Shown here piece after piece: positions 1-64,000 of a DNA stretch of 64,000 bases. Source of the stretch: Herminiimonas sp. (GTDB lineage Bacteria; Pseudomonadota; Gammaproteobacteria; Burkholderiales; Burkholderiaceae_D); the NCBI GenBank assembly GCA_027310305.1, contig DAIDBD010000007.1, positions 1-64,000 of the forward strand, read 5' to 3'. The position numbers and the translations under genes were made by a program. The notes under the pieces are model-generated. The model was not told the origin of the DNA. It made no database searches and saw only the letters and a program-made list of their open reading frames with translations. Position 1 is the stretch's first letter. Each line of letters opens with the position of its first letter.

Positions 1-783
1 CACTTTGCTACAGATTTTGTCGGTCTCGGTTTTCGAGAAAACCCTTATGTCATGCGCCTTACAGCCCGATGCCACCAGAACAATTGCATCACCCGTCGAT
101 AACCAATTGATTTTGTTCGATTTTTAACCGGACACTACTGATATCGGATGCGCCATCACCCCAGACTTGCTATGGACGGCATGCCATTGGCTGCTCGGAC
201 AGGAATTACAACAACTTTCAACATGGCGGCGGCCCGAAAAAAACATGGTGACATCACTAACTGCGACAGGCTTGAATATTCGCAAAACTTCATCACGGCG
301 AATGGCAGCATTCGACGCTTCAAGCTGGCGGCAGTCAGAACATTTCATTATCGTTTTTTGGCGATTCATTGATGCTGATCAATTATGTTGCCAAACGAAC
401 ATACGCCCATCCGTTTTCTGGGTATTCTCGAACCAGTAGCTGCGTAACAACTGCTTATCCGGGACAACATCATGAAACGATTCATCAAGCCGATCGCTGA
501 TTATATTTTTCAGACTTATCTCTATACGATGTTTGGCGGATATGAGAATGATTTGAAAAAAGAGCTTCAGTATGTCGACATTCCCCACACCTTCACGAGG
601 CATACCCGCTGAGACAGCGAATACATGAAAAATCTCCCGCGTTTTGATTCGGCCATGGGCCGCGATCGAATCCGGCACGCGACCATTGCGCCCACGGTAA
701 AGCCAAGGCGGAAAGCTTCAATCGGCGCTTGCGGCAGGAGCAATATCCAAAAATTGGAGCGGCATCATGTCTTCAAATACAGG
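1..783. other. No supported gene at left edge
   Basis: I see no convincing coding region here. A minus-strand frame is open from about position 126 to the left edge (roughly 37 codons) but has no clear start. A plus-strand 46-codon ORF at 472-612 begins MKRFIKPIADY; it lacks a good ribosome-binding site and I recognise no relatives. The stretch lies downstream of the broken kinase gene, where a partner response regulator might once have been, but no receiver or LuxR helix-turn-helix motif is visible in any frame. Confidence 0.4.
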
Positions 784-1630
784 CTAGGCAGCGTGGATAT
801 GCGGGTCGGCATCAACCGTTTTCAATGGAATAAGGATCGTCAGCACAGTACCTTGTCCGGGTGCGCTGTCGATCAGAAATTCTCCATCCAGCGCAAGCAC
901 TCTTTCTTCGACGCCGACCAGACCGAACGAATTGGTTTTCTTTCGGCGTTCCGGATATATGCCGATACCGTTATCGGTAATTTTCATCGCAAGCCGGTCG
1001 CCATTTCTGGATAGCTCGATCATTACGCGGCTGGCATCGGCATGCCGGATTACATTCGACAATGATTCCTGCACAATGCGGAAAAGAGAAGTGGCCCGGG
1101 CATCGTCGATGGCAAATTCCTTTTCGCTCATGAAAAGATCGCACGCAATGCCGCTGCGGCGGCGGAACTCGTTTACCTGCCATTCGATCGCGGCGGCCAG
1201 TCCGAGATCGAGGACCGCCGGCCGCAAATTGTTGATGATGGTCCGGATGGCCTTGACGGTCGCATCGATGTGGCTGAGAACGGTGCGGACTTTTGCATTC
1301 AGTACGTTCCAATCCGTCGCGAATTCGCTGCCGGTCTTCCTCATGCACGCGGCGCAGGAAATCTTCGCAGGTGGTTTCTGCAAAACGATCCAGTCCGAAT
1401 ATGCGACAGGTTTCCGCCGACCATGTCATTTTCCCGGACTCGGGTTCCAGCCTCCAACTGCCCAGATTGGCCATGTGCTGCGCTTCGGCCAGGTTTCCCG
1501 AGGAAGCAATCGCGCCGGACAGGAATGCGGACAAATTCCGGCACGGACATATTCTGGATACCATGAAATATGCTGAGGACTGCGATAATGTTTTCGGCTG
1601 TTTTCTGCACCACTTCCCGTATTTCGGCAT
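784..1630 (-). pseudogene. Remnant of PAS-domain NarL-type sensor histidine kinase
   Basis: Two frames hold pieces of one kinase. The upstream frame (about 1535 down to 1320) encodes the start of a PAS domain, with AEAQHMANLGSWRLE and later FLRRVHEEDRQRIRDGL. The downstream frame (about 1320 to 784) encodes the end of a HisKA_3-type dimerisation helix (IRTIINNLRPAVLDLGL) followed by a HATPase_c domain with the N-box-like SLSNVIRHADA and the G1 motif ITDNGIGI. The frames meet at about 1305-1325, and the rest of the PAS domain plus the H-box carrying the phospho-accepting histidine are missing at that join. The gene has therefore lost about 100 codons and its frame, and cannot make an active kinase. 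The 5' limit is uncertain, because sequence upstream of 1560 is also frame-disrupted. Confidence 0.7.
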
Positions 1631-1868
1631 GCGCGGCGAAGAGGATGCGGCCAGTCAGGCGGCGGCCGCAGCGAATATGGTTCGGCTGTATGAGCAGGAA
1701 TTCGGTAATGCAGACACGGCGGCTGCCGGCTACTGCGGCGTGGTGGCCGGCAAACCGAACAAGGCGGCGGCATATTGCGGTGCCGCCATCAATTCCTGAT
1801 TCGAAGCCTGAATCCAGAGGACCGATAATTTGAATCGGCATCACGGAATCCAAAGGACTGCGTAACTG

Positions 1869-4800
1869 CTAGTCCTTTGCTGCTTCAACAGGCACTTCTT
1901 TTTCCGCCAGGCCTTGCCCGACCGCTCGCAGGATATCGGCAATCGCGGCACGGAATGCCGCCAATTGCTGCGGATTTTCGCCATCATCCTTGAGCGCCTG
2001 TTCCACGGCGGCTGCGGATTTCGCCAGATCGATGGCGCCGACATTGGCAGCCATGCCAAAAATGCCATGGCTCGCCATTTGCATGGCTTCGCGGTCATTG
2101 CCGCCGAACGCGGCATCGAATTTCTCCAGCGTTTCCGCCAGCGCGGGCAGCAGCATCGCAAGAATTTGATGATACAGCGCCGTGTCGCCGCCAAGCCGGT
2201 CGAGCGTGTCGTTGGTGTCGAAGCCCGGAATTTCTATCGGCGCATCGTCAACTGCCTGGCGGTTGCCGCTACCGGCATTGACGGCTGAAGTTTTTCGGGA
2301 TGCATCGTCATCGAGGCCGCTTTGCTTCAGCCAGCGCGCCAGCGTTTGATAGAACGCATCGGGATCGATCGGCTTGGCGATGTGGTCCTGCATGCCGCTG
2401 CGCAGGCACTGTTCGCGCTCTTCCGCGGTGGCATGCGCAGTCATGGCAACGATCGGCAATGCCGCGTATCGCGCATCGGCCCGAATCCGTCTGGCGGCGG
2501 AATGGCCGCCCAGTTCCGGCATCTGGATATCCATCAGCATCAGGTCGTAGCCCTGCGGCCCGGCGGAAAACAGTTTTTCCAGAGCCAGCCGGCCATTGTC
2601 GGCAATCTCGACTTGCAGCCCGGCGGCAGTAAGCATTTCCAGCGCAATCTGCTGGTTGACTTCATTGTCTTCCGCCAGCAGCACTTTGCCGCCATCGAAG
2701 CGCGGCAGCATTCGCGGCTGCCATGCCGCCGCATGGCGAGCGGCATTCTGCACCAGCACGTTTGCCAGCGTGTCCAGCAACAGGGATTGATTGATCGGCT
2801 TGAATAAAACGCCCGCGATCGGCGCGGTTTCGGCTTGGGAAAGTACATCTTCGCGGCCAAGCGCCGTCACCAGAACCACCTTCGGCAGATGCGCCAGATC
2901 GGCTCGGCTGATTGCCGTCGCCAGTTCCAGTCCGTTCATGCCGGGCATGCGCAAGTCCGCCAGTATCAAGTCATATGGCTGGGCGTCATCGGCTTGCAGA
3001 ATCGCGGCCAACGCTTCTGCGCCGCTGGCTTCGGCATTGACTTGCAATCGGAAGCCTTCCAATGCGCGCACCAGAATTTCCCGCGCGGCGGGATTGTCGT
3101 CCACCACCAGCACGCGGCTGGCAAGCAGCGCGTCCGGCAAGTTCACCGCAGGTTCGCTTGCCTGAGCGGCCAGGCCGAAACGCGCGGTGAAGCTGAAGGT
3201 CGAACCGGTGCCGGGACTGCTTTCGACCGCCATGTCGCCTTCCATCATTTCCACCAGGCGCTTGCTGATCGTCAGTCCGAGGCCGGTGCCGCCATACTTG
3301 CGAGTGGTCGAGCTGTCGGCCTGGGTGAACGCATTGAACAGCTTGCGCTGCTGTTCCGGCGCCATGCCGATGCCGGTATCGCGTACCGCGAAATGCAATT
3401 CCACCCAATTCAACCCTGTGCGCGACACCCGGCAGCACAGATGAATCTCGCCGTGAGAAGTGAATTTGATGGCATTGCTGACCAGGTTGACCAGCACCTG
3501 GCCCAGCCGCAACGGATCGCCCACCATGCGGCCCGGCACGTCGGGCGCGATGTCGAACAGGAACTCCAGACCTTTTTCATGGGCGCGCTGACTGGTGACG
3601 TTGGTGACGTTGGCCAGCACTTCATTGAAGGAAAACTCGATTTTTTCGATGTCGATCCTGCCGGCTTCGATTTTGGAAAAATCGAGAATGTCGTCGATGA
3701 TGCCGAGCAGGGAAAGCGCTGCGCGGTGTATTTTTTCGACGTAATCGCGCTGCCTGATCGTCAGTTCGGTGCGCAATGCAAGATAGGCCATGCCGATGAC
3801 CGCATTCATCGGCGTGCGGATCTCATGGCTCATGTTGGCCAGGAATTCGGATTTCATGCGCGACGCATCCTCGGCGACTTCCTTGGCGGTTTTCAACGCG
3901 CGCTCATGGCCTTTCAATTCCGTATTGATGCGCACCAGTTCCGAGGTGCGCTCGGCCACGCGCTGTTCCAGTACGCGCTCGGAGCGCTTCAGGCTGTCGA
4001 CCAGTTGCTGTTGCGCGCTTTCCTTTTCGCGCCGGATCTGGTGAAAGCGATCCGCCAGCGCCAGCGATAGCAACAGCATTTCCATTGCGGAGCCGATCTG
4101 CATGCCGTAAATGCTGATGAAATTCGGAATCCACAAACCGAAGCTGCGCAGCGCGGTCAGCACGGCCATCAGCACCAGGAGACTGAAAGCCAGCAGGAAG
4201 AACCGGGCGCTGCGCTGGCCGCGCAGCAGGCATGCGATGCCCACGACGATGGCGAGCACCATGTTGAGTGCATCGATAGCGATGGCGCCCCTGATCATCG
4301 TGCCGTATGTCAGTAGCGCGAAACCGATCATCTGCAGCACATTGAGCGCCAGGAATCCGACCATGACCCGATCGAGCCACGGCACGGTTTCCCGGGTTGC
4401 CAGCAGCCGCCGCTGGAACAGCAGCAGCGTGAAGCCGGTGGAAGCGAATCCGATCATCGATGAAATCATGCCCCAGGCGGGCGAGGCGGGCCACAGGAAC
4501 TGGAAACCTATGCCGCTGAAGGCCAGCAGCGACAATGCATTGGCCGCGACGAACAGCACATAATAAAAATAGGTCCGGTCGCGCAACGAGATGAACAGCA
4601 GGAAGTTATACAGCCCCAGCGCCAGCAGCATGCCGAAGTACAGCGCTTGCCCCATGTATTCATACAAGGTTTTTTGATTGAAGGCTTGCGGCTCCCACAA
4701 TTTGGCCGGGATATCGATCGTGGTGCGCGACGCGACGCGCAGATAGTAGGTGGCGGCCGAACCTGCCGGCAGATGAAGCGGAAATACGAAGTTGCGGTGC

Positions 4801-5237
4801 GCCAGCGGACGTTCCGCAAACGGCCTGGCGTGTCCGGTAACGATGCGCGCAAAGCCGGACGCGCCGGGCGTATACAGTTCCACATGATGCAAATGCGGAA
4901 AGCCGATTTCCAGCAGCCGTTCCAAATCGCCTGACGATGCATTGCGCAGCGTGACGCGCAACCAGATCGCCGATGACCGCAGTCCGAAGCTTAACGAATC
5001 CTTGTGCTGCTGCAGCCGTTGAAAGCGGCCGGCAAATTCCGCATTGCTGACCTGTTCGATCGTCCATTGCTGCGCCGGATCCTCCAGTATTTCCCAGTAG
5101 GGCGTCAGATTGATGACGTCCGGCGTCGAGGTGTCGTTCAGCCATACGCTTTGGGCATGCGCCGGTATCGCTGCGGACAAAATCCACAGCAAAACAAGTC
5201 CGCAGCAACGATGACGCATACGAAAAAAACCACGCAT
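1869..5237 (-). CDS. 7TM hybrid sensor histidine kinase with two receivers and HPt
   Basis: A membrane hybrid kinase of 1122 residues. The start at 5237 follows a GGTGGAG ribosome-binding site by 8 bases; a start 17 codons upstream is possible but lacks one. Domains in order: signal peptide (1-28, ending AHA), 7TMR-DISMED2 extracellular sensor (about 40-175), seven-helix 7TMR-DISM membrane block (about 190-395), coiled coil, HisKA with [10 protein letters not shown] (His about 471), HATPase_c with G2 motif [13 protein letters not shown], a first receiver (Asp about 761 in ADLRMPG), a second receiver (Asp about 903 in LMDIQMPE) and a C-terminal HPt (His about 1057 in [14 protein letters not shown]). 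All phosphorelay residues are present. DISM sensors are thought to bind carbohydrates or related ligands. No output regulator is adjacent, so the target is unknown. Confidence 0.9.
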
Positions 5238-5466
5238 CAGGGAAACTCCACCGGGCTGAAAAAACAGCAGGTTTCGAAATTGCAACAAGTTTTATCGTAG
5301 CAGCATAACCGGAGAACCGTGATCGTTCTTTCGTAAAAGGTAAAAACAGGGTTCGATCCAAAAAATTATCATTTCTTCATGGAAATCAAATAATATTGCA
5401 GAAAATATAATAACGGTGCGGTTCCTGAAAGACGGCGCACAAAAAGCCGCGCGGCGAACGGGAGGC

Positions 5467-6398
5467 ATGTTGAGCACAACCCTGGAACATGAAGCCGTCA
5501 TCATCGGCAGCGGATTCGGCGGTGCGGTGATGTGCGCGCGTCTGGCAAGGCAATGGCCGGGCCGGGTGCTGCTGCTGGAGCGCGGCAAAGCCTATCCGAT
5601 GGGCGGCTTTCCGCGCAGTCCGCATGACCTGGCCGACAATGTCTGGTGCGCGGACGGCGACGTCAGCTTTCAAGGACTAGCCGCATTCGGCGAATTCTTC
5701 GCCGGCAAACTGTGGGATGTGTATGGCCCGCATTTGCCGTCGGCGTCCAATCAGCCGCAGCGCCGTTATCCGAAGTTCACGACCGAAGGCGTCACCGGCG
5801 CCGACATCGGCATGCATCCGTTCAACACCGCCGACGGCCTCGGATTGCAACTGACGCGTTTCGCGCGCGTCCCCAGCCCGGCTGGTCCGTCAGCAAGCTG
5901 CTGGCGCTGGCGGCGGACCTGACGCATCAGGAATGCGCGTCGCCGGAATGCCACATGCTGAGCTTCATGTGGGGCAGCGGCCGGCCCGCGCTGTTCAATC
6001 ATGCCAACCTGGCGCCGGAAACCCATGACCGGCTGGGCGACCTGTTCGGCGGCGCGCCGCTGCATTACTACCGCCATATCAACAAAATGGTGAACAGCGG
6101 GCACAGCGCCGTCAAATTCGATCCAGCCAATCCGCGCTACGCTGTGTTGCCGGACAATTATCTGACGCATGCCGCGCAGATCGGCACGCCGATTCTGTTC
6201 ATCCAGGGCCAGGACAATCGCGTGTTCGCCGATTCCAATATCCAGTGCCACGCGCGGCTGGAAGCCATCGTGCCCGGGCGGCACAAACTGCATGTCTTTC
6301 CGGGCTATGGCCATCAGGATATTTTCATGGGAAAAGAGGTGCATCTCGACATCTTCCCGCATCTGATCAAATTCCTGCGCGGGCACTGCCATGACTGA
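5467..6398 (+). pseudogene. Remnant of GMC oxidoreductase fused to alpha/beta hydrolase
   Basis: The 5' frame (5467 to about 5870) starts after GGGAGG and encodes an FAD-binding Rossmann motif, AVIIGSGFGGAVMCARLA, followed by RGKAYPMGGFPRSP. It then jumps, at about residue 60, to sequence belonging to the middle and hydrolase part of the family (KLWDVYGPHL, TTEGVTGADIGMHPFNTADG). A one-base frame change at about 5865-5880 leads into a second frame (to 6398) encoding the C-terminal hydrolase end: PGWSVSKLLALAADL, ASPECHMLSFMWG and VFPGYGHQDIFMGK. Intact members of this cholesterol-oxidase-like family are about 1100 residues, and only about 310 codons remain here. The GMC catalytic domain is deleted. 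It was the first gene of a pair with the phosphoesterase remnant that overlaps its stop codon. Confidence 0.75.
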
Positions 6399-6689
6399 AC
6401 CGAAGCTGCCGCCGGGTCTCGTCATGTGGCCCGACAGCGGCGCGCCGCGCAATCGCCTGTGCATGCTGATCAGCGATATTCACTGCACCGATCGAATTGC
6501 TGCTGGTGCTCAACGGCGATACCGTCGCTCTGATGCAGCAGCAAATGGGCGGAGGCAGGCGTCTATCCATGGCATCGCGGCGATCCGCGCTTCACCGGCA
6601 TCGTGCTGGCGATCACGATGCCGGACAATGGCTACCGCTACTATGCACGCGATCTGACCAGTTGGAGCGACCGCCGCGATCGCTGGTGA
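6391..6689 (+). pseudogene. Remnant of calcineurin-like metallophosphoesterase
   Basis: The start codon overlaps the stop of the preceding remnant (ATGACTGA), a sign of former translational coupling. The first frame encodes a typical beginning, GLVMWPDSGAPRNRL then MLISDIHCTD, the DxH metal motif of calcineurin-like phosphoesterases. From about 6490 another frame gives LLLVLNGDTVALMQ, matching the GD(x) second motif. A further frame from about 6565 to 6689 encodes a plausible native C-terminus (VYPWHRGDPRFTGIV ... LTSWSDRRDRW). The GNH and histidine metal motifs are gone. Intact relatives are several hundred residues long, so most of the gene is deleted. Confidence 0.6.
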
Positions 6690-6784
6690 TGCGGTCCGAA
6701 ATATCGCTTCAATTTAAATATTGTTACAAGGAAAGGTTTTCTTGTGTGCTGTACATATATACAGTTAAATCACGAGGAGCCAGC

Positions 6785-7090
6785 ATGAAACAACGTAACC
6801 ATCATCCGTTCCAGGCTTTTGAAAATCCCGCGCTGCGTCTGGCGGTTGCGGCGACGGAAGAGCGCAAACCTCTGGTTACGCGTTTTGGCGAAAGCGTCGA
6901 TGTCCGCAATCGCGGAACGCTTCCAATGGGCCGCTTTGCCGGCAGCCAGGCTCAAACACAGGCTGCGCCCGCCGTGGTGCGATTATGGATAGCGGAACAA
7001 TGCCATGAATTTTCTGCGCATCAGGCGTGGGGGATGGCGGCGCAATTGCTGGCGGCTGCCGCATTGGCCGACAGCCAAAACAACCACTAA
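6785..7090 (+). CDS. Hypothetical protein, 101 residues
   Basis: I do not recognise this gene. It starts at 6785 after a strong ribosome-binding site (ACGAGGAGCCAGC), which is the main argument that it is real; a longer reading frame upstream runs through the phosphoesterase remnant and is not credible. The protein has a polar N-terminus (MKQRNHHPFQAFENPALRLAV), a basic middle, and an Ala/Leu-rich C-terminal stretch with two likely helices (WGMAAQLLAAAALADSQ). It has no signal peptide, no clear membrane span and no metal-binding motif. The upstream 90 bases are AT-rich compared with the flanking remnants, as expected for a promoter. Confidence 0.55.
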   Translation: MKQRNHHPFQAFENPALRLAVAATEERKPLVTRFGESVDVRNRGTLPMGRFAGSQAQTQAAPAVVRLWIAEQCHEFSAHQAWGMAAQLLAAAALADSQNNH

Positions 7091-7173
7091 ACTTCATTTT
7101 TTCGGTAGCCGGCAGCGATCGGCCGAATGGGATTTGACTGGTTGTTGCGCCAGCATAAAGACGGGAAAGAGAC

Positions 7174-7197
7174 AATCGGGCAACATGTTGCCCGATT
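7174..7197. repeat. Perfect 24 bp palindrome
   Basis: A self-complementary 12+12 bp sequence with core GGGCAACATGTTGCCC lies in the gap between the 101-residue gene and the small minus-strand gene. There is no loop and no T-run on either side, so a simple intrinsic terminator is not obvious. It could be an operator for a dimeric regulator, or a bidirectional stem that ends transcripts of the two convergent genes. Confidence 0.5.
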
Positions 7198-7323
7198 CCT
7201 GCTGCAGTCAGCCGTGCTGCCTGTGCCGGTGCGTCTCGCCAGGCGCCGCACCGTTCATTTTGTCAGACGCTTTAAAATATTTTTTCCGGCAGATCGGATA
7301 TTTGTCATGCGCAGGTTATTCGG

Positions 7324-7497
7324 CTAAAACAGTTCGGCCGCATCTGTTTTCATCTCTTTTGCTTCTTCGATCATCCTGCGATCCTTAATGCGTTTGCGGG
7401 TAATCGCTGCATGCTGCTCGGCTGTCATCGGTGGTGCGGTCATCAATTCCTTCAACTGCGCCATATTGGTGTAATTGCTCTTCGTATGAGTGTCCAA
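7324..7497 (-). CDS. Small hypothetical protein with TTG start, 57 residues
   Basis: A short frame starting with TTG at 7497, preceded by a near-perfect ribosome-binding site (GGGAGGTAAG, six bases upstream of the start). The product begins with DTHTKSNYTNMAQLKELM and continues through PPMTAEQHAAITRKRIKD to a charged end, EEAKEMKTDAAELF. It is hydrophilic and predicted helical, with alternating Lys/Arg and Glu, and has no signal or membrane segment. I do not recognise a family. The strong ribosome-binding site and protein-like composition support translation; the rare start codon makes it easy to miss. Its neighbours are also uncharacterised. Confidence 0.5.
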   Translation of the reverse strand: MDTHTKSNYTNMAQLKELMTAPPMTAEQHAAITRKRIKDRRMIEEAKEMKTDAAELF

Positions 7498-8063
7498 ATT
7501 ACTTACCTCCCGGATTAATCATCAGCGCCAGCCGTCCATCATTTGCTGTCAAGCCAAATGCTGAAAAGCCCGACTTTGCCTTACGTAAAAAGTTATCTAT
7601 GGCAAAGGATAGTATGAAATCAGGCTACTGTTTCATTTTGCGTGAAATTTATATATTGGCTCTGATGCAACGCAAATCATGTGCCATGTCGATACATCAT
7701 TATTTTGCGGAAAGATCTTGATAAAGATGCAAAGGGAACCGCATGATCGGCGCATCATGCGGCCGTATTGATTCCGGACATTCCGCAGGTTTTGAACATA
7801 TCGCAATACGGTTATTTTCAGTTGCAGCCAATCGATCAAAGCAAAATTAATCCATGCCAATGCATTGGCTGCGGACTACGCAAGCACCTTCTCTATTTTC
7901 CGCCGCATGGATTTTCACGCATGCGAAGCAACGTTTTTATTTTTAATTAAATACAGCCCTGCGGGATATTCGAATGCACTGGCCTGTCCAATTTTTTTGT
8001 GCCTGATGACAGGGCAATTTCAATATGAAAACCTGTCCCGGTTCTAATTTTCTGGAGCAGCCC
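7498..8063. other. AT-rich intergenic region
   Basis: No convincing gene on either strand. The stretch must hold the promoters of the divergent small gene (minus strand) and of the 239-residue gene (plus strand). It is clearly richer in A and T than the surrounding sequence. Short ORFs here lack ribosome-binding sites and protein-like composition. Confidence 0.4.
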
Positions 8064-8783
8064 ATGGAAAGTGAATACATGCAAAAAGCGAGTTCCGACT
8101 TTGAAGAAATGAATGAGAAATTGCGCCGCGAAGTGATCAGATCGCTGGAAGCGTATGGTGCAAGACCGGTTTCCGATTTATCCGATATGACTGAAGGCGA
8201 AAGAGCAAAATGGCTGTTCTGGAATCTGCATGAAAGTCTAGATGAGGTCAGGAAGATGGAGCCGACGCTGATCGGCCAGGTCATGAGCACGCAATTGACG
8301 ATAAGCGACGGCCAGTCGATGTGGACCGACAAGAAAGGTCTTGAGAAAAGATTGGAGTTGAGTTGCAAGTGGCATTTGCTGCTCACTTATTCAATTTATC
8401 AAACTGAAAAAACCTATGAAATAGGGGACGGCTGGATCAATCTTTACATCGGAGAAAATCCGCCGGTACGTCCATTGCTGCAAGAAAACCAGAAAGGCTA
8501 TCTGGATGCCGATCATTCGCTGTATCCGAATCAGCTGTTTCTGGATGGATGGATTACTGAAAATGTTTGGCAGGAAATAAAACCGCATTTGTACAACCCG
8601 AGCCCTGCCTGCCGCACCGACGTTTTGCTGCTGGATAATTTCCTGTTCCCGGTCAAGAAAGGATTCGATTTCGTTACCGGGCCGGCCGGTTCGATCGGAA
8701 TTACCAATATGGAATTCCGTACTTTTTCTCACCCTACCGAACGCAGGATGACAAGACGCGGCGAACCGCGTCAACGTTCCTGA
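8064..8783 (+). CDS. Hypothetical protein, 239 residues
   Basis: Function not recognised. I chose the start at 8064 (MESEYMQKASSDFEEM) because GGAG lies 8 bases upstream; an in-frame ATG at 8025 would add 13 residues without a ribosome-binding site. The protein is soluble, with no signal peptide. It begins with a charged helical region (about 1-60, with the ERAKWLFWNLHESLDEV helix), followed by a mixed region containing YEIGDGWINLYIGENPP and YPNQLFLDGWITENVW, rich in aromatic residues. The extreme C-terminus is very basic (TERRMTRRGEPRQRS). The gene stands alone and converges on the DoxX remnant. It looks intact, unlike its neighbours. Confidence 0.6.
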   Translation: MESEYMQKASSDFEEMNEKLRREVIRSLEAYGARPVSDLSDMTEGERAKWLFWNLHESLDEVRKMEPTLIGQVMSTQLTISDGQSMWTDKKGLEKRLELSCKWHLLLTYSIYQTEKTYEIGDGWINLYIGENPPVRPLLQENQKGYLDADHSLYPNQLFLDGWITENVWQEIKPHLYNPSPACRTDVLLLDNFLFPVKKGFDFVTGPAGSIGITNMEFRTFSHPTERRMTRRGEPRQRS

Positions 8784-8827
8784 TCCGCGCTGCAATCATT
8801 TTGATGCTGCCCGTGCGGGAAAAACGA

Positions 8828-9192
8828 TCACATCCTGTTTTTCCTGGAAAGCCAGTAATCCAGCGAGATTTCTCCGGGGCCGAATGATTGAATGCGAACA
8901 AGCCGAGCGCTGCCGGCCGGGATAGCAGTCCGGCGAACAGCAGGATCGGCAGCGCCAGTTCGCCGGCGGTTCCCATCAATGCGGCGATTTCCGGCGGCAG
9001 TATCGGCACCTGGTATTCATCGCGAAACAATGCCAGCGTTGCGCTCCAGTCGCCGATTTTCGTCAGCCCCGCCTTGAAAAACTGCCAGCCGACAAACAGC
9101 CGCAACGCCAGGCTCAACAACGAGCCGCCCCAATCAGTCAGTCGCGCATCGAAACGGGACAGGCCTTGATGAAAACGCAGGATGTTTTGCAT
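8828..9192 (-). pseudogene. DoxX-family membrane protein with internal deletion (bufD-like)
   Basis: The frame from 9192 encodes the first part of a DoxX protein: a cytosolic start (MQNILRFHQGLSRFD), a helix with ALRLFVGWQFFKAGLTK, and ELALPILLFAGLLSRPAALGL. After GLFAFN the frame breaks at about 8883. In another frame the normal C-terminus, GPGEISLDYWLSRKNRM and a stop at 8828-8830, follows at once. About 40 codons, covering the last transmembrane helices, are missing, so the protein should not fold in the membrane. DoxX genes are the usual fourth member of bufferin operons, and this one lies 19 bases after the bufBC gene, which fits that role. The unmatched in-frame extension to 8734 is an artefact of the deletion. 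Confidence 0.75.
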
Positions 9193-9211
9193 TTGATTTG
9201 CATTGGCTCTT

Positions 9212-10845
9212 TTATTGATTGATCGATGAATCGGCGTTGCTGAAAACAGCATGTTGAAGCCACTGCCGCAAATGAGAGCCGAAATCGAAATCCGGTTCGA
9301 TTTCCAGCGCCGCATCCAGCGCTGCACCGAGCGCCAGTCCCTGCTGCAAGCCCGACAATGCCGCGAAGGCGCCCGGCGTCAGCAACAGCACATCGGCCTT
9401 CCATTGCGGCCGCACGATCAACCCATGATTGCGATGGTCGATCCGTGCCGGAAAATCATTTCCCCATCCCGGTTGATGGGCTTGCCATACTTCCACCACT
9501 GCCCATTCCGACGCAATCAGCCGGCATGCCGGATGCAATGACAGGCGCGCATTGTCCAGTTGCTCCGGCAATAGCGATGCGATACCGGCCGCATTGACGG
9601 GTCGCGCATCGGCAGCATAATGCGCGCAATGATGCGCCCATTCCAGCGCAGCCATATCGGGAAAATACGGATACTGCGCGACATGCGGAAAGTGCCGCAA
9701 AAAATCGGGAAAGTGCGCGCCGAATTGATTGAGATCGCCGCTTTGCGATGGATGCGCCTTGCCGTAGGCGCGGGCCAGGCCGTTGAAAAAATCTTCACCT
9801 ACCAGCGCCTGCAATACCGGATAGGCAGAACTCAAGGTTTTATGCCACGCGCTGCTTAAATTGCCGCGATACAGAGACAGACGTTGCTCGGCAAGCGGGG
9901 CACTGTCTTTGAAAAGCGATAGCGCTTGCGGTCCGGTTTGCGCGTTGAACAGCGCATCGGAAAAAGCCAGTTGGACGTCTGCAAGACGGATCGTTGCAGC
10001 CGTTTGCTGTGCACGTGCTGCGACTTCGCGCGCCCGTTGCGCCTCGGCCAGCAATACATCGAGTGCGGGAATGTCGGTATCCCATTCGATCAGCGTCGAT
10101 ACCGGGCCGAAGCGCCGCACCGCAGTTTCATACAATGCCCACACCGATTCCGCGACGCGGTCGCCGTGATTGTCGATCACGGCATCCGGCGTGACCAGAT
10201 GTCCGGCCAGATGCATTTCACCGACCATGTGCGGCGCGATCGCATCGAGCGCCGCCAACGGATCTTCACCATGATTGCATTGATTGACGAACAGGTTGTT
10301 GATGTCGAGCAGCACGCCGCAGCCGGTGCGCGTCGAAACCGATGCGAGAAATTCCGCTTCGCTCATCGCATCGTCGCGGAAACGCAGGTAAGTCGATACA
10401 TTTTCGAGCAGGATCCGTCGTCCCAGCACTTCCTGCATCCGGTCGACCCGTTCGCATACCAGGTTCAGCGCTTCCTGCGTCAACGGCAGTGGCAGCAGAT
10501 CGTTCAACTGGCGATCATGCACGGCGCCCCAGCATAAATGTTCGGAGATGATTGCCGGCTGAATGCGATTGACGGCATCGCGCACGCGCTGCAGGTGAAG
10601 TCTGGAAAACCCATGCGCCGAACCGATGCCCAGTCCGACGCCGTGCAGGCTGATCGGATAATCCCGGCGTAACTGTTGCAGTACATGCGCGTCCCAGCCG
10701 CCCGGATCGAGATAATTTTCGGTATGGATTTCCAGCCAGTCGACCGCCGGGCGATGTTCTAGAAATTCCCGATAATGCGAGCCCGCAATCCGACCCCAAA
10801 GCCCAGCCTGGGAAAAAACGGCTGGCTGTAGTCCGGCTTCGGCAT
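9212..10845 (-). pseudogene. bufB: Fused bufferin maturation protein BufB-BufC (DUF692-DUF2063), frameshifted
   Basis: The start at 10845 lies after an AAGCGGAG site, 32 bases beyond the bufA stop. The first 21 or so codons ([20 protein letters not shown]) match the start of DUF692 proteins. At about 10778-10779 one base is missing, so translation stops four codons later. The rest is open in the shifted frame: DUF692 TIM-barrel motifs [50 protein letters not shown] and [10 protein letters not shown] (about residues 25-280), then directly a DUF2063 domain (about 290-530). DUF692 enzymes are multinuclear iron enzymes that modify cysteines of peptide precursors, and DUF2063 is their partner. Normally these are two genes; here no stop separates them. 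A sequencing error at the frameshift cannot be excluded. Confidence 0.75.
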
Positions 10846-10877
10846 GGCTCCGCTTGAGGGATGGCTGAAGAGTCCGA

Positions 10878-11159
10878 TTACTTCTTCTTCATCGCAGCCA
10901 TTTTGCCGCCCATTTTTTCGCAGGTGCCTTTCGCGACATATTTCCAGTCTGTCGGATCCATGTCTTTCTTGGCCTGGCCTGCACAGGAATGCGCGCCGGT
11001 GGTGCTGGCGCAATCGTTCTGGCCGGCTTTGGAAATACCGTAGCATTTTTCCTTTTCGGCTGCGGGAGCGGCGGTGTGGCCGGCGGCTTGCGCGGTACCC
11101 AGGCCGGCGGTAAATACGGTAGCGAGAGCGCTAGCGAGCAAGGCGTGACGTTTGTTCAT
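10878..11159 (-). CDS. bufA: BufA1-type bufferin precursor (DUF2282)
   Basis: A 93-residue secreted peptide precursor. It starts after an AAAGGAAA ribosome-binding site. Residues 1-25 form a signal peptide ([16 protein letters not shown], ending AQAAG), followed by a short Ala/Pro linker and a core with four cysteines in [35 protein letters not shown] and GTCEKMGG. This is the DUF2282 pattern of bufferins, in which some cysteines are converted to copper-binding heterocycles by BufB/BufC; the peptide is exported to buffer copper. The precursor is intact, but the maturation gene that follows carries a frameshift, so the product may stay unmodified. Encoded upstream of bufBC and doxX on the same strand. 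Confidence 0.85.
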
Positions 11160-11456
11160 CGCAAATTTCCTTTGAAGTAGATAATGAAGATTGATTATTT
11201 GAAAGCCGCACGATGTGGCTGAACAGTAGTCGAAGCCATCCGCCAATTTCTTACAACTATTCCCAGTTTCCAGTACTTGTTGATGCTATCCCGGTATCTG
11301 CGAAAATCCAATCTGTCTCCGCTGCGGCTTGCCGATATCAATATTTTCCTATGAAAAACTGCCGCCATATGTCTCGCAGCATGGCATTTTCCCGCTTGCC
11401 TTACACTACTTGACCGCGATGTCCGTTCAATACCGGGCTTGGAAAAGGAGAACGCA

Positions 11457-12098
11457 ATGACCAGATTGATTTATATTGCCGACCCCATGTGCTCATGGTG
11501 TTACGGTTTCGGCCCGGAATTGTCCGGCCTGCTGGATGCATTGCCCGGCATCCCGGTGGAGATCGTGGTCGGCGGCTTGCGCGCCTATAACAAGCAGGTA
11601 ATGGATCAGGCATTGAAGGCAACGCTGCTGTCGCACTGGCGCCATGTGGAGCAGGCAAGCGGATTGCCTTTTTCGGAAGGCGGATTGTCGCGCGCCGGCT
11701 TCATTTACGATACCGAGCCGGCTTGCCGGGCGGTGGTAACGGCACGCATGCCGGACTTGAAATTGCCGCCGTCTGCGCCGCTCAAAGTGTTCCATGCAAT
11801 TCAGCGGACTTTTTATGCGCAGGGGCTGGACGTTACCCGCGGCGAGATACTGGCGGAGGTGGCGTCAGCCGCTATGGCCGACGACGGCTATCCGATCGAT
11901 GCCGCTGCATTTCATGCCGTGTGGGCAGATGAAAAAACCAAGGCGGCCACGCGCAACGATTTTGCACAGACCCAGCGTTGGGGCGTCTCGGGTTTTCCGA
12001 CACTGATACTGGAGCGGGGAAAGGAGCTGAGTCTTGTTGCATCGGGCTATACGCCGGCGGCAGCCATGCTGGGACGCGTGCGGCCAATGCTGGAGTAA
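11457..12098 (+). CDS. DsbA-family thioredoxin-fold oxidoreductase
   Basis: A 213-residue protein of the DsbA/FrnE-like class. It starts at 11457 after AAAGGAGAACGCA. The thioredoxin strand ends in YIADPMCSWCYGF, giving an active-site CSWC at residues 12-15, followed by the inserted helical domain and the cis-Pro loop WGVSGFPTLIL near residue 180. It has no signal peptide and so probably acts in the cytosol on thiols or as a glutathione-dependent isomerase; the exact substrate cannot be told from sequence. It is a single gene, convergent with phaB, with a long hairpin between them. The CxxC is complete. Confidence 0.85.
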   Translation: MTRLIYIADPMCSWCYGFGPELSGLLDALPGIPVEIVVGGLRAYNKQVMDQALKATLLSHWRHVEQASGLPFSEGGLSRAGFIYDTEPACRAVVTARMPDLKLPPSAPLKVFHAIQRTFYAQGLDVTRGEILAEVASAAMADDGYPIDAAAFHAVWADEKTKAATRNDFAQTQRWGVSGFPTLILERGKELSLVASGYTPAAAMLGRVRPMLE

Positions 12099-12123
12099 AA
12101 ATAACAGAAGCATGCGCGGCCCG

Positions 12124-12154
12124 GATGGCGTCGGCAACGATTGCCGACGCCATC
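12124..12154. terminator. Bidirectional hairpin between dsbA-like gene and phaB
   Basis: A perfect 14 bp stem (arm GATGGCGTCGGCAA) with a 3-base loop sits in the 69-base gap between the convergent genes. The minus-strand transcript of phaB continues into TTCTGTTATTTTT some 20 bases beyond; on the plus strand only a short A/T patch follows. It most likely ends both transcripts. Confidence 0.7.
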
Positions 12155-12167
12155 GCCGATGCAAAAA

Positions 12168-12908
12168 TCAAGACATGTGCTGGCCGCCGTTGATCGCGAT
12201 ATTCGCGCCGGTCAGGAAAGCCGCTTCGTCGGATGCCAGATAGGCCACCAGACCCGCCACTTCTTCCGGTTTGCCGAGCCGCGCCATCGGGATTTGCGGG
12301 ATGATTTTGCTGTCCAGGACTTCCTGCGGGATCGCCATCACCATTTTCGTGCCGATATAGCCCGGTGAAATCGTGTTGACCGTCACGCCCTTGCGCGCCA
12401 CTTCCAGCGCCAGCGCCTTGGTGAAGCCGTGCATGCCGGCCTTGGCCGCCGAATAATTGGTTTGGCCGAACGCGCCTTTTTGGCCATTGACCGAAGAGAT
12501 ATTGATGACGCGTCCCCAGCCGCGCTCCATCATGCCGTCGCAGACCGGCTTGGTCATGTTGAAAACGGAATCGAGATTGGTTTTCATCACCGCGTCCCAG
12601 TTGACCTTGTCCATTTTCTTGAACGTCATGTCGCGCGTAATGCCGGCATTATTGACGAGCACATCGATCGGCCCGACTTCTTTCGCGATTTGCGCAACGC
12701 ACTGCTGTGCGGATTCATAATCGGCGACATCGCAAGGATAGGCGCGAAATTTGAAACCCTGCTCCTCCATTGCGGCCAGCCATGCCGGCGCCTTGGTATT
12801 GCCGGGCGAATAGGTGGTGACCACTTGATAGTTCAATGCGGCGAGCTTGATGCAAACTGCTTCGCCCAATCCGCCCATACCGCCAGTGACTAATGCGACT
12901 CGTGCCAT
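12168..12908 (-). CDS. phaB: Acetoacetyl-CoA reductase
   Basis: A cytosolic NADPH-dependent short-chain dehydrogenase of 246 residues that reduces acetoacetyl-CoA to (R)-3-hydroxybutyryl-CoA for polyhydroxybutyrate synthesis. The nucleotide-binding motif TGGMGGLG is at 8-15, NNAG at 86-89, the catalytic Ser in INISSVNG (about 138), and Tyr152/Lys156 in NYSAAKAGMHG. The C-terminal NGGQHMS matches PhaB proteins closely. The gene lies 52 bases downstream of phaA on the same strand, an operon in the usual phaA-phaB order. The phaC synthase is not in this window. A strong hairpin follows the stop codon. Confidence 0.95.
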   Translation of the reverse strand: MARVALVTGGMGGLGEAVCIKLAALNYQVVTTYSPGNTKAPAWLAAMEEQGFKFRAYPCDVADYESAQQCVAQIAKEVGPIDVLVNNAGITRDMTFKKMDKVNWDAVMKTNLDSVFNMTKPVCDGMMERGWGRVINISSVNGQKGAFGQTNYSAAKAGMHGFTKALALEVARKGVTVNTISPGYIGTKMVMAIPQEVLDSKIIPQIPMARLGKPEEVAGLVAYLASDEAAFLTGANIAINGGQHMS

Positions 12909-12960
12909 GGTGTCTGCTCCTGTATTGGTTTTATGATGAAAAAGTGGGTGTGCTGCCGAA

Positions 12961-14136
12961 TTACCGTTCTACCGCCAGGGCGACACCCATGCCGCCGCCG
13001 ATGCACAGGCTGGCCAATCCGCGCTTGGCATCGCGTCTGACCATCTCATGCAATAACGACACCAGGATGCGGCAACCCGATGCGCCGATCGGATGACCCA
13101 ATGCAATCGCGCCGCCATTGACGTTGATCTTGCCGGTGTCCCAGCCCATTTCCCTGTTGACGGCAATTGCCTGCGCGGCGAATGCCTCGTTGATTTCCAT
13201 CAGGTCAAGATCCTGATGCGTCCAGCCCGCTTTCTTCAGGCATAAATGCGTCGCCGATACCGGCCCCATGCCCATGATGCTCGGATCGAGACCGGCCGAT
13301 GCATACGCCTTGATTCTGGCCAGCGGCGTCAGGCCCAGATCCCTGGCCATTTTTGCCGACATCATCATCACGGCAGCGGCGCCATCGTTAATGCCGGACG
13401 CATTGCCTGCAGTGACCGTGCCGTCCTTGGCGAATGCCGGGCGCAAGCTCGACAGAGATTCCAGCGTCGTGCCGTGCTTCGGATATTCATCGGCATCGAA
13501 CACGACCGAACCTTTTTTCTGCGGGATTTCCAGCGGCAGGATTTCATCCTTGAATTTGCCGGCTTTCTGCGCGGCTTCCGCCTTGTTTTGCGACGCCAGC
13601 GCGAATTCATCCTGCTGCTGGCGCGAGATGTCGTATTTTTTCGCGACGTTCTCGGCCGTCACGCCCATGTGATACTGGTTATAGACATCCCATAGGCCGT
13701 CGACGATCATCGTGTCGGTCAGCTTGGCGTCGCCCATCCGGAAGCCGTCGCGCGAATTGTTCAGCACGTGCGGCGAAGCGCTCATGTTTTCCTGACCGCC
13801 GGCGATGATGATATCGGCATCGCCGCATTTGATCGCTTGCGCCGCCAGATGGGTTGCCTTCAAACCGCTGCCGCATACCTTGCCGACGGTAAAGGCGGGG
13901 ATCATGTCCGGCAGGCCGGCCTTGATCACCGCCTGGCGCGCCGGATTCTGGCCGCAGCCGGCGGTCAGCACTTGTCCCAGGATCACTTCATTGATCGTCT
14001 CCGGATTGACGCCGGTTTTGGCCATCAGCCCCTTGATCACATGCGCGCCAAGATCGGCGGCGGGAATCTTTGCCAGCGCCCCGCCAAACTTGCCCACTGC
14101 TGTCCGCATTGCGGCAACGATTACGACGTCATCCAT
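12961..14136 (-). CDS. phaA: Acetyl-CoA acetyltransferase (beta-ketothiolase)
   Basis: A thiolase of 391 residues that condenses two acetyl-CoA to acetoacetyl-CoA, the first step towards polyhydroxybutyrate; it can also act in ketone body or fatty acid turnover. The start at 14136 ([12 protein letters not shown]) is preferred to the ATG two codons upstream because GGAG is 7 bases from it and only 1 base from the other. Acyl-accepting Cys88 lies in [11 protein letters not shown], the catalytic His in [14 protein letters not shown] (about 347), and the base Cys in [10 protein letters not shown] (about 377). All three are present and the length is normal for the family. It is the first gene of the phaA-phaB pair; the region upstream is AT-rich and should hold the promoter. 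Confidence 0.95.
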
Positions 14137-14753
14137 TTCCATTCTCCGTTAAAAACTGTAAAAAAATTAATCACTACCTTGGCTTGCTACCTGTTTCACG
14201 TTGCTGCGATATATGTTTTCGCGTGATGTATCGTCGACAATCATCGTTTTCAGGCAATATCTTCATTGATGAAAATCGATGCGTAATGAAGATGCCATGC
14301 ATCAATTTGCAGGCCGCGATTAGCGGCGGATTCCCATATGACCGCCACCCATCGGCGACCATGTTTCAGACAATTGTATATATGCTACTGTACCCTCATC
14401 CGGTATCAAAATCTCCTCTTTTGTAAGTATTGGCTATCCGTTTTATTCAACGCCGAAGCATCCGCCGGTTGGCTGCGCAATTGTCGGAAATTGTTGATAC
14501 ATCGCAATGCGGGCAACGGCAATTTCGCTTTCCATATTTAAATATATTTCTGTGCAGCGATTATTGTTACCAGGGCAATGATGCGTTATTACATATATTG
14601 TAAATTTGATAATTATAAATTAATATGGCGCGTTGATTCGTTGCCATTTATGTAGCGCGAGCATGATCGGCAGGAAATGGAAACGACTGGCAAACATCGA
14701 TCTTCAACTAAATCACTACCGCCAGGCATAGAAAAACAAGAGGGGGAAGAATC
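14137..14753. other. Long AT-rich intergenic region
   Basis: About 600 bases without a credible gene. It separates the divergent phaA (minus) and the 106-residue gene (plus), so it should carry both promoters. The part from about 14520 to 14640 is especially AT-rich (runs such as TTATTACATATATTG). No tRNA, repeat or insertion sequence is visible. Confidence 0.4.
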
Positions 14754-15074
14754 ATGCATGTCAAAAAAATTGCAGATACCGATTTCAACAAATCCGCTAC
14801 CGCATTGCAAAGTTTGCTGGAATCGCACGGACAACGCTTTCCGCATCAACTGTCTAACCGTTTTCCGCATATCGTTAAAAAGCTTGCAGCTACATGGCAC
14901 AACCCCGATAAAACCAGAACTTATTTAAAAAATTTGATGGTGGCTGAAAGAGATGGTCGCCAGGGTTTTCCACCGGACGTCTATCAGGAAATTTTTAGTC
15001 TCAGCAATTTCTACGACCAGCTTCATCCGCCGCTGCAAACGAGAGGCGATATCTGGGCCGGCTTTTCGATTTGA
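14754..15074 (+). CDS. Hypothetical protein, 106 residues
   Basis: Not recognised. The start at 14754 follows a strong GGGGGAAGAATC ribosome-binding site. The product is soluble and apparently all-helical: a basic N-terminus (MHVKKIADTDFNK), then ALQSLLESHGQRFPHQL, FPHIVKKLAATWHNP and YLKNLMVAERDGRQGFP, ending VYQEIFSLSNFYDQLHP and a short tail. No signal peptide, cysteine motif or membrane span. The basic, His/Phe-rich character could fit nucleic-acid binding, but that is a guess. It converges on the nuclease fusion gene downstream. The upstream stretch is AT-rich, consistent with its own promoter. Confidence 0.65.
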   Translation: MHVKKIADTDFNKSATALQSLLESHGQRFPHQLSNRFPHIVKKLAATWHNPDKTRTYLKNLMVAERDGRQGFPPDVYQEIFSLSNFYDQLHPPLQTRGDIWAGFSI

Positions 15075-15111
15075 TTGCGCTGCCTGCCTGCAAAAATCGG
15101 CGCCGGTTCTT

Positions 15112-16560
15112 TCATGCGACGATCGCTCCAGCGATATGCCAGGCATGCGCGGCCTTCGATAATATGCGCACCCGCACCTGACGCCTGGTCAGTGCCCGGG
15201 TCAGTATCTTGTAGGTATCCGCATCGAATGCCGGTCTTGCCGGCGCTTCATTCAACAAGTTCCACACATCGTTTTCCGAACGCGCGGTGCCGAGGCAGCA
15301 CCAGTTGTGGACCACATGCACATCCTGCCGGCCGTCGCCGGCGGTTTCAACCAGTCCTACCGCTGCCGCATAGGGCCATGTTTTTATTTTCAGCTTGATC
15401 AATGCTGCTTCCAGCCGTGCCTGATGCAATTCGATCGACTCGGCGCCGACACAGGCGCCGTTGCAGCGATGCAGCTGACGCGCAAAACAAGGCTTGTGCG
15501 CCTGGGTCCGATTTTCCAATCCAAGCAGTACGAGGCATAGCCGGTGGCTTTCCGCCAGTTCGCGCAACGTGCTTTCCGCCTTGCGCCTGGAACTGAACAA
15601 GCCGTACAGCCGATCAGCCTGCCCGAAGTCCTGCTCGCTTGCGTAGGTCAGTACCGGCTGCAGATGGCCGCTGGCGGCGGGGCGCAATTGCCATGCGCAC
15701 AATCCTCGTTCGCGCCGCAGCATGCGGTTGTGAATCGGTTGCAGATCCTTGATCAGTTGCGCTTCGAGCAGCAGTGCACCGACCTCGCCCGCTGTCTCGC
15801 GCCACTCCAGCCGATGGATTTGTTGCGACAGCCGCATGTCCTTGTACAGCCGGTGATCGGCACTGAAATGCGACATCACGCGCTGCCGCAGATGGATGCT
15901 TTTGCCGACATACAACGGTATGCCGTTTTCGCCATAAAACAGATAGACGCCTGGCGTATCCGGAATGTCGTCGATCGATTCCGGCGCCAGATGCGTCGGC
16001 ATGCCCGGCCTTTGCAGCAGTTGCCGCACCGCCTGATCGAAGATGCCGGGCGGGATGGCTGCCGTCAGCCTGGACCACAACTGCCACAGCAGATCGGCAT
16101 CGGCCAACGCGCGGTGCCGTCCGTCCGGCACCAGATCATGGCGCGCGATCAGCGCATCGAGATTGTGCTTCGCCTCATCCGGAAACAGCTGGCGCGACAG
16201 CTTGAGCGTGCACAGCACATCGCACCGAAAGGCATGGCCGGCCAGCTTGAATGCGTTGCGTAAAAAGCCGTAGTCGGACCGGGCATTGTGCGCGATGAAC
16301 AGGCCGCCTTCCAGCCGTGCCAGGAGTTCCTCCGCCACCGCGGAAAATGACGGCGCATGCTGCACCATCGCATTGCTGATGCCGGTCAGGCTTTGAATGA
16401 AAGGCGGGATCGGCACTTCCGGATTGATCAGCGTCGACCAGCGTGTGACTTGCCCTGTTTCGCGGACTTCGATGATGCCGATTTCGGTGATGCGGTCAAC
16501 AGTGGAATTGGCGCCGGTTGTTTCAAGATCGATAAAAATCAGTTTGCCGTAATGTGTCAT
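15112..16560 (-). CDS. DnaQ-like 3'-5' exonuclease fused to UvrC-type GIY-YIG nuclease
   Basis: A 482-residue two-domain nuclease. Residues 1-165 form a DEDDh exonuclease like the proofreading subunit of DNA polymerase III: Exo I FIDLETTGANS, Exo II IAHNARSDYGFLR and Exo III HRALADADLLW all carry their acidic residues. Residues about 200-290 form a GIY-YIG domain resembling UvrC/Cho (DTPGVYLFYGENG, IPLYVGKSIHLRQRV), followed by about 190 residues with a cysteine-containing motif (CFARQLHRCNGACVG), as in the UvrC family. Such fusions are known in beta- and other proteobacteria, and a repair role on 3' side incisions is inferred. Stand-alone gene, starting at 16560; intact. Confidence 0.85.
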   Translation of the reverse strand: MTHYGKLIFIDLETTGANSTVDRITEIGIIEVRETGQVTRWSTLINPEVPIPPFIQSLTGISNAMVQHAPSFSAVAEELLARLEGGLFIAHNARSDYGFLRNAFKLAGHAFRCDVLCTLKLSRQLFPDEAKHNLDALIARHDLVPDGRHRALADADLLWQLWSRLTAAIPPGIFDQAVRQLLQRPGMPTHLAPESIDDIPDTPGVYLFYGENGIPLYVGKSIHLRQRVMSHFSADHRLYKDMRLSQQIHRLEWRETAGEVGALLLEAQLIKDLQPIHNRMLRRERGLCAWQLRPAASGHLQPVLTYASEQDFGQADRLYGLFSSRRKAESTLRELAESHRLCLVLLGLENRTQAHKPCFARQLHRCNGACVGAESIELHQARLEAALIKLKIKTWPYAAAVGLVETAGDGRQDVHVVHNWCCLGTARSENDVWNLLNEAPARPAFDADTYKILTRALTRRQVRVRILSKAAHAWHIAGAIVA

Positions 16561-16713
16561 GTCGCCATTGGTTGGACGCTTGATTGTGTCGCGCTTATGG
16601 CAGCATTCTTCTGCGCAAAGTTCACCGCAGGAAAAAATATATTCCGATGGGATCTAATCTATGCACTTGCAGTTCGGGCCAAATTCTGGCCATGCAACCG
16701 GAAACAAGTCCGG

Positions 16714-17568
16714 TCAGAGCGACTTTGCCTCGAACGTATTGCATGCGCTGACCTGGCCGCTGTCGATGCCGCGCTTGAACCAGCGCACCCGCTGCGCCGA
16801 CGTGCCGTGGGTAAATGAATCCGGCACTACATAACCCCGCGCCTGCTTCTGCAGCGTATCGTCGCCGATCGCGGTGGCGGCATTCAGCGCCGCTTCGACA
16901 TCGCCGGATTCCAGAATGGCGCGCGCCTGATTGGCGCGATTGGCCCATACGCCGGCAAAGCAATCGGCTTGCAGTTCCACCCGCACCGACAGCGCGTTGG
17001 CCTGCGCTGCCGATCCGCGGCGCCGCGCATTGTCCACTTTGCCCATGATGCCCATCAGGTTTTGCACATGGTGCCCGACCTCATGCGCAATCACATAAGC
17101 CTGGGCAAATTCGCCCGACACATTGAAGCGCTGTTGCATCAGCCGGTAAAAGCTCAGGTCGATATATACCTTTTGATCGCCGGGACAGTAAAACGGTCCG
17201 GCGGCCGTCTGGCCGGTGCCGCAGGCAGTCGGCGTCTGCCCGGAAAACAGCACCAGCTTCGGTTTGACGTAAGTTGCGCCGCCGCCGCGGAAAATCTCGG
17301 TCCAGGTGTCTTCAGTATCGGCCAGCACGGTCGCAACGAATTTTGCCATCTGATCGTTGGCCGGAGGTTGCTGCGCGGGCGCCTGCAGCGCTGATCCGGG
17401 TCCGCCGCCGCCCAGTATGTTGATCACGGTGCCCGGATCGATGCCGAAGAAATAAGACGCGACCAGCGCGATGGCGATGGTGCCGATCCCGATCGACCGC
17501 CCGCCGAGTCCGAAACCGCCGCGCCGGTCTTCCACATTGTCGCTTTCGCGATTGCCTTCCCATTTCAT
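16714..17568 (-). CDS. ypfJ: YpfJ-type neutral zinc metallopeptidase
   Basis: A 284-residue membrane-anchored protein of the YpfJ/KPN_00809 family. I chose MKWEGNRESDN at 17568, the conserved start of the family; upstream in-frame sequence is not protein-like. A short Gly-rich cytosolic stretch precedes one transmembrane helix (IGIGTIAIALVASYFFGI, about 26-43). The peptidase domain carries the zinc-binding AHEVGHHVQN (His162, Glu163, His166) and the third-ligand region VELQADCFAGVW (about 193-204). Substrates are unknown. The gene is intact and monocistronic, about 150 bases downstream of the nuclease fusion start. Confidence 0.9.
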   Translation of the reverse strand: MKWEGNRESDNVEDRRGGFGLGGRSIGIGTIAIALVASYFFGIDPGTVINILGGGGPGSALQAPAQQPPANDQMAKFVATVLADTEDTWTEIFRGGGATYVKPKLVLFSGQTPTACGTGQTAAGPFYCPGDQKVYIDLSFYRLMQQRFNVSGEFAQAYVIAHEVGHHVQNLMGIMGKVDNARRRGSAAQANALSVRVELQADCFAGVWANRANQARAILESGDVEAALNAATAIGDDTLQKQARGYVVPDSFTHGTSAQRVRWFKRGIDSGQVSACNTFEAKSL

Positions 17569-17817
17569 GCTGATTTCTTTCGATGTCGAATTTTCTGTCC
17601 AAGAGCCTGCATGACGCCGTAGCCGCTGATGACAAATGATTATCCGGCATGTAATCCGGAGCGCACCGATTGCTTCATCGCCTTCGCCGTAGCTATCCGG
17701 GAAAAACAAAGCAATACTCGCACCAGAGGGCGCAGCCTAATGGGTGAAAAGCAGCATACGCTGCTCTCACGAAAGAAGGCGGTACATGAACCGGCTTGCA
17801 AGCCGGTTTTGAAGGAA

Positions 17818-18036
17818 TCAGCCTGCGTTGACGCTGATGCGCAGATCGCCCAGCGTCACCACCTGCCGTGCGCGTATTTTGCAGGTTTTGCGTAATTCCA
17901 CTTTGCCATCGACCGACACCGCGCCGGATGCAACCAGCATTTTTCCGGCGCCGCCGCTGTCGCAAACACCGACCAGTTTCAGCAACTGGTTCAATTCCAC
18001 ATATTCGCCATCGAGGCTGAATTCGAGTTGTTGCAT
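17818..18036 (-). CDS. S4-domain RNA-binding protein (YbcJ-like)
   Basis: A 72-residue protein made of a single S4 RNA-binding domain. It begins MQQLEFSLDGEYVELNQL, and the fold signature GVCDSGGAGKMLVASG with DGKVELRKTCKIRARQVV covers the whole chain. It matches the E. coli YbcJ family, for which a structure is known and an RNA- or ribosome-related role is supposed. No other domain is attached. Upstream is the frameshifted thioredoxin-fold gene on the same strand, about 75 bases away; downstream is a 250-base gap before ypfJ. Confidence 0.85.
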   Translation of the reverse strand: MQQLEFSLDGEYVELNQLLKLVGVCDSGGAGKMLVASGAVSVDGKVELRKTCKIRARQVVTLGDLRISVNAG

Positions 18037-18110
18037 GGCGCTTATCGATTTCGGTCAGCGAATGAAAACGAAGCATCCATTCCGCGTGATATGCATTTGA
18101 TCATGGCCAT

Positions 18111-18634
18111 TCAAGCCAAATTAGTCCACAGTTCATCCCAATCATCGGGTTGGAATACACCTTCCCGCCGCACCACCAGTTTATGGGTTTTATCCAGCAC
18201 AAAGTGGGTCGGCTTTTTGGTAATCGTGCCGAATGTATCATTATGTGCCGGTGCATTTCTCCATACAATCGGAAAACGCTGGGCGGCCGGAACCGATAGC
18301 GCAATCAGATTCATGTATTGCATGAAATCGGTTTTATTGGCGTCCATATTGACACCCAGCAGCACAAAGTTACGTGTCTTGTTGCCTGCATAGAATTCGC
18401 GCATCAGTTTCAGGTCGTTGGAATATAGATTGCATCCCGATGTGAAAAACTGACGAGACATGCTTTTCCCGCGTAGTCATCGAGCCTGATCGGCCTGGCG
18501 TTGCTGTCGATGCCGGACAGGCTGTATTTTTGCGGCGGCGATGCCTGCGGTTTCGCTTGCTGCGCATGGACGGACGGATAGGCAAACCCCATCGCTGCGA
18601 CCGCAACGGACTGCATGAATTTTCTCTTGTCCAT
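18111..18634 (-). pseudogene. Exported thioredoxin-fold protein with frameshift in a T run
   Basis: The 5' frame from 18634 encodes a signal peptide (MDKRKFMQSVAVAAMGFAY, cleavage near VHAQQ) and the start of a redoxin fold (YSLSGIDSNARPIRLDDY, GKACLVSF). The 3' frame, to 18111, carries FFTSGCNLYSNDLKLMREF, then NFVLLGVNMDANK and THFVLDKTHKLVVRREG. The frames meet at a run of five T (18445-18449 on the plus strand reads AAAAA); one extra T would join them as CLVSFFTSGCNLYS without loss of residues. It is therefore either a single-base deletion, an assembly error or a slippage site. The active site has a single cysteine (GCNLYS) rather than CxxC. Likely an SCO1/TlpA-like redoxin; function unknown. 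Confidence 0.75.
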
Positions 18635-18752
18635 ATTCTTTTCCCGAAAAATTGAAGTGGTTAGTCGTTGAATGCGGATTCAAATTACTTTACAACGAGA
18701 AATAATTTTTGGCAGCCGATTTATTGCCTGCTGGCTGAAGAATGTCGGTACT

Positions 18753-19409
18753 TTACGTTCCGACCAGCCCTGCCGCAATATTGATCGACAGGCCGAGGAT
18801 GGCAACGTTGAACAGGAAACTGAGAATCGACTGCGCCAGTACCACCTTGCGCATCGAACGCGACATGACTATCACGTCCGATGTTTGCGCGGCCACCGCA
18901 ATCGTGAATGAAAAATAGAGAAAATCCCAGTAATCCGGGTTCGGCTCCTTGTCGGGAAAAGTCAGCGCCCTCATGCCGGCGGGTGATCGGTAAAACATGT
19001 GCGCATAGTGAAAAGTGAAAAGCATGCCAACGAACAGCCAGGAACCAAGAATGGTAATGCCGGTAAACGCATAGTGCCCCAGCCGATCGCTGAAGGGCAA
19101 ATCCTTGGCCGTCGCCAGCACTTGGACAATTGCGGCAATACTGATGATTGCGGCAATCGACAGCATCGCCAGCACGGCAACCGCGCTGCTATCCTCTTGC
19201 TCCGCCATCCTGCGCACCTTGGCATGGTTGGCGCGCACCATCACCCATGTTATTGAAAGCAGATAAAACCATACGCCGGCATTCCACGCCGTCAGCGCAC
19301 GCATGATGATTTTCCATTGCGCCGGGAGAACGAATGCTACGCCGATGGCGATGGCGATCGCAATTGCCAGATGGGGACGGCGATGGGCAAATCGATGAAC
19401 AGGATGCAT
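18753..19409 (-). CDS. DUF1345 integral membrane protein
   Basis: A 218-residue inner-membrane protein of the DUF1345 family. The start at 19409 ([15 protein letters not shown]) gives the normal family length; the longer open frame upstream runs across the neighbouring exporter gene and is not credible. About five hydrophobic segments are visible, including [46 protein letters not shown] and [17 protein letters not shown]. The family-typical segment [20 protein letters not shown] and [18 protein letters not shown] is present near the C-terminus. Its function is unknown. It follows a LysE-type exporter gene on the same strand by 32 bases and may be co-transcribed. Confidence 0.85.
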
Positions 19410-19441
19410 GGTTGGCGGGATTGAGATTGATAGGCGGGCGG

Positions 19442-20089
19442 CTAGGCGCCAGGGCTGCGCTTGACGAAAAACAGCGTTGCCCCGACCGCCATCAACACGC
19501 CGCCGAAAAAGCGATTCTGTTTTTTCACTGCCCGCGCATCGCTGAAAAAATGCTGCATCGACGAAGCGGCAAACGCATAGCTGTGCATCACGACGAGATC
19601 GATCGTGCACATGGTCGCGGCCAGTATCAGCAACTGCGGCAGCAATGCGGCATGGTGCGTGATGAACTGCGGCAGCACGGCGACCATGAAGATGATGCCT
19701 TTCGGATTGGTGGCGTTGGTCAGGAAACCCAGCAGAAAGCGCCGGCGCAATGGCGGCGCGGCGGTTTGCGATGCGGCCCGCGCCGCCGCATCCGGCCGCA
19801 CTTCGATCTTGGCGCGCCATTGGCTGACGCCGAGATAGATCAGGTACAGCGCGCCGACGATCTTGACGATGCTGAAGGCGACTTCCGATGCCAGCAGTAT
19901 CGAGCCGACGCCGGCGCCGGCGATGAACAGCACGAGCATCAAACCTGCCTGCAGGCCGAGTATGGTGCCGGTGGTTTTCCGCACGCCATAGGACAAACCA
20001 TGCGACATCGACAGCACGGCGCCGGAACCGGGCGATACGGCGATGAGGCAGGCGGCAAAGAAGAAGGTGATCCAGGTGGTGAAGGTCAT
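19442..20089 (-). CDS. LysE/RhtB-family amino acid exporter
   Basis: A 215-residue inner-membrane transporter of the LysE/RhtB superfamily, expected to export amino acids or related metabolites. The N-terminal helix and family signature are clear: [18 protein letters not shown], then [20 protein letters not shown]. Next come [17 protein letters not shown] (helix 3) and [20 protein letters not shown] (with the conserved NPK), ending in three hydrophobic segments. The length is normal for the family. Substrate specificity cannot be read from the sequence. The DUF1345 gene follows on the same strand. No regulator of the LysG type is adjacent. Confidence 0.9.
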
Positions 20090-20205
20090 GATGTTTTTTT
20101 TGAATCCGTCATTATGCGGCTGTGTTGTCCGGACTGGATAGCTGCAGGATTGTGTTGCGTTTCAATCGGATTGTGATTGTTGCACGACTTTTGATTGTTG
20201 GGTAA

Positions 20206-21279
20206 TCAGACCTGCCAGGCGCCGTTGCGATACACCACATCATCGTCGAGTATGACTGCTTCGGTGACCGCAAAAACGTCGACGTGATGCCTGGCGCCGG
20301 CGCGCCTGATATTGGGTTTGCTGTAGACCCCGTGCTTGGCGCCGAGCGACAGATGGATGCCGCACATGCGCTCGTAGGTGCCGATATCGCTGACCATCCG
20401 GTCCTTTGAAAATGCGCGGTTCATGCCAAAACCCAGTTCGCGCAGCCAGACCTCGCCTTCATCGGCACGGATGTTGGCAAGCACCTGATCGAACGCAGGC
20501 GTGGAATCGACCGTGCCGGTCACGCGTCCCTTGGCGATCACCAGCGTGATCGGTTTTTCCGGTCGATTGACCGAGAACGACGTGTCGCCGAAAACGAAAA
20601 TGCGTACGCGGCCGTTCACCGCCTCCAGATCCTGCGCTTCCGTGAAAACCTCGCCGATGGGAAACTGGCCGCCGACGTTTTTCATGTCGCTGTAATCGCC
20701 GACGTTCAGCTTTGCCGGCTCGAACGGCGAAGCGAAGATCAAGCGCTCGCCGCCGCTGTCGACGATGCCACAGCGCGCTCGATCGATGCGCATCTTCAGC
20801 GCATTGCCGACGCCGCGGTAATACGCGGGATCATAAGCCAGCGACTCGATGTAGTAGAGCGCTTGCTGCCCCGGCATGCGGGCAAGATGCGGATGCTCGA
20901 TCACTTTCAGATCACGCTTGAAGAGTTCGACGCGGATGCGGAAAGCATCCAGGCGAAAGTTGGTCGATTGAATCAGCACCACCAAATCGGAAGGCGCAAG
21001 CGGTGCAAAAGAAGCGGCCACAGCCTCCGGCGAGACTGCATCGAAGTCGATGAATGTGGCGGCAGGCAGACAACGCCGGTAAGCCTCCGTCAGCGCGATT
21101 GCCAGACCGCAGCGCGCATCGAACACCACCACGGCAGTTCGCGGGTGCGCATGTTCGAACGCAATCGCAAGCACATCGCGCAGATGCTTTTCCGCCGCAT
21201 CGACCGCTTCTGCGGGGAGGACGTCGATTACCGGGCCGCCAGGGCTATTCGAAAATTCTTCGTTTTTGAGTAGGCGCAT
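20206..21279 (-). CDS. M29-aminopeptidase-related protein
   Basis: A 357-residue soluble protein that I place, with moderate confidence, near the M29 (thermophilic) aminopeptidase and NicX-like dioxygenase superfamily. The shared pattern is a helical N-terminal domain (about 1-150, VIDVLPAEAVDAAEKHL ...) and a C-terminal metal-binding domain. The latter has NVGGQFPIGEVFTEAQDLE (the Glu in GEVF is a usual metal ligand), GRVTGTVDSTPAF, a Glu-rich WLRELGFGMNRAFSKD and YERMCGIHLSLGAKHGVYSKP (His and Asp/Glu ligands), ending RAGARHHVDVFAVTEAV. The reaction is unknown. The gene lies 16 bases after the cupin gene and so probably forms an operon with it. Confidence 0.6.
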   Translation of the reverse strand: MRLLKNEEFSNSPGGPVIDVLPAEAVDAAEKHLRDVLAIAFEHAHPRTAVVVFDARCGLAIALTEAYRRCLPAATFIDFDAVSPEAVAASFAPLAPSDLVVLIQSTNFRLDAFRIRVELFKRDLKVIEHPHLARMPGQQALYYIESLAYDPAYYRGVGNALKMRIDRARCGIVDSGGERLIFASPFEPAKLNVGDYSDMKNVGGQFPIGEVFTEAQDLEAVNGRVRIFVFGDTSFSVNRPEKPITLVIAKGRVTGTVDSTPAFDQVLANIRADEGEVWLRELGFGMNRAFSKDRMVSDIGTYERMCGIHLSLGAKHGVYSKPNIRRAGARHHVDVFAVTEAVILDDDVVYRNGAWQV

Positions 21280-21295
21280 CGTCAGCAGTGACAGG

Positions 21296-21610
21296 TTATA
21301 AAAGGCTAAAGACTTTCACCAATTTCAGTTCTTCGTTACCTGTCGCTTCGAATGCGTACGAACCCTTTGCCAGAGTAATGAATTCCGAAGCAGACAACGT
21401 CGCTTCGCTGCCATTGAGGGTGACTTTGCATTGCCCTGTCAGCACGTACAAAACAAACGCGTGGCCGGCTTTGGCAGGGAAGCGCTTTCCTGTTTCATAA
21501 GTATTCACATAAATTTTGAATTTTTCCTGAGGACTATGCATGGCGCGGATAGCCTCTTCGGAAATCGGCGCGGTCGAGATGTCGGACCAATTTTTTGGGA
21601 TCATGTTCAT
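21296..21610 (-). CDS. Small cupin-domain protein
   Basis: A 104-residue single-domain cupin. The core strands are visible in GKRFPAKAGHAFVLYVLTG, QCKVTLNGSEATLSASEF and ITLAKGSYAFEATGNEEL. The usual metal-binding histidine pair is reduced: only one His (KAGHAFVLY) is clear, so an enzymatic metal site is doubtful and a ligand-binding or sensory role is as likely. Start at 21610 or at the ATG two codons later (21604). It precedes the M29-related gene by 16 bases on the same strand, which suggests a joint role in degrading a small molecule; this is inference only. Confidence 0.75.
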   Translation of the reverse strand: MNMIPKNWSDISTAPISEEAIRAMHSPQEKFKIYVNTYETGKRFPAKAGHAFVLYVLTGQCKVTLNGSEATLSASEFITLAKGSYAFEATGNEELKLVKVFSLL

Positions 21611-21712
21611 GATGAATTTTCTGTAAAATTTGATGCGATATTCAGCGAGAGTATTTGCGCCATGTTTTCAGTAATGGCGGTGGAAATTGTTCGAGGGATG
21701 AATTGCCAGCAG

Positions 21713-21732
21713 GTTGGGCTAGAAAGCCCAAC
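21713..21732. terminator. Hairpin downstream of glnS
   Basis: A perfect 8 bp stem (GTTGGGCT ... AGCCCAAC) with an AGAA loop lies 24 bases past the glnS stop codon, in the gap before the cupin gene. No T-run follows on the minus strand, so it may need Rho, or it may stabilise the 3' end of the glnS transcript. Confidence 0.4.
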
Positions 21733-21755
21733 AGCCCAATTTGCAATGCTCGGTC

Positions 21756-23498
21756 TTATTTGATCCAGCCATCCTTCAGCGTCACTGCCCGATTAAACAC
21801 AGGTTTCCCTACTTTCGAATCCACCCGATCCGCCACAAAATAACCATGCCGCTCGAACTGGAATTTGTCATCCGGCAGCGCTTTCGCCAATCCCTGTTCC
21901 AGATAAGCCGTCACGACTTCCTTCGAATCCGGATTCAGCGCCAATTTGAAATCCTTGCCGCCCGCGTCCGGGTTCGGGTCGGTGAACAGACGGTCGTACA
22001 ACCGCACTTCCGCTTCCAGCGCATGCGCGACGCTGACCCAGTGAATATTCCCTTTGACCTTGTAATTGGCCGAGCCTTCGGTGCCGCTTTTGCTGTCGGC
22101 AAAATAGGCGCACCGCACCGCGATCACGTTGCCGTCGCCGTCCTTGTCGCAGCCGGTGCATTCGACCACATAACCGTAGCGCAGCCGCACCTTGTTGCCG
22201 GGGTACAGCCGGAAGTAGCCTTTGCTCGGCACTTCCATGAAATCGTCGGCTTCGATCCATAACTCCTTGCTGATCGGGAAGGTGCGCACGCCGCGTTCCG
22301 GATGATGCGGGTGAACCGGTGCGCTGCATTCGGCGATCAGATCGTCGGGGAAATTGTCGATGATCAGTTTCAGCGGCTTCAGCACGGCGGTCGCGCGCGG
22401 CGCCTTGGCATCGAGGTCTTCGCGCAGGCAGCCTTCCAGCGTGCTCATGTCGATCCAGCTATCGGCCTTGGTGACGCCGATCCGTTCGGCGAACAGCTGG
22501 ATCGATTCCGGCGTGTAGCCGCGGCGGCGGATGCCGACGATGGTGGGCATGCGCGGATCGTCCCATCCGTCCACCACGTTTTCTTCGACCAGTTGCAGCA
22601 GCTTGCGTTTGCTGGTGATCGCGTAGGTCAGGTTCAGGCGCGCGAATTCATATTGATGCGGCAGCGGTTTCTTGAAGTAGCCGCCTTCGGTGAGCCGTTC
22701 CAGGATCCAGTCGTAGAACGGCCGGTGATCCTGGAATTCCAGCGTGCACAGCGAATGCGTGACGTGCTCGATCGCGTCCTCGATCGGGTGCGCGTAGTCG
22801 TACATCGGGTAGATGCACCACTTGTCGCCGGTGCGGTGATGATGCGCGTGGCGGATGCGGTAGATCGCCGGGTCGCGCATGTTCATGTTGGGCGAGGCCA
22901 TGTCGATCTTCGCGCGCAGGATGTGTGCGCCATCGTTGAATTCGCCGGCCTTCATGCGGCGCAGCAGCGCGAGCGATTCAGCGGCGGGGCGATTGCGATA
23001 GGGCGAATCCTTGCCCGGCTCGCCGAAATTGCCGCGATTGGCGGTCATTTCCTCGGCGCTCTGGCTATCGACGTACGCATGCCCGGCGGTGACCAGATAT
23101 TCCGCCATCGCATAGAGTTGATCGAAGTAATCGCTGGCGTAATACAGATGGCTTTCGCTGCCGTGCTGCCAATCGAAGCCGAGCCATTGCACGCTGTCGA
23201 TGATGGTATCGACGTATTCCTGGTCTTCCTTGGCCGGGTTGGTGTCGTCGAAGCGCAGGTGGCAGCGGCCGCCGTAGTCGCGGGCGAGGCCGAAATTGAG
23301 GCAGATCGATTTGGCATGGCCGATATGCAGATAGCCGTTCGGCTCCGGCGGAAAACGGGTCACGACTTGCGGCAGCGCATGGCCGTTCACATCGGTACGG
23401 CCCGCATATTTTCCCGTCGCCGAATCGGCTTCGATAATGCCGCGCAGAAAATTGGAGGTTGCCGGCGAAGCGGCGTCGGTTTTGTTGTCGTTGCTCAT
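21756..23498 (-). CDS. glnS: Glutaminyl-tRNA synthetase
   Basis: A 580-residue class I aminoacyl-tRNA synthetase that charges tRNA-Gln with glutamine in the cytosol. The HIGH motif appears as PEPNGYLHIGHAKS (about 51-64) and the KMSKS-equivalent as ITSKRKLLQLV (about 268). The glutamine/glutamate specificity region HLRFDDTNPAKEDQEYVD is typical of GlnRS. The C-terminal anticodon-binding beta-barrels (FPISKELWIEADDFME, YVVECTGCDKDGDG) complete the normal family length. Presence of glnS means that tRNA-Gln is probably charged directly. Single gene. Confidence 0.97.
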   Translation of the reverse strand: MSNDNKTDAASPATSNFLRGIIEADSATGKYAGRTDVNGHALPQVVTRFPPEPNGYLHIGHAKSICLNFGLARDYGGRCHLRFDDTNPAKEDQEYVDTIIDSVQWLGFDWQHGSESHLYYASDYFDQLYAMAEYLVTAGHAYVDSQSAEEMTANRGNFGEPGKDSPYRNRPAAESLALLRRMKAGEFNDGAHILRAKIDMASPNMNMRDPAIYRIRHAHHHRTGDKWCIYPMYDYAHPIEDAIEHVTHSLCTLEFQDHRPFYDWILERLTEGGYFKKPLPHQYEFARLNLTYAITSKRKLLQLVEENVVDGWDDPRMPTIVGIRRRGYTPESIQLFAERIGVTKADSWIDMSTLEGCLREDLDAKAPRATAVLKPLKLIIDNFPDDLIAECSAPVHPHHPERGVRTFPISKELWIEADDFMEVPSKGYFRLYPGNKVRLRYGYVVECTGCDKDGDGNVIAVRCAYFADSKSGTEGSANYKVKGNIHWVSVAHALEAEVRLYDRLFTDPNPDAGGKDFKLALNPDSKEVVTAYLEQGLAKALPDDKFQFERHGYFVADRVDSKVGKPVFNRAVTLKDGWIK

Positions 23499-23929
23499 GG
23501 ATGTGCTTGTCGAAAATGCCGTGCGGGATGAATGGTGGAATGCATTTTACCGTAGCGTCTTGCAACGCTTGTTTTCGTCGTTGTCATGCAGGCGAAATGC
23601 TTGATTTTTCTCACCATATCGATGCTGGAAAGTCGCTTAAATAAGAATGTAAAAAATTTCACAATACGGCAATGGGTTTTTCTGAACCTCGTTTGCCCGC
23701 TTCCTTCGTTCTCGGCATGCGTTCCGAAAACGGCAGGCGCGAAAGTTCATGGCAGTTGCTTCGGGTTCGGGTAATGCCTGTAACGGCGATCGGGTGATGC
23801 ATTTTATTGGATTGTGCGGCCATCTGTTTTCGATCCGGACGATTGAAAACGGCGCTGACGATTCGATGTGGGCCAAGCGTTTCCCGATTCCATCGGGCTG
23901 CAGGAAAAATCAAGACGAAGGAGCGATAA
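23499..23929. other. Intergenic region between divergent glnS and a membrane-protein gene
   Basis: About 430 bases with no credible gene. It should carry the glnS promoter (minus strand) and that of the 139-residue membrane protein (plus strand). The stretch 23620-23680 is AT-rich. No tRNA-like or repeated element seen. Confidence 0.4.
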
Positions 23930-24349
23930 ATGACCGTCAAACGCGAGGATCTGCTGGCTGCCGCGGCCTTGGGTGTGCTGCATTACACCCAGGTCGACCC
24001 GGTACTGATCTTCCTGCTGCAACGAGACGTAAACTTGCAGCGTGCCGAAATGCTCAGGAAAACTAGAACCGCCCGCATGAGCGGCAAACATGTGATTTAT
24101 TACATGGCGGCGATCCTGTTGATCGGCATGGCGACTTCGCTGGTTGCCTGGTACACGAAACTGGCATTCAATGCGCTTGGCGTTGCCGGGCTGTTATGGT
24201 TTACCGGACTGTATGCGCTGTTTACGGTGGCGATGGCGGCATGGTTCGAGCGCTGTCAACTCGGCGCATCGGTGCGCATTTTCTGCATGTCGGTGATTGC
24301 GCTGCTGCCTTTGGCGGTATTCGCGTCGCAGCAGATAAGCGTGCTGTAA
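23930..24349 (+). CDS. Small hypothetical membrane protein, 139 residues
   Basis: Not assigned to a known family. It starts at 23930 after a good ribosome-binding site (CGAAGGAGCGATAA). The first 45 residues are cytosolic and helical (REDLLAAAALGVLHYTQ, DVNLQRAEMLRKT). Three transmembrane helices follow: VIYYMAAILLIGMATSLVAW (about 54-73), GVAGLLWFTGLYALFTVAMA (about 84-103) and RIFCMSVIALLPLAVFAS (about 115-132). No catalytic or metal motif is visible. It lies just upstream of the DUF1223 gene, separated by a long inverted repeat; the two could share a transcript. Confidence 0.65.
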   Translation: MTVKREDLLAAAALGVLHYTQVDPVLIFLLQRDVNLQRAEMLRKTRTARMSGKHVIYYMAAILLIGMATSLVAWYTKLAFNALGVAGLLWFTGLYALFTVAMAAWFERCQLGASVRIFCMSVIALLPLAVFASQQISVL

Positions 24350-24358
24350 GCTTGGTGG

Positions 24359-24421
24359 ATCTCCGTTGACCAATGAGCAATGACCGGCGGCAGCCGGCCT
24401 TGCTCATTGGTCAACGGAGAT
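24359..24421. repeat. Perfect 22 bp inverted repeat covering the DUF1223 ribosome-binding site
   Basis: Arms 24359-24380 and 24400-24421 are exact reverse complements (left arm begins ATCTCCGTTGACC). They enclose a 19-base spacer that itself can pair (CCGGC-GGCA-GCCGG). The right arm contains CAACGGAGAT, the only ribosome-binding site for the gene starting at 24425, so in mRNA the site would be buried in a very stable hairpin. No T-run follows, which argues against a plain terminator. Confidence 0.85.
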
Positions 24422-24424
24422 GCC

Positions 24425-25216
24425 ATGAATAATTCACTCGTTCGTTCCGTTTTTTCCGCGATGCTGCTTCTGGGGCCGTTCGCAGCGGCCTCCGCCCAGA
24501 CTTGCAGCAAGCAAAGCCCCCCGCATACCGTCGCTCTGCTGGAGTTGTACACATCGGAAGGTTGCAGCAGTTGCCCGCCGGCCGACAAGTTCGTCAGCAA
24601 CTTGCGCAATGCCGGCTTGCCGGCGGAGCAGGTGGTGCCGCTGGCGCTGCATGTCGATTACTGGGATTACATCGGCTGGAAAGACTTGTTCGCCAGCCAT
24701 GCATACACGCAGCGGCAGCGCTGGTTATCCGGCTTGGCGAATACCCGCACGATTTACACGCCGGAGATATTCGTCGCCGGCCGCGAGGTGCGCGACTGGG
24801 CCGCATCGCGGCGCGGCGGCGTCGCAGGGGCAGTCAAGCGCATCAATGCCCGGCCGGCGCAAGCCGACATCGGGATTGCGCTGGGCAAGGCGACGAGCGG
24901 CAGTCTGCCGGTGGAAGTTCGCACCAGCGCCGCGCCAGGCAGCAAGCTGTTCGTCGCCTTGTATGAAAATGGGCTGGCATCCAAGGTCAAGGCCGGAGAA
25001 AACCGCGGTGCGACGCTCAGGCACGATTACGTCGTGCGCGACTGGATCGGGCCGATTGCGCTATCGAACGAGCGGAAGGATGGCAAAGCGGCGTTGTCGC
25101 GGGCGCTGGCAGTGCCTGCCGGCGCCGCAGCGAAAAATCTCGGGGTTGCGGCTTTCGTACAGACCGACAAGGGAGAAGTGTTGCAGGCATTATCGCTGCC
25201 GTTATGCAGCGGATGA
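24425..25216 (+). CDS. DUF1223 secreted thioredoxin-like protein
   Basis: A 263-residue exported protein of the DUF1223 family. The signal peptide covers about residues 1-25 (MNNSLVRSVFSAMLLL, ending ASAQT). The mature part begins VALLELYTSEGCSSCPPAD, a thioredoxin-like strand and CxxC (CSSC, about 42-45) conserved in the family, followed by PLALHVDYWDYIGWKD and TIYTPEIFVAGREV. The role is unknown; a periplasmic thiol function is inferred. The start at 24425 is fixed by GGAG 7 bases upstream, which lies inside a long inverted repeat, so translation is probably controlled by mRNA structure. Intact. Confidence 0.9.
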   Translation: MNNSLVRSVFSAMLLLGPFAAASAQTCSKQSPPHTVALLELYTSEGCSSCPPADKFVSNLRNAGLPAEQVVPLALHVDYWDYIGWKDLFASHAYTQRQRWLSGLANTRTIYTPEIFVAGREVRDWAASRRGGVAGAVKRINARPAQADIGIALGKATSGSLPVEVRTSAAPGSKLFVALYENGLASKVKAGENRGATLRHDYVVRDWIGPIALSNERKDGKAALSRALAVPAGAAAKNLGVAAFVQTDKGEVLQALSLPLCSG

Positions 25217-25689
25217 GTTCGTTCGTCTGTTACCTGAATGCATAGGTGCCGCCTGACTGCGCACTATATGAACGCGCATCATCAAGTGTGAAAAAACAAC
25301 ACTTGTGAGACTTAGCGAAGTCATTCCCACGAATTAAAAAAGTCAGTTCCTAGAGCGAGCGGCAATTGCAGCCGAATTTTCTCTTTAAGACTTCCATCTT
25401 TTCCATCTTAAATTTTTGAATTGCGCTGATACATTGGCGCTGGCATTCCCGATCGACAATGTTTTTCGAAGAAGCTGAATCCGACGAAACCGGGGCTTTA
25501 CATTTTTCAAGCTTCGTTTCGTTGGATTGGGGGAGAGCAGACGGATTGAAACGGCGTGCTGCTTAAGCGGGTAGTGAGGAAAGGGAAAAATGGCTCGAAG
25601 AAGCTTCGTTGTCTCTTTTCATGCCTGAACAGTGCCCTTGTTTAATACAATCAATTTATTTTTGTAATACAACCTTTGGGGATAATTCA
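25217..25689. other. Upstream region of the porin gene
   Basis: About 470 bases without a gene. The part near the porin start is AT-rich with TTGTTTAATACAAT and TTTGTAATAC, candidate promoter elements whose spacing I could not resolve into one clear sigma-70 pair. Porin leaders are often long and targeted by small RNAs, but no such site can be shown here. Confidence 0.4.
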
Positions 25690-26682
25690 ATGAAAAAATC
25701 GCTTCTCGCACTTGCGGTATTGGGTGCTTTCGCTGGTGCGGCATCTGCGCAAACCAACGTTAACGTGTACGGTATTGTGGATATGGGCGTGGTCTCGGAA
25801 AGCGGCGGCGCGGCCGGCTCCAAGGTGAGGGCGGGCAGCGGTGTTCAATCCGGCTCCCGCTTGGGCTTCAGAGGTACTGAAGATCTCAGCGGCGGCATGA
25901 AAGCACTTTTTAATATGGAAGCGGGTTTTCTCGCGGACACCGGCGCTTCCGGCCAGGGCGGTCTGCTCTTTGGTCGCCAAATCTACACGGGATTGAGTGG
26001 CAACTTCGGTACGGTCACCTTGGGCCGTCAGTATTCCCTGGTGTTCCTGGCACTGGATACAGTTGATCCGTTCGACTACGGTCTGGCAGGCGCTATCAGC
26101 AATCTGGTAGTGAATCCTCCATTTCGGATAAACAACTCGGTTAAATACTCGTCGCCGTCGATGGGCGGTTTCACTGCCGAAGCACTCTATGGTTTAGGCG
26201 AAATCCCCGGCAACACTTCGGCCAGCCGTCAGATCGAATTGTCCGTTAAGTATGCGAACGGCCCGATCTTCGTCCAACTGGCACGCAACAATGCCGAAAA
26301 CGCTACCGCCACCAACACCAGCAGGAACACGACGTTGGCTGGTTCGTACGACTTCGGCGTAGCGAAAGCCGCGTTCGCATATAACGCCAACAAGAATGAC
26401 ACAACGCTTGACTCCAACGATACGATGGTTGGCGTGACCGTTCCTTTCGGCGCTAGCACGGTGCTGGCTTCTTACATCCGCAAGAACGACAAGTCGGTTG
26501 CCAATGCAGATTCGAACCAGATCGCAATCGGCTACACTTATGCGTTATCCAAGCGCACCAACCTTTATACGTCCTACGCACGCATCAGCAACAAGAATGG
26601 CGCTGCTTACACGGTCGGTGACGCCACTGACTCGGGTTCCGGCAACAAGGCATTCAACTTCGGTATCCGCCACAAGTTCTAA
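25690..26682 (+). CDS. Gram-negative general porin (betaproteobacterial type)
   Basis: A 330-residue outer-membrane beta-barrel porin. The start at 25690 (MKKSLLALAVLGAFAGAAS) gives a typical signal peptide cut after ASA; GGGGATAA lies upstream, and the 27-residue in-frame extension is not protein-like. The mature protein begins QTNVNVYGIVDMGVVSESG, the hallmark first strand of Burkholderiales porins, followed by SGSRLGFRGTEDLSGGMKA (shared by this family) and ending in the barrel signal FNFGIRHKF with C-terminal Phe. It forms trimeric diffusion channels for small solutes. Single gene with its own tetraloop terminator; intact. Confidence 0.95.
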   Translation: MKKSLLALAVLGAFAGAASAQTNVNVYGIVDMGVVSESGGAAGSKVRAGSGVQSGSRLGFRGTEDLSGGMKALFNMEAGFLADTGASGQGGLLFGRQIYTGLSGNFGTVTLGRQYSLVFLALDTVDPFDYGLAGAISNLVVNPPFRINNSVKYSSPSMGGFTAEALYGLGEIPGNTSASRQIELSVKYANGPIFVQLARNNAENATATNTSRNTTLAGSYDFGVAKAAFAYNANKNDTTLDSNDTMVGVTVPFGASTVLASYIRKNDKSVANADSNQIAIGYTYALSKRTNLYTSYARISNKNGAAYTVGDATDSGSGNKAFNFGIRHKF

Positions 26683-26716
26683 CCGCCCTCGGGCTTGAAC
26701 CTGCAGTGATGAAAAG

Positions 26717-26739
26717 AAGCATCTTCGGGTGCTTTTTTT
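26717..26739 (+). terminator. Porin terminator with UUCG tetraloop
   Basis: A 7 bp stem (AAGCATC ... GGTGCTT, one G-U pair) closed by a TTCG tetraloop and followed by seven T. It starts 35 bases after the porin stop codon. A very regular intrinsic terminator. Confidence 0.85.
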
Positions 26740-26780
26740 CATTGGGTCCGCGCATGGCGAGGAAGTGCAAAAAGCACGCG

Positions 26781-27725
26781 TTAAGTTTCATCCGCGCGCT
26801 CCCCATGCTCCGTGTTTGCCGCGACATAATTGCAGCCGTCATCCGTATGCGCGCAAGCTACGGTTTCAAACTGGAATGTCGTGTGATAAACCGAAAACTG
26901 CGATGCCAGGATCGCTTTCAAAGCAGGCAGCACCTGTTGCTCATGCAGATACTTGTCGTCATACACGACATGCGCGGTCAGGCTTGTCTTGCCGCTGGTT
27001 AATGCCCACAGATGAAAGTCATGCACGCTGAGAACGCCGGGTACGGACTGCATTGCGGCCTTGACCTTGTCGATATCCACCCCTTCCGGCACGCCTTCGA
27101 GCAGAATATTCAGGCTTTCTTTCAGCAGCACCCATGTCCTCGGCAAGACCCACAGGCCGATCGCGACCGCAATTGCGGTATCCACCCACGCCCAGCCGGT
27201 AAAGCGGATGATCAGTGCGCCGGCAATGACGCCGACCGAACCCAGCATGTCGCTCCACACTTCGAGGTACGCGCCTTTGACGTTCAGGCTGGCATCCTTG
27301 CCGGCGCTCAGCAATCGCATGCTGATCAGATTGACGATCAGGCCGATGACCGCGACGACCAGCATGCCGGTCGATTGAATTTCCGCCGGCGCTTTGAACC
27401 TTTGATAGGCTTCATACAAAATGTATAGCGCGACCAGGAAAAGCATCATCGCATTGAAGGCGGCTGCCAGAATTTCAAAGCGGTGATAGCCGAACGTTCT
27501 GCGCGCATCGGCCGCGCGCTTGGCGATATGCACGGCAGCCAATGAAATTGCCAGCGCGCTGGCATCGGTCAGCATATGCGCCGCATCCGATAACAGCGCG
27601 AGGCTGCCGGTGACAAGCGCGCCGATGACTTCCGCGACAAGAAACGTCGAGGTCAGCGCGAGCGCGATCAACAGGTATTTCTGATTCTGGGTGGTGGGCA
27701 ATGCATGGGTATGGCCTGCGCTCAT
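26781..27725 (-). CDS. CDF-family divalent metal cation efflux protein (CzcD-like)
   Basis: A 314-residue inner-membrane proton antiporter of the cation diffusion facilitator family, expected to export Zn, Co or Cd from cytosol to periplasm. Six transmembrane helices are visible. The helix 2 metal site is SLALLSDAAHMLTDASAL (Asp/His/Asp); the helix 5 site is AYLEVWSDMLGSVGVI, as in CzcD of Burkholderiales. A cytoplasmic ferredoxin-like domain follows (about 205-290, GVLSVHDFHLWALTSG). Starts at 27725 after AAAGGAC. It is the last gene on the czc strand, but a terminator-like hairpin sits just upstream of its start, so its expression may be uncoupled or gated. Confidence 0.9.
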   Translation of the reverse strand: MSAGHTHALPTTQNQKYLLIALALTSTFLVAEVIGALVTGSLALLSDAAHMLTDASALAISLAAVHIAKRAADARRTFGYHRFEILAAAFNAMMLFLVALYILYEAYQRFKAPAEIQSTGMLVVAVIGLIVNLISMRLLSAGKDASLNVKGAYLEVWSDMLGSVGVIAGALIIRFTGWAWVDTAIAVAIGLWVLPRTWVLLKESLNILLEGVPEGVDIDKVKAAMQSVPGVLSVHDFHLWALTSGKTSLTAHVVYDDKYLHEQQVLPALKAILASQFSVYHTTFQFETVACAHTDDGCNYVAANTEHGERADET

Positions 27726-27746
27726 GAACGTCCTTTATTTTTGATT

Positions 27747-27784
27747 GAAAAAGACAGGATTCCGCGGCGTTGCCGTGAAATCCT
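27747..27784 (-). terminator. Terminator-like hairpin just upstream of the CDF gene
   Basis: Read on the minus strand, AGGATTTCACGGC, loop AAC, GCCGCGGAATCCT form a 13-position stem with one A-C mismatch and one T-G pair, followed by TGTCTTTTT. It looks like an intrinsic terminator for the czc operon. It ends only about 22 bases before the CDF start codon, leaving no room for a promoter between them. Confidence 0.6.
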
Positions 27785-27817
27785 GCTGTTTCGTTTTACG
27801 ATAAGCGCTGACTTGCT

Positions 27818-28156
27818 TTAACGTTCCTTTCCGCACTTACCGCAGAATTTCATTCCGGCCGCCATTTCGGCGCCGCATCCGGCGCATTTCGCCGGCATCA
27901 GGGAAGTGCCGCATTGCTGGCAAAAACGGGCCGCCGAACTGTTCGCCGCACCGCATGCGGCGCAGGCTATCGTCGGCGCTGCTGCCGCAGGAGGCTGCGA
28001 TCCGCCGGAGCTTCCCCAGGAATTATCCTGCGGCCTGGGCGGATCATTTCTGTACCGATCATCGTAGCCGCCGCCGTGCCCGCCGCCATGTCCCCCACCG
28101 TGGCCACCGCCATGCCTGCCGCCGTGACCGCCTAAAAGTTTGTCGAAAATACCCAT
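27818..28156 (-). CDS. His/Gly-rich double zinc-ribbon protein
   Basis: A 112-residue cytosolic protein with an unusual layout. Residues 1-8 (MGIFDKLL) are followed by a His/Gly repeat (GGHGGRHGGGHGG ... HGGGHGGGY, about 9-32), a low-complexity linker, then two CxxC-CxxC zinc ribbons: CAACGAANSSAARFCQQC (about 64-81) and CAGCGAEMAAGMKFCGKC (about 90-107). The repeats could hold several zinc, nickel or cobalt ions. It is encoded inside the metal-efflux operon, 46 bases after mgtC and before the CDF gene, so a role as cytosolic metal buffer or donor is a reasonable inference. No enzyme domain. Confidence 0.8.
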   Translation of the reverse strand: MGIFDKLLGGHGGRHGGGHGGGHGGGHGGGYDDRYRNDPPRPQDNSWGSSGGSQPPAAAAPTIACAACGAANSSAARFCQQCGTSLMPAKCAGCGAEMAAGMKFCGKCGKER

Positions 28157-28202
28157 CTTGCGCTCCTTGCTTTGACTCGATCGAGAAAATCCCCTTTTGC
28201 AT

Positions 28203-28661
28203 CTACTCCTTGGTAATGCTGTCCCGCCTGTCTTTTGATGCGCGTTTGCGGGTAAAGTTTTGCCAGCAAGGCAATTGTTGAAGAATCAGCGTGCCGTAGA
28301 TCAAGGCCGTGGTGAGCGCCGCCAGCACATACATGCCGAATGCGCTCGCCATGCCGATGGACGCCGTCACCCATAAGGTCGCGGCGGTCGTCAATCCGGT
28401 AATGCGGCCTTGGTACTGAAGAATCACGCCGGCGCCGAGGAAGCCGATACCCGACACAATCTGTGCCGCAATCCGCCCCGAATCGCCTGTTTTTTCGTGA
28501 AGCGATATCAGGCTGAATGCGCAGGCGCCGATCGAGATTGCCATGCAGGTTCGCACGCCCGCATCGCTGCCCTGCCGTTCCCGATCCAGCCCGATCACCG
28601 CGCCGAGAAGCGCGGCGAACAAGATGCGGGCGGCGTACAGCAGCTCCAGTTTCCAATCCAC
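28203..28661 (-). CDS. mgtC: MgtC/SapB-family membrane protein
   Basis: A 152-residue inner-membrane protein with the N-terminal MgtC domain only. The family signature is clear: RILFAALLGAVIGLDRERQG, AGVRTCMAISIGACAFSL, QIVSGIGFLGAGVIL and GLTTAATLWVTASIGMASAF. Four to five transmembrane helices are expected. MgtC proteins affect magnesium homeostasis and ATP synthase activity in some bacteria, and the SapB-like versions are otherwise unassigned. Here the gene is in the middle of the czc-type operon, 41 bases after the PII-like gene, which suggests a metal-stress role. The C-terminal ACT-like domain of some MgtC proteins is absent. Confidence 0.9.
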   Translation of the reverse strand: MDWKLELLYAARILFAALLGAVIGLDRERQGSDAGVRTCMAISIGACAFSLISLHEKTGDSGRIAAQIVSGIGFLGAGVILQYQGRITGLTTAATLWVTASIGMASAFGMYVLAALTTALIYGTLILQQLPCWQNFTRKRASKDRRDSITKE

Positions 28662-28702
28662 ATTATCTCCTTTGAAAAAGCGCTGCCGGCGGATTCGGGA
28701 GC

Positions 28703-29032
28703 CTATCCGATCCTGGATGCTGCCTGGATGTCGGTCGTATAGATCCAGCCGGTTCCCGGCTGGCCGGCTTGCTTGATCAGCGCAACAAGCAAGCCGGCCA
28801 GCGCGTCGTCGCAGATCAATTCGAGCTTGGCTTCGGCAATGACCGCCTCGGCAAGCTCGAGCGAATAACGCTGCTGGTTCGGCTCCGCGCTGGTAAAAAG
28901 CCGCTGCACGTTAGACACGGTAATGTTATGGCAACCGTTGCCGTCGGTGATGTCGCACAGGCCGGAGTTGCGCAGCGCTTCGGTGACGGCGTTGATGCGG
29001 TGCGGATGAATGAATGCCTTGATTTGCTTCAT
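28703..29032 (-). CDS. PII-like protein of the metal-efflux operon
   Basis: A 109-residue protein of the GlnB/PII-like fold. It starts after GAGGAGATTCAC. The first strand MKQIKAFIHPHRINAVTEAL and the B-loop-like AGQPGTGWIYTTDIQ near the C-terminus match PII-like proteins. The T-loop region is short (TDGNGCHNITVSNVQRLFTS), without the uridylylated tyrosine of classical GlnB, so nitrogen signalling by modification is unlikely. Genes of this kind are often found next to CzcA/CusA-type RND pumps. It may sense metals or a nucleotide and control the pump, but no direct role is shown. The single Cys and His in GNGCHN could bind metal. Confidence 0.85.
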   Translation of the reverse strand: MKQIKAFIHPHRINAVTEALRNSGLCDITDGNGCHNITVSNVQRLFTSAEPNQQRYSLELAEAVIAEAKLELICDDALAGLLVALIKQAGQPGTGWIYTTDIQAASRIG

Positions 29033-29082
29033 GTGAATCTCCTCGAAAAAAGCGCCGCCCGGTATGAACGGCGCTTCGGTTA

Positions 29083-32000
29083 TCAAACAGTTTTCAGAGC
29101 CTTGCGTTCCTTGCGGTTTTCCACCCACTCGTACAGCAGCGGCAGCAGCAGCAGCGTCAATGCGGTGGAGGTAAACAAGCCGCCGACCACGACCGTCGCC
29201 AGCGGCCGTTGCGTTTCCGCACCCACGCCGGAAGACAGCAGCATCGGCACCAGCCCGAAGATGGCGATCGACGCCGTCATCAGCACCGGTCGCAAGCGCA
29301 GCGCAGTGCCTTGCCGCACCGCTTCGCGCACCGACAAGCCTCGTTCTCGCTGCTCGTTCAAGAACATCACCAGCACGATGCCGTTCAGCATTGCGACGCC
29401 GAACACGGCGATGAAGCCGATCGCCGACGGCACCGACAGATACTGCCCGGTGATGAACAAGCCGATCACGCCGCCGATGGTCGCGAACGGCACGTTGGCG
29501 ATGATCAGCGTCGCATAGGTCAGCGAATTGAACGCGGTGTAGAGCAGGATAAAGATCAGCCCGATGGTCAGCGGCACGATCACGGCCAGCTTGGCCATCG
29601 CGCGCTGCTGGTTCTCGAATGCGCCGCCCCATTCCATCACATAGCCTTCCGGCAGTTTCACCTGTTGCCGGATCTTCGCTTCGGCTTCCTTGACGAAGCC
29701 GTCGACGTCGCGTCCCTGCACATCCATCTGGATCACCGCGTACCGCTGCAACTGCTCGCGCCGTATGAACGAATAGCCTTCATCGAGACTGACCGTCGCT
29801 ATGTTGCTGAGAGGAACCAGCGCACCGCTTTGCGTGCGGATCGGAATGCTGCCGATGCTTTGCACGCTGTTGCGGAATTCCGGCGCAAGCCAGACGGCAA
29901 TATCGAACCGCTTGGTACCATCGATCAGCGTCGATACCGCCTTGCCGCCAATGCCCGTCTGCACCACTTCGAGGATTTCATCGGCGTTGATGCCATACCG
30001 CGCCGCTGCGTCGCGATTGACCTGGATGATCATCTGCGGTTTGCCCTTGTTTGCTTCCAGCGACAGATCGGCCACGCCCGGCACCTTGTCCAGCACCGCC
30101 TTGATCTGGCCGGACAGCCTGTCAAGCGTGTTCAAGTCTTCGCCGTACAGCTTCAGCGCCAATGTCGCCCGCACGCCGGAAATCAATTCTTCGACCCGGC
30201 TTTGAATCGGCTGGGTGGCGGCGAACACAGCGTTTGGCGCCACTTTTTCCAGTTTTTCCTGCATCTGCTTGGCCAGCTCCGGCACCTCGATTTTCTTGGG
30301 CCATTCGCCGACGGGTTTCAACCCCACCAGCAACTCCATGTAGTTGACATCCGCCGTTTCGCCTTTTTCGGCGCGGCCGATCAGCGCGATCGACGTGTTT
30401 GACTGCGGGAACTGCTTCAGGGCCGCCTCCAGTTGCTGCGAAATCCGGATCGATTCATCCAGCGACGTCGATGGAATGCTGGTTACCCGAAACAGGATGC
30501 TGCCTTCCTGCAGCGACGGCATGAATTCCTTGCCCAGAAAGGGAATCAGCGCCAGCGCCCCGATCAACGTGGCGATCGCGCCGGTGATGACCTTCTTCTT
30601 GTTGTCCAGCGCCCAGTCGAGCAAGGGCAGATACAGCTTCTTCGCCCAGCGGACGACGAACGTATCCTTTTCCTCTTTCGGCTTCAGGATCAGCGCCGAC
30701 AGCACCGGCACCAGCGTCATCGTCAGCACCAGGGAGCCGACCATCGCGAAGGTAATCGTCAGCGCCATCGGCTTGAACATCTTGCCTTCCAGACCGGTCA
30801 GCGAAAACAGCGGCAGGAACACCACGATGATGATCAGGATCGCGAAGGCGACAGGATTCATCACTTCACGCGCCGCTTCCAGGATGACGTGCGTCTTGTT
30901 GACGGTTTTGCCGGCCTGGTGCGACAGCAGCCGGAAGCCGTTTTCGACCATCACCACCGCGCCGTCGACCATCATGCCGATGCCGACCGCCAGACCTGCC
31001 AGCGACATCAGGTTGGCCGACAGTCCCCATTGCTGCATCATGATGAAACTGATCAGCATCGCCAGCGGCAGTGCGACGATCACCACCACCGCGGAACGAA
31101 TTTCACCGAGGAACAGGAACAGGATGATCGCCACCAGAACCGAGCCTTCGACCAGCGCGCTTTCCGCCGTCTTCACCGCCTTGTCGACCAGATCGGTACG
31201 GTCGTAGACCGGGTTGATCGTCACGCCTTTCGGCAAGGCCTGCTGCGCAACCTTGATCTTTTCCTTGACTGCGTCAACCACGCCTTTGGCATTTTCGCCG
31301 ATGCGCTGCAACGCCATGCCCAGCACGACTTCCTTGCCGTCCTTGGTTATCGCTCCGGAACGCAGCGAAGGCGCTTCCTTGACCTCGGCAACATCGCGCA
31401 CATACACCGGCGTGCCGTCACGGGTCGCCAACACCACGTTGCCGATATCCTTGACGTTGGCTACCAGGCCCAGGCCGCGCACCAGATACTGCTCCTGGCC
31501 GATGTTCAGATACTGGCCGCCGACCTGCCGGTTGTTGTCGGTCAGCGTCTCCATCACGGTTTTCAGACTGAGGCCGTACTTGATCAGCTGATTCGGATTG
31601 ATCAATACCTGATACTGCTTTTGATCGCCGCCCCATGATGCGACATCATCGACGCCGGGCGCGGTGCGCAGCTTCAGCCGCACGTTCCAGTCATGCAGCG
31701 TACGCAAATCCATCGATGACATTTTCTTGTCGGTCGACTCGACGGTGTACCAGAACACCTGCCCCAGGCCGGAACTGTTCGGCCCAAGCGTCGGTTCGCC
31801 GTAGCCTTTCGGGATGCGCTCTTTGGCTTCCAGCAGCTTTTCGCCGACCAGCCGGCGTGCGAAATAGATATCGACATTGTCCTTGAAATTGACGCTGACA
31901 TACGACAGGCCGAACAGCGACACCGAGCGGATCGCTTCGACGCCGGCCAGTCCCGCCATCGAGGTTTCAATCGGCGTGGTCAGCAGCTTTTCGACATCTT

Positions 32001-32175
32001 CCGCAGCCAGACCGGGCGATTCGGTATAGACATTCACTTGCACCGGCGTGACGTCCGGAAACGCATCCACCGGCAACTCGCGCCATGCCTTGACGCCCAA
32101 TAAAATGACAATCAGGAACGCTACCAGCACCAGCACTTTGTAGCGCAGGGATACATCAACAATTTTATTTAGCAC
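29083..32175 (-). CDS. czcA: Heavy-metal RND efflux pump, inner-membrane subunit
   Basis: A 1030-residue HME-RND antiporter that drives metal ions across the cell envelope together with CzcB and CzcC. Twelve transmembrane helices and two large periplasmic loops are expected. The start (MLNKIVDVSLRYKVLVLVAF), the first-loop hallmark WRELPVDAFPDVTPVQVNVY and the FKDNVDIYFARRLVGEKL motif all match the CzcA/CusA group. The helix 4 motif reads GIGMMVDGAVVMVEN: the second Asp and the Glu-Asn are present, but the first Asp of the Zn/Co/Cd pumps (DFGxxxDG) is replaced by Gly. Metal specificity therefore cannot be assigned with certainty. Starts 12 bases after czcB. Confidence 0.92.
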   Translation of the reverse strand: MLNKIVDVSLRYKVLVLVAFLIVILLGVKAWRELPVDAFPDVTPVQVNVYTESPGLAAEDVEKLLTTPIETSMAGLAGVEAIRSVSLFGLSYVSVNFKDNVDIYFARRLVGEKLLEAKERIPKGYGEPTLGPNSSGLGQVFWYTVESTDKKMSSMDLRTLHDWNVRLKLRTAPGVDDVASWGGDQKQYQVLINPNQLIKYGLSLKTVMETLTDNNRQVGGQYLNIGQEQYLVRGLGLVANVKDIGNVVLATRDGTPVYVRDVAEVKEAPSLRSGAITKDGKEVVLGMALQRIGENAKGVVDAVKEKIKVAQQALPKGVTINPVYDRTDLVDKAVKTAESALVEGSVLVAIILFLFLGEIRSAVVVIVALPLAMLISFIMMQQWGLSANLMSLAGLAVGIGMMVDGAVVMVENGFRLLSHQAGKTVNKTHVILEAAREVMNPVAFAILIIIVVFLPLFSLTGLEGKMFKPMALTITFAMVGSLVLTMTLVPVLSALILKPKEEKDTFVVRWAKKLYLPLLDWALDNKKKVITGAIATLIGALALIPFLGKEFMPSLQEGSILFRVTSIPSTSLDESIRISQQLEAALKQFPQSNTSIALIGRAEKGETADVNYMELLVGLKPVGEWPKKIEVPELAKQMQEKLEKVAPNAVFAATQPIQSRVEELISGVRATLALKLYGEDLNTLDRLSGQIKAVLDKVPGVADLSLEANKGKPQMIIQVNRDAAARYGINADEILEVVQTGIGGKAVSTLIDGTKRFDIAVWLAPEFRNSVQSIGSIPIRTQSGALVPLSNIATVSLDEGYSFIRREQLQRYAVIQMDVQGRDVDGFVKEAEAKIRQQVKLPEGYVMEWGGAFENQQRAMAKLAVIVPLTIGLIFILLYTAFNSLTYATLIIANVPFATIGGVIGLFITGQYLSVPSAIGFIAVFGVAMLNGIVLVMFLNEQRERGLSVREAVRQGTALRLRPVLMTASIAIFGLVPMLLSSGVGAETQRPLATVVVGGLFTSTALTLLLLPLLYEWVENRKERKALKTV

Positions 32176-32187
32176 GATGAGATCCCC

Positions 32188-33423
32188 TTACTCTGCGCTG
32201 ATCTGCGATTTGAGCATCTTGGCCTTCAGCGCATAGGCGCCGCTGGTCACGACTTTTTCGCCCGGCTTGATGCCCGCTTTCAGCACGACCTGGTCGCGCA
32301 GCTTTTCGCCCAGCTCGACTGCGCGCGGCTCGAACCCGCCCGCTTCCTGAACGAATGCGGTAGGCTGCCCCTGAACCAGCACCACGGCTTGTTCAGGCAA
32401 CAGCAGCGCCTTCTTTGCAGCAGTGGTGGCGAGGGAAGCGGTGGCGAACATTTCCAATTTCAGCCGACCGTCCTCGTTGGGCACATCGACCCGCGCCTTG
32501 ACGGTGCGCGAGTCCTTGTCCATCACGCTGCTGATATAAGTCACCTTGCCCTTGAAAGTTTCGCCGGGATAGGCGGCAAGGGAAATGGCGGCCGGTGCGC
32601 CGATCTTCACTTTCCCGAAGTCTTTTTCATACAGATTGGTTTCGATCCAGACGTTCGACAGATCGGCCACGCTGAACAACGGTTTGTCGGATTGCGCCAG
32701 TTCGCCGAGCACCGCTTTCTTTTCGATGATCGTGCCGGAAAACGGTGCGGAAACCGAGAAAACGGAGGAGCCGGTCGATGAAGACGTATTGCCGTTAATG
32801 CCGAGCGCCTGCCGTTTGTCGGTAGCGGCACGCAGCACCGCCCTGGCTTTTGCAAAATCGGCGCGGGCTTGCAAAACATTCTTTTGCGGGATGATCTGGT
32901 CGGCATACAGCTTTTCCGCGCGATCAAGGTTTGCCTTGGCCAGCGCATGCTCGCTTGTTGCCTGCGCATAAGAAGACTGTGCGTCGCCCACTTCGATGCT
33001 GTCGATCAAAGCCAGCGGCTGGCCTTGCTTGACCTTGTCGCCCAGGTTCGCCATCACTTTGATGACTCTGCCGGGCACCCGCGGCGCAACCCGCGCCAGC
33101 TTGTCCTGATTCGCCTGGATCGTCGCGGTCACGGCGATCTGCTCATTGACTTCCTGCTCTTGCAGCGGCGCAACCTTGATGCCGGCCGTGTCAATTTCTT
33201 CGGCCGACAGTTTCAATCCTTTTTCGTTGGCTTGTTCCGCGCCTGGCTTGGCGTTCTTTGCAGGCTCCTTTTTGTCGGTCGCCGGAGCGGACCCCGGTTT
33301 TTCTTTTGCAGCGGATTCAGTTGATTGATTCTCTTTGGCGGATGATTCGTTTTTGCCGCACCCGGCCAGCAACAGCATCGAAAGAATCAGGGCGCAGGCA
33401 CTGCGCGATTGAAATGAATTCAT
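32188..33423 (-). CDS. czcB: Periplasmic adaptor (membrane-fusion) lipoprotein of the RND pump
   Basis: A 411-residue lipoprotein that links CzcA to the outer-membrane channel. I chose the start at 33423 (MNSFQSRSACALILS), giving a lipoprotein signal with lipobox LLLAGC and acylated Cys22. A Lys/Glu/Ala-rich linker (about 23-70) follows. Then come the barrel-sandwich and hairpin typical of HlyD/CusB adaptors: VAPRVPGRVIKVMANLGDKV, a coiled-coil hairpin around QPLALIDSIEVGDAQSSYA, FSAPFSGTIIEKKAVLGELA and the beta-barrel (FKGKVTYISSVMDKDSRTVK). It lies between czcC and czcA and is co-transcribed with both. Confidence 0.92.
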   Translation of the reverse strand: MNSFQSRSACALILSMLLLAGCGKNESSAKENQSTESAAKEKPGSAPATDKKEPAKNAKPGAEQANEKGLKLSAEEIDTAGIKVAPLQEQEVNEQIAVTATIQANQDKLARVAPRVPGRVIKVMANLGDKVKQGQPLALIDSIEVGDAQSSYAQATSEHALAKANLDRAEKLYADQIIPQKNVLQARADFAKARAVLRAATDKRQALGINGNTSSSTGSSVFSVSAPFSGTIIEKKAVLGELAQSDKPLFSVADLSNVWIETNLYEKDFGKVKIGAPAAISLAAYPGETFKGKVTYISSVMDKDSRTVKARVDVPNEDGRLKLEMFATASLATTAAKKALLLPEQAVVLVQGQPTAFVQEAGGFEPRAVELGEKLRDQVVLKAGIKPGEKVVTSGAYALKAKMLKSQISAE

Positions 33424-33470
33424 GAAAGTGGGTCCGTTAAAATTGTTTTGGAAAGAAGCAGGGCGGGCGA

Positions 33471-34829
33471 TCATCGGGCAGCTCCGGTGTCGGTCCAGCC
33501 GGCTGTCTGGTGCAACGCAATCCGTGCCAGCCGCAGCTCGGTTTGCGCATCGATCAGGTCGCGCCGGCCGTCGAGCACCTGGCGGTTCACCAACAATAAC
33601 TGGAACAGGCCGATTTCACCGGCTTGCAGCGACTTCACCGACAGGCGCTGGTTTTCTTCAAGCGCGGGCAGCACGGTTTGCCGCAATGCTTCGACCCGCG
33701 CGGTCAGGCTTTGCAGTTTTTGCCACAGCGACGCGACGCCGCTGCCGGTATTGCGCGTGACGGCTTGCCGCTCGATCTGCGCCTGGCTCAATTCCGTGGA
33801 TGCGCGTCCGATACCGCCGGCGTTGCGCCGGAACAGCGGCAGCGGCAATGACACGGTGAAACTGGTCAGCCGCTCGCGGGCCGCGGTCGATCCTTCCCGG
33901 CCTGTCGCCACGCCCACCGTGAGGTCGGGATAACGCGCGGCGCGTTCCAGCGAAAGGCGGCTTTGAGCGGCCTGTTCGCGATAATCGAGCGCGCGCAGCA
34001 AAGGCCGGTTTGCAGCGCTGGCAAGCAAGGCTTCCAGCGTATAGGGCGGCACAGTTGCCGTCAGTGAGCCTGTCACAGTCGGCAGATCGTTTGCCGGCAG
34101 TTGCAACGTGACGGCCAGATCGGTACGCGCCTGGATCAGTTGCTCTTGCAGCGCGCCGATCTGATTGCGCGCCCTCACGGCTTCGACGCTGGCCAGATTG
34201 CCGTCGAGGCGGCTGTCTTCGCCGGCGGCGACGCGCTTTGCGACGGCAGCGGCCGTGTCTTCGATGATTTTGAGCGACAGCCGTTCGGTGCTGATCCGTT
34301 CTTGCAGCGCCAGCACCTGCACGAAACGCCGTTCCGTTTCGGCCCGTACTTCGCGCCGGATATTTTCGATCGCTGCATCGAGCGCATCGATCTGTTGCCG
34401 GATCGCCTGACGCCGGTAGCCTTGCTGTCCTGCGATTTCAAACGTTTGTTGTACGCCCGTTGACCACTCGCGCTGATTGTCGTTACCGAGACCGGTGCGT
34501 GGTACGTCGCGCCGCGTCTGTCCGCCGGTGATGACGGGATTGTTCCATAGCAAGCCGCGCGCATCGGCCGCTTCGCCGTCAACGGCGGCGCGTTGCGCCT
34601 GCACCTGCCGCAGATCGGCATTGGACTGTTCGGCCATTTGCCACGCCTGTTCCAGCGTGATGGATGCAGACGATGGGGAGAGTGCCGAGGGTGCAGGCAT
34701 GGCGCTCGCCTGAGCTATCGCCATATTGCCGGACGCATTCATTTGATGCCTGCCGGCATTGCCGGCTTGCGTAAGAAACGGGGTAAACATCAATGCCGCA
34801 ACGCCAAGCGGCAGGATAGAAAAACGCAT
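33471..34829 (-). CDS. czcC: TolC-like outer-membrane factor of the RND pump
   Basis: A 452-residue outer-membrane channel protein (OEP family). The start at 34829 (MRFSILPLGVAALMF) follows GGAG by 7 bases. The signal peptide ends near LTQAG. The protein contains the two OEP repeats: SITLEQAWQMAEQSNADLRQ (about 60-80) opens repeat one, ending at the conserved-Pro part of the periplasmic helix; ALLASAANRPLLRALDYREQ opens repeat two. Segments FTVSLPLPLFRRNAGG and SLQAGEIGLFQLLLVNRQVL are typical of CzcC proteins. It completes the CzcCBA tripartite pump, in the same order as in Cupriavidus metallidurans. Confidence 0.92.
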   Translation of the reverse strand: MRFSILPLGVAALMFTPFLTQAGNAGRHQMNASGNMAIAQASAMPAPSALSPSSASITLEQAWQMAEQSNADLRQVQAQRAAVDGEAADARGLLWNNPVITGGQTRRDVPRTGLGNDNQREWSTGVQQTFEIAGQQGYRRQAIRQQIDALDAAIENIRREVRAETERRFVQVLALQERISTERLSLKIIEDTAAAVAKRVAAGEDSRLDGNLASVEAVRARNQIGALQEQLIQARTDLAVTLQLPANDLPTVTGSLTATVPPYTLEALLASAANRPLLRALDYREQAAQSRLSLERAARYPDLTVGVATGREGSTAARERLTSFTVSLPLPLFRRNAGGIGRASTELSQAQIERQAVTRNTGSGVASLWQKLQSLTARVEALRQTVLPALEENQRLSVKSLQAGEIGLFQLLLVNRQVLDGRRDLIDAQTELRLARIALHQTAGWTDTGAAR

Positions 34830-34913
34830 TGAATTCTCCAAAAATAAAAAATATTCGGCGAGAAGTCGCTACAGCGCCGTCAGCGCTTGGAAAAAGAGAC
34901 GAACCCGCCAGCT

Positions 34914-35267
34914 TTAGATAAGGCTGCGCCAGTCGGGTTTGGCAACGCTTCTGAGAGGGGGAGATTGATAGAGCGGAGGTTGGAACTCAACGACGATTGC
35001 GTTGTTCGGGAAAGCGATCGCGAAGTCGGCTATCGACGCGGCTTTGACGCAGGACAAATGACAATACCCGCAATCGCCGTCATTGATGCCAGACTTGCTC
35101 TTGCCTTGCTTGATTTCGCCTGACGCTTGATGCTTGTGCTCATGATGGCCGAAATGTTGTGCGGCGTTGCCGTTTTCATGCTGGCAATAATTGCTCACCG
35201 CCGCCCACGACATCTGGAGCGGTAACACTGTCAGCAAAAGAATCAGAAGTAAGCGTTTCATATTCAT
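34914..35267 (-). CDS. czcI: CzcI-type small periplasmic metal protein
   Basis: A 117-residue protein of the CzcI/CnrY-like group that heads many czc operons. It has an N-terminal signal (MNMKRLLLILLLTVLPLQ, cleavage near SWAAV) and the hallmark NYCQHENGNAAQHFGHHEHK, a cluster of His with one Cys, then a second pair of cysteines in DGDCGYCHLSCVKAAS and a Pro-rich tail (FQPPLYQSPPLRS). The His/Cys residues probably bind the exported metal. In C. metallidurans CzcI has a regulatory role. It is the first gene of the operon here; no regulator gene is adjacent, so control must come from elsewhere or from CzcI itself. Confidence 0.88.
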   Translation of the reverse strand: MNMKRLLLILLLTVLPLQMSWAAVSNYCQHENGNAAQHFGHHEHKHQASGEIKQGKSKSGINDGDCGYCHLSCVKAASIADFAIAFPNNAIVVEFQPPLYQSPPLRSVAKPDWRSLI

Positions 35268-35378
35268 GGATTATATCTCAAATTTTTCATTGGAAATTTA
35301 TGCGAAGAGTAACGGATCTGCAATGAGGAAACACGCACCTTGCCGAAATGCGGATGGAAAACCTGTACGGTGCGTCCG

Positions 35379-36380
35379 TCATGGCGCGACGTTGCCTGTC
35401 GGATTTACGGCTGGAGACTCCGGGTCAGGTTTCAGCAAATGGAGCGGTTGCGGCGACACCCGGAATTCCAGCGGTGCGTTCATCCAGACGGTTTCGCCGT
35501 CGGTCGCTACCTTGACGCGGTGCGTGCGATATAGCGATGAGGGATTGACGGTCAATCGCTGGAAACCGAAGCTGATGATGTTTTCCGCTTCACCGAGCCT
35601 TCCCAGCGCGCCGCGCGCCATCAGCCACAACATGGCAAACCTGCCGACCGGCCGCAGTGCAACGGCAGCGAGCTGACCTTCATCCACCGACCCGGCAACC
35701 GGAATGCCGATCTGTTCCATCTGCAATCGATTGTTGCCGACGAACAGCGTCAGCGTGCGCATGTTGCTGGTCCGGCCTTGCCGCTCCAGGCTGATGCGCA
35801 ACTGACGATGCCGCCGCATTGCCGTTACCAGCCCGGACCAGAGCGCGACCAGTCGGCTGCGACCGTATTCCCGCTTGAAAGCCTCGCGATCTTCCAGCAA
35901 TTGCGGATACAAACCGAGGCTCGCATTCACCAGGAACAGCCGGTTATTCACCAGACCCGCCTGCACCGGATAGGCGCGCGCCGTCAGCAGTACCCCGATC
36001 GCTTCCGCGAGATTTTCGGGAATGCCGTGAGTACGCCCGAAGTAATTGAATGTGCCTTGCGGAATCACGCCAAACGAACAGCCGCTGCCCAGCACCGCAT
36101 TGGCCACGGTGTTGATGGTGCCGTCGCCGCCGACTGCCACGACCACGCCGCCGCAGGCTTGCGCTTCCTTGACCGCCCGGCGGGCTGTTTCGCCAATTCG
36201 CGCTGCATCTGCATCTTCGATCAGGAACATGCGGTACGCGCGTCCTGCATCCTTGAGCATTTGTTCGATGGTCTCCTGCGCGGCAGCCGAATCGTTGTGT
36301 CCGGAACCGGCATTCATCACGATCAGCAAGGGTGGCGCAGGCGAGACAGGAACGAACGACATCGATTTCCCCATATTCAT
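35379..36380 (-). CDS. Diacylglycerol kinase-like lipid kinase (YegS/DagK family)
   Basis: A 333-residue cytosolic or membrane-associated kinase with the DAGK catalytic fold. The N-terminal ATP site is LLIVMNAGSGHNDSAAAQ and the signature loop is GGVVVAVGGDGTINTVANAV (GGDGT, about 84-88), with FGVIPQGTFNYFGRTHGIP close behind. The C-terminal beta-sandwich includes FVGNNRLQMEQIGIPVAG. It probably phosphorylates diacylglycerol or a related lipid in envelope metabolism. Single gene between czcI and the exchanger gene, all on the minus strand; the 81-base gap to the exchanger leaves an operon possible. Confidence 0.88.
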   Translation of the reverse strand: MNMGKSMSFVPVSPAPPLLIVMNAGSGHNDSAAAQETIEQMLKDAGRAYRMFLIEDADAARIGETARRAVKEAQACGGVVVAVGGDGTINTVANAVLGSGCSFGVIPQGTFNYFGRTHGIPENLAEAIGVLLTARAYPVQAGLVNNRLFLVNASLGLYPQLLEDREAFKREYGRSRLVALWSGLVTAMRRHRQLRISLERQGRTSNMRTLTLFVGNNRLQMEQIGIPVAGSVDEGQLAAVALRPVGRFAMLWLMARGALGRLGEAENIISFGFQRLTVNPSSLYRTHRVKVATDGETVWMNAPLEFRVSPQPLHLLKPDPESPAVNPTGNVAP

Positions 36381-36460
36381 TGTTTTCCGTAATTCGCAAA
36401 CTGTCTCGAAGCGGCTGTCGGCTTCGCTGTTTTCCAGGATGGCGTTCAGCGGATATCGAA

Positions 36461-37726
36461 CTACATTTGGCGTTTCTTTTGACCAGCGCTTGCAAGCGCA
36501 TCCCGCTTCGATGCATCAAAAGTACTGCGCATGATCTTGATCAGGCCTGGCAGGCCCGTTAAAAAAAAGGGAATCGAAAGTGCAAGATAAGCCCAGCCCA
36601 GCATCGTCAATGAAGAGACGACGCGCGCCTCGTCATTGCGAAATGCGAATGCAATGGTGACCTGAACCAGGAATAAAGCCGCGAGCGCCAACCCCGACCA
36701 CAAAGAAAACCGCAGGCGAATCAACAGCGACAGCGCGAAGAGCGACTGCGCCGCAGTCAGGAAAAATTCTTCGCTCTGCCGCGCGTCGAGCGGCAATGCC
36801 ATGATGCCGGACGCGCCCAGGCTCATCGCCAGCGGCAGCATGCCGACTAGCAGGGTCCATTGGTTGATCTTGTCGCTGATCATTGCGGTGAGCCCCGCCG
36901 CGGCGCGACCGGACAGCACGAACAGAATGGCGACTGAAATGGCAGGCGCTTCACTGGCCAGCGGGGCCAGCCACTGGATGAGCAAAAATTCATCGATGCC
37001 CAGCACCCGGCCGGATGCCACGATCGCTTCTGCGAACGGTTCGGCCGACATCAGGATCGCGATACTGGCAGTGATTGCAAGCCCTGCCATCCAGGCCCAC
37101 TGCGCTGCCGGCTTGAGCTTGGCGAGGGCTCCTGCAGGCCCCGGTTCGTCGTCTTCGTCCGCTTCCGAGTCCGCTTTGGGTACGCGGCCGACTTGCCATA
37201 AATAGGCGCCGAAAATGGCGACCAATAAAATAAAATCGAATAAATCAATCCGGTTTTTGAGCAGGATGACAAAGGCATACAGACTTGCAATGAAAAGAAA
37301 CCCGATCTCCACGGTATTCGCGGCAGCAAGGACGATGGCTCGTTCGCGCGTGCGCCACCAGTGCAGCAGCATGATGGTCGGCCAGGCCAGTCCGACCAGC
37401 AGACGATTGGCGCCGGTCATGTTGGCGGCAGCATAGTGGACGTAATTGGACTGCGGCGCGCGGCCGGCTTGAAATGCGTAGTACATATCGACGGCATATT
37501 CCGGCAATACGGTAATCAACGCGACGCCGGCCAGGATCAGCCCTTGGGAAAAGTAGCGTTCCGCTGCTTCAGCGCCCCAGGACAGCATGAAGCCCGCGGC
37601 GAGCACCGCGATACCAAATATCGCTGTGTCAATCAACGGGTTGGGGCGCCAGCCCGTGACGCGGAATACGATCGCAGGGACCATGGCAGCCAGCGCCAAC
37701 AAAACAAGAAAATAAAAACGTTTCAT
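36461..37726 (-). CDS. CaCA-superfamily (sodium/calcium exchanger-like) membrane protein
   Basis: A 421-residue inner-membrane cation/proton or cation/sodium exchanger. The start at 37726 (MKRFYFLVLLALAAM) gives a normal first helix; upstream in-frame sequence is hydrophilic. The two alpha repeats that bind the ion are recognisable: LILAGVALITVLPEYAVD (Glu about 76) and IQWLAPLASEAPAISVAIL (Glu about 272), with opposite topology. About eleven transmembrane helices surround an acidic cytoplasmic loop (ADSEADEDDEPG, about 190). Substrate may be Ca, or another divalent metal given the neighbourhood; this cannot be decided from the sequence. Same strand as the lipid kinase downstream. Confidence 0.85.
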   Translation of the reverse strand: MKRFYFLVLLALAAMVPAIVFRVTGWRPNPLIDTAIFGIAVLAAGFMLSWGAEAAERYFSQGLILAGVALITVLPEYAVDMYYAFQAGRAPQSNYVHYAAANMTGANRLLVGLAWPTIMLLHWWRTRERAIVLAAANTVEIGFLFIASLYAFVILLKNRIDLFDFILLVAIFGAYLWQVGRVPKADSEADEDDEPGPAGALAKLKPAAQWAWMAGLAITASIAILMSAEPFAEAIVASGRVLGIDEFLLIQWLAPLASEAPAISVAILFVLSGRAAAGLTAMISDKINQWTLLVGMLPLAMSLGASGIMALPLDARQSEEFFLTAAQSLFALSLLIRLRFSLWSGLALAALFLVQVTIAFAFRNDEARVVSSLTMLGWAYLALSIPFFLTGLPGLIKIMRSTFDASKRDALASAGQKKRQM

Positions 37727-37861
37727 TTCGCTCAGTTCTCCACAGATTGATTCTCGTTGAGATGATTCGGACAAATTCTGTATGGCGGCTCCGCATCGCC
37801 TTTTTTGATGGTTGTCATAGCCAACGGCATGCGTATGCGGCGCCGGTCCAACGTGGCGCGT

Positions 37862-39280
37862 TCATCGGCTTGTTCCATCCGTCGGTACCGGCGGATCGGC
37901 GGCTTGTTCGGATTCATTTGGCGTGGGGAGCTTCAACTCAAGATCGGTCGCCGCCTCGCCGGCTTTGTCAGTCGACACCAGGCCCGGAAATGCTGCCAGC
38001 AGCCCCACCATCGTCAACTGAATCAACAGAAATGGGACTGCACCCCAATACAGGTCGCGTGTCTTGATCTCGGGCGGTGCGACGCTGCGCAGGTTGAACA
38101 GCGCGATGCCGAAGGGCGGATGCATGAACGAGGTTTGCAGATTGACTGCCAGCAGCGCTGCCAGCCACACCATGTTGATGCCCATCTTTTCAGCGATCGG
38201 CGTGATGAGCGGCAACACGATGAACGCGATCTCGAAAAAATCGAGAAAGAAGGCGAGCACGAAGATCAGCAGGTTGATCACGATCAGAAAGCCGGTTGCG
38301 CCGCCCGGCAGGTGCTGCAACAAGCTCTCGATCCATAGATGGCCATCGAAACCTCGGAAGATCAGCATGAAGAACGAGGATCCGATGACCAGGAACAGGA
38401 TGCATGAGCAAATGATGCCGGTGGTGTCCATCGCCTGTTTCAAATTGCGCAGCGACAACCGGCGTTTGATTGCCGCGATCAGCAGCGCGCCGACGGCGCC
38501 GACCGCGCCGCCTTCGCTCGGCGTTGCCACGCCGAAGTAGATCGACGCCAGGATCATGGTGATCAGCGCCAGCGGCGGCAGCGCTGCGGTTGCTGCACGG
38601 ATCAGAAGCGTGCGCATTGGCGCACCGCAGCCTTCTGCCGGCGCAGCCGGCACCCATTTCTGCGCGAAGAAACTGAGAGCCAGCACGTAAAGCATATATG
38701 CGGCAATCAACATCAGCGCCGGCCACAAGACAGCCCGATAAATTTCGCCGAGCGGCACTTCCAGCTGTTCGGCGAGTACGATCAGTACCAGTCCCGGCGG
38801 AATGATTTGCGCCAGCGTGCCGGAAGCCGCGATGACGCCGGTCGCGACGCGCGGATCGTAACCGTAACGCAGCATGATCGGCAACGAGATCAACCCCATG
38901 GCGATGACCGACGCCGAAACAGTACCGGTGGTGGCGGCCAGTACCGCTCCTACCAGAATGACCGCATAAGCCAGCCCGCCACGAAGCCGGCCGAGGAGGC
39001 GACCCAGCGCATCAAGCATTTCTTCCGCCAGCCCGGTGCGTTCAAGGATCATGCCCATGAACGTGAAAAAGGGTATTGCGAGCAGGTTGTCGTTGAAGAA
39101 AATGCCGATCACCCGTTGCGGCATCGCCAGCAGGAACTCGGGATGAAATGCGCCGACAATGAGTCCGACAATGCCAAACATGGTCGCAACCGCAGCCAAT
39201 GCGAACGCAACCGGGAATCCCGACAATAGACATACGACCAGGCCAACGAACATCCACGGCGCTATGGGATGCGCAACCAT
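37862..39280 (-). CDS. dctM: TRAP transporter large permease subunit
   Basis: A 472-residue membrane protein of the DctM family, the ion-coupled channel part of a tripartite TRAP carboxylate transporter. It starts at 39280 (MVAHPIAPWMFVGLVVC), one base after the dctQ stop codon, with GGGG upstream, so the two are translationally linked. Typical signatures include LLSGFPVAFALAAVATMFG, NDNLLAIPFFTFMGMILERTG, TGTVSASVIAMGLISLPIML and GVIAASGTLAQIIPPGLVLI. Around twelve helices. The C-terminal 40 residues are a charged, Pro-rich cytoplasmic tail. No substrate-binding DctP gene is adjacent, so the substrate is unknown. Confidence 0.93.
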   Translation of the reverse strand: MVAHPIAPWMFVGLVVCLLSGFPVAFALAAVATMFGIVGLIVGAFHPEFLLAMPQRVIGIFFNDNLLAIPFFTFMGMILERTGLAEEMLDALGRLLGRLRGGLAYAVILVGAVLAATTGTVSASVIAMGLISLPIMLRYGYDPRVATGVIAASGTLAQIIPPGLVLIVLAEQLEVPLGEIYRAVLWPALMLIAAYMLYVLALSFFAQKWVPAAPAEGCGAPMRTLLIRAATAALPPLALITMILASIYFGVATPSEGGAVGAVGALLIAAIKRRLSLRNLKQAMDTTGIICSCILFLVIGSSFFMLIFRGFDGHLWIESLLQHLPGGATGFLIVINLLIFVLAFFLDFFEIAFIVLPLITPIAEKMGINMVWLAALLAVNLQTSFMHPPFGIALFNLRSVAPPEIKTRDLYWGAVPFLLIQLTMVGLLAAFPGLVSTDKAGEAATDLELKLPTPNESEQAADPPVPTDGTSR

Positions 39281-39281
39281 G

Positions 39282-39854
39282 TCAGGCCCCTTCAACCAGT
39301 TTGTTGCGCACCACCGGTCGCGGCCACCAGCCTTTCAGGCAGCCGATGCATTTGATGATTTCAGCCACGGCTTGTATCGCAAGCAGGCTGAAGCCGATCG
39401 GAATCAAGCCTTTCATTACCCAGCGCGGCACGCCGCCGACGACTTCGCGCGAGAACTCGCCCGCCTTGAACGCCATGACAAAAACCGGCCAGGAAAACCA
39501 CACCATGGCCAGGCATAGCGGCAACAAAAAGAATGCGAAGCCCGCGAGATCGAGCCATGCCATGCCGCGATCGCCCAGCCGATGGCTGAAGATGTCGATG
39601 CGGACATGCTCGTTGCGCTTGAGCGTGTAGCCCGCCATAAGCAGCACGACGATGGCGAAGAAATGCCATTGCAGGTCAAGCACGAAGTTGTGTGCAATGC
39701 CGAAGAACTTGCGCGAGAACGCATGGCCCGCGATCAGCATTACGTCGATCAGCAGCGACCAGCGCACAACGGCGGCGACGCGATCCGTCACTTGCTCGCA
39801 GGCGTACAGCAGCGATTGAACCGCGCGCGGCGCGGTATGTGGTTGCTCGGCCAT
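39282..39854 (-). CDS. dctQ: TRAP transporter small permease subunit
   Basis: A 190-residue membrane protein of the DctQ family that pairs with DctM. The start at 39854 (MAEQPHTAPRAVQSLL) follows the strong site AGGAGGAGAAC; a longer in-frame start upstream has none. Four transmembrane helices are visible: VRWSLLIDVMLIAGHAF, WHFFAIVVLLMAGYTL, LAGFAFFLLPLCLAMVWF and GLIPIGFSLLAIQAVAEII. The family motif GYTLKRNEHVRIDIFSHRLG follows helix 2. Operon with dctM (1-base gap). Neither side carries a dctP binding-protein gene; upstream is the end of the cad operon with its own terminator. Confidence 0.92.
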   Translation of the reverse strand: MAEQPHTAPRAVQSLLYACEQVTDRVAAVVRWSLLIDVMLIAGHAFSRKFFGIAHNFVLDLQWHFFAIVVLLMAGYTLKRNEHVRIDIFSHRLGDRGMAWLDLAGFAFFLLPLCLAMVWFSWPVFVMAFKAGEFSREVVGGVPRWVMKGLIPIGFSLLAIQAVAEIIKCIGCLKGWWPRPVVRNKLVEGA

Positions 39855-40012
39855 GTTCTCCTCCTTGTTGTCATCGCTCGTCGTGACTCGCACAAGCTGT
39901 GTTCTCAATCGGTCAACGGCTGGATTTACGTGCCCAATGCTCTCTTCCTGACTACCACTATTACCGGAACGCTAATACTCGCGGCGGCGAAGCACTTACG
40001 TCGTCAAGCTCC

Positions 40013-40050
40013 AAAAAATATCGATGCGCGCCATCAGGCCTTATGGCGCG
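40013..40050 (-). terminator. Terminator of the cadA-lspA-nDsbD operon
   Basis: On the minus strand CGCGCCAT, an 8-base loop and ATGGCGCG form a perfect 8 bp stem that overlaps the nDsbD stop codon, followed by CATCGATATTTTTT. It should end the cad operon transcript before the TRAP genes. Confidence 0.75.
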
Positions 40051-40523
40051 ACCTTCAACATTGCCGTCGCCGGCGGATAGCACACGCCTAGGGTTCCATA
40101 GCATCCTTGATACTGTATGAACAGGGACGCGGGCGAGCCGGGCTTGCCCTCCAGCTTGACTGGCACCGAGAATGACCTGGTATAGACAGGCATGCGGCCG
40201 AATATCTTGTCTTCCTTGATGGTGGCTTGCGGGAACTCGATGTTCTTGATGCGCCATGCAGGCGCATCCTTCAATGTGACGCTGATGCGTTCCCGGTACA
40301 GGTAATAATCAGGCCGGACCGTAAAGTCGAGCATCACTTGCTGCGGTCCGGTGTTGCGGGCCTTGACGCTGAACGCCAGCTCCGGATCGACTGGTTGCGC
40401 TGTCTGGCCCGTCACTTTTTCAAGGAAGCTGGCGGATTGCGCATTGCCGACAGAGGCGGTAAACGCCAGCATCACAAGGATGAGAGCCGGTTGCGGCAAC
40501 TTGAGGGTGACAGCGGATTGCAT
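40041..40523 (-). CDS. Stand-alone DsbD N-terminal-type (nDsbD) periplasmic protein
   Basis: A 160-residue exported protein that matches only the N-terminal periplasmic domain of the disulfide reductase DsbD. A signal peptide is present (PQPALILVMLAFTASVGNA, cut near AQS). The immunoglobulin-like domain begins PVDPELAFSVKARNTGPQQV and ends with the redox pair in FIQYQGCYGTLGVCYPPATA, as in nDsbD, where the two Cys pass electrons to periplasmic proteins. The membrane and C-terminal thioredoxin domains are absent. It is encoded 5 bases after lspA in the cad operon. A role in keeping thiols reduced under Cd/Pb stress is possible but is inference. Confidence 0.85.
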   Translation of the reverse strand: MQSAVTLKLPQPALILVMLAFTASVGNAQSASFLEKVTGQTAQPVDPELAFSVKARNTGPQQVMLDFTVRPDYYLYRERISVTLKDAPAWRIKNIEFPQATIKEDKIFGRMPVYTRSFSVPVKLEGKPGSPASLFIQYQGCYGTLGVCYPPATAMLKVAP

Positions 40524-40528
40524 GATTT

Positions 40529-41053
40529 TTATTGCTTTCGTGGTGAATGCTGATTGCGGCCGGCCCGCAATGTACCGGCGACGAGCAGGGCGGCACCCAT
40601 GAAAATACCGATATCGGCGAGATTGAAAGACGGCCAGTGCCAGCCTTGCCAGTGGAAGTCGAGAAAATCGACGACATAGCCGCGCGCGATGCGATCTGCG
40701 GCGTTGCCGAGCGCGCCGCCAAGGATCAGGCTATAGGCGAGCGCCTCGATTTTCGGCAGCGGCTTGCGCAGCATCCACGCCAGCACTGCCGCCACGGCAA
40801 GCGCCACTGCGCTGAAAAAATAGCGTTGCCAGCCGCCGGCATCGGCCAGGAAACTGAACGCCGCGCCGGTATTCCACCGATGGACGAGATTGAAAAAACT
40901 GGTGATGAAGATCGAGGCGTCGTAGGGTAAGCCGGTCTGGACCGCATATTTGATCGCCTGGTCGGCGCCGGCTATCGCAAGCGCCAAAGTCCACCAGCCA
41001 AAGCCGATATAAAGTCGAAACGGCGCATTGCCGAGGTTGCTTTGCTTATGCAT
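40529..41053 (-). CDS. lspA: Signal peptidase II (LspA) paralogue in metal operon
   Basis: A 174-residue aspartyl protease of the inner membrane that removes lipoprotein signal peptides. Four helices are visible, with the catalytic Asp pair in GGALGNAADRIARGYVVDFL and WPSFNLADIGIFMGA (conserved DR and NLAD), and the motif HRWNTGAAFSFLADAGGW. Length and motifs are those of an active enzyme. It is encoded between cadA and the nDsbD-like gene, not with ileS where the housekeeping copy usually lies, so it is probably a paralogue. An LspA relative (PbrB/PbrC) is also part of the lead-resistance operon of C. metallidurans. Confidence 0.9.
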   Translation of the reverse strand: MHKQSNLGNAPFRLYIGFGWWTLALAIAGADQAIKYAVQTGLPYDASIFITSFFNLVHRWNTGAAFSFLADAGGWQRYFFSAVALAVAAVLAWMLRKPLPKIEALAYSLILGGALGNAADRIARGYVVDFLDFHWQGWHWPSFNLADIGIFMGAALLVAGTLRAGRNQHSPRKQ

Positions 41054-41126
41054 ATCGTTTGCCTGGGTTCAATATAAATATGGCCATACCCCTTGCAAAT
41101 GGGCATTGCATGGAAACTCCTTTCGT

Positions 41127-43346
41127 TTAAACAGTCCGGCCGTGACGCAGCAGGCGGAGGCCGTTGAACACGACGATCAGGCTTGCCCCCATATCGGCAA
41201 AGACAGCCATCCAAAGCGTCGCCACGCCCATGAGCGCGAGCACCAGGAACACGGCCTTGATCGCCAGCGCAATGAAAATATTCTGTTTCAGCACGCCGGA
41301 TGCCTTGATGCTCAGCCGGATGAACTGCGGAATCTTGCGCAGGTCGTCATCCATCAATGCGACATCCGCCGTTTCCAGCGCGGTATCGGTGCCGGCCGCG
41401 CCCATCGCGAAACCGATGCTGGATTTCGCCAGCGCCGGCGCATCGTTGATGCCATCGCCGACCATTCCCACCGTGCCGTGTTTCGCGAGTTCTTCACTGA
41501 TGACCGCGAGCTTGTCTTCTGGCAGCAGATTGCCGCGCGCATCGTCGATGCCGACGTTTTTGGCAATCGCCTTGGCCGTCAGTTCATTGTCGCCGGTCAG
41601 CATGACGGTGCGGATGCCGAGCGCATGCAATTCCGCGATCGCCGCGCGACTGGTTTCACGCACCGTATCGGCAACGCCGATCACGGTCAGCGGCGTCGTC
41701 TCGCTGCAAACGATGACAGCGGTTTTGCCTTCGGCTTCGATCTTGTTCAATGCCGCTTCGGTCGCGGCATTGCAGATGCCCAGTTCCTCGACCAGCCGGT
41801 GATTGCCCAGGTAATACCATTGATCGTCGATGCGGCCTTTGACGCCGCGTCCGGTGATGGCCTCGAAATCATGGACTTCATCCAGTGCGGTCGTCTCCGC
41901 TTTCGATTTCCAGTGCGCGCTGACCGCCGTTGAAACCGGATGGTCGGAACGTGCCGCCAGCGTTGCCGCCAATGTCAATCCATCCTGCTGTTGGCCGCTC
42001 AGAGCCACCAGATCGGTCAGCACCGGCTTGCCTTGCGTGATCGTGCCCGTCTTGTCCAGCGCCAGCGACTTCAGCTTGCGCCCTTCTTCGAGATACACGC
42101 CGCCCTTGATCAGAATACCCGACCTGGCCGCCGCCGCCAGACCGCTGACGACCGTCACCGGCGTCGATATCACCAGCGCGCACGGGCAAGCGATGACCAG
42201 CAGCACCAGCGCCTTGTAAATCCACGGCAGCCACGGCAAGCCGAAGGCGAGCGGCGGCACAATCGCGATGCCCAGCGCGAGCAGGAACACGATCGGCGTA
42301 TAGACCTTGGCAAAGCTGTCCACGAAACGCTGCGTCGGCGCACGGCTGCCTTGCGCATCTTCGACCGCGCGGATGATGCGCGACAGCGTCGAATCGGTTT
42401 GCGCGGCAGTCACGCGATATTCGAATGAGCCGGTTTCGTTGATGGTGCCGGCGAACACCTTGTCGCCGATCGATTTGGAGACCGGCATGCTTTCGCCGGT
42501 GATCGGCGCCTGGTTGACGAAGGACTGGCCCTTGGTCAGTTCGCCGTCCAGCGGTATGCGCTCGCCGGGCGACACGCGGGCGGTCATTCCGACCGCAATC
42601 GTGGCGGCATCCATTTCTTTCCAGCCGCCGTCCGGTTGCAAGACATTGGCCTTGTCGGGCGTCATTTCCATCAGGCCGCGAATCGCATTGCGTGCGCGGT
42701 CGAGCGACAATGCTTCGATCATCTCGGCAAGCGTGAACAGCACCATCACCATCGCCGCTTCCGGCCATTGCCCGATCAGCACCGCGCCGGTGACGGCGAT
42801 CGCCATCAGCGCATTGATGTTCAGGTTGAAGTTCCTGAGCGCGATCCATCCCTTCCTGTAGGTGCCGGTGCCGCTGACCGCGATTGCAAACAGCGCCAAT
42901 ATGAACACCGGCCATGATTTGTCGGTGCCGGTGGTCCATGTAACGACTTCGGCGAGCACGGCGGCCATTGCGCCGAGGCCCAATAACCACCATTTTTTGC
43001 GCGAATTCGGCGGCGGCGCGTCAGCCGGCTGCGTCTGGCCGGATGGCTGTGCGGCGGTGTTTTCGATCACGGGTTCCATATCGAGCGCAGCCACGGCGGC
43101 AATGATGGATGCCGGATCGTCCAATCGGTGCCGCACGGTCAGGCGGCGCTGCATCAGATTGAAATCGAGGCTGTCCACGCCCGTCATCCCTTGCAGCTTT
43201 TTGCGGATCAGCGACTCTTCGGTCGGACAATCCATTTTGTCGATGCGCAGGATCAGCACGCCCGCATCAGCCGCTGGCAGCGGTGCGGGCCCGGTTGTCG
43301 TGGCCACGGCGTGATCGCAGCAACTGTGTTCATGCGGGGCATTCAT
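41127..43346 (-). CDS. cadA: P1B-type Cd/Pb/Zn-exporting ATPase
   Basis: A 739-residue heavy-metal P-type ATPase that pumps Cd, Pb or Zn out of the cytosol. It starts after AAGGAATCGCG. The N-terminus is metal-rich (HEHSCCDH, residues 5-12), followed by an HMA domain whose usual CxxC reads MDCPTEESL (one Cys plus Glu, about 38-46), as in Cd/Pb/Zn pumps. Eight helices; the transport site is ACPCALVISTPV (CPC, about 387-389) in helix 6; phosphorylation loop ALDKTGTITQGKP (Asp431); TGES at 283-286; hinge GMVGDGINDAPALA. Divergent from cadR, with a MerR-type promoter between them; first gene of cadA-lspA-nDsbD. Intact. Confidence 0.95.
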   Translation of the reverse strand: MNAPHEHSCCDHAVATTTGPAPLPAADAGVLILRIDKMDCPTEESLIRKKLQGMTGVDSLDFNLMQRRLTVRHRLDDPASIIAAVAALDMEPVIENTAAQPSGQTQPADAPPPNSRKKWWLLGLGAMAAVLAEVVTWTTGTDKSWPVFILALFAIAVSGTGTYRKGWIALRNFNLNINALMAIAVTGAVLIGQWPEAAMVMVLFTLAEMIEALSLDRARNAIRGLMEMTPDKANVLQPDGGWKEMDAATIAVGMTARVSPGERIPLDGELTKGQSFVNQAPITGESMPVSKSIGDKVFAGTINETGSFEYRVTAAQTDSTLSRIIRAVEDAQGSRAPTQRFVDSFAKVYTPIVFLLALGIAIVPPLAFGLPWLPWIYKALVLLVIACPCALVISTPVTVVSGLAAAARSGILIKGGVYLEEGRKLKSLALDKTGTITQGKPVLTDLVALSGQQQDGLTLAATLAARSDHPVSTAVSAHWKSKAETTALDEVHDFEAITGRGVKGRIDDQWYYLGNHRLVEELGICNAATEAALNKIEAEGKTAVIVCSETTPLTVIGVADTVRETSRAAIAELHALGIRTVMLTGDNELTAKAIAKNVGIDDARGNLLPEDKLAVISEELAKHGTVGMVGDGINDAPALAKSSIGFAMGAAGTDTALETADVALMDDDLRKIPQFIRLSIKASGVLKQNIFIALAIKAVFLVLALMGVATLWMAVFADMGASLIVVFNGLRLLRHGRTV

Positions 43347-43375
43347 CGCGATTCCTTGATAAGTGTATATTGCGC

Positions 43376-43406
43376 ATTAAAGACCCTGTAGCAGGTACAG
43401 GGTCAA
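43376..43406 (-). promoter_or_regulatory. CadR-controlled MerR-type promoter of cadA
   Basis: On the minus strand, -35 TTGACC (43401-43406) and -10 TTTAAT (43376-43381) are separated by 19 bases, the over-long spacer that MerR-family activators untwist. The spacer overlaps a perfect 9+5+9 dyad (43382-43404, GACCCTGTA ... TACAGGGTC), the expected CadR/PbrR operator. Transcription runs into cadA, 30 bases away. Confidence 0.88.
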
Positions 43407-43436
43407 GCGTTGAATGGAAGATAATCGGGAATTGCC

Positions 43437-43889
43437 ATGCAAAATCAGTTGAAGATCGGCGAACTCGCCGAACGCACCGGATGCCTGGTGGAAACCATCC
43501 GCTATTACGAACGCAAAGGTTTGCTGCCCGTGCCGGCCCGATCGGAAGGAAACTATCGGCTATACGGCGATGCGCATGCCGAACGGCTGCAATTCATCCG
43601 GCATTGCCGGTCGCTGGATATGACGCTCGACGAAATCCGCGTTCTGCTGGGTTTCCGCGATGCGCCTGACGAAAATTGCGGCGAGGTGAACCTGCTGCTG
43701 GACAAGCATATCGGTCATGTGGCGGACCGCATCGATGAGTTGACGCGCCTGCAATGCCAGTTGCAGGAACTGCGGAAAATGTGCGGCGCGTCGCAGGCCG
43801 CGAAGGACTGCGGCATCCTGCAAGGGCTGGCTGCCGTGGAAGACGGCCCTGCGAAAAATCTCGGCACGCATGGCGGCGGCTGCCATTGA
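43437..43889 (+). CDS. cadR: MerR-family Cd/Pb-responsive regulator
   Basis: A 150-residue dimeric activator of the CadR/PbrR group. The winged helix (about 5-70) begins LKIGELAERTGCLVETIRYY and contains ERKGLLPVPARSEGNYRLY; a dimerisation helix follows. Metal-binding cysteines occur at about 81 (DENCGEVN), 116 (RKMCGASQ) and 125 (KDCGILQG), the spacing typical of Cd/Pb sensors. The C-terminus ends HGGGCH, as in CadR proteins with a second metal site. It is divergent from cadA and should act on the 19 bp spacer promoter between them. Start at 43437 after GGGAATTGCC. Intact. Confidence 0.93.
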   Translation: MQNQLKIGELAERTGCLVETIRYYERKGLLPVPARSEGNYRLYGDAHAERLQFIRHCRSLDMTLDEIRVLLGFRDAPDENCGEVNLLLDKHIGHVADRIDELTRLQCQLQELRKMCGASQAAKDCGILQGLAAVEDGPAKNLGTHGGGCH

Positions 43890-43963
43890 TTGCGCAAACA
43901 CTGCGCGCGGATCGCCGCATCGAAATCATCGCACCCCAGCCGCGATGCCGAACACGGCATGCC

Positions 43964-44374
43964 TCACATCTGCCTGAACAGATGCGCAAAGACGCGGCTC
44001 ACCGGCAGGGTTTCGGGGCGCGTCCGCAGCTTCAGCGACAGCTTGCCGGCTTCGTCGCGCATCGCCGCGTGGATCCAGTTGATGTTGACGACGGTGCCGC
44101 GATGAATTTGCCAGAACCGGCTGCCGTCGATTTGCGGCAGCAATTCTTTCAGGCTGGTGCGGATCAGCGACTCGCTGTCGGCGGTGACGACATTGACATA
44201 TTTATCGGCGGCTTCGAAGTAAATGACATCGGCCACCGGAATCATCCGGATCTGATTGCCCACGGCGGCCACGGCGCCAACCTGCAATTCCGGCCATTAG
44301 CGATGCAGCGTTTGTACCAGTGCCAGAGCGAGGACGGGTTCGTCTTCTGCGATCAGCGCGCGAAAAGTGGTCAT
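43964..44374 (-). pseudogene. Remnant of LytTR-type response regulator
   Basis: The start at 44374 encodes the first 25 residues of a receiver (MTTFRALIAEDEPVLALALV then QTLHR). A TAA stop then stands where relatives have Leu (HRLWPELQ would be read as HR*WPELQ). In the same frame, just after WPELQ, the sequence goes straight to the C-terminal DNA-binding LytTR domain: IRMIPVADVIYFEAADKYV, FWQIHRGTVVNINWI and a final VSRVFAHLFRQM. Most of the receiver, including the phospho-Asp, is deleted (about 80-90 codons), so the regulator is dead as a phospho-controlled protein. A start internal to the LytTR part could still give a lone DNA-binding domain. Confidence 0.8.
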
Positions 44375-44376
44375 GA

Positions 44377-44670
44377 CTATAAAGGCAGGGCAAGTTGGGC
44401 AATTGCGGCGGCGCGTGCCTTTTCGGTTTCCGCCTGGGCGATCAGATACGCCACTTTTCCGCGGTTCCAGAAGAACCAGGTGATCGATGCGCAAATCAGA
44501 ATGGTCAGCATGAAAATGCGAAGTGCATTTTTCTCCCATATTGCATCGTAGGCTTCATCGGGAATGCCGAGGATGCGCAAGGGCAGCAGATTGCCGAGGA
44601 ACCTGGCGCCCGGTATGGCAATCAGGCACAGCAGGAAAAACCGCAACAGGGGCGGTTTGCCGACGCCCCA
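44377..44670 (-). pseudogene. Remnant of LytS-like sensor kinase (membrane part only)
   Basis: The segment encodes the transmembrane region of a LytS/AlgZ-like kinase: LRFFLLCLIAIPGARFLGN, LPLRILGIPDEAYDAIWEK, FMLTILICASITWFFWNRG and a coiled-coil start, AQAETEKARAAAIAQLA. It then ends abruptly 3 bases before the response-regulator remnant. The histidine-kinase and ATPase domains are gone, and the 5' end is fused to DUF2306 sequence. It was clearly the partner of the LytTR regulator: the order kinase then regulator is the usual one. Confidence 0.75.
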
Positions 44671-44795
44671 TAGCAGAGGCGGCCGGCCAGCCGATGCAGC
44701 GGAGTGCCTTTTTTCAGCATGAGCGTGATGCCGCCGATGGCAAGTGCACCAAGCGCGGCCAGCAAGTGCAGCAGAATAATCGGGATGAAAGGCAT
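44671..44795 (-). pseudogene. Remnant of DUF2306 membrane protein
   Basis: It starts at 44795 after GGGAGCAGATC. About 40 codons encode the start of a DUF2306 protein: MPFIPIILLHLLAALGAL and AIGGITLMLKKGTPLHRL. At about 44670 the sequence passes into the kinase remnant, with a frame change. Intact DUF2306 proteins have four helices and about 130-150 residues; only the first helix remains. The deletion that joined this gene to the kinase removed the rest of both. Confidence 0.6.
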
Positions 44796-45044
44796 GATCT
44801 GCTCCCGGCAAAATGTCGATGGATGCATGGTCGGCAGACGCCTGGAACAGTACCAGCCGAATGCGACGAAGCGTCGATTTCAGGGCGCCAATCGCTATTT
44901 TTCAACGGTTGTCGAAGTTTTGAAAATGCATTTTAAGCAACCAGTAGAAATACTATAAAGTTTCCGTATTGTAATTTTTGATAATCAAAGGCAATGATTT
45001 GTCCTACACTCTTTGAACAACTATTACTATTAACGGAGACAGTC

Positions 45045-46310
45045 ATGAAAAGAGCCTTATTGCTGGCAGCAACATCGATTGCCGCAGTTTCTGCCGCTCA
45101 CGCGGCGGATTTCGCACCGATTAAAATCGGCACCAATTGCACGTTCGATGGCGGATCCGCCGAAATGGGGGTTAGCATGCGTTCCGCATTGCGCATCGCC
45201 GTGTCGGAAATCAATGCGGTCGGCGGGGTGGCCGGCAGAAAAATTCAACTGGTCGAACGCGACGACAAGGCCGATCCGGAAACAGGCAAGGCAATTGCCG
45301 AAGAGCTGGTCAACAAGGAAAAAGTCGTTGCCACCATCGGCTACTGTAATTCCGGCGTCGCTGCGAAGGCGCTGGAGGTCTACCAGAAAGCCAAGGTGCC
45401 GTTGATCATTCCGGTTGCAACCGGGACTGCGATCACACAGCAGTACGGACCGCCTGCGGCAGCGGAAAATTACATTTTCCGGGTGGCGATGGCCGACGCG
45501 TTGCAGGTCGAATTTGTCCTGAAGGAAATGATCGACAAGCGCAAGCTGACGAAGATCGCTGTCTTCGCCGACGACACCGGCTATGGCGAAGGCGGCCTGA
45601 AGGATATCGAACGTGTTCTGGCGCGGCGAAACATGAAGCCGGTGATCGTTGAGCGGTTCAAGCAGGGAATACCGGACTTGACGCCGGCATTGCAGCGCGC
45701 ACGCAAAGCCGGGGCGGATGTGCTATTTACTTATGCGCTGGGTCCGGATATGGCAACGGTTTCCAAGGGGCGTCAGGAACTCAAGTGGAATGTCCAGCAG
45801 ACCGGCCCGTGGACCGTCGCATTTCGCAATCATATCGACGTCGCCGGTGCCGCCGCCGATGGTGCGGTCATGCCGCAGACGTTCATTCAGGACGGCGTGA
45901 TGAATGAGCGCAGCACGTCGCTGGTTTTGCAATACGCAAAAATGAATAATGTGAAAAACATTCCATGCGCGATGTGCGCCGCGCAAACCTATGACGCGAT
46001 GTACCTGCTGTTGAACGCGTTGTTTCAAGCCAAGACCACGGACGGCCCGGCGCTCAGGAATGCGCTGGAAAACATGAACCGCCGCTACACCGGGGTGCTG
46101 GCCAGCTACAGCAAGCCGTTCAGCAAGGATGATCATGAAGCGCTCGGCAGCAACATGCTGATGCTGGGCAGGGTCAAGAGCGGGCTGGTCCAGTATGACA
46201 ATCCGCGCGATGCGAAGCGGGCGATACTATCGTCGCGCTCGAAGATCGCGAAAACGGATGCGCCGAAGATTCAGGCGGTCAAGGTCAGCGCCGTCAAGTC
46301 GGAAAAATAA
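45045..46310 (+). CDS. ABC transporter substrate-binding protein (branched-chain amino acid type)
   Basis: A 421-residue periplasmic binding protein of the LivJ/Peripla_BP_6 family. The start at 45045 follows CGGAGAC; the signal peptide is MKRALLLAATSIAAVSAAHA, giving a mature start at ADFAPIKIG. Family features include GAVGG-like VSEINAVGGVAGRKIQLV, DDKADPETGKAIAEELVNKE, IIPVATGTAITQQY and FADDTGYGEGGLKDIERVL. It binds an amino acid, amide or aromatic acid, but the ligand cannot be told. Its permease and ATPase genes are not nearby, so it is an orphan. A strong terminator follows. The AT-rich upstream region and the boundary with the kinase remnants suggest its own promoter. Confidence 0.9.
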   Translation: MKRALLLAATSIAAVSAAHAADFAPIKIGTNCTFDGGSAEMGVSMRSALRIAVSEINAVGGVAGRKIQLVERDDKADPETGKAIAEELVNKEKVVATIGYCNSGVAAKALEVYQKAKVPLIIPVATGTAITQQYGPPAAAENYIFRVAMADALQVEFVLKEMIDKRKLTKIAVFADDTGYGEGGLKDIERVLARRNMKPVIVERFKQGIPDLTPALQRARKAGADVLFTYALGPDMATVSKGRQELKWNVQQTGPWTVAFRNHIDVAGAAADGAVMPQTFIQDGVMNERSTSLVLQYAKMNNVKNIPCAMCAAQTYDAMYLLLNALFQAKTTDGPALRNALENMNRRYTGVLASYSKPFSKDDHEALGSNMLMLGRVKSGLVQYDNPRDAKRAILSSRSKIAKTDAPKIQAVKVSAVKSEK

Positions 46311-46345
46311 TCCCGGGCACACGCTCGACATTGCGCGTTCGTTGC

Positions 46346-46383
46346 AAGGAATCTCAAGCAGACAATGTGCGAGATTCCTTTTT
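46346..46383 (+). terminator. Terminator of the substrate-binding protein gene
   Basis: A perfect 10 bp stem (AAGGAATCTC ... GAGATTCCTT) with a 15-base loop that can pair further, followed by five T. It lies 35 bases past the stop codon and ends before the convergent gamma-glutamyltransferase gene. Confidence 0.8.
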
Positions 46384-46428
46384 CATTTTCCCGCGGTGTT
46401 TCGATGGAGCCAGCGGAAATTACGCCGG

Positions 46429-48027
46429 TCAGTAACCCGCCGCATGCCCGTCGCGCCGGGCATCGCTGGCGGCGACATAACCGTCCGCCAACTTCCAGAT
46501 GAACTGGCCGGCGCCGAAGTCCATGTAGCTGTCGGCTACCGATTCGATCTTGTGGCCGCGCGCGGCCAGATCGGCGACCACTTCGCTTTGCATCGCCGAT
46601 TCGATATCGACCGACATGCCGCTGTTGACTTTCCAGCGCGGCGCATCGCACGCCGCCTGCGGCTGCTGGCCGTACGACAGCATGCGCACCAGTGTTTGCA
46701 GATGGCCTTGCGGCTGCATGTTGCCGCCCATGACGCCGAAACTCATCTGCGGTTTGCCATCCCTGGTGAGGAATCCCGGAATGATCGTGTGAAACGGACG
46801 CTTGCCCGGCGCGACGCAATTGGGATGGGCCGGATCGAGCACGAAGCCGTGGCCGCGATTTTGCAAACTGATGCCGGTGCCCGGCACCACCACGCCGGAA
46901 CCGAAGCCCATGTAATTCGATTGAATAAAGCTGACCATCATGCCGTTTTCATCGGCGGCAGTCAGGTAGATCGTGCCGCCCCTGGGCGGCGTGCCATGCG
47001 CGAAATCGCCCGCGCGTTCCAGCCTGATCAGTCCGGCGCGATCCGTCAGATAACCATCGTCGAGCAAATCCTGCGGCGTCACGTCGGTCATGTAGCGGCT
47101 GTCGGCCACCCAGCGATACGTGTCGGCGAACGCGAGCTTCATTGCTTCGATCTGCAGATGCAGGCTGTCGGCCGAATCCACCGGAAAGCGCGCGATATCG
47201 AGCTTGTCGAGTATGCCCAACGCGATCAGCGCGGCAATGCCCTGGCCGTTAGGCGGCATTTCATGCAGCGTGCAGCCGGCATAGTTTTTTTCGATCGGCG
47301 CGACCCATTCCGGCCGATAGCCGGCGAGATCGGATTGTGCCAGCGCGCCGCCGTGTTCTTTCGCGTAGGCGGCCATCGAAGCGGCCAGCTCACCGCGATA
47401 AAACGATTCGCCGTTCGATTGCGCGATCTTTTCAAGGGTGCGCGCAGCGTCGGCGAAAACGAACAATTCGCCGACATGCGGCGCCCGGCCGTGCGGCATG
47501 AACGCCTGCGCAAAGCCGGGCTGGTTCTTGAGAATCGGCACGGCCGCCGTCCATTTATGCTGCACCATCGGTGATACCAGATGGCCGCGCGCCGCCAGCC
47601 TGATTGCTGGCGCCAGCAAATCGGCGAATGGCAACTTGCCGAATTTTTTCGACAATGCCACCCATCCCGCAACCGCTCCCGGCACGGTCACCGTATCCCA
47701 GCCGCGCTGCGGAATCGTATCGCCGTGTTTTTTGGCGAAGTAGCCGGGCGTCCAGCCGGCAGGCGCGGTGCCCGACGCGTTCAATCCATGCAGCCGATCG
47801 CCATCCCACACCATCGCAAACGCATCGCTGCCCAGGCCGCACGAAACCGGTTCGACGATCGTCAATGCCGCCGCGGCGGCGATCGCGGCATCGACTGCGT
47901 TGCCGCCTTTTTGCAGCATGCTCAGTCCGGCCTGCGCGGCAAGCGGTTGCGACGTGGCGACCACGTTGCTGGCAAACAGCGGCGTGCGGACGGAAGGGTA
48001 GGGGTTGGTCCAGTTAAAAGTAGGCAT
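46429..48027 (-). CDS. ggt: Gamma-glutamyltransferase family protein
   Basis: A 532-residue Ntn-hydrolase of the gamma-glutamyltranspeptidase family, which cleaves itself to a large and a small subunit. The new N-terminal nucleophile would be Thr352 in RGGTIYLTAADENGMM. Other family features include ASNVVATSQPLAAQAGLSML, GGNAVDAAIAAAAAL, MPPNGQGIAALIALGI (large subunit), SNYMGFGSGVVVPGTGISL and KRPFHTIIPGFL (small subunit). No signal peptide is present (MPTFNWTNPYPSVRTP), so a cytosolic enzyme acting on gamma-glutamyl compounds or related acylases is more likely than periplasmic glutathione breakdown. The adjacent CoA-transferase gene ends 18 bases upstream of its start. Confidence 0.9.
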   Translation of the reverse strand: MPTFNWTNPYPSVRTPLFASNVVATSQPLAAQAGLSMLQKGGNAVDAAIAAAAALTIVEPVSCGLGSDAFAMVWDGDRLHGLNASGTAPAGWTPGYFAKKHGDTIPQRGWDTVTVPGAVAGWVALSKKFGKLPFADLLAPAIRLAARGHLVSPMVQHKWTAAVPILKNQPGFAQAFMPHGRAPHVGELFVFADAARTLEKIAQSNGESFYRGELAASMAAYAKEHGGALAQSDLAGYRPEWVAPIEKNYAGCTLHEMPPNGQGIAALIALGILDKLDIARFPVDSADSLHLQIEAMKLAFADTYRWVADSRYMTDVTPQDLLDDGYLTDRAGLIRLERAGDFAHGTPPRGGTIYLTAADENGMMVSFIQSNYMGFGSGVVVPGTGISLQNRGHGFVLDPAHPNCVAPGKRPFHTIIPGFLTRDGKPQMSFGVMGGNMQPQGHLQTLVRMLSYGQQPQAACDAPRWKVNSGMSVDIESAMQSEVVADLAARGHKIESVADSYMDFGAGQFIWKLADGYVAASDARRDGHAAGY

Positions 48028-48045
48028 GAATTTACAGTCCTTGCG

Positions 48046-49284
48046 TCATACGATGCCGCCATTGCGCAATGCGGCAATGCGGGCCGGGTCGTAGCCGAGC
48101 ACGTCGTGCAGCACCTCGTCGGTATGCTGTCCCAGTAACGGCGGCGGCATGCCGTACTGCGGCGGTGTTCCCGACAGTTTCATCGGGCTGCCGACCAATT
48201 TTACCGTGCCGCCGGTCGGATGCGGCAAGTCGATGCGCAAGCCGCGCGCATCGACTTGCGGGTTGGCGAAAACTTCATCCAGGTTATTGATCGGGCCGCA
48301 CGGCACGCCAGCCGCTTCCAGCAGATCGATCCATTGCTGCTTGGTTTTTGTCCTTACCATATCGGCCAGCAACGGCACCAGAATGTCTCGATGCCGCACA
48401 CGCATCGGATTGGTCGCAAAACGCTCATCGATTCCGAGGTGCGGACGTTCGCCCGCGGCAATGAATTTCTGATATTGGCCGTCATTGCCGACGGCGACGA
48501 TGATATGGCCGTCGGACGTGGCGAAGGTCTGGTAGGGCACGATATTCGGATGCGCGTTGCCCCAGCGTTTCGGCGGCTGGCCGCTGGCAAGGTAATTGGT
48601 GCCCATGTTGGCCAGCATCGCCACTTGCACGTCGAGCAGCGCCATGTCGATCGACTGGCCTTCGCCGGTGCGGTCGCGGTGCGTGAGGGCGGCCATCACC
48701 GCGATGGTCGCATACATGCCGGTCATCAGATCGGCAATCGCGAGACCCGCCTTCTGCGGCCCGCCGCCGGGCAGATCGTCCCGTTCGCCGGTGATCGACA
48801 TGAAGCCGCCCATGCCTTGCACGATGAAATCGTAGCCGGCGCGTTGCGCGTAGGGACCGTCCTGGCCGAAGCCGGTGATCGAGCAGTAAATCAGGTCGGG
48901 CTTTTCGCGGCGCAGCGATTCGTAATCCAGGCCGTATTTTTTCAGTTGCCCGACCTTGTAATTTTCGAGCACGACATCGCAGTGCCTGACCAGGTCGCGG
49001 ACGATAGCTTGTCCCTCGGCGCTGGCGATATCGAGCGTGACCGAGCGCTTGCCGCGGTTGGCCGCCAGGTAATACGCGGCTTCGCTGGTGTCGCGCCCTT
49101 TCGCATCCCGCAGGTACGGCGGCCCCCATGACCTCGTATCGTCGCCGGCGCCCGGGCGCTCGATCTTGATCACGTCGGCACCGAGATCGGCGAGATTCTG
49201 TGCGCACCATGGACCGGCAAGTATGCGCGTCAGGTCCAGCACGCGAATATGGCCGAGCGCTTTTTTCATGGATCTATTCGGCAT
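48046..49284 (-). CDS. Family III CoA-transferase (CaiB/BaiF type)
   Basis: A 412-residue cytosolic CoA-transferase of the formyl-CoA transferase class, moving CoA between carboxylic acids. The N-terminal motif GHIRVLDLTRILAGPWCAQN and NLADLGADVIKIERPGAGDD are typical. The catalytic Asp is in AGLAIADLMTGMYATIAVMA. LHRDRTGEGQSID-like AALTHRDRTGEGQSIDMALL and GHIIVAVGNDGQYQKFIAA follow. Start either at 49284 or five codons later (49269); both are weakly marked. Same strand as the gamma-glutamyltransferase gene, with an 18-base gap, so probably co-transcribed. The acid substrate is unknown. Confidence 0.92.
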   Translation of the reverse strand: MPNRSMKKALGHIRVLDLTRILAGPWCAQNLADLGADVIKIERPGAGDDTRSWGPPYLRDAKGRDTSEAAYYLAANRGKRSVTLDIASAEGQAIVRDLVRHCDVVLENYKVGQLKKYGLDYESLRREKPDLIYCSITGFGQDGPYAQRAGYDFIVQGMGGFMSITGERDDLPGGGPQKAGLAIADLMTGMYATIAVMAALTHRDRTGEGQSIDMALLDVQVAMLANMGTNYLASGQPPKRWGNAHPNIVPYQTFATSDGHIIVAVGNDGQYQKFIAAGERPHLGIDERFATNPMRVRHRDILVPLLADMVRTKTKQQWIDLLEAAGVPCGPINNLDEVFANPQVDARGLRIDLPHPTGGTVKLVGSPMKLSGTPPQYGMPPPLLGQHTDEVLHDVLGYDPARIAALRNGGIV

Positions 49285-49461
49285 GGTTCGGGGTGCCCTT
49301 GATTGCAGTTAACTGGATTGATTTCAATGGCCAGGCCGCCGGGACTGAACCCATTGAACGGTGAAGGCAAGTGTAGGGCAAGTTCGATTTGCATGCAGCG
49401 CGAGTTTAAAACCATTTACACTGCCAATTGGTAAACTTTCACTTAACGTCTGGATCCGATC

Positions 49462-50226
49462 ATGTGGCCTTATCCAAGAATAATTGCCCACCGTGGCGGC
49501 GGAACGCTCGCGCCGGAAAATACATTGGCCGCAATGCGCTGCGGATTGGCACATGGATTTCACGCGGTCGAGTTCGACGTGATGCTGTCTAAAGATGGAG
49601 TTCCTGTTGCCATGCATGATCCGCATTTCGGGCGCACGGTGGCCGGCTCCGGAAATATTTTTGATTTCACTTCTGCGCAACTCGCCTCGCTCGATGCAGG
49701 CGCGTGGTTCAGCGCCGAGTTTGCGCGCGAACCGATTCCCGCGTATGAGCAGATTCAGCAATTCTGCGCCCATAACCGGATCTGGATGAATGTCGAAATC
49801 AAGCCGGCGCCGGGGTATGAGGAACAAACCGGCACAGCGGTGGCGAAATGGACGCGACAATTCTTTGCCGCAGAAATAGCTGCACACGTTCCTGGAGTCA
49901 ATGACGACAGTCTGCCGTTGTTTTCCTCTTTCTCGTTTGATGCGCTGATGGCGGCAAAATCTGAAACGCCCGAAATTCCGCGTGGTTATCTGGTCAGCGC
50001 AATCCCGCAGGATTGGCAGTCTCAACTTGTCCAACTGGGCGCGGTCGCCCTGCATACCAATCACAAAAATCTTTCCGCCGCACAGGCTCGAGCTGTGAAA
50101 GATGCGGGTTACGGGCTGTTTTGTTATACCGTCAATGATCCGGCGCGAGCGAGAGAATTGCTCTTTTGGGGCGTGGATGCATTTTGCACCGACCGGATCG
50201 ACCTGATCGGGCCCGATTTTCGTTGA
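49462..50226 (+). CDS. ugpQ: Glycerophosphodiester phosphodiesterase
   Basis: A 254-residue cytosolic enzyme that hydrolyses glycerophosphodiesters to glycerol 3-phosphate and an alcohol. The TIM-barrel catalytic residues are visible: IIAHRGGGTLAPENTLAAM (His-Arg and Glu in PENT), HAVEFDVMLSKDGVPVAMHD (Glu-Asp metal pair and the second His), and WMNVEIKPAPGYEEQTG (Glu and Lys). No signal peptide, which fits the UgpQ type rather than periplasmic GlpQ. The start at 49462 gives the family length. No ugp transporter genes are adjacent. Divergent from the CoA-transferase gene. Confidence 0.93.
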   Translation: MWPYPRIIAHRGGGTLAPENTLAAMRCGLAHGFHAVEFDVMLSKDGVPVAMHDPHFGRTVAGSGNIFDFTSAQLASLDAGAWFSAEFAREPIPAYEQIQQFCAHNRIWMNVEIKPAPGYEEQTGTAVAKWTRQFFAAEIAAHVPGVNDDSLPLFSSFSFDALMAAKSETPEIPRGYLVSAIPQDWQSQLVQLGAVALHTNHKNLSAAQARAVKDAGYGLFCYTVNDPARARELLFWGVDAFCTDRIDLIGPDFR

Positions 50227-50351
50227 TCCCCAGGCCCCGCCGATACAATTGGTTACCCGGCTTACATTATCCCGGTAAGCGTTATCGGTTCCGGTCCGTT
50301 AATCGTGGCATGGACGCATCGTCCATTACTGATCACTGAAAAGGAATTGAA

Positions 50352-50678
50352 ATGAAACCAAATAAATTCGTTATTGCCCTGCTGATGTCCGCATTCGCTT
50401 TGCCGGTATTTGCCCAAGGCACTGCTACTCCGAACATCAATAAAACCCAGCAACAGCAAAACAGCCGCATCGTCGACGGCGTACGCTCCGGCGCGCTGAC
50501 CCCGCAAGAAGGGCAAAACCTGCAACGCCGCGAAGCGAAAATCGACGCCAACAAGCATGCGGCAAAAGCCGATGGTGTTGTTACCCGTGCCGAACGCCAC
50601 AAGTTGAAGCATCAGCAAGCCAACGCAAGCCGCGCAATCTACCGGAAGAAACACAATAAACGTACGGCAGCACATTGA
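50352..50678 (+). CDS. Small exported basic protein, 108 residues
   Basis: A secreted, basic protein. Signal peptide MKPNKFVIALLMSAFALPVF, cleavage near AQG. The mature part is helical and repeats an Arg/Lys-rich pattern: NSRIVDGVRSGALTPQEGQN, LQRREAKIDANKHAAKADGV and RAERHKLKHQQANASRAIYR. Similar small periplasmic proteins with the VRSGxLTPxE pattern are common in Burkholderiales; their function is unknown. Some resemble stress-induced chaperone-like proteins, but I cannot confirm this. Start after AAAGGAATTGAA; a strong terminator follows 18 bases past the stop codon. High arginine/lysine content without cysteine. Confidence 0.8.
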   Translation: MKPNKFVIALLMSAFALPVFAQGTATPNINKTQQQQNSRIVDGVRSGALTPQEGQNLQRREAKIDANKHAAKADGVVTRAERHKLKHQQANASRAIYRKKHNKRTAAH

Positions 50679-50696
50679 ACCTGCCGTTGCAATGTC

Positions 50697-50728
50697 AAAG
50701 CCCGCCGGCGTGATCCGGCGGGCTTTTT
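50697..50728 (+). terminator. Strong intrinsic terminator
   Basis: A perfect 12 bp stem (AAAGCCCGCCGG ... CCGGCGGGCTTT) with a 6-base loop and T-run, just after the small exported protein gene and upstream of alaS. Confidence 0.9.
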
Positions 50729-50814
50729 CGTGGGCGGTTCAACCTGAATCGGACAGGCTTATCACGTATAATCAACGGTTTGCAATGCTTTGCTACTCTT
50801 GACCGCCAACCAAC

Positions 50815-53439
50815 ATGAACTCGTCTGAAATCCGCGATAAATTCCTCAAGTTTTTCGAATCCAAAGGCCACACGATCGTGCGCTCGTCGAGTCTCGTCCC
50901 CGGCAACGATCCGACGCTTTTGTTCACGAATTCCGGCATGGTCCAGTTCAAGGATGTATTCCTCGGCATCGACAAGCGCAACTATGTTCGTGCAGCTTCA
51001 GTGCAGCGCTGCCTGCGCGCAGGCGGCAAGCATAACGATCTGGAAAATGTCGGTTACACCGCACGGCATCACACGTTTTTCGAGATGCTCGGCAACTGGT
51101 CGTTCGGCGATTATTTCAAGCGCGATGCGCTGGTCTGGGCGTGGGAATTGCTGACGAAAGTGTACGGCTTGCCGGCGGAAAAATTGTGGGCCACGGTGTA
51201 TGAAACAGATGATGAGGCGTTCGATATCTGGGTCGATGTCATCGGCTTGCCGAAAGAGCGCGTGGTGCGCATCGGCGACAACAAGGGCGCGCCGTATGCT
51301 TCGGATAATTTCTGGCAGATGGCCGATACCGGGCCGTGCGGCCCGTGTTCGGAAATTTTCTACGACCACGGACCGGATGTCTGGGGCGGCCCGCCGGGCA
51401 GCGCCGAGCAGGACGGCGACCGTTACATTGAAATCTGGAACAACGTGTTCATGCAATTCGATCGCCAGATCGATGCAAAGACCGGCGCCGCCACACTGAC
51501 GCCGCTGCCGAAACCTTGCGTCGATACCGGCATGGGACTTGAACGTCTGGCGGCCGTGCTTCAGCATGTTCACAGCAACTACGAAATCGACCTGTTCGCC
51601 CAGTTGATCAAGGCGGCTTCGCGCGAGACCGGTGAAAAAGACCTGAGCAACAATTCGCTGCGCGTGATCGCCGACCATATCCGCGCCTGTTCGTTTCTGA
51701 TCGTCGACGGCGTGATTCCGGGCAGCGAAGGCCGCAGCTATGTTTTGCGCCGCATCATCCGCCGCGCACTGCGTCACGGCCACAAACTGGGTCAGACCAA
51801 ACCGTTCTTTTACAAGCTGGTGAAAGACCTGGTGAAAGAAATGGGCGAGGCTTATCCGGAGTTGCCGGAAGCCGCGTCGCGCGTCGAACAGGTGCTGAAG
51901 CAGGAAGAAGAACGCTTCGGCGAAACGCTCGAAAACGGCATGAAAATACTGGAAGCGGCATTGGCAACAGACGCGACCAATCTCGACGGCAAGACGGCAT
52001 TCACGCTGTACGACACATTCGGCTTCCCGCTCGATCTGACCGCCGACATTTGCCGCGAGCGCAATGTAACCCTCGATGAGGCAGGCTTCAACGCGGCGAT
52101 GGCGCGCCAGAAAACGACCGCGCGCGCCGCCGGCAAGTTCGAGATGGCCGCCGCCGTCGACTATTCCGGCGACAAGACCAAATTCGTCGGCTACGACACG
52201 CTGGCGCAGGATGCAAAAATAGTGGCGCTGTACGTCAAGGGCAGCGCAGTGAAGACGGTGGAAGCTGGCCGGGAAGCGATCGTCGTGCTGGACAGTACGC
52301 CGTTCTACGCGGAGTCCGGCGGCCAGGCCGGCGATGTCGGTGTGCTCGAATCGGATACTGCGGTGTTCGACGTGCGCGATACGCAAAAAATTCAGGCGGA
52401 TGTATTCGGCCATCACGGCAAATTGACCAAAGGGTCGTTGTCGGTAGGCGATTCCATCAGTGCCAAGGTGAATATCAAGGTCCGTGCGCAGACCATGCGC
52501 AACCATTCGGCAACGCATCTGATGCACGCGGCGCTGCGCATCGTGCTGGGCGGCCATGTCTCGCAAAAAGGTTCGCTGGTCGATGCCGACAAGACGCGTT
52601 TCGACTTCAGCCACAATGGCCCGATGACCGCCGACGAGATTCGCCGGGTGGAAGCCATCGTCAATCATGAAATTCTTGCCAACGTGGCGACCGAAGCGCA
52701 GCACATGCCGTATGACGACGCCATCAAGTATGGCGCGATGGCGCTGTTCGGCGAAAAATACGGCGATCAAGTGCGAGTGCTTGGCATCGGCTCGTCGAAA
52801 GAGTTGTGCGGCGGTACCCACGTCACCCGTACCGGCGACATCGGCCTGTTCAAGATCGTCGCCGAAAGCGGCGTCGCCGCCGGCATCCGGCGCGTGGAAG
52901 CGATCACGGGTGAAGGCGCGCTGGCGTTGCTGCAATCCCTGAGCAACCGGGTCAACGATGCTGCCGCTGCACTCAAGGCGCAGCCGGAAGAACTGACGCA
53001 GCGCATCGTGCAGGTCCAGGATCATGTCAGGACGCTGGAGAAGGAACTCGCAACGCTGAAATCGAAACTGGCGGCCAGCCAGGGCGATGAACTGGCCGGC
53101 CAGGCAATCGACATCAACGGCATCAAGGTGCTCGCTGCGACGCTGGCCGGCGCCGACGTGACCGCGCTGCGCGAGACCATGGATAAGCTCAAGGACAAGC
53201 TGAAGACTGCCGCGATCGTGCTGGCTGCGGTCAACGACGGCAAGGTCAGCCTGATCGCCGGCGTCACTTCGGACGCCACGTCGAAAGTGAAGGCGGGCGA
53301 ACTGGTGAATTTCGTTGCGCAGCAAGTCGGTGGCAAAGGCGGCGGCCGCCCCGACATGGCGCAAGCCGGCGGCACCGATCCAGGCGGATTGAGCAAGGCG
53401 CTGGACGGTGTAGCTGACTGGGTGCGCGAGCGCGCATGA
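50815..53439 (+). CDS. alaS: Alanyl-tRNA synthetase
   Basis: An 874-residue cytosolic class II synthetase that charges tRNA-Ala and edits mischarged Ser and Gly. The N-terminal catalytic core starts [17 protein letters not shown] and contains motif 1 to 3 features ([51 protein letters not shown]). The editing domain carries [12 protein letters not shown] and the zinc-binding [15 protein letters not shown]; the C-terminal C-Ala domain ([18 protein letters not shown]) is complete. A -10-like TATAAT lies at 50767-50772; the matching -35 is weak. The gene is intact and of usual length. A very long antisense frame on the other strand is a codon-bias shadow. Confidence 0.97.
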
Positions 53440-53497
53440 TGCCGGCTGCCGGCTCCGTACATATTGCGCGTTCACGCGCCGATCGGCGTTGCTTGCG

Positions 53498-54028
53498 ATG
53501 ATGATTCAATACTGTCCGATGTGCGCCACGCCGCTGGTAATGCGCGCGGACGCTGCATCGGAAGGCGGCAAGGAGCGGCTGGCATGCCCCGCAGGACACT
53601 GGACGCACTGGGATAATCCGCTGCCGGTGCTGGCGGCGCTGGTCGAAGTCGAGGGCCGCATATTATTGGCGCGTAACGTCGCCTGGCCTGAAAAGATGTT
53701 TGCATTGATTACCGGGTTCATGGAACGCGGAGAAACGCCGGAGCAAGGCGTCGCGCGTGAATTGAAGGAAGAAACCAATCTCGATGCCGATGAAATCAAG
53801 CTGATCGGCGTTTATGAATTCATCCGCAAGAACGAACTAATCATTGCTTACCATGTGAAGGCTTCCGGCGACATCCGGTTATCGGAAGAACTGGTCGATT
53901 ACCGACTGGTAGCGCCCGAGAAATTGCGGCCGTGGCGTGCCGGAACCGGTTATGCGATGGCCGACTGGATGCGCGAGCGTGGCTTGCCGGTCGAGTTCAT
54001 GGATTGGCCGATGCCATCTTCCTCTTGA
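53498..54028 (+). CDS. Nudix hydrolase with N-terminal zinc ribbon
   Basis: A 176-residue Nudix protein. I start it at 53498 (MMIQYCPMCATPLVM), keeping the conserved YCPMC ribbon (CPMCATPL with a second Cys in LACPAGHWTHWDNP); an in-frame start three codons upstream is weak. The Nudix box GFMERGETPEQGVARELKEE is complete, with the REL-KEE metal-binding glutamates. The ribbon followed by a Nudix box resembles the NudC-like or YjaD/NADH pyrophosphatase group, but the length is shorter and the substrate is uncertain. It lies 58 bases after alaS and may be read through from it. Confidence 0.85.
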   Translation: MMIQYCPMCATPLVMRADAASEGGKERLACPAGHWTHWDNPLPVLAALVEVEGRILLARNVAWPEKMFALITGFMERGETPEQGVARELKEETNLDADEIKLIGVYEFIRKNELIIAYHVKASGDIRLSEELVDYRLVAPEKLRPWRAGTGYAMADWMRERGLPVEFMDWPMPSSS

Positions 54029-54139
54029 AACAATGTTCTATAATGCAATATTCTATGCTGCGACGCATCAATCTTGATCAATTACGGTAGAATTTCAGGA
54101 CTAGCCGCATTCATTTCCTTTCGAGAATACGATACGATC

Positions 54140-54367
54140 ATGGACTTTCATAAAGAGCTCGACGCACGCGGTTTGAATTGTCCGCTGCCGATTTTGAAAG
54201 CAAAGAAGGCGCTGGCTGACATGACGAGCGGCCAAGTATTGCGCGTGATTGCAACCGACCCCGGTTCAGTGCGCGATTTTCAGGCATTTGCCAAGCAGAC
54301 CGGTAACGATCTGCTGGCGCAATCCGAAGAGAATCGGGAGTTTGTATTCTTCATGCGGCGCAAATAA
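54140..54367 (+). CDS. tusA: TusA-family sulfurtransferase
   Basis: A 75-residue protein of the SirA/TusA family, a sulfur carrier used in tRNA thiolation and molybdenum cofactor synthesis. The signature RGLNCPLPILKAKKALADM carries the persulfide-forming Cys14 in CPxP. The second part, GQVLRVIATDPGSVRDFQ, is conserved. The start at 54140 is preferred; a 22-codon extension upstream (to 54074) has no protein-like features. TusB, C and D genes are not in the window. Normal length. Confidence 0.92.
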   Translation: MDFHKELDARGLNCPLPILKAKKALADMTSGQVLRVIATDPGSVRDFQAFAKQTGNDLLAQSEENREFVFFMRRK

Positions 54368-54535
54368 CCTGAAGCAGCAGCCAGCAGCGCTCGATGCCGC
54401 AGCAAAACTTGCCGGATCCTTTTTTTACAAGAAATCAAACGCCATCGCCGTAATCAGCCATAAGCCGATTACGGATACCATAAATTCTCCAAAGAGGCGC
54501 ATTGAACAATTTAGTGGTTAGCTTCCAGCATTTAA

Positions 54536-54551
54536 TAGTACGATCGTGCTA
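54536..54551. promoter_or_regulatory. Dyad upstream of etfB promoter
   Basis: TAGTACGATCGTGCTA is a 16-base palindrome with a single mismatched pair, lying about 30 bases upstream of the -10-like TATAAT (54580-54585) of the etfB gene. Its size and position fit an operator of a TetR-family regulator of fatty-acid breakdown, but I cannot name the regulator. Confidence 0.5.
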
Positions 54552-54579
54552 AATTTCGGCAAAATATCACAATCTCTCT

Positions 54580-54585
54580 TATAAT
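54580..54585 (+). promoter_or_regulatory. -10 element of the etfBA promoter
   Basis: TATAAT matches the sigma-70 -10 consensus and lies 51 bases before the etfB start. The -35 region (around TTTCGGC at 54554-54560) is poor, which fits a promoter that needs, or is governed by, the dyad just upstream. Confidence 0.5.
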
Positions 54586-54635
54586 CCGTTCTTAATTTAC
54601 GTTTACGTCAATTCGATTTTTTCAAAGGCAGAGCT

Positions 54636-55388
54636 ATGAAAGTACTGGTTCCAGTCAAGCGCGTGGTGGATTACAACGTCAAGGTCCGGGTCAAATCGGA
54701 CGGCTCCGGCGTCGATATCGCCAACGTCAAGATGTCGATGAATCCCTTCGATGAAATCGCCGTCGAAGAAGCCATGCGGCTGAAAGAAGCAGGCAAGGTG
54801 ACCGAAGTCATCGCCGTCTCGTGCGGCGTTACCCAGTGCCAGGAAACCCTGCGCACCGCGATGGCGATCGGCGCCGACCGCGCCGTGCTGGTCGAAACCG
54901 CCGAGGAATTGCAGCCGCTGGCTGTCGCCAAGCTGCTGAAAGCCGTGGCCGACAAGGAACAGCCGCAACTGATCATCCTCGGCAAGCAGGCGATCGACGA
55001 CGATTGCAACCAGACCGGCCAGATGCTCGCCGCGTTGCTCGGCTGGCCGCAAGCCACCTTCGCTTCCAAAGTCGTGCTCGAAGACGGCAAAGCCACCGTG
55101 ACGCGTGAAGTCGATGGCGGCCTGGAGACCATTGCGTTGACATTGCCGGCGATCGTGACGACCGATCTGCGCCTGAACGAACCGCGCTATGTCACGCTGC
55201 CCAATATCATGAAGGCCAAGAAAAAGCCGCTCGACGTCCTCAAGCCGGCCGATCTCGGCATCGATGTCACGCCGCGCCTGAAGACGCTGAAAGTGGCGGA
55301 GCCGCCGAAGCGTTCGGCCGGCATCATCGTCAAGGACGTCGCCACGCTGGTCGGCAAACTGAAAAACGAAGCGAAAGTCATCAGTTAA
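54636..55388 (+). CDS. etfB: Electron transfer flavoprotein beta subunit
   Basis: A 250-residue soluble protein that forms the ETF heterodimer with EtfA, taking electrons from acyl-CoA dehydrogenases. The family start [20 protein letters not shown] and the AMP-binding region [20 protein letters not shown] are clear, as are ALEAAMRL-like [19 protein letters not shown] and the [20 protein letters not shown] motif shared by beta subunits. Usual length. It is followed by etfA after a 105-base gap and then by an acyl-CoA dehydrogenase, so the three probably work as one electron route into the membrane via ETF-quinone oxidoreductase (not in the window). Confidence 0.96.
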
Positions 55389-55493
55389 TTAACTTGTTGG
55401 GGACACAATCCCCGTGGCGGAGATCGAGATAGCTCGGCGCACTGCGGCGATTCTCGCATCCTGTCCCTCGATTTTAAAAAATAGGAAACCATC

Positions 55494-56423
55494 ATGGCCG
55501 CACTTGTCATTGCCGAACACGACAACGCTTCGTTGAAAGGAAGCACTCTTAATACCGTGACTGCCGCATCCCAGTGCGGCGGCGAAGTTCACGTCCTCGT
55601 TGCCGGTCATCACTGCGGCGCTGCCGCCGAAGCCGCCGCGCAAATCGCCGGCGTCTCCAAGGTACTGGTGGCCGACGCTACGCAATTCGCCGACGGCCTG
55701 GCGGAAAATGTCGCCGAGCAGGCGCTGGCACTGGCTAGCGCTTACTCGCATATCCTGGCGCCCGCCACGGCCTATGGCAAGAATATCCTGCCGCGCGTGG
55801 CCGCCAAGCTGGATGTCGGGCAGATTTCCGAAATCACCAAGGTCGATGCGCCGGATACCTTCGAGCGCCCGATCTATGCCGGCAATGCGATCGCGATCGT
55901 GCAATCGATCGATCCGATCAAGGTGATCACCGTCCGGACCACCGGCTTCGATGCGGCGGCAACCGGCGGTTCGGCATCTATCGAACAACTGACGGCCGTG
56001 GCCGATTCCGGCAAATCCATATTCGTCTCGCGCGAACTGGCGAAATCGGATCGTCCCGAATTGACTGCTGCCAAGGTCATCGTGTCGGGCGGCCGCGGCA
56101 TGGGCTCGGGCGACAACTTTAAGATTCTGGAGCCGCTGGCCGACAAGCTCGGCGCAGCGATGGGCGCGTCGCGTGCGGCAGTCGATGCCGGCTTCGTGCC
56201 GAACGACTGGCAAGTGGGCCAGACCGGCAAGATCGTGGCGCCGCAGCTGTATATCGCCGTCGGCATTTCCGGTGCGATCCAGCATTTGGCTGGCATGAAG
56301 GATTCGAAAACGATCGTGGCGATCAACAAGGATCCGGAAGCGCCGATCTTCAGCGTGGCCGATTACGGCATCGTTGGCGATCTGTTCGAAATCGTGCCGC
56401 AACTGGTAACCGAGCTCGGCTGA
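55494..56423 (+). CDS. etfA: Electron transfer flavoprotein alpha subunit
   Basis: A 309-residue protein carrying the FAD of ETF. The N-terminal domain begins [20 protein letters not shown]. The C-terminal FAD-binding domain has [40 protein letters not shown] and [20 protein letters not shown], with the conserved final segment [20 protein letters not shown] and LFEIVPQL. All are at normal spacing for the family. Same strand and order as etfB; a RBS-like GGAAACC lies just upstream of the start codon at 55494. Confidence 0.96.
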
Positions 56424-56550
56424 TAACAGCACAAGCGGATTGGTGCAAATAACGGGCAGGGTGGTGCGGGGTTTTGTCGTCGGCTTGACAGGATGCTCCT
56501 GGCGAACCGCCGATAATGCCGCAACCCTGCCCGAATTTTTGGAGATTTAA

Positions 56551-58341
56551 ATGAGTTACGTCGCCCCCTTGAAGGACATGCTGTTCGTGATCAACGAACT
56601 GGCCGGCCTGTCCGCAGTCAACGCGTTGCCCGGCTGCGAAGATGCCACGCCGGAAACGGTGGAAGCGGTGCTGGAAGAAAACGCCCGGTTCTGCAGCGAG
56701 GTGGTGGCGCCGCTCAATTTCGAAGGCGACAAGGAACCGAGCTTTTGGCACGACGGCCAGGTGACGACCACGAAAGGCTTCAAGCAAGCGTTCAAGGCGT
56801 TCGGTGAAGCGGGCTGGCAGGGCGTGCAGCATCCGGTCGATTTCGGCGGCCAGGGCTTGCCCAAACTGGTGGCGACGCCATGCATTGAAATGCTCAATGC
56901 CGCCAACCTGTCGTTTGCGTTATGCCCGTTGCTGACCGATGGCGCGATCGAAGCGCTGATGACGGCCGGCACCGATGCGCAGAAAGAAACCTACCTTGCC
57001 AATCTGATTTCCGGCAAATGGACCGGCACGATGAACCTGACCGAACCGCAAGCCGGTTCCGATCTGGCAATGGTGCGCTCGCGCGCCGTGCCGCAAGGCG
57101 ACGGCACCTACAAAGTGTTCGGCACCAAGATTTTCATCACCTACGGCGAGCACGACATGGCGGAGAACATCATCCACCTGGTGCTGGCGCGCACGCCGGA
57201 CGCGCCGGAGGGCGTCAAAGGCATTTCGCTGTTCGTCGTGCCGAAATTTCTGGTCAATGCCGACGGTTCGCTCGGCGCGCGCAATGATGCGCATTGCGTA
57301 TCGATCGAACACAAGCTCGGCATCAAGGCCAGCCCGACCGCGGTACTGCAATTCGGTGATCACGGCGGCGCCGTCGGCACGCTGGTCGGCGAGGAAAACC
57401 GCGGCCTGGAATACATGTTCATCATGATGAATGCGGCGCGTTTTGCGGTCGGCATGCAAGGCGTCGGCGTGGCGGAACGCGCTTATCAGAAAGCGGTGCA
57501 ATACGCGAAAGACCGTGTGCAATCGCGCGACCTGGCGGGCTCCGCCGGGCCGGTTGCGATCATTCATCAGCCGGATGTGCGCCGCATGCTGATGTCGATG
57601 CGTGCGCAGACCGAAGCGGCGCGCGCATTGTCGTATGTCACCGCTGCCGCATTCGATGCAGCCCATCATCATGCCGATGACGCGACGCGCAAGGCCAACA
57701 AGGCTTTCTACGAATACATGGTGCCGATCGTCAAGGGCTGGTCCACCGAAATGTCGATCGATGTCGCATCGACCGGCGTGCAAATTCACGGCGGCATGGG
57801 CTTCATCGAAGAAACCGGCGCGGCGCAGTATTATCGCGATGCGCGGATTCTGACGATTTACGAAGGAACCACCGCGATTCAGGCCAACGATCTGGTTGGC
57901 CGTAAAACGGTACGCGACGGCGGCGCCACGGCAAAAGGCATTCTTGCGCAAGTGCGCCAGACGGAAACCGATCTGGCAGCTTGCACATCGGGTGATCTTG
58001 CCGCGATTCGCAATCAGCTGGCTGCCGGTTCGAAAGCTCTGGAAGAAGTGGTGACGCATGTTGCCGCCAATATGAAATCCGACATCAAAGGCGTATTCGC
58101 CGGCAGCGTGCCGTACCTGAAGCTGGCCGGCATCGTGCTGGGCGGCTGGCAAATGGCGCGTGCCGCGCTGGTTGCCGAACAAAAACTCCAGGCCGGCGAA
58201 GGCGATGCCAGCTTTTATCAGGCAAAGATTGCAACCGCACGTTTTTTTGCCGAGCACATTCTTTCTCAAGCACCGGGTTATCGCACCGCGATCGTGGAGG
58301 GCAGTGCCGGTGTGCTGGCGTTAGCCGAAGAACAGTTTTGA
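56551..58341 (+). CDS. Acyl-CoA dehydrogenase (long C-terminal type)
   Basis: A 596-residue flavoenzyme that introduces a trans-2,3 double bond into acyl-CoA and passes electrons to ETF. Starts after TTTGGAGATTTAA. Domains: N-terminal extension (about 1-75), acyl-CoA dehydrogenase N/M domains with MNLTEPQAGSDLAMVRSRA (about 162-180), the beta domain with FGTKIFITYGEHDM, and C-terminal helices with the catalytic Glu in ARILTIYEGTTAIQANDLVG. An extra C-terminal domain of about 120 residues follows, as in FadE/DmdC-like enzymes. It lies after etfBA and ends in a strong terminator, so it is probably the dehydrogenase supplying this ETF. Substrate chain length is unknown. Confidence 0.93.
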   Translation: MSYVAPLKDMLFVINELAGLSAVNALPGCEDATPETVEAVLEENARFCSEVVAPLNFEGDKEPSFWHDGQVTTTKGFKQAFKAFGEAGWQGVQHPVDFGGQGLPKLVATPCIEMLNAANLSFALCPLLTDGAIEALMTAGTDAQKETYLANLISGKWTGTMNLTEPQAGSDLAMVRSRAVPQGDGTYKVFGTKIFITYGEHDMAENIIHLVLARTPDAPEGVKGISLFVVPKFLVNADGSLGARNDAHCVSIEHKLGIKASPTAVLQFGDHGGAVGTLVGEENRGLEYMFIMMNAARFAVGMQGVGVAERAYQKAVQYAKDRVQSRDLAGSAGPVAIIHQPDVRRMLMSMRAQTEAARALSYVTAAAFDAAHHHADDATRKANKAFYEYMVPIVKGWSTEMSIDVASTGVQIHGGMGFIEETGAAQYYRDARILTIYEGTTAIQANDLVGRKTVRDGGATAKGILAQVRQTETDLAACTSGDLAAIRNQLAAGSKALEEVVTHVAANMKSDIKGVFAGSVPYLKLAGIVLGGWQMARAALVAEQKLQAGEGDASFYQAKIATARFFAEHILSQAPGYRTAIVEGSAGVLALAEEQF

Positions 58342-58366
58342 CTGATCGTCTTTAATGCGTGCAATG

Positions 58367-58394
58367 AAGAGGCAGCCTGCGGGCTGCCTCTTTT
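58367..58394 (+). terminator. Terminator of the acyl-CoA dehydrogenase gene
   Basis: A perfect 11 bp stem (AAGAGGCAGCC ... GGCTGCCTCTT) with a 4-base loop and a TTTT end, 26 bases after the stop codon. Confidence 0.88.
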
Positions 58395-58491
58395 CGCCAT
58401 GAGAAATGTCAACCCGCTGACTTGCGCATCGAGATGTTTTTGTCCGGCTGTCGTACACTGAACATAGCGTTTTTCATGCGGGGGGGTCATC

Positions 58492-58929
58492 ATGAAACGT
58501 CATATCTGGTTAACGATAAGTTTGTTTCTGCTGCTGTTGATATCCGTGGTCAATGGCGCCGCTGCGGAAGCGATGCATCCTTCCGATGTGCAAGCGATTC
58601 GGATCGTTATTCAATCGCAGCTCGATGCGTTCGAGGAAGATGATGCCGTGAAAGCATTCGATCTGGCGGCCGCCTCGACGCGCGTCGAGTTGGGTGATGC
58701 GGAAAATTTTTTGCGGTTGATCAAGGAAAAATATCCTCCCATCTATCGCCATCGGCTCGCGATTTTTTCGGCGCCGGAAATGGTCGACGGCTATGCATTG
58801 CAGATTGTTCGGCTGACCGATCGCGACAACCTGGTCTGGCTCGCGGTTTACCGAATGCAGCGGGAAACGGATGGAAACTGGAAGGTCGAAGGATGCAGAT
58901 TGCTTGAAACGACCAGCATTTCCGTTTGA
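58492..58929 (+). CDS. DUF4864 exported protein
   Basis: A 145-residue protein with a signal peptide (MKRHIWLTISLFLLLLISV, cut near GAAAE). The mature part matches DUF4864: HPSDVQAIRIVIQSQLDAFE, then AFDLAAASTRVELGDAENFL and YPPIYRHRLAIFSAPEMVDG, ending in WKVEGCRLLETTSISV. The fold resembles NTF2-like small periplasmic proteins with unknown ligands. The start follows a run of G (GGGGGGGTCATC). It converges on the TM2 protein gene; a 35-base gap separates the stops. Confidence 0.85.
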   Translation: MKRHIWLTISLFLLLLISVVNGAAAEAMHPSDVQAIRIVIQSQLDAFEEDDAVKAFDLAAASTRVELGDAENFLRLIKEKYPPIYRHRLAIFSAPEMVDGYALQIVRLTDRDNLVWLAVYRMQRETDGNWKVEGCRLLETTSISV

Positions 58930-58964
58930 AAATTTGCAGGCTGATATTTTCTATAACAGCAGGA

Positions 58965-59378
58965 TCAGCCGTAAGCACCGCCTGTATAGAGAAGATCGAC
59001 AGTTCGGGCAATGGCAGCAAACAGCGCTGTTGCGCCGATTCCAAGCGTCAGGATCAGCAACAGCACAACCGGCCAGCCGGATTGGGATTGCTGCCCGGAA
59101 CCTGGATTGTAGTGCGTATCCCATTTATCGTCCGGCGTCAGTCCGATGACCAGCGCGGCGATAAACCCCGCCAATACCGACACGGTGAAGGGATTCGCTG
59201 CGAATATCCAGGGCTGCCCGATATTCAGCAGCAGCGCCGCTGAAACCGGCAACGTGCATAAATGCACCCATGCCCATGGATCTTTAGGGCCGCACAGATA
59301 AAATCGATGTATTCCCAGCCCGCCCAGAATCAGGGCGAGAAGGGTGGCAATGGTCTTGTTTTTGTGCTGAACAGTCAT
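58965..59378 (-). CDS. TM2-domain membrane protein
   Basis: A protein of 137 residues with the TM2 domain (two helices with a DRF/DGG-type loop) at its N-terminus: TIATLLALILGGLGIHRFYL, then a Cys-Gly-rich loop and WAWVHLCTLPVSAALLL. Two further hydrophobic stretches follow, FTVSVLAGFIAALVIGL and WPVVLLLILTLGIGATALFA, so four transmembrane segments in all. I start it at 59378 (MTVQHKNKT); a start one codon upstream (59381) is equally possible, and a longer extension to 59480 is not credible. Function unknown. Divergent from rpsP. Confidence 0.78.
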   Translation of the reverse strand: MTVQHKNKTIATLLALILGGLGIHRFYLCGPKDPWAWVHLCTLPVSAALLLNIGQPWIFAANPFTVSVLAGFIAALVIGLTPDDKWDTHYNPGSGQQSQSGWPVVLLLILTLGIGATALFAAIARTVDLLYTGGAYG

Positions 59379-59492
59379 CATGCGTCGTCTGATAGGATTG
59401 AAAATGGTATTTTTATGAAGCCGGCCGTAGTGTGCATCAGGCTTTCCATCAAAGCAATGCGCAGATTGCTTGCGCGGCAATAGCCGGATAGA

Positions 59493-59522
59493 TTGCCGTT
59501 TGGCGCTGAATCGCGCTATAAT
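59493..59522 (+). promoter_or_regulatory. Sigma-70-type promoter of the rpsP operon
   Basis: TTGCCG (59493-59498), an 18-base spacer and TATAAT (59517-59522) precede rpsP by 40 bases. The -10 is a perfect match; the -35 matches four of six positions. Confidence 0.6.
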
Positions 59523-59562
59523 CTACGGCTTTTTCCATGTTCGAACACTTTTTGGAATTATT

Positions 59563-59817
59563 ATGGTCGTTATTCGTTTAGCTCGTGGAGGCGCCAAGAA
59601 GCGCCCGTTTTTCAACATCGTCGCCACTGATTCGCGCAATCGCCGCGACGGCCGCTTCATTGAGCGCATCGGTTTTTACAATCCGGTTGCTGCAGGCGGT
59701 GAAGAAGGCTTCCGTATTGTGCAGGATCGCCTGTCCTACTGGCAGGGTGTCGGTGCGCAATTGTCGCCGACCGTCGCTCGTCTGGTCAGCTCGGGTGGCA
59801 AAAAAGCCACTGCTTGA
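59563..59817 (+). CDS. rpsP: 30S ribosomal protein S16
   Basis: An 84-residue ribosomal protein of the small subunit. The start at 59563 gives the family hallmark [20 protein letters not shown]; the longer in-frame extension runs through the promoter. [14 protein letters not shown] and [17 protein letters not shown] are standard. First gene of the rpsP-rimM-trmD-rplS operon, found in that order in most bacteria. Its stop codon overlaps the rimM start. Confidence 0.97.
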
Positions 59818-60374
59818 GTTTGTTGCATTCAACTTCATCGGGGACGTCGATTCCCGGCGATCTGGTGCTGGTGGGGTATGTGACTGGAGCCTATGGCCTC
59901 AACGGCTGGGTTCGAATCAAGCCTTATTCAGCCGAAGCCGACGCGATGTTGCATGCCAAGACATGGTGGCTGGACAAGCCTGACTTGCATGATGTCGAAA
60001 TGATGCAGTCCAAGATTCACGGCGAAGATGTCGTGGCCCGGTTGATGGGTGTCGCGGATCGCAATGCCGCGGAAGCGCTCAAGGGCGTGACCGTGCAAAT
60101 CCGGCGCAGTCATTTTCCGCCGCTGGCCGATGATGAATTTTACTGGGTTGATCTGGTCGGTCTGGCGGTTGAAGACCGGCAGGGCAAACATCTCGGTGTG
60201 GTGAGCGATCTGATGGACAATGGCGCACATCCGATATTGCGGGTAGCGGTGCCGGAATCCGGCGACCCCGGGAAAAAGCCGCAGGAAATATTGATCCCGT
60301 TCGTTGACCGGTTCGTCAAGACGGTGGATCAGGCGGCAAAGAAAATCTCCGTGGATTGGGAACTGGATTATTAG
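59814..60374 (+). CDS. rimM: Ribosome maturation factor RimM
   Basis: A 186-residue protein needed for 30S subunit maturation, binding S19 in the 3' domain of 16S rRNA. It likely starts with TTG at 59814, overlapping the rpsP stop codon (TTGA); TTG codons at 59820 and 59823 are alternatives, and no ATG is better placed. The N-terminal barrel has [20 protein letters not shown] and the C-terminal PRC-type barrel has [20 protein letters not shown] and [19 protein letters not shown]. Normal length. Translational coupling to rpsP fits the known operon. Confidence 0.94.
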
Positions 60375-60397
60375 CGCGTTTTGGGATGGGTCGCGAG

Positions 60398-61144
60398 ATG
60401 CAATTTGATGTCGTCACGCTTTTTCCCGAAATGTTCGCCGCACTGACGCAGTCGGGAATTACCCGTCGCGCGTTTGAACAAAAGAAATGCGAATTGGCGT
60501 TGTGGAATCCGCGGGATTTTACCAGCGACAATCACCGGACGGTCGATGACCGTCCTTATGGCGGCGGCCCCGGCATGGTGATGCTGGCAAGGCCGCTGGA
60601 AGCTGCGATCGAGGCAGCCAAGGCACGCCGGACAGAACAGAATTTAAGTACGCCGCGCGTCGTGTACCTGTCGCCGCAAGGCCGTCCGCTCACCCATCGG
60701 CGTGTGATGCAGTTGACGGCGGAGCCCGGCCTGGTGCTGTTATGCGGGCGCTACGAGGCGGTCGATCAGCGATTGCTGGACCGTTGTGTGGATGAAGAAA
60801 TCAGCCTCGGCGATTTCGTGCTGTCGGGCGGCGAATTGGCCGCGATGGCATTGATGGATGCGGTAATCCGGCAATTGCCCGGCGTATTGCATGATGACGC
60901 TTCGGCGGTCGAAGACAGCTTTGTAAACGGATTGCTCGATTATCCGCATTACACCAGGCCGGAAGACTATGAAGGCGTTGCAGTGCCGCCGGTATTGCTG
61001 GGCGGGCACCATGCCGAGATTTTGAAGTGGCGGCGCGAGCAGGCGCTGGCAGTGACTGCAAGAAAGCGCCCGGAATTGATTGACGAAGCGCGCGCGGCCG
61101 GCTTGCTGAGCTCCGCGGATGAAAATTTTTTAAGCAGTTTGTAG
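60398..61144 (+). CDS. trmD: tRNA (guanine-37-N1)-methyltransferase
   Basis: A 248-residue SPOUT methyltransferase that methylates G37 next to the anticodon. The start at 60398 gives the canonical [16 protein letters not shown], with GGGATGGG upstream; ATG 60386 or the longer frame are alternatives. The knot is visible in [39 protein letters not shown] and [23 protein letters not shown] binding and the catalytic Asp region ([17 protein letters not shown]) are complete. Third gene of the rpsP operon. Confidence 0.96.
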
Positions 61145-61253
61145 TATCGAGCAGGCGAAGTTCTTGTATTGCCTGCATGTGCAACCCCATCCTCTACCGG
61201 GCAAAAACGGTTATCAACAACCAGCGCCGGCAAGATGGCCATAGGAGCTGAAA

Positions 61254-61643
61254 ATGGACTTGATCCAACAACTTGAGCAAGAAGAAATTGCCCGTCTCGG
61301 CAAAAACATCCCTGAATTCGCACCGGGTGACACGGTCGTCGTCAGCGTCAACGTGGTCGAAGGTACGCGCAAGCGCGCCCAGGCATATGAAGGCGTCGTG
61401 ATTTCGCGCCGCAATCGCGGCTTGAACTCCAACTTCATCGTGCGCAAGATTTCGTCCGGTGAAGGCGTCGAGCGTACGTTCCAGCTGTATTCACCGCTGA
61501 TCGCATCGATCGAAGTCAAGCGCCGCGGCGATGTGCGCCGCGCCAAGCTGTACTATCTGCGCGAGCGTTCCGGCAAGTCGGCGCGTATCAAGGAAAAGCT
61601 GCCGAATCGTCGCGCCGCAGGCAAACAAGCCGCAGCAGAGTAA
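61254..61643 (+). CDS. rplS: 50S ribosomal protein L19
   Basis: A 129-residue large-subunit protein at the subunit interface. [20 protein letters not shown] is the family start and [40 protein letters not shown] are conserved; the end is slightly longer than average and Ala/Arg-rich ([12 protein letters not shown]). Last gene of the operon, 109 bases after trmD, followed by a terminator. Confidence 0.97.
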
Positions 61644-61665
61644 TCCGCGCAGGGATTGCAAGACG

Positions 61666-61691
61666 AAGGGGCACCGGAGGGTGCCCTTTTT
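61666..61691 (+). terminator. Terminator of the rpsP-rimM-trmD-rplS operon
   Basis: A GGGCACC-GGAG-GGTGCCC hairpin flanked by AAG and TTTTT, 26 bases after the rplS stop codon. Confidence 0.85.
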
Positions 61692-61781
61692 GCATTAAAA
61701 CGTATTTCACCAATACCAGGCCGGTCCGCCCGGATTCCATGACCCATCCGCACGTACCGCTATCGATATCAGGACCTCATC

Positions 61782-62468
61782 TTGACCAAACTGCTTTTCG
61801 ATCCACAAATCATTCCGGTCGAGTCCCTGGCCGGGGAGGCTGCCGTCAAGGCGGAACGGCTCACGGCGGATTGGCTGCGCGCGCGTTTCGCCAATCCGCC
61901 GCAGTGGCTGCCGGAAAATACGGAAGAACAGTTGCTGCGCAAAAAAACGACGGCACCGATGCCGGCCTCCGTGCTGATACCTATCGTCGTGCGCGAACAC
62001 GGGCTGACCTTGCTGCTGACGCAGCGTACCGAGCATTTGACCGATCACGGCGGGCAGGTCAGTTTCCCGGGCGGGCGCGTAGAGCCTGCCGATACGTCGG
62101 CAATCGAAACTGCTTTGCGCGAGACGGAGGAAGAGGTGGGTTTGGACCGGCGCCATGTGGAAGTAATCGGGACGCTGCCCGATTACTTTACCGGCACCGG
62201 ATATCAAGTGACGCCTGTGGTGTCGATCGTGCATCCGCCGTTCGACCTGCGCGCCGATCCGTTTGAAGTCGCGGAAATTTTCGAAGTGCCGCTGGCATTC
62301 CTGATGGATGGCATGAACCACCAGCGCCGTACCGCGGAATTTCCGAATGGGCTTGGCCGCCGCACGTTTTACGCGATGCCCTATGACCGGTTCTTCATCT
62401 GGGGCGCCACGGCCGGCATGCTGCGCAATCTGTTCCATTTTCTGCGAACTGAGCCAGCCGGTCTGTGA
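61782..62468 (+). CDS. CoA pyrophosphatase (Nudix, UPF0035 type)
   Basis: A 228-residue Nudix hydrolase that cleaves CoA and related coenzymes to 4'-phosphopantetheine and adenosine 3',5'-bisphosphate. It appears to start with TTG at 61782 after AGGACCTCATC; no better ATG is available. The diagnostic UPF0035 signature precedes the Nudix box: LLLTQRTEHLTDHGGQVSF then PGGRVEPADTSAIETALRET, EEEVGLD. The N-terminal 60 residues are variable. Single gene after the ribosomal operon. Confidence 0.88.
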   Translation: MTKLLFDPQIIPVESLAGEAAVKAERLTADWLRARFANPPQWLPENTEEQLLRKKTTAPMPASVLIPIVVREHGLTLLLTQRTEHLTDHGGQVSFPGGRVEPADTSAIETALRETEEEVGLDRRHVEVIGTLPDYFTGTGYQVTPVVSIVHPPFDLRADPFEVAEIFEVPLAFLMDGMNHQRRTAEFPNGLGRRTFYAMPYDRFFIWGATAGMLRNLFHFLRTEPAGL

Positions 62469-62624
62469 GCGATTGTTTGTTCGCTTGACGCATATTTCAC
62501 GAAATTCAGTGGCGCGCCGAGCCATGGGACTGGCTGCGTTTCAGAGTCAAGTTTGATTCTCGCGGTAGGCTGCGTTATCGTACGGGTTACTGCTGGTGAA
62601 ATGAATTCCTTATAAGGCGGTTCG

Positions 62625-63581
62625 ATGACATTTCTTTCTATTCTTTTTGCGCTGCTGATTGAACAACTCAAGCCGCTGCGCGCGGACAATCCGGTGTACG
62701 CTGCGATCAAATCGTTTGCCGTGCGTGTCGAGGGATGGTTCAACGCGGGTCAGACGGATCACGGCCGGCTGGGCTGGGCAGTGATGATGATTGCGCTCAT
62801 GATACCCACCACGCTGGTGTACTGGCTATGCGTCAGGATCGGTCCGTTTGCGGCGCTCGCATGGAATGTCCTGATCGTCTATCTCACCCTCGGCTTCCGC
62901 CATTACAGCCATTACTTCACCTCCATTCAATTCGCACTCAATACCGGCGATGCCGCAACGGCACGCGCGCTGCTTGCGGAATGGACGCGGCAAGATACCG
63001 AGGCAATGGACGTCAATGAAATCGCGCGCATAGCCGTCGAAAAAGCGCTGGTGACGACCCATCGCCATGTATTCGGCGTGTTCTTCTGGTTCCTGATGCC
63101 GCTCGGTCCCGCCGGCGCCGTGCTGTATCGCATTGCCGAGTATCTGGCCCGCGCCTGGAATGAGCCGGATCATATGAGAAACGAAGCCTTCGGACGTTTT
63201 GCCGCGCAGGCGTTTTACTGGATCGACTGGATTCCGGCGCGGCTGACGGCGGCCGCTTTTGCCGTGGTCGGCAATTTTGAAGACGCGATCTATGCATGGA
63301 GGAATTTCGCGGACCGCTGGCAAAACGAAACCATCGGCATCATCCTGACCGCCGGCGGCGGTGCGATGGGCGTTCGGCTTGGCACACCCGTCGAAAACGC
63401 GGCGGATGTATTGCATGCCGATGCATCCGCCATCGATTCAGCGGATGCGGAAACGGATAGCCTGCCCGGCGAAGAGCCGACCCCACGGGCTTTGCAAAGC
63501 ACGGTAGGCCTGATTTGGCGCGCGCTGCTGTTATGGATGCTGCTCTTGTTGCTGTTGTCGGTTGCGGTATGGCTGGGTTAG
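62625..63581 (+). CDS. CobD/CbiB-family membrane protein
   Basis: A 318-residue inner-membrane protein related to adenosylcobinamide-phosphate synthase (CbiB/CobD) of vitamin B12 assembly. Early signatures include FALLIEQLKPLRADNPVYAA. Helices are GWAVMMIALMIPTTLVYWLC, FAALAWNVLIVYLTLGF, FGVFFWFLMPLGPAGAVLYR and a C-terminal one (WRALLLWMLLLLLLSVAVW). In Burkholderiales such genes often stand apart from a complete cobalamin pathway, and this family may have a different role, so I do not give a gene symbol. No other cobalamin genes are in the window. Intact. Confidence 0.85.
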   Translation: MTFLSILFALLIEQLKPLRADNPVYAAIKSFAVRVEGWFNAGQTDHGRLGWAVMMIALMIPTTLVYWLCVRIGPFAALAWNVLIVYLTLGFRHYSHYFTSIQFALNTGDAATARALLAEWTRQDTEAMDVNEIARIAVEKALVTTHRHVFGVFFWFLMPLGPAGAVLYRIAEYLARAWNEPDHMRNEAFGRFAAQAFYWIDWIPARLTAAAFAVVGNFEDAIYAWRNFADRWQNETIGIILTAGGGAMGVRLGTPVENAADVLHADASAIDSADAETDSLPGEEPTPRALQSTVGLIWRALLLWMLLLLLLSVAVWLG

Positions 63582-63652
63582 GGAATGTGAATGAAATTCC
63601 GTTGATCGCTGACGAATGCGCTCGCGCCATAATTTCACATTGTGGCACTTTG

Positions 63653-63681
63653 TTTCACTGAACTCTTCTATAAGATATAAT
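63653..63681 (+). promoter_or_regulatory. Candidate promoter of the DUF3579 gene
   Basis: TATAAT (63676-63681) is a perfect -10 element; 17 bases upstream, TTTCAC is only a weak -35. It precedes the DUF3579 start by about 85 bases. Confidence 0.45.
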
Positions 63682-63765
63682 ATGCAAGAATTTTGAAAGC
63701 TTGTTGCTACATAATGGCGTCAAGCACACTCAGGCAGCTCTCGCTACACCATACAAGCCGCACAC

Positions 63766-64000
63766 ATGGCAGATCCCGTTCACTCTCCCAAGGCGCCCGC
63801 GCGCGAGTTTTTCATTCAAGGCATCACCAGCGACGGCAAACAGTTTCGTCCCAGCGACTGGGCCGAGCGCTTGTGCGGCGTAATGGCCTGCTTTCGTCCG
63901 GAAGGCGATGCAGGTCCCAACGCCCATCTGCAATATTCCCCTTATGTCCGACCGACGCTGCTGGAAGGCGTCAAGTCCGTGGTGGTCAACGAGGACTTGC
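63766..64000 (+). CDS. DUF3579 protein, cut by the window end
   Basis: A partial gene (78 codons seen) of the DUF3579 family, a small betaproteobacterial protein of unknown function. It begins MADPVHSPKAPAREFFIQGI and carries the family signature TSDGKQFRPSDWAERLCGVM, with ACFRPEGDAGPNAHLQYSPY and VRPTLLEGVKSVVVNEDL. No stop codon is reached before the right edge. It is preceded by a good -10 element. Confidence 0.88.
   Translation, partial: MADPVHSPKAPAREFFIQGITSDGKQFRPSDWAERLCGVMACFRPEGDAGPNAHLQYSPYVRPTLLEGVKSVVVNEDL

Follow-up and report, generated by a model that had tools for sequence, protein, structure and literature searches.

The window analysed here, 64,000 nucleotides of Herminiimonas sp. 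DNA taken as a whole, carries on its minus strand, at positions 8828-11159, a bufferin-type operon that profile matches and translations resolve into the order bufA-bufBC(fused)-doxX. Its precursor gene is intact and both genes behind it are damaged, which raises the question whether the bare precursor peptide is kept for a use of its own, or whether the whole trait is in the course of being lost. This question is already in print. A DUF2282 precursor gene without an MNIO gene occurs in 21 of 4072 complete genomes, and for these rare genomes a use of the unmodified peptide itself has been raised (Antoine et al. 2025, PMC12452194, Table 3 and Discussion); the locus described here adds one possible, very recent case. 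In FonB, a related MNIO, a change of a proposed catalytic residue left the peptide unmodified (PMC13097082). In the literature consulted, including the available portions of PMC12452194, PMC13097082 and PMC13038864, I found no description of an intact precursor accompanied by a broken bufferin enzyme; the pseudogene named in the accessible part of the last of these is ccoN and not a bufferin gene.

The core of a bufferin cluster consists of genes for a precursor, an MNIO, a DUF2063 protein and a DoxX protein, with an RRE-type domain in the partner protein as a further feature (PMC12452194), and bufferins are encoded by the gig operon (PMC13192273). The window shares the order precursor, MNIO, DUF2063, DoxX with the Buf1 (DUF2282) clusters or gig operons of Caulobacter vibrioides and Cupriavidus metallidurans. 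It differs from them in that its BufB and BufC are fused, as they are in many relatives, and in that its bufBC is frameshifted and its doxX truncated. The reading that I moderately favour is that a canonical Buf1 cluster has very recently lost its function. The starting state would have been an ordinary Buf1-type operon, a form that is common in relatives; the deletion of one base near codon 22 of bufBC would very recently have cost this operon its maturation enzyme, and an internal deletion of about 100 nt its DoxX. BufA, if expressed, would then be exported unmodified, lacking the thiooxazole copper ligands.

The bufA gene (10878..11159, minus strand) encodes a Buf1 (DUF2282) precursor of 93 amino acids, complete as the earlier note had described it. 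It scores 87.6 bits against PF10048, for which the cut-off is 22.4 bits (the query lacked the first Met, here as well as in the searches for relatives), and shows no departure at any of the 20 columns that at least 95% of 109 homologues have in common. The N-terminus looks, by eye, hydrophobic and like a Sec signal. The translation contains four cysteines; a crude count that includes the signal-peptide region finds exactly four in 33 of the 109 homologue translations, which speaks against a simple four-cysteine rule. Divergent from bufA lies a gene for a DsbA-like thioredoxin-fold protein (PF01323; window 11457-12095, plus strand), which I did not see at the corresponding place in the list of open reading frames of the related genome G002.

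Downstream of bufA, the MNIO (BufB) and its DUF2063 partner (BufC) lie directly adjacent in a single frame (9212..10780, minus strand), which is open across 558 codons without a stop and matches first PF05114 (331 bits) and then PF09836 (78.5 bits), as one polypeptide. What this frame lacks is its beginning. The expected ATG at 10845 opens a different frame (10759..10845), which runs for 22 N-terminal codons, of which the last 13 or so are clearly homologous to the enzyme N-terminus, and then for six foreign codons to a stop. The homology switches frames near 10779, and at this place (10776..10783) the window is one base short of the intact homologues, so that the uninterrupted enzyme frame of a Buf1 cluster is interrupted here, and the frameshift placed at 10778-10779, near codon 22, by the earlier note is borne out. 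A scan for start codons finds no ATG, GTG or TTG in the enzyme frame above a GTG at 10585. Starting there would cost 27 near-invariant residues in addition to the four upstream of the lesion, and since this GTG, the one standard start that follows near the 5' end, thus drops 31 near-invariant residues, a working BufBC is probably not made.

The fused form of the gene is itself common in relatives. A single match spanning MNIO and DUF2063 is seen in at least 17 of the 119 genomes searched (own genome included; among the matches listed), whereas in G061 (L131) BufB and BufC occupy two unfused frames; in the available text of PMC12452194 I found no mention of such a fusion. The named relatives retrieved with the enzyme are mostly Oxalobacteraceae, a family to which the organism itself probably belongs as well. 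One record titled as a Bifidobacterium breve metagenome-assembled genome (L063, CAMCSO010000029.1) holds a fused bufBC 57% identical to that of the window, with bufA upstream, and is probably a mislabelled or contaminated bin. The most similar BufBC among the 119 genomes, 75% identical and syntenic, is that of G002 (contig C165, locus L115). There, bufA and the fused bufBC stand at the same place as in the window, bufBC is intact with its N-terminal segment read in one frame, and doxX is found neither in the operon nor elsewhere on that 89-kb contig. The bufBC of G002 ends 6 nt from a convergent neighbouring gene.

Earlier, it had also been suggested that enzymes encoded elsewhere might mature the peptide. 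In the entire assembly (4.01 Mb in 129 contigs, 96.7% complete), DUF2282, MNIO and DUF2063 each give one match, all of them at the bufferin locus, and the proposed genome search for another bufB or bufC found no second MNIO or DUF2063 match at E 0.001, about 3% of the genome possibly being missing. A second MNIO or partner that stands in from another locus of this assembly is therefore rejected, and of the options offered by the earlier note the loss of the whole trait fits best.

The first 102 codons of doxX are in frame (9192 to 8887, minus strand) and match the DoxX family PF07681 with 54.6 bits, after which about 100 nt are absent. In 31 of 34 distinct relatives 34 residues separate an Asn from a Phe/Tyr-Gly (the pattern failed in three), compared with 2 nt in the window. 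The C-terminal tail FGPGEISLDYWLSRKNRM and its stop survive past the deletion, out of frame (8828..8884). Relatives have a DoxX of 152-159 amino acids from the start of the match (n=37 rows measured, of which 34 distinct ones served for conservation and spacing), a length that the window's frame does not reach. The loss in doxX that had been noticed before is thus confirmed, although its size is nearer 33 codons than the 40 or so first estimated. Among the best 80 of 150 related loci, 29 have doxX downstream of bufBC at a distance of at most 400 nt, in 50 it was not found there, and in one the contig is too short; with no doxX found after bufBC in those 50, the gene is dispensable. The DoxX family has three matches in the assembly, the copy at the bufferin locus included. 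Because of the other two (G000:C32:3604-3849 and C26:6201-6440), the damage in the cluster need not have deprived the genome of a DoxX-type function.

How long ago the damage arose can be judged from what remains of the two genes. For BufBC, 92 homologues were chosen and one identical duplicate was dropped, leaving 91 distinct intact fused enzymes; at the 131 columns that are at least 97% conserved among them, the window departs three times, G002 likewise three times, and the others between 0 and 14 times. With five choices of outgroup, amino-acid changes found only in the window or only in G002 number 45/35 (outgroup L011, which assigns more unique changes to the window), 30/36, 33/38, 19/20 and 14/17. 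Past the lesion, no stop has appeared in 522 codons, although one would arise from 158 of the 4698 possible single changes. By simple arithmetic, this sets an upper limit of roughly 90 on the neutral changes that followed the lesion, compared with about 370 differences from G002. In doxX, the first 100 codons show no departure at the 31 columns conserved in 34 homologues. On this sequence evidence neither remnant shows relaxed selection, and both appear to have been under normal constraint until very recently. Since they show no relaxation, the lesions would be either very recent or errors, and the pristine frames fit a young mutation or a sequence error alike.

The cluster is not the only damaged place in this part of the contig. 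At 5470-6686 of the window (plus strand), a three-gene operon has shrunk to 1.2 kb through several internal deletions, whereas its counterpart in G016 takes up 5.2 kb of long open frames. All three genes are long open frames in G016 (L156:875-6098) and also in G090 (L158). The pieces of the first two genes are 75-85% identical to those in G016 and those of the third 44-69%; the first gene has a weak PF13450 NAD/FAD-binding match. The presumed loss of function in the bufferin cluster sits in a stretch where a neighbouring operon also collapsed by deletions, and all lesions found in the window fall within 5.4-10.8 kb.

According to the chief alternative, the missing base in bufBC, and perhaps the gap in doxX too, arose as an error of sequencing or assembly in a cluster that is in fact intact and functional. 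I consider this unlikely but well worth weighing, as unrelaxed remnants are just what it predicts, the lesion in bufBC concerns a single base, and the lesions, known from one assembly of one strain, are situated at 5-11 kb from the end of a contig. However, the site in bufBC is not a homopolymer, and a 100-nt deletion in doxX next to an operon with several deletions is atypical of read errors. Moreover, an assembly-wide high rate of indel errors was rejected, as it was not seen in either of two comparisons, of which the one by codon usage has limited reach. For 28 frames of G002 an alignment to the window reached at least 150 bits, and two of these showed a second frame. One is bufBC; in the other, nearly all of the second match (23611-23477) falls upstream of the place where the gene probably starts (23498). 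Comparing window frames with G002 instead flagged none and missed bufBC too, probably because its first 22 codons are too short. When 164 kb of this contig were screened by codon usage, 68 adjacent frame changes on the same strand came up, and in two of them the second piece had no start. One of the two is bufBC; the other concerns two ordinary genes, where the start is located a little further down. This screen, which required pieces of at least 90 nt, is not exhaustive, because it missed the collapsed operon at 5470-6686. No within-gene frame change other than that in bufBC was thus seen in either comparison. Frame errors being uncommon here, a real lesion is favoured, though without proof.

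A second alternative is that the precursor has been retained for a use that the peptide has when unmodified, such as the binding of metal through its bare cysteines. The unblemished state of bufA would agree with this, and it is the possibility raised by Antoine et al. for the rare genomes with a precursor and no MNIO (PMC12452194). Those genomes resemble the window in having a precursor without a usable enzyme, yet the window still carries a well-conserved enzyme gene that a single base interrupts, which would make the loss recent. Because the remnants of the enzyme and of doxX are unrelaxed, the time elapsed is too short for the persistence of bufA to be meaningful, or for such retention to have been put to the test. 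Chance alone also goes a long way: bufA is a small target (282 of about 2380 nt), and by arithmetic two random lesions would spare it about 78% of the time, or in roughly three cases out of four. Elsewhere the precursor is seldom seen alone. A bufA match occurs in 59 of the 119 genomes searched (own genome included), and in 58 of these 59, compared by hand, an MNIO match accompanies it; the exception, G076, is 68% complete and has its bufA near a contig end. A distance rule places bufA directly upstream of bufBC in 78 of the best 80 of 150 related loci; these loci were chosen by similarity to the enzyme, and broken copies may be under-represented for that reason. I therefore regard a use of the bare peptide as very improbable, and it is equally hard to believe that the locus shows, as a natural experiment, an unmodified bufferin that is exported and kept for a bare-cysteine function after the loss of the strain's only MNIO and of the cluster's DoxX. 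The earlier note had held that a precursor kept after the loss of its enzyme would be informative. Comparison with relatives did show bufBC to be one base short of the intact copies, but lent this argument no support, as the remnants are unrelaxed and many relatives with an intact enzyme have no doxX beside it.

Finally, it is the least probable of these explanations that the enzyme is still made, through a ribosomal or transcriptional -1 slip (for instance at the T6 run that precedes the lesion on the coding strand, from where, as I read the sequence, such a step would reach the pristine enzyme frame) or from a non-standard start, as a slip at that run would replace a segment holding four near-invariant columns (G, G, L, R), the enzyme frame offers no standard start above 10585, and none of the 91 distinct homologues needs recoding, each having been found in one frame with a start codon.

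This leaves, as the preferred reading, a canonical Buf1 cluster that became non-functional very recently, in which bufA would be intact because it is a small target and the damage is young, rather than owing to a demonstrated role of the bare peptide. By itself, the strain is no proof that the bare peptide has a function, and the general lesson is that a recent lesion next to an intact precursor says nothing on selection for the precursor. If the lesions are real, however, this would be a naturally BufBC-deficient isolate, which could serve as a comparison for the action of unmodified BufA.
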